5,370 bases of DNA from Muribaculaceae bacterium (GTDB lineage: Bacteria; Bacteroidota; Bacteroidia; Bacteroidales; Muribaculaceae): contig JAIDTS010000053.1 in NCBI GenBank assembly GCA_029060585.1, positions 1 through 5,370 on the forward strand. The letters are read 5' to 3'. Positions 1 through 5,370 of the stretch are shown in pieces. The position numbers were made by a program, and so were the translations under genes. Position 1 is the first letter of the stretch. Each line of letters starts with the position of its first letter. A model generated the notes under the pieces. The model was not told the DNA's origin, searched no databases, and saw only the letters and a list, made by a program, of their open reading frames with translations.

Positions 1-2639
1 GCGTTTGTGGCCACTATGTCGATTTCAGCCACCTCGCGGAGACCGGCGACGGAATTCGCCCCCTTTCCGGGAACAGACAGCATATCAAACACCCAACTGT
101 CGGTTGAGTCCTTCCCCATCACGAGCCAACGCGACTTGAAAGAGGGAGTTGCGGCACTGTCGGTGTAAAGTGCGCGCAACGCCTCGAGAGCGGGGAGAGT
201 ATCAGAAGAGGCGGAGGGGAATCGCACCAGATTAAAGTTTCCAAGCGCTATGTCGCTCTTCCGGGCCATCATCCTCAATCCGTCGGCATCGTAACGCGGC
301 ATCATCAGCTGACAGACATACCAGTCACTTCCGAGATAGGCGTTGCATACTACGGTCACATCGCGGCGAACGCCCATCACCTCCTGAGCGAACCACAACG
401 GGAAGATATAGTTGTCGCCATCCACAAAAAGAATTGCATCATCATCGAGCGACTCAAGGAGATTAGAGGCGTAGTCGAGAGTAGCGGAGCGGCCGCTACG
501 GTCATGGTCGTCCCAGTTCTGCGCGAGCATCCAAACCGGAACGGCAAAGACCGCGCATAGCGCCAGTCCCCTCGCCCATCGGGCACGAATGGAGCGCAGG
601 AGCATGAGCATTCCGAATGATATCCAGAGGGCGAAAGTCCAAAAACTACCCATAAATGAATAGTCGCGTTCGCGAGGTTCACCGGGCGACTGATTGAGAT
701 AGAACACGATGGCGAGTCCGGTCATAAGGAACAGCACGAGCGACACCCATGCAGTCCAGCGCATACGCATCGCACTACGTGACCTTCCGGAGCCTACGAA
801 AAGCCATATTATACCCAATATACCAACCAGGAAGGGCACGCACCAATAGACATTATGCCCCTTATTATCCTTTCCGAGCTCAGGAGGGAGCTTGGATTGG
901 TCGCCAAGCATAAGATCGTCGAGCGGCGGAATGCCGGTAATGAAGTTGCCGTGATCTATCTCTCCGGTGGAAGGCCGGTCGTTCTGGCGTCCGGAATAGT
1001 TCCACATGAGATAGCGGAGATACATATAGCCGATCTGATATACAGCCATATACGTAAACGACTGCTTATAGGAAGGCCTGAGACCGTACCTCACGATAGG
1101 CGTTCCATCCGCATCACGCCTCGGCACAGCATGGCCGACGGAATCGAACGCCTCTGAGATGCGCACCTGCACCATACTTGCGGAGTCCATCCCGGTCCAG
1201 TCGCGATATGCAGCAAGGTCGCCAGGCGACGAAGCATAAATCCGGGGTAACCACATGTCGAGTTCCGGAGTATAGCGGAGTTCGGAACGAATACCCGTCA
1301 CTACGTAACCTTTCTGCGAATCACTCTCGGAAACACGACGATTAAGCTCCCTGTCGGCATCTGTAAGAAAGCGGGACCGCGACGGAATACGGCCATCTTG
1401 GACCATAGGACGCATCTCGCGGCCTTTCACCTTCAGGGCATTCCACGAATAATCGCGCAGTGTATCGCCCTGCGGACCGACAGAGACGTTCTCGAGACGC
1501 ATCGCCCTGCTATAAGGAGTGCGTCCATAAAATAAAGGATTACTGCCGTATTGACGGCGGTCGAGATAGTCGGCAAGCCTGAACACATCTGAAGGATTAC
1601 CCTCATTCACGGGAGGATTCGCCCAAGCACGGATAGGAATCAATATATATACGGAGAAACCGAGCATAACAGCCGCAAGACTCCAGAAAGCAGCTGACGC
1701 CCCGAGGGATCTACGGCCTATAAGCAATGCCGCCACTACTACCGCAAAGAGAGCGAGAATCCAGAAAGAGAGGGCACCCGACCAATAAGGGAGGCCTAAG
1801 GAATTGACGGCAATCAGGTCGGCCCATGCAGCAACGGCTACGGAGCCGGGCATAAGACCTTTGAGGATAAGCACGACAACGGCACAGCCGATCAGAAACG
1901 CCGCCACAATGCGACCGACACCGGCCTTCTTTCCGGATCTAATGCGAAAAGCCATAATCATCGCCACCGCGGGAAGCGCGAGAAGATTAAGCTGATGCAC
2001 CCCTATAGACAATCCTATCACATACATAAGGGCCACAAGCCAGCGCATACGGGCAGCCCTACTGAATTGAAAGGCCCATCTGAGTGCCATCCAGACCGTA
2101 AGGGCTGAGAGGAACAGCGACATGGCGTAGACCTCGGCCTCCACCGCACTATACCATGCGGAGTCTGACCATGCAAAGCAAAGCGATCCCGCGAGAGAAG
2201 CCACGGATATGGCGGCGGAGCGCCATAGTCTGTCACGACGCGGAGGAAAAATCCAACGCATCAACGATATGCCGACAGAGCATAGAATCATGACAGCGAG
2301 GGCAGTGAAAAGCCCTGACATCATATTGACCACTCGCACCTGAAGCGCGGGATCGGAGAAAAAACAGGATACGAAGCGATGCGTCAAAGCCCAGCCCGGA
2401 TTGCCCGGGGGATGCCCGATCTCGAGACGCAGGGCCGTAAGAAGATATTCCGGGCAATCCCAGTAGGATGCGCCGGGATCGACAGTTAGCCAATAGACAA
2501 TGAGGGATGCGAGAAAGGCGAGCCAGGGAACATAATTGAGAATTGAGAATTGAGAATTGAGAATTATCCGAGATATCCCTGAAGCACACGGATGCACGAG
2601 CCGTGCGTCCCTACTGATTTGTCTAATCGGAGCCTTCAT
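1..2639 (-). CDS. GT117 / DUF2723 multi-pass membrane protein, C-terminus cut by window edge
   Basis: Frame-by-frame reading shows no stop from the ATG at 2639-2637 to the left edge, giving 879 residues without the C-terminus. Family motifs (PF11028, annotated as glycosyltransferase family 117 or protein O-mannosyl-transferase-like) appear in order: WDCPEY at 60-65, GHPPGNPGW at 75-83, WYSAVEAEVYA near 162-172, GVHQLNLL at 213-220, GRQND at 550-554, PRERDY at 655-660 and DGDNYIFPLW at 740-749. About a dozen hydrophobic segments lie between residues 38 and 705, with a large hydrophilic loop near 340-595 and a soluble C-terminal part from about 706. The likely role is a membrane-embedded glycosyl transferase acting at the cytoplasmic membrane; donor and acceptor are unknown. 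The start overlaps the SDR stop by 4 bp and is the only in-frame ATG before the conserved motifs. Residues from about 10 to 35 are encoded by a palindrome and a heptamer array and look unlike the family. Family membership is near certain; the exact N-terminus is less so. Confidence 0.93.
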   Translation of the reverse strand, partial: MKAPIRQISRDARLVHPCASGISRIILNSQFSILNYVPWLAFLASLIVYWLTVDPGASYWDCPEYLLTALRLEIGHPPGNPGWALTHRFVSCFFSDPALQVRVVNMMSGLFTALAVMILCSVGISLMRWIFPPRRDRLWRSAAISVASLAGSLCFAWSDSAWYSAVEAEVYAMSLFLSALTVWMALRWAFQFSRAARMRWLVALMYVIGLSIGVHQLNLLALPAVAMIMAFRIRSGKKAGVGRIVAAFLIGCAVVVLILKGLMPGSVAVAAWADLIAVNSLGLPYWSGALSFWILALFAVVVAALLIGRRSLGASAAFWSLAAVMLGFSVYILIPIRAWANPPVNEGNPSDVFRLADYLDRRQYGSNPLFYGRTPYSRAMRLENVSVGPQGDTLRDYSWNALKVKGREMRPMVQDGRIPSRSRFLTDADRELNRRVSESDSQKGYVVTGIRSELRYTPELDMWLPRIYASSPGDLAAYRDWTGMDSASMVQVRISEAFDSVGHAVPRRDADGTPIVRYGLRPSYKQSFTYMAVYQIGYMYLRYLMWNYSGRQNDRPSTGEIDHGNFITGIPPLDDLMLGDQSKLPPELGKDNKGHNVYWCVPFLVGILGIIWLFVGSGRSRSAMRMRWTAWVSLVLFLMTGLAIVFYLNQSPGEPRERDYSFMGSFWTFALWISFGMLMLLRSIRARWARGLALCAVFAVPVWMLAQNWDDHDRSGRSATLDYASNLLESLDDDAILFVDGDNYIFPLWFAQEVMGVRRDVTVVCNAYLGSDWYVCQLMMPRYDADGLRMMARKSDIALGNFNLVRFPSASSDTLPALEALRALYTDSAATPSFKSRWLVMGKDSTDSWVFDMLSVPGKGANSVAGLREVAEIDIVATN
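2534..2565. repeat. Heptamer tandem array (AATTGAG, 4.6 copies) in the 5' part of the GT117 gene
   Basis: Four perfect copies of the 7-mer AATTGAG plus AATT are seen on the + strand (CTCAATT on the coding strand). It lies about 75 bp inside the GT117 reading frame and is translated as ILNSQFSILN without a stop. It ends directly before the first membrane segment of the protein. The unit length is not a multiple of three, so any copy-number change other than by three units shifts the downstream frame. Confidence 0.93.
2590..2610. repeat. Palindromic repeat (GGATGCACG-AGC-CGTGCGTCC)
   Basis: Two 9-bp arms separated by 3 bp pair with one mismatch. The sequence sits inside the first 20 codons of the GT117 gene, 24 bp from the heptamer array. 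Similar GGACGCACG...CGTGCGTCC palindromes are, from memory, scattered between genes in Bacteroidales genomes; this was not checked. It encodes the RDARLVHP part of the unusual N-terminal extension. It is too short and lacks the T-run expected of a terminator on the coding strand. Confidence 0.7.
2636..2639 (-). promoter_or_regulatory. ATGA stop/start overlap between SDR and GT117 genes
   Basis: The SDR stop TGA (2638-2636) shares bases with the GT117 start ATG (2639-2637). Such ATGA junctions usually indicate translational coupling on a shared mRNA. It is the main reason for choosing this start, since no purine-rich ribosome site precedes it and no other in-frame ATG occurs before the conserved family motifs. 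Confidence 0.75.
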
Positions 2640-3433
2640 TTGACGATGCCTTTGTCGAGAAGACGACGCTTCACCTGCATACGAACCCATGTAGGAGTGA
2701 TTCCGACGAAAAAGATGGCGAGGCGATTGATGAAGCCGTTGACATACTGCTTTTTTCCCTTGAGCATCGCCTTGACGGCCTTCTCGGCGAAACGGTCGGG
2801 TTTCTCAACGGCTCCGAGAGCCACGGCAAGGCGCATAAGATTGTCGGGCAATCCGAAGAGTGAAGTAGCGATTCCCCCGGGGGCGGCTACGGTAGCAGAA
2901 GCGCCGTAGTCCTTAAGTTCATAATGGAGCGAACGGGTGAAGACACGGATATAGGCTTTGGTTGAGGCATACATCGCAAGGCCGGGCATTGGCATCCAGC
3001 AGGACATCGATGACATATTGAGGATATGTCCGGAGCCTCGCTCCTTAAACCTCCTTGCGAAGAAGAGAGAGAGCATAGTCGTAGCCCGCACGTGAAGGTC
3101 GATGAAGCACTCTATCTTCACATCAGGTATGTCCACAAGTTCACGGAAACTGAATATGCCGGCGTTGTTGACGATGAACTCAGGCTCCACATCTTCAGCA
3201 CTGAGAAACACCTCGAGCTTCGAAACTGCGTCGGCCTGTGTGAGGTCGAGAGTGAACGGAAGAGCCCTCACGCCGAATACATCTTCTATAGACGCAGCGG
3301 CCTTACGCAGCGGATCGACAGTGACGCTCACCATCACAAGTGAACAACCACGACGTGCAAGCGCACGGCAGAACTCAATGCCGATACCTCCATCGGCACC
3401 GGTCACCACAGCCCACTTTCCCGTTAATTCCAT
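2636..3433 (-). CDS. SDR-family NAD(P)-dependent oxidoreductase, candidate hydroxysteroid dehydrogenase
   Basis: This 265-residue protein is a classical short-chain dehydrogenase of normal length. The Rossmann dinucleotide motif TGADGGIG is at 11-18, Asp63 follows beta-3 (TLDLT), NNAG is at 89-92, the catalytic Ser is S142 (NMSSMS region), YASTK gives Tyr155 and Lys159, and PGG follows at 185-187. The Asn that normally completes the Asn-Ser-Tyr-Lys tetrad aligns with His114 in the segment IDLHVRA. There is no acidic residue at the end of beta-2 (LVMVSVT), so NAD versus NADP preference is not clear. The C-terminal 35 residues include a hydrophobic stretch (RLAIFFVGITPTWV) followed by many Lys/Arg, which may place it at the membrane. 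Lying after a 5-alpha-reductase-like gene and an OYE gene, it is a good candidate for reducing or oxidising a steroid C3 (or C7, C12, C17) oxygen; 3beta-HSDH is the best guess by analogy. The family call is firm, the substrate inferred. Confidence 0.92.
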   Translation of the reverse strand: MELTGKWAVVTGADGGIGIEFCRALARRGCSLVMVSVTVDPLRKAAASIEDVFGVRALPFTLDLTQADAVSKLEVFLSAEDVEPEFIVNNAGIFSFRELVDIPDVKIECFIDLHVRATTMLSLFFARRFKERGSGHILNMSSMSCWMPMPGLAMYASTKAYIRVFTRSLHYELKDYGASATVAAPGGIATSLFGLPDNLMRLAVALGAVEKPDRFAEKAVKAMLKGKKQYVNGFINRLAIFFVGITPTWVRMQVKRRLLDKGIVK

Positions 3434-3467
3434 AAAGATTAGAGATTAAATATTAAAGATTAAATAT
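3433..3467. repeat. Degenerate heptamer array (TAAAGAT-type, 5 units) touching the SDR start codon
   Basis: Five consecutive 7-bp units (TAAAGAT, TAGAGAT, TAAATAT, TAAAGAT, TAAATAT on the + strand) fill the leader of the SDR gene. On the coding strand they read ATATTTA / ATCTTTA and run into the ATG. The AT-rich tract takes the place where a ribosome binding site would be; no Shine-Dalgarno sequence is present, as is common in Bacteroidota. An effect on SDR translation is plausible but not shown. Confidence 0.85.
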
Positions 3468-3473
3468 TTTGCT

Positions 3474-3536
3474 CTTAGCTCTTAACTCTTCACCCTTAAC
3501 TCTTCACCCTTAACTCTTCACTCTTCACTCTTAATC
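3474..3536. repeat. Degenerate heptamer array (CTTMACY-type, 9 units) over the 3' end of the OYE gene
   Basis: Nine consecutive 7-bp units of CTTAACT, CTTCACC, CTTCACT and close variants are seen on the + strand (AGTTAAG, GGTGAAG, AGTGAAG on the coding strand). Two unit types alternate over part of its length. It covers the last codons of the OYE gene, so IKSEE and the TGA stop are made of repeat units, and it fills the gap as far as the second array at 3433-3467. It has no stable hairpin and does not look like a terminator. Confidence 0.9.
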
Positions 3537-4747
3537 CTTTCTATTTCCTTGCGGATCTTTGGAGGGAGGTCGGAGAGTGTGCAATGGCAGGCCATCTCAC
3601 GGCTATACATGCGTGCGATGCAGTAGTTGACGTGCTCGCAACCACAGTGATGTGCTGCTTCGCGGGCAAGACGGTTTATGAAATCCGGCTCACGGAGCAA
3701 GGCGCGTCCCATCTGCACGAAGTCAAATCCCTCAGAGAGCACTTTTTCCATGCCCTCGCCGTCGACAACTCCCCCGACGTAGATCAAAGGAAGCTTCAGC
3801 TCGGAGCGAAAGCGTTTCGCATCCTCAAGGAAATAAAGCGGTTTGAAGGGTTCTTTGGGAATCATGTATTTTCCCACCATGCGGACGCCGTATTTCAGCC
3901 ACCACTGCTTCATGTAGTAGGTCATGCTGTAGAGCGGCATCTCGCCACGCATCACATACATAGGAGCCTTGCTGACGAAACCGCCGCTAAGCACAATCGC
4001 ATGCGCTCCCAGACGCTCAATCTCCTTCGCAACGGTGATGCAATCGTCAATCTCGAGACCACCCTTGAAGCCATCGCGCATGTTGGTCTTCACAATCACG
4101 CCCATATCGCTTCCGGCAGCCTTCAACACCTCTTCCAGACACATGCGCATGAAGCGCATGCGGGAATCGAGACTGCCTCCGAATTCGTCGCGTCGATGAT
4201 TGGTATAAGGCGAGAGGAACTGGGATATGAGATAGCCATGTCCGGCGTGCACCTCCACGCAGTCGAATCCGGCATCGCGGGCAGTGCGCACGGCATCGCC
4301 GAAGTCGCGGGCCATCTGCTGAAGCTCATCCTTGCGGAGTCCGCGCACGATGGTAGGCGAATATAGGTTGAAGCCGGTAGATGCTCCGACCGGTATACCG
4401 CCGGCCGTCTTTATATGGGTCATATTTCCGCAATGGCCTATCTGAATGGAAGCCTTGGCTCCACGCTCATGGATGCCGTCGGTGATCTCGCGGAGGGAAC
4501 CCACTATCTCCGGACGGAGCCAAAGCTGCGTCTCGAATGAAAGGGCCGAACGGTTGATTCCGGCATAGGCGAGAGTGGTCATGCCGACTCCTCCCTCCGC
4601 TACGCTCCAATGGTAGTCGCGCAGCATTTCCGTGGGATTATTGTCTTTTCCCATGCCTTCGAAAGCCGCGCTGCGGATGGCACGGTTGCGCAACTCCACG
4701 GGTCCTATCCTGCCGGGAGTGAAGAGTCTGTCGAGTGAAGTCACCAT
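3518..4747 (-). CDS. OYE-type NADH:flavin oxidoreductase, candidate 3-oxo-delta4-steroid 5-beta-reductase
   Basis: This 409-residue FMN TIM-barrel ene-reductase (PF00724) has LFTPGRIGPVELRNR at 8-22, EGGVGM at 51-56, QIGHCG at 102-107, VEVHAGHGYL at 164-173 (His167/His170 pair and Tyr172, the usual proton-donor position), FLSPYTNHRRDEFGGS at 177-192, VKTNMRDG at 219-226, VGGV at 324-327 and GRALLREPDF at 347-356 (flavin phosphate loop). It stops after the barrel, so it lacks the C-terminal FAD/NAD(P) domains of BaiCD/BaiH and 2,4-dienoyl-CoA reductase (about 640-670 residues). It keeps a Cys-rich tail: C368, C370, C376, C387 and C389. A Met- and aromatic-rich insertion lies near 261-305. The ATG overlaps the upstream reductase by 7 bp and is close to the expected family N-terminus. 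The last few residues are encoded by a heptamer array. Context points to reduction of an enone in a steroid ring (delta4, or delta1/delta6); other enones, such as those of dietary compounds, remain possible. Confidence 0.93.
   Translation of the reverse strand: MVTSLDRLFTPGRIGPVELRNRAIRSAAFEGMGKDNNPTEMLRDYHWSVAEGGVGMTTLAYAGINRSALSFETQLWLRPEIVGSLREITDGIHERGAKASIQIGHCGNMTHIKTAGGIPVGASTGFNLYSPTIVRGLRKDELQQMARDFGDAVRTARDAGFDCVEVHAGHGYLISQFLSPYTNHRRDEFGGSLDSRMRFMRMCLEEVLKAAGSDMGVIVKTNMRDGFKGGLEIDDCITVAKEIERLGAHAIVLSGGFVSKAPMYVMRGEMPLYSMTYYMKQWWLKYGVRMVGKYMIPKEPFKPLYFLEDAKRFRSELKLPLIYVGGVVDGEGMEKVLSEGFDFVQMGRALLREPDFINRLAREAAHHCGCEHVNYCIARMYSREMACHCTLSDLPPKIRKEIERIKSEE
4741..4747 (-). promoter_or_regulatory. 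7-bp overlap (ATGGTGA) between the 5-alpha-reductase-like and OYE genes
   Basis: The OYE start ATG (4747-4745) lies just before the TGA stop (4743-4741) of the upstream reductase. The overlap implies that the two reductases are made from the same transcript by coupled translation, in roughly linked amounts. Confidence 0.75.
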
Positions 4748-5370
4748 ATGAATGGAATTATGTATTTTCTATTTAGTTTAGTGAATTCCTCGCCAAATTC
4801 CCGCACATAACGGTCATGGAGCGACCTGGCACGCGGAGCGAGGTTGGCAAATGTCCAAAGAGCAAAAATGACACCAGGAAGCGACCATGTGAGCACCGCA
4901 TATCCCACCCATTCGGTAAACTCACCGAAATAGTTGGCAGAAGTCACATAGCGGAACATACCACCTTTAGGGATGTAATGATTGTGGTCGCCGGGACGGC
5001 GGAGATGGCGTATGATATGGTCGGAATGCAGATTGATCAGCATACCGGCAAAGAAAACAACCGTACCGACGAGGAACTTCAGGCTATAGAGCCAGGAAGG
5101 GGGATATGCGTCGACAGGAGAGACATAAAAGAGCCATCCACCGATCAGATATGCGTTGACGACATTGAACACGCACCCCATCAGGATAATCGCGAGGGGC
5201 ATACGGCTTTTCCCCTTAATGAGAAGAGGAAATACAAACGATCGCTGGAAATAGTGGAGCATGAAGAGCGACGCCATAGCGATAAGCGCAGTCTCACCCC
5301 GGCGCGAAGAGCATGCCCAGAGGATGGCCATGCATATGAATACCGGAGCCTCCATCAAGATCCAGCCCAG
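4741..5370 (-). CDS. Steroid 5-alpha-reductase-like membrane protein (3-oxo-5-alpha-steroid 4-dehydrogenase family), 5' end cut
   Basis: The frame is open to the right edge, so 209 residues are visible and the start lies outside; a full protein of about 250 residues is expected. The visible part begins at the family motif LGWILMEAP, where Glu7 aligns with Glu57 of human SRD5A2, and Tyr40 in LHYFQRSFVFPLL aligns with SRD5A2 Tyr91, the residue pair that contacts the steroid C3 ketone. The NADPH-binding C-terminal region is intact: INLHSD at 112-117, YIPKGGMFRYVTSANYFGE at 132-150, EW at 153-154, NLAPRA at 176-181, LHDRYV at 184-189 and RKYIIPFIW at the end. Hydrophobic segments near 8-19, 27-46, 58-82, 97-113 and 150-175 fit a polytopic inner-membrane enzyme. 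The expected reaction is NADPH-dependent reduction of a delta4-3-keto steroid to the 5-alpha product. It overlaps the OYE gene by 7 bp, implying co-translation. A related fatty enoyl or DUF1295-type reductase is the main alternative, made less likely by the conserved Glu/Tyr pair and the neighbours. Confidence 0.9.
   Translation of the reverse strand: MGWILMEAPVFICMAILWACSSRRGETALIAMASLFMLHYFQRSFVFPLLIKGKSRMPLAIILMGCVFNVVNAYLIGGWLFYVSPVDAYPPSWLYSLKFLVGTVVFFAGMLINLHSDHIIRHLRRPGDHNHYIPKGGMFRYVTSANYFGEFTEWVGYAVLTWSLPGVIFALWTFANLAPRARSLHDRYVREFGEEFTKLNRKYIIPFIW

Follow-up and report, generated by a model that had tools for sequence, protein, structure and literature searches.

A Muribaculaceae 5AR-OYE-SDR gene trio, probably a variant of the Bacteroidota 5beta-to-5alpha steroid module

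The window (the whole stretch of 5,370 nucleotides analysed here) carries three co-directional open reading frames on its minus strand, encoding an SRD5A-type reductase (5AR), an OYE-type ene-reductase (OYE) and a short-chain dehydrogenase (SDR1). These genes and the residues that bear on their assignment are as follows:

4741..5370, minus strand: SRD5A-type 3-oxo-5alpha-steroid 4-dehydrogenase (5AR), C-terminal 209 aa (PF02544, SRD5A structure matches)
5350..5355, minus strand: 5AR Met-Glu pair at the human Gln56-Glu57 positions (alignment to human SRD5A2)
5251..5253, minus strand: 5AR Tyr at the human Tyr91 position (alignment to human SRD5A2; row conservation)
3518..4747, minus strand: short OYE-type ene-reductase, 409 aa, candidate 5beta-reductase (PF00724; 61% identical to the P. 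merdae-locus OYE)
4232..4249, minus strand: OYE active-site stretch HAGHGY (H167, H170, Y172; all three in 136/136 rows reaching them)
3587..3640, minus strand: OYE C-terminal cysteines C370, C376 and C387 (present in 135/135 rows reaching them)
2636..3433, minus strand: SDR1, classical short-chain dehydrogenase, 265 aa, candidate hydroxysteroid dehydrogenase (PF00106; tree; AF2 model and structural neighbours)
3380..3403, minus strand: SDR1 cofactor motif TGADGGIG (from the translation; T11, G12, G16 and G18 invariant in 32/32)
2957..3010, minus strand: SDR1 catalytic S142, Y155 and K159 (invariant in 32/32)

The reading frames and their Pfam domains confirm three adjacent co-directional genes of these kinds, as a preliminary description of this DNA had stated, and its placement in the Bacteroidales agrees with the nearest relatives, which are Muribaculaceae MAGs. 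By their coordinates, 5AR shares 7 bases with OYE, and 84 bases separate OYE from SDR1. The 5AR gene is cut by the window end, beyond which its N-terminus lies; as close full-length relatives have 259 aa, about 50 N-terminal residues are missing.

The 5AR protein belongs to the SRD5A type by its Steroid_dh domain (PF02544, 154.5 bits, E-value 2.6e-45; cut-off 22.6), and scores 147 bits against human SRD5A2 (7bw1) and 153 bits against the bacterial PbSRD5A (7c83), compared with 50 bits against enoyl-CoA reductase. It shares with these two proteins their Pfam family, approximately 41% identity (41% over 209 aa for human SRD5A2), the catalytic Glu and Tyr, and 7 of the 8 NADPH-binding residues N160, D164, R171, N193, E197, R227, H231 and Y235, but has Met for the Gln of the Q-E-Y motif and Leu at the His231 position. 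Q-E-Y is described as the SRD5A signature motif, and the Q56A and Q56L substitutions as abolishing human SRD5A2 activity (the available part of PMC7815742). The intact signature is absent from the window 5AR, in which E and Y are kept and Q is replaced by M; the same M-E-Y stands in 146/146 5AR rows, P. merdae included. Given that the P. merdae protein has this Met as well as an Ile at the His231 position, the objection to 5AR activity is weakened, not removed.

The OYE protein carries the Oxidored_FMN domain (PF00724, 182 bits), and the best matches of its AF2 model are FMN/Fe-S OYE enzymes (pLDDT below 50 at residues 67-70, 107-131, 226-228, 257-268 and 372-390). Its three conserved C-terminal cysteines are a possible remnant of an Fe-S site. 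It was not assigned as BaiCD, scoring 181 bits against a cut-off of 825 for the NCBIfam equivalog NF041087 and having 409 aa against approximately 640; against the 642 positions of the BaiCD model, this is too short to include the C-terminal nucleotide domain. NamA was rejected as well, with a score below cut-off. The window OYE thus differs from clostridial BaiCD and ci2350-type 5beta-reductases in its shorter length, its three cysteines and its score far under the BaiCD cut-off. Progesterone reductases, among them the clostridial OYE-type 5beta-reductase ci2350, have N166 and S171 (an Asn preceding the catalytic Tyr and a Ser four positions behind it), and bile-acid reductases mostly Y/S and E (PMC12238238). 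Placed by motif counting from Y172, with ci2350 itself unaligned, the window OYE has G171 and Q176, which fit neither published pattern, so these residues do not decide the substrate.

The third protein has the adh_short domain (PF00106, 124 bits) and is a classical SDR by its TGxxxGxG, NAG and Ser-Tyr-Lys motifs across 32 members (N90 nearly invariant, all other residues named here invariant). Attempts to name it more closely failed. It reached 74.7 bits against a cut-off of 300 for 7beta-HSDH (NCBIfam NF050024), and none of the best 25 of 207 matching NCBIfam families reached its cut-off, the top one among these 25 being mycolate reductase (126.7 bits against 380). With the AF2 model, the top structural neighbours and the FabG-type ones lay within 1 Z unit of each other. 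We consider SDR1 a second candidate hydroxysteroid dehydrogenase, though no hydroxysteroid-dehydrogenase model was reached. Literature searches, with subscription papers outside their reach, found no earlier description of an SDR1-type cluster.

Sato et al. reportedly described in 2021 a pathway to isoallolithocholic acid (isoalloLCA) with a Parabacteroides merdae cluster for 5AR, 5BR and a predicted 3beta-HSDH. For comparison we used locus L141, whose genome we take to be P. merdae from a protein matching PDB 6d7j/6dxu, the P. merdae beta-glucuronidase; two other glycosidases, taken as species markers, gave no close match. Its sole 5AR gene is the first of a 5AR-OYE-SDR set. The likeness to the P. 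merdae set claimed in the preliminary description holds for 5AR (59.3% identity over 209 aa), OYE (61.3% over 400 aa), gene order, strand and the M-E-Y site, but fails for the third gene, where SDR1 and the P. merdae-locus SDR are 20.5% identical over 205 aa. The alignments and phylogeny it had proposed as a check gave the same division: in trees of rows hand-picked for spread (61/148 5AR, 50/137 OYE, 62/167 SDR), 5AR and OYE are orthologous, both 5AR proteins falling within a 53-row clade with 99% support, whereas the window SDR1 family is separate, with 100% support, from the family of the P. merdae protein (SDR2). SDR1 is thus not an ortholog of the predicted 3beta-HSDH, as which the third gene had been read. 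According to the available part of PMC10382948, a predicted 3beta-HSDH and an NADH:flavin oxidoreductase accompany the P. merdae 5AR in one cluster, alloLCA derivatives no longer form once the 5AR is disrupted, and isoalloLCA is reported from P. merdae as well as from Odoribacter laneus and Bacteroides dorei.

Among the 80 nearest named loci, a set biased by having been ranked on likeness to the window OYE, 69 keep the order 5AR-OYE-SDR1, so the arrangement is not chance. In the other 11, four contigs end just past OYE, one begins at OYE, and six have OYE-SDR1 with 5AR elsewhere in the genome. The gene after the cluster is long-chain acyl-CoA ligase-like in 9/80 loci, and a TMEM260-like gene lies near it in 23/80. 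In an even sample of 393 genomes from the order (5AR matches at E<=1e-70, OYE matches at E<=1e-120), OYE was present in 48/51 genomes with this 5AR clade and 9/342 without it, a test that ignores shared ancestry and counts as lacking the clade 43 genomes whose 5AR relative is more distant and 15 that gave only weak matches; eight of the nine exceptions hold the distant relative. A same-strand OYE adjoins 42 of the 53 5AR places in these genomes (37 at most 63 bases away, the other five at most 600), and the remaining 11 have no adjacent OYE.

What varies is the dehydrogenase. The window clade has SDR1 only, and SDR2 had no match at E<=1e-15 in 7/7 genomes of the window's closest relatives (MAGs, which may be incomplete). 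For the Parabacteroides genus, 12 of 14 5AR loci (L106, L141-L153) are 5AR-OYE-SDR2 without SDR1, while L153 stops inside OYE and L144 has 5AR without OYE in the stretch examined; six more 5AR-bearing genomes, of 20, lie outside this set. A Barnesiella SDR1 query against six genomes of the genus found generic SDRs only (best 67.6 bits, 25-30% identity). Both families are present in 27/80 named loci. Outside these two groups, 5AR stands alone in 20/153 loci and OYE lacks an SDR1 or SDR2 match in 12/153 (some cut by contig ends); six locus pairs with identical 5AR DNA over the compared stretch were kept in the 153-locus and residue-conservation counts.

From this distribution of SDR1 and SDR2, the trio is probably a variant, of Muribaculaceae type, of the known Bacteroidota module for steroid A/B-ring (5beta-to-5alpha) conversion of bile acids or steroids, its substrate and activity being predicted. 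The OYE flavoenzyme, in the 5BR role, would interconvert 3-oxo-5beta and 3-oxo-delta4 steroids; the membrane SRD5A-type enzyme would then use NADPH to reduce the delta4 bond, giving the flat 3-oxo-5alpha form; and SDR1 would reduce the C3 ketone, or oxidise a C3 alcohol to feed the OYE step. In sum, the trio would convert secondary bile acids of the bent 5beta form, or delta4-3-keto steroids, into flat 5alpha (allo) products, if substrate and direction are as proposed. The preliminary description spoke of the three activities needed to saturate a 3-oxo-delta4 steroid and then set the C3 hydroxyl; this wording is loose, as 5AR and 5BR set opposite configurations at C5, and a 5beta-to-5alpha switch combined with a redox reaction at C3 describes the trio better. 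As SDR1 and the Parabacteroides SDR belong to different families, the C3 outcome could be an allo or an isoallo product, and this change of third enzyme may give an end product unlike that of P. merdae. A more specific scheme is possible, though we advance it tentatively and would not put it at even: SDR1 would be a second, unrecognised hydroxysteroid dehydrogenase family, the three operon versions (SDR1, SDR2, SDR1 with SDR2) would set a 3alpha, 3beta or interconvertible 5alpha product, two-SDR clusters would act as complete C3 epimerases, and the bile acids formed by the window lineage would be of the allo rather than the isoallo type.

It is also conceivable, if unlikely, that isoallolithocholic acid is made exactly as in P. 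merdae, SDR1 being a 3beta-HSDH that came to fill the SDR2 role through convergence or a very ancient divergence. SDR1 does occupy SDR2's place directly behind OYE, and more than one lineage makes isoalloLCA (PMC10382948, available part). However, the window SDR1 is only about 20-26% identical to the SDR2 proteins compared, and the two stand side by side with 5AR in the 27 loci noted above, which suggests different roles and not pure substitution. The natural substrates could instead be delta4-3-keto steroids from the host or its diet (progesterone, testosterone, cholestenone), an option we rate as improbable. The 5AR is of SRD5A1/2 type, with the identity to human SRD5A2 given above, and ci2350 acts on progesterone (PMC12238238), but the genetic evidence met for this 5AR clade concerns bile acids only (P. 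merdae; PMC10382948, available part), and G171/Q176 in OYE are, by motif counting, unlike N166/S171 of the progesterone reductases and also unlike the Y/S and E of most bile-acid reductases, without being decisive.

Least probable, and by our estimate quite improbable, is that the trio serves an endogenous lipid, polyprenal/dolichal-like or enoyl, and converts steroids as a side activity. The set is widespread, SDR2, the other possible partner, tends toward PRK06197-type models, a retinol-dehydrogenase-like group, and the ligase-like (9/80) and TMEM260-like (23/80) neighbours would suit such a role. Against it, the 5AR scores far higher with SRD5A2 and PbSRD5A (147-153 bits) than with enoyl-CoA reductase (50 bits), and the absence of this 5AR clade from 342 of the 393 genomes sampled in the order speaks against a core lipid function.

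Muribaculaceae dominate the rodent gut. If many of them carry the 5beta-to-5alpha module with another C3 enzyme, the producers of flat bile acids, and the epimers made, would be wider than the P. merdae marker gene shows. IsoalloLCA promotes regulatory T cells (PMC11271093, available part) and inhibits Gram-positive pathogens (PMC10382948, available part). Surveys demanding a P. merdae-type SDR would miss window-type genomes, and surveys of 5AR only could give them the wrong end product. By description rather than sequence, the 3-oxo-5alpha-steroid 4-dehydrogenase genes of chicken-gut Bacteroidetes resemble the window 5AR in enzyme name and in their spread in gut Bacteroidota, but are described, in the available part of PMC6069880, as this gene alone, without OYE or SDR partners.

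Four consecutive genes lie on the minus strand of the window:

4741–5370, minus strand: SRD5A-type 5-alpha-reductase (5AR), cut by the window's end; Steroid_dh (PF02544), 154.5 bits
3518–4747, minus strand: OYE-type flavoenzyme (OYE), candidate 5beta-reductase; Oxidored_FMN (PF00724), 182 bits
2636–3433, minus strand: SDR, of the family here called SDR1; adh_short (PF00106), 124 bits
3–2690 (ORF), minus strand: TMEM260-like membrane protein; TMEM260-like (PF11028), 163 bits

These ORFs and Pfam matches bear out the kind, strand and place of the 5AR, OYE and SDR given in the preliminary description. The nearest proteins are 85–87% identical to the window 5AR and 95% to the OYE; those that carry a name belong to metagenome assemblies of Muribaculaceae and Bacteroidales. 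Downstream, the TMEM260-like gene, taken as an ORF, shares 55 bases with the SDR. The junctions between genes carry seven-base tandem repeats (AATTGAG, TAAAGAT, CTCTTAA; window 2534–2565, 3433–3468 and 3472–3539). One array encodes the last OYE residues, and another lies within the apparent start of the TMEM260-like ORF, so the true start is probably further in.

Alignment of the OYE against named genome contigs gave at least 583 confirmed relatives, of which the best 80, chosen by OYE similarity to the window, were retained. 5AR, OYE and SDR1 follow in this order on one strand in 69/80 of these loci, 42 as 5AR-OYE-SDR1 and 27 as 5AR-OYE-SDR1-SDR2, where SDR2 is another SDR family. For the other 11, four contigs end just past OYE, one starts at OYE, and six hold OYE-SDR1 without an adjoining 5AR, all six with a 5AR elsewhere in the genome. 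Counting L132 from G272, a genome of the Parabacteroides genus with OYE-SDR1 and no 5AR, such pairs were seen at seven loci (L046, L051, L054, L060, L063, L067 and L132), with a 5AR elsewhere in every genome except G272. SDR1 may belong with OYE rather than with 5AR. In 23/80 loci the fetched stretch also includes a TMEM260-like relative.

Because these 80 loci had been selected for resembling the window, we added a survey of 393 genomes sampled evenly across the order to which a Barnesiella genome belongs (5AR clade E≤1e-70, OYE E≤1e-120). The 5AR clade was found in 51 genomes, OYE in 57 and both in 48 (Fisher p ~1e-48, shared ancestry not corrected for). OYE is directly beside 5AR on the same strand at 42/53 5AR places, 37 of them within 63 bases, and no directly adjoining same-strand OYE was found at 11/53. 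One in-frame stop, which may fall near the C-terminus or truly interrupt the gene, shows in the OYE match in each of G102, G261, G204, G101, G109 and G278. A more distant 5AR relative occurs in a further 43 surveyed genomes (best matches ~33–47% identical to the query), and 15 have weak 5AR matches only. Eight fetched loci (L133–L140) represent this second Bacteroidales 5AR clade (~40–46% identical), in which H231 is kept in 7/8 loci and M stands at the Q56 position. None has a window-clade OYE adjoining 5AR; a remote OYE relative (38–41%) lies ~9–10 kb off in three.

The preliminary description had likened the trio to the 5AR/5BR/3beta-HSDH genes for isoallolithocholic acid in P. merdae. One surveyed genus has 5AR in 20 of 38 genomes, the named relatives of one of these 5ARs being in Parabacteroides (77%) and Tannerellaceae. 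A protein of this genus's complete 4,377,447-base genome G408 aligns to PDB 6d7j/6dxu over 810 residues with no visible mismatch save the tag end; as we take 6d7j/6dxu to be P. merdae beta-glucuronidase, we treat G408 as P. merdae. The sole 5AR gene in G408 leads a 5AR-OYE-SDR set (locus L141). This set fits the P. merdae cluster described in PMC10382948, where 5AR shares a cluster with an NADH:flavin oxidoreductase and a predicted 3beta-HSDH, and alloLCA derivatives no longer form once 5AR is disrupted. Compared with L141, the window 5AR is 59.3% identical (209 aa) and the OYE 61.3% (400 aa), whereas the SDR is only 20.5% identical (205 aa).

A tree of 62 of the 167 collected SDRs divides, with 100% support and along very long stems, into two families. 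SDR1 comprises the window SDR and those of Muribaculaceae, Barnesiella and others; SDR2 comprises those of Parabacteroides, Barnesiella and some of the Muribaculaceae. Of 14 fetched Parabacteroides-genus 5AR loci, 12 are 5AR-OYE-SDR2 without SDR1; L153 ends inside OYE, and L144 (G402, 6.8 Mb) carries 5AR with neither OYE nor an SDR partner along the 15 kb fetched. A Barnesiella SDR2 query had no match at E≤1e-15 in 14 genomes with an SDR2-less cluster, including the seven closest to the window, and recovered 3/3 tested genomes with SDR2 in the cluster. The Barnesiella SDR1 query found only generic SDRs in six Parabacteroides-genus genomes (best 67.6 bits, 25–30% identity). Among NCBIfam models, SDR1 tends towards the mycolate-reductase-like and PRK09072 ones and SDR2 towards those of the PRK06197 type, with no SDR1 or SDR2 match among those listed reaching the cut-off. 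Given the separate families, searches and identities, the third window gene is distinct from the P. merdae 3beta-HSDH, so its C3 stereochemistry cannot be transferred from P. merdae.

The trio most likely works as follows: OYE would interconvert 3-oxo-5beta and 3-oxo-delta4 forms, 5AR would convert delta4 to 5alpha using NADPH, and SDR1 would act on the C3 ketone/alcohol. An OYE/5AR/SDR route is the "indirect pathway" of Bacteroidetes in the cited part of PMC9645264, from which the window differs in its SDR. Lineages holding SDR1 and SDR2 could carry out C3 epimerisation; the window lineage has only SDR1 of the two and would form a single C3 epimer, either one. Published accounts of 5AR genes in gut Bacteroidota go back to 2018 or earlier (PMC6069880), and the P. 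merdae cluster is already published. We found no description of the SDR1-type family as a regular cluster partner in the literature searched and the passages cited, which makes this partnership a cheap and directly testable question.

By eye, the gene after the cluster in 9/80 loci (L007, L017, L023, L025, L029, L034, L041, L044, L065) resembles a long-chain acyl-CoA ligase (~610 aa), and an AMP-ligase-like ORF lies near 5AR in L129. The cluster on the L052 contig, titled Pseudoflavonifractor sp., is 5AR-OYE-SDR1-SDR2 of Bacteroidales type and falls beside those of Heminiphilus and Barnesiella. Mislabelling of this MAG is a likelier explanation than transfer.
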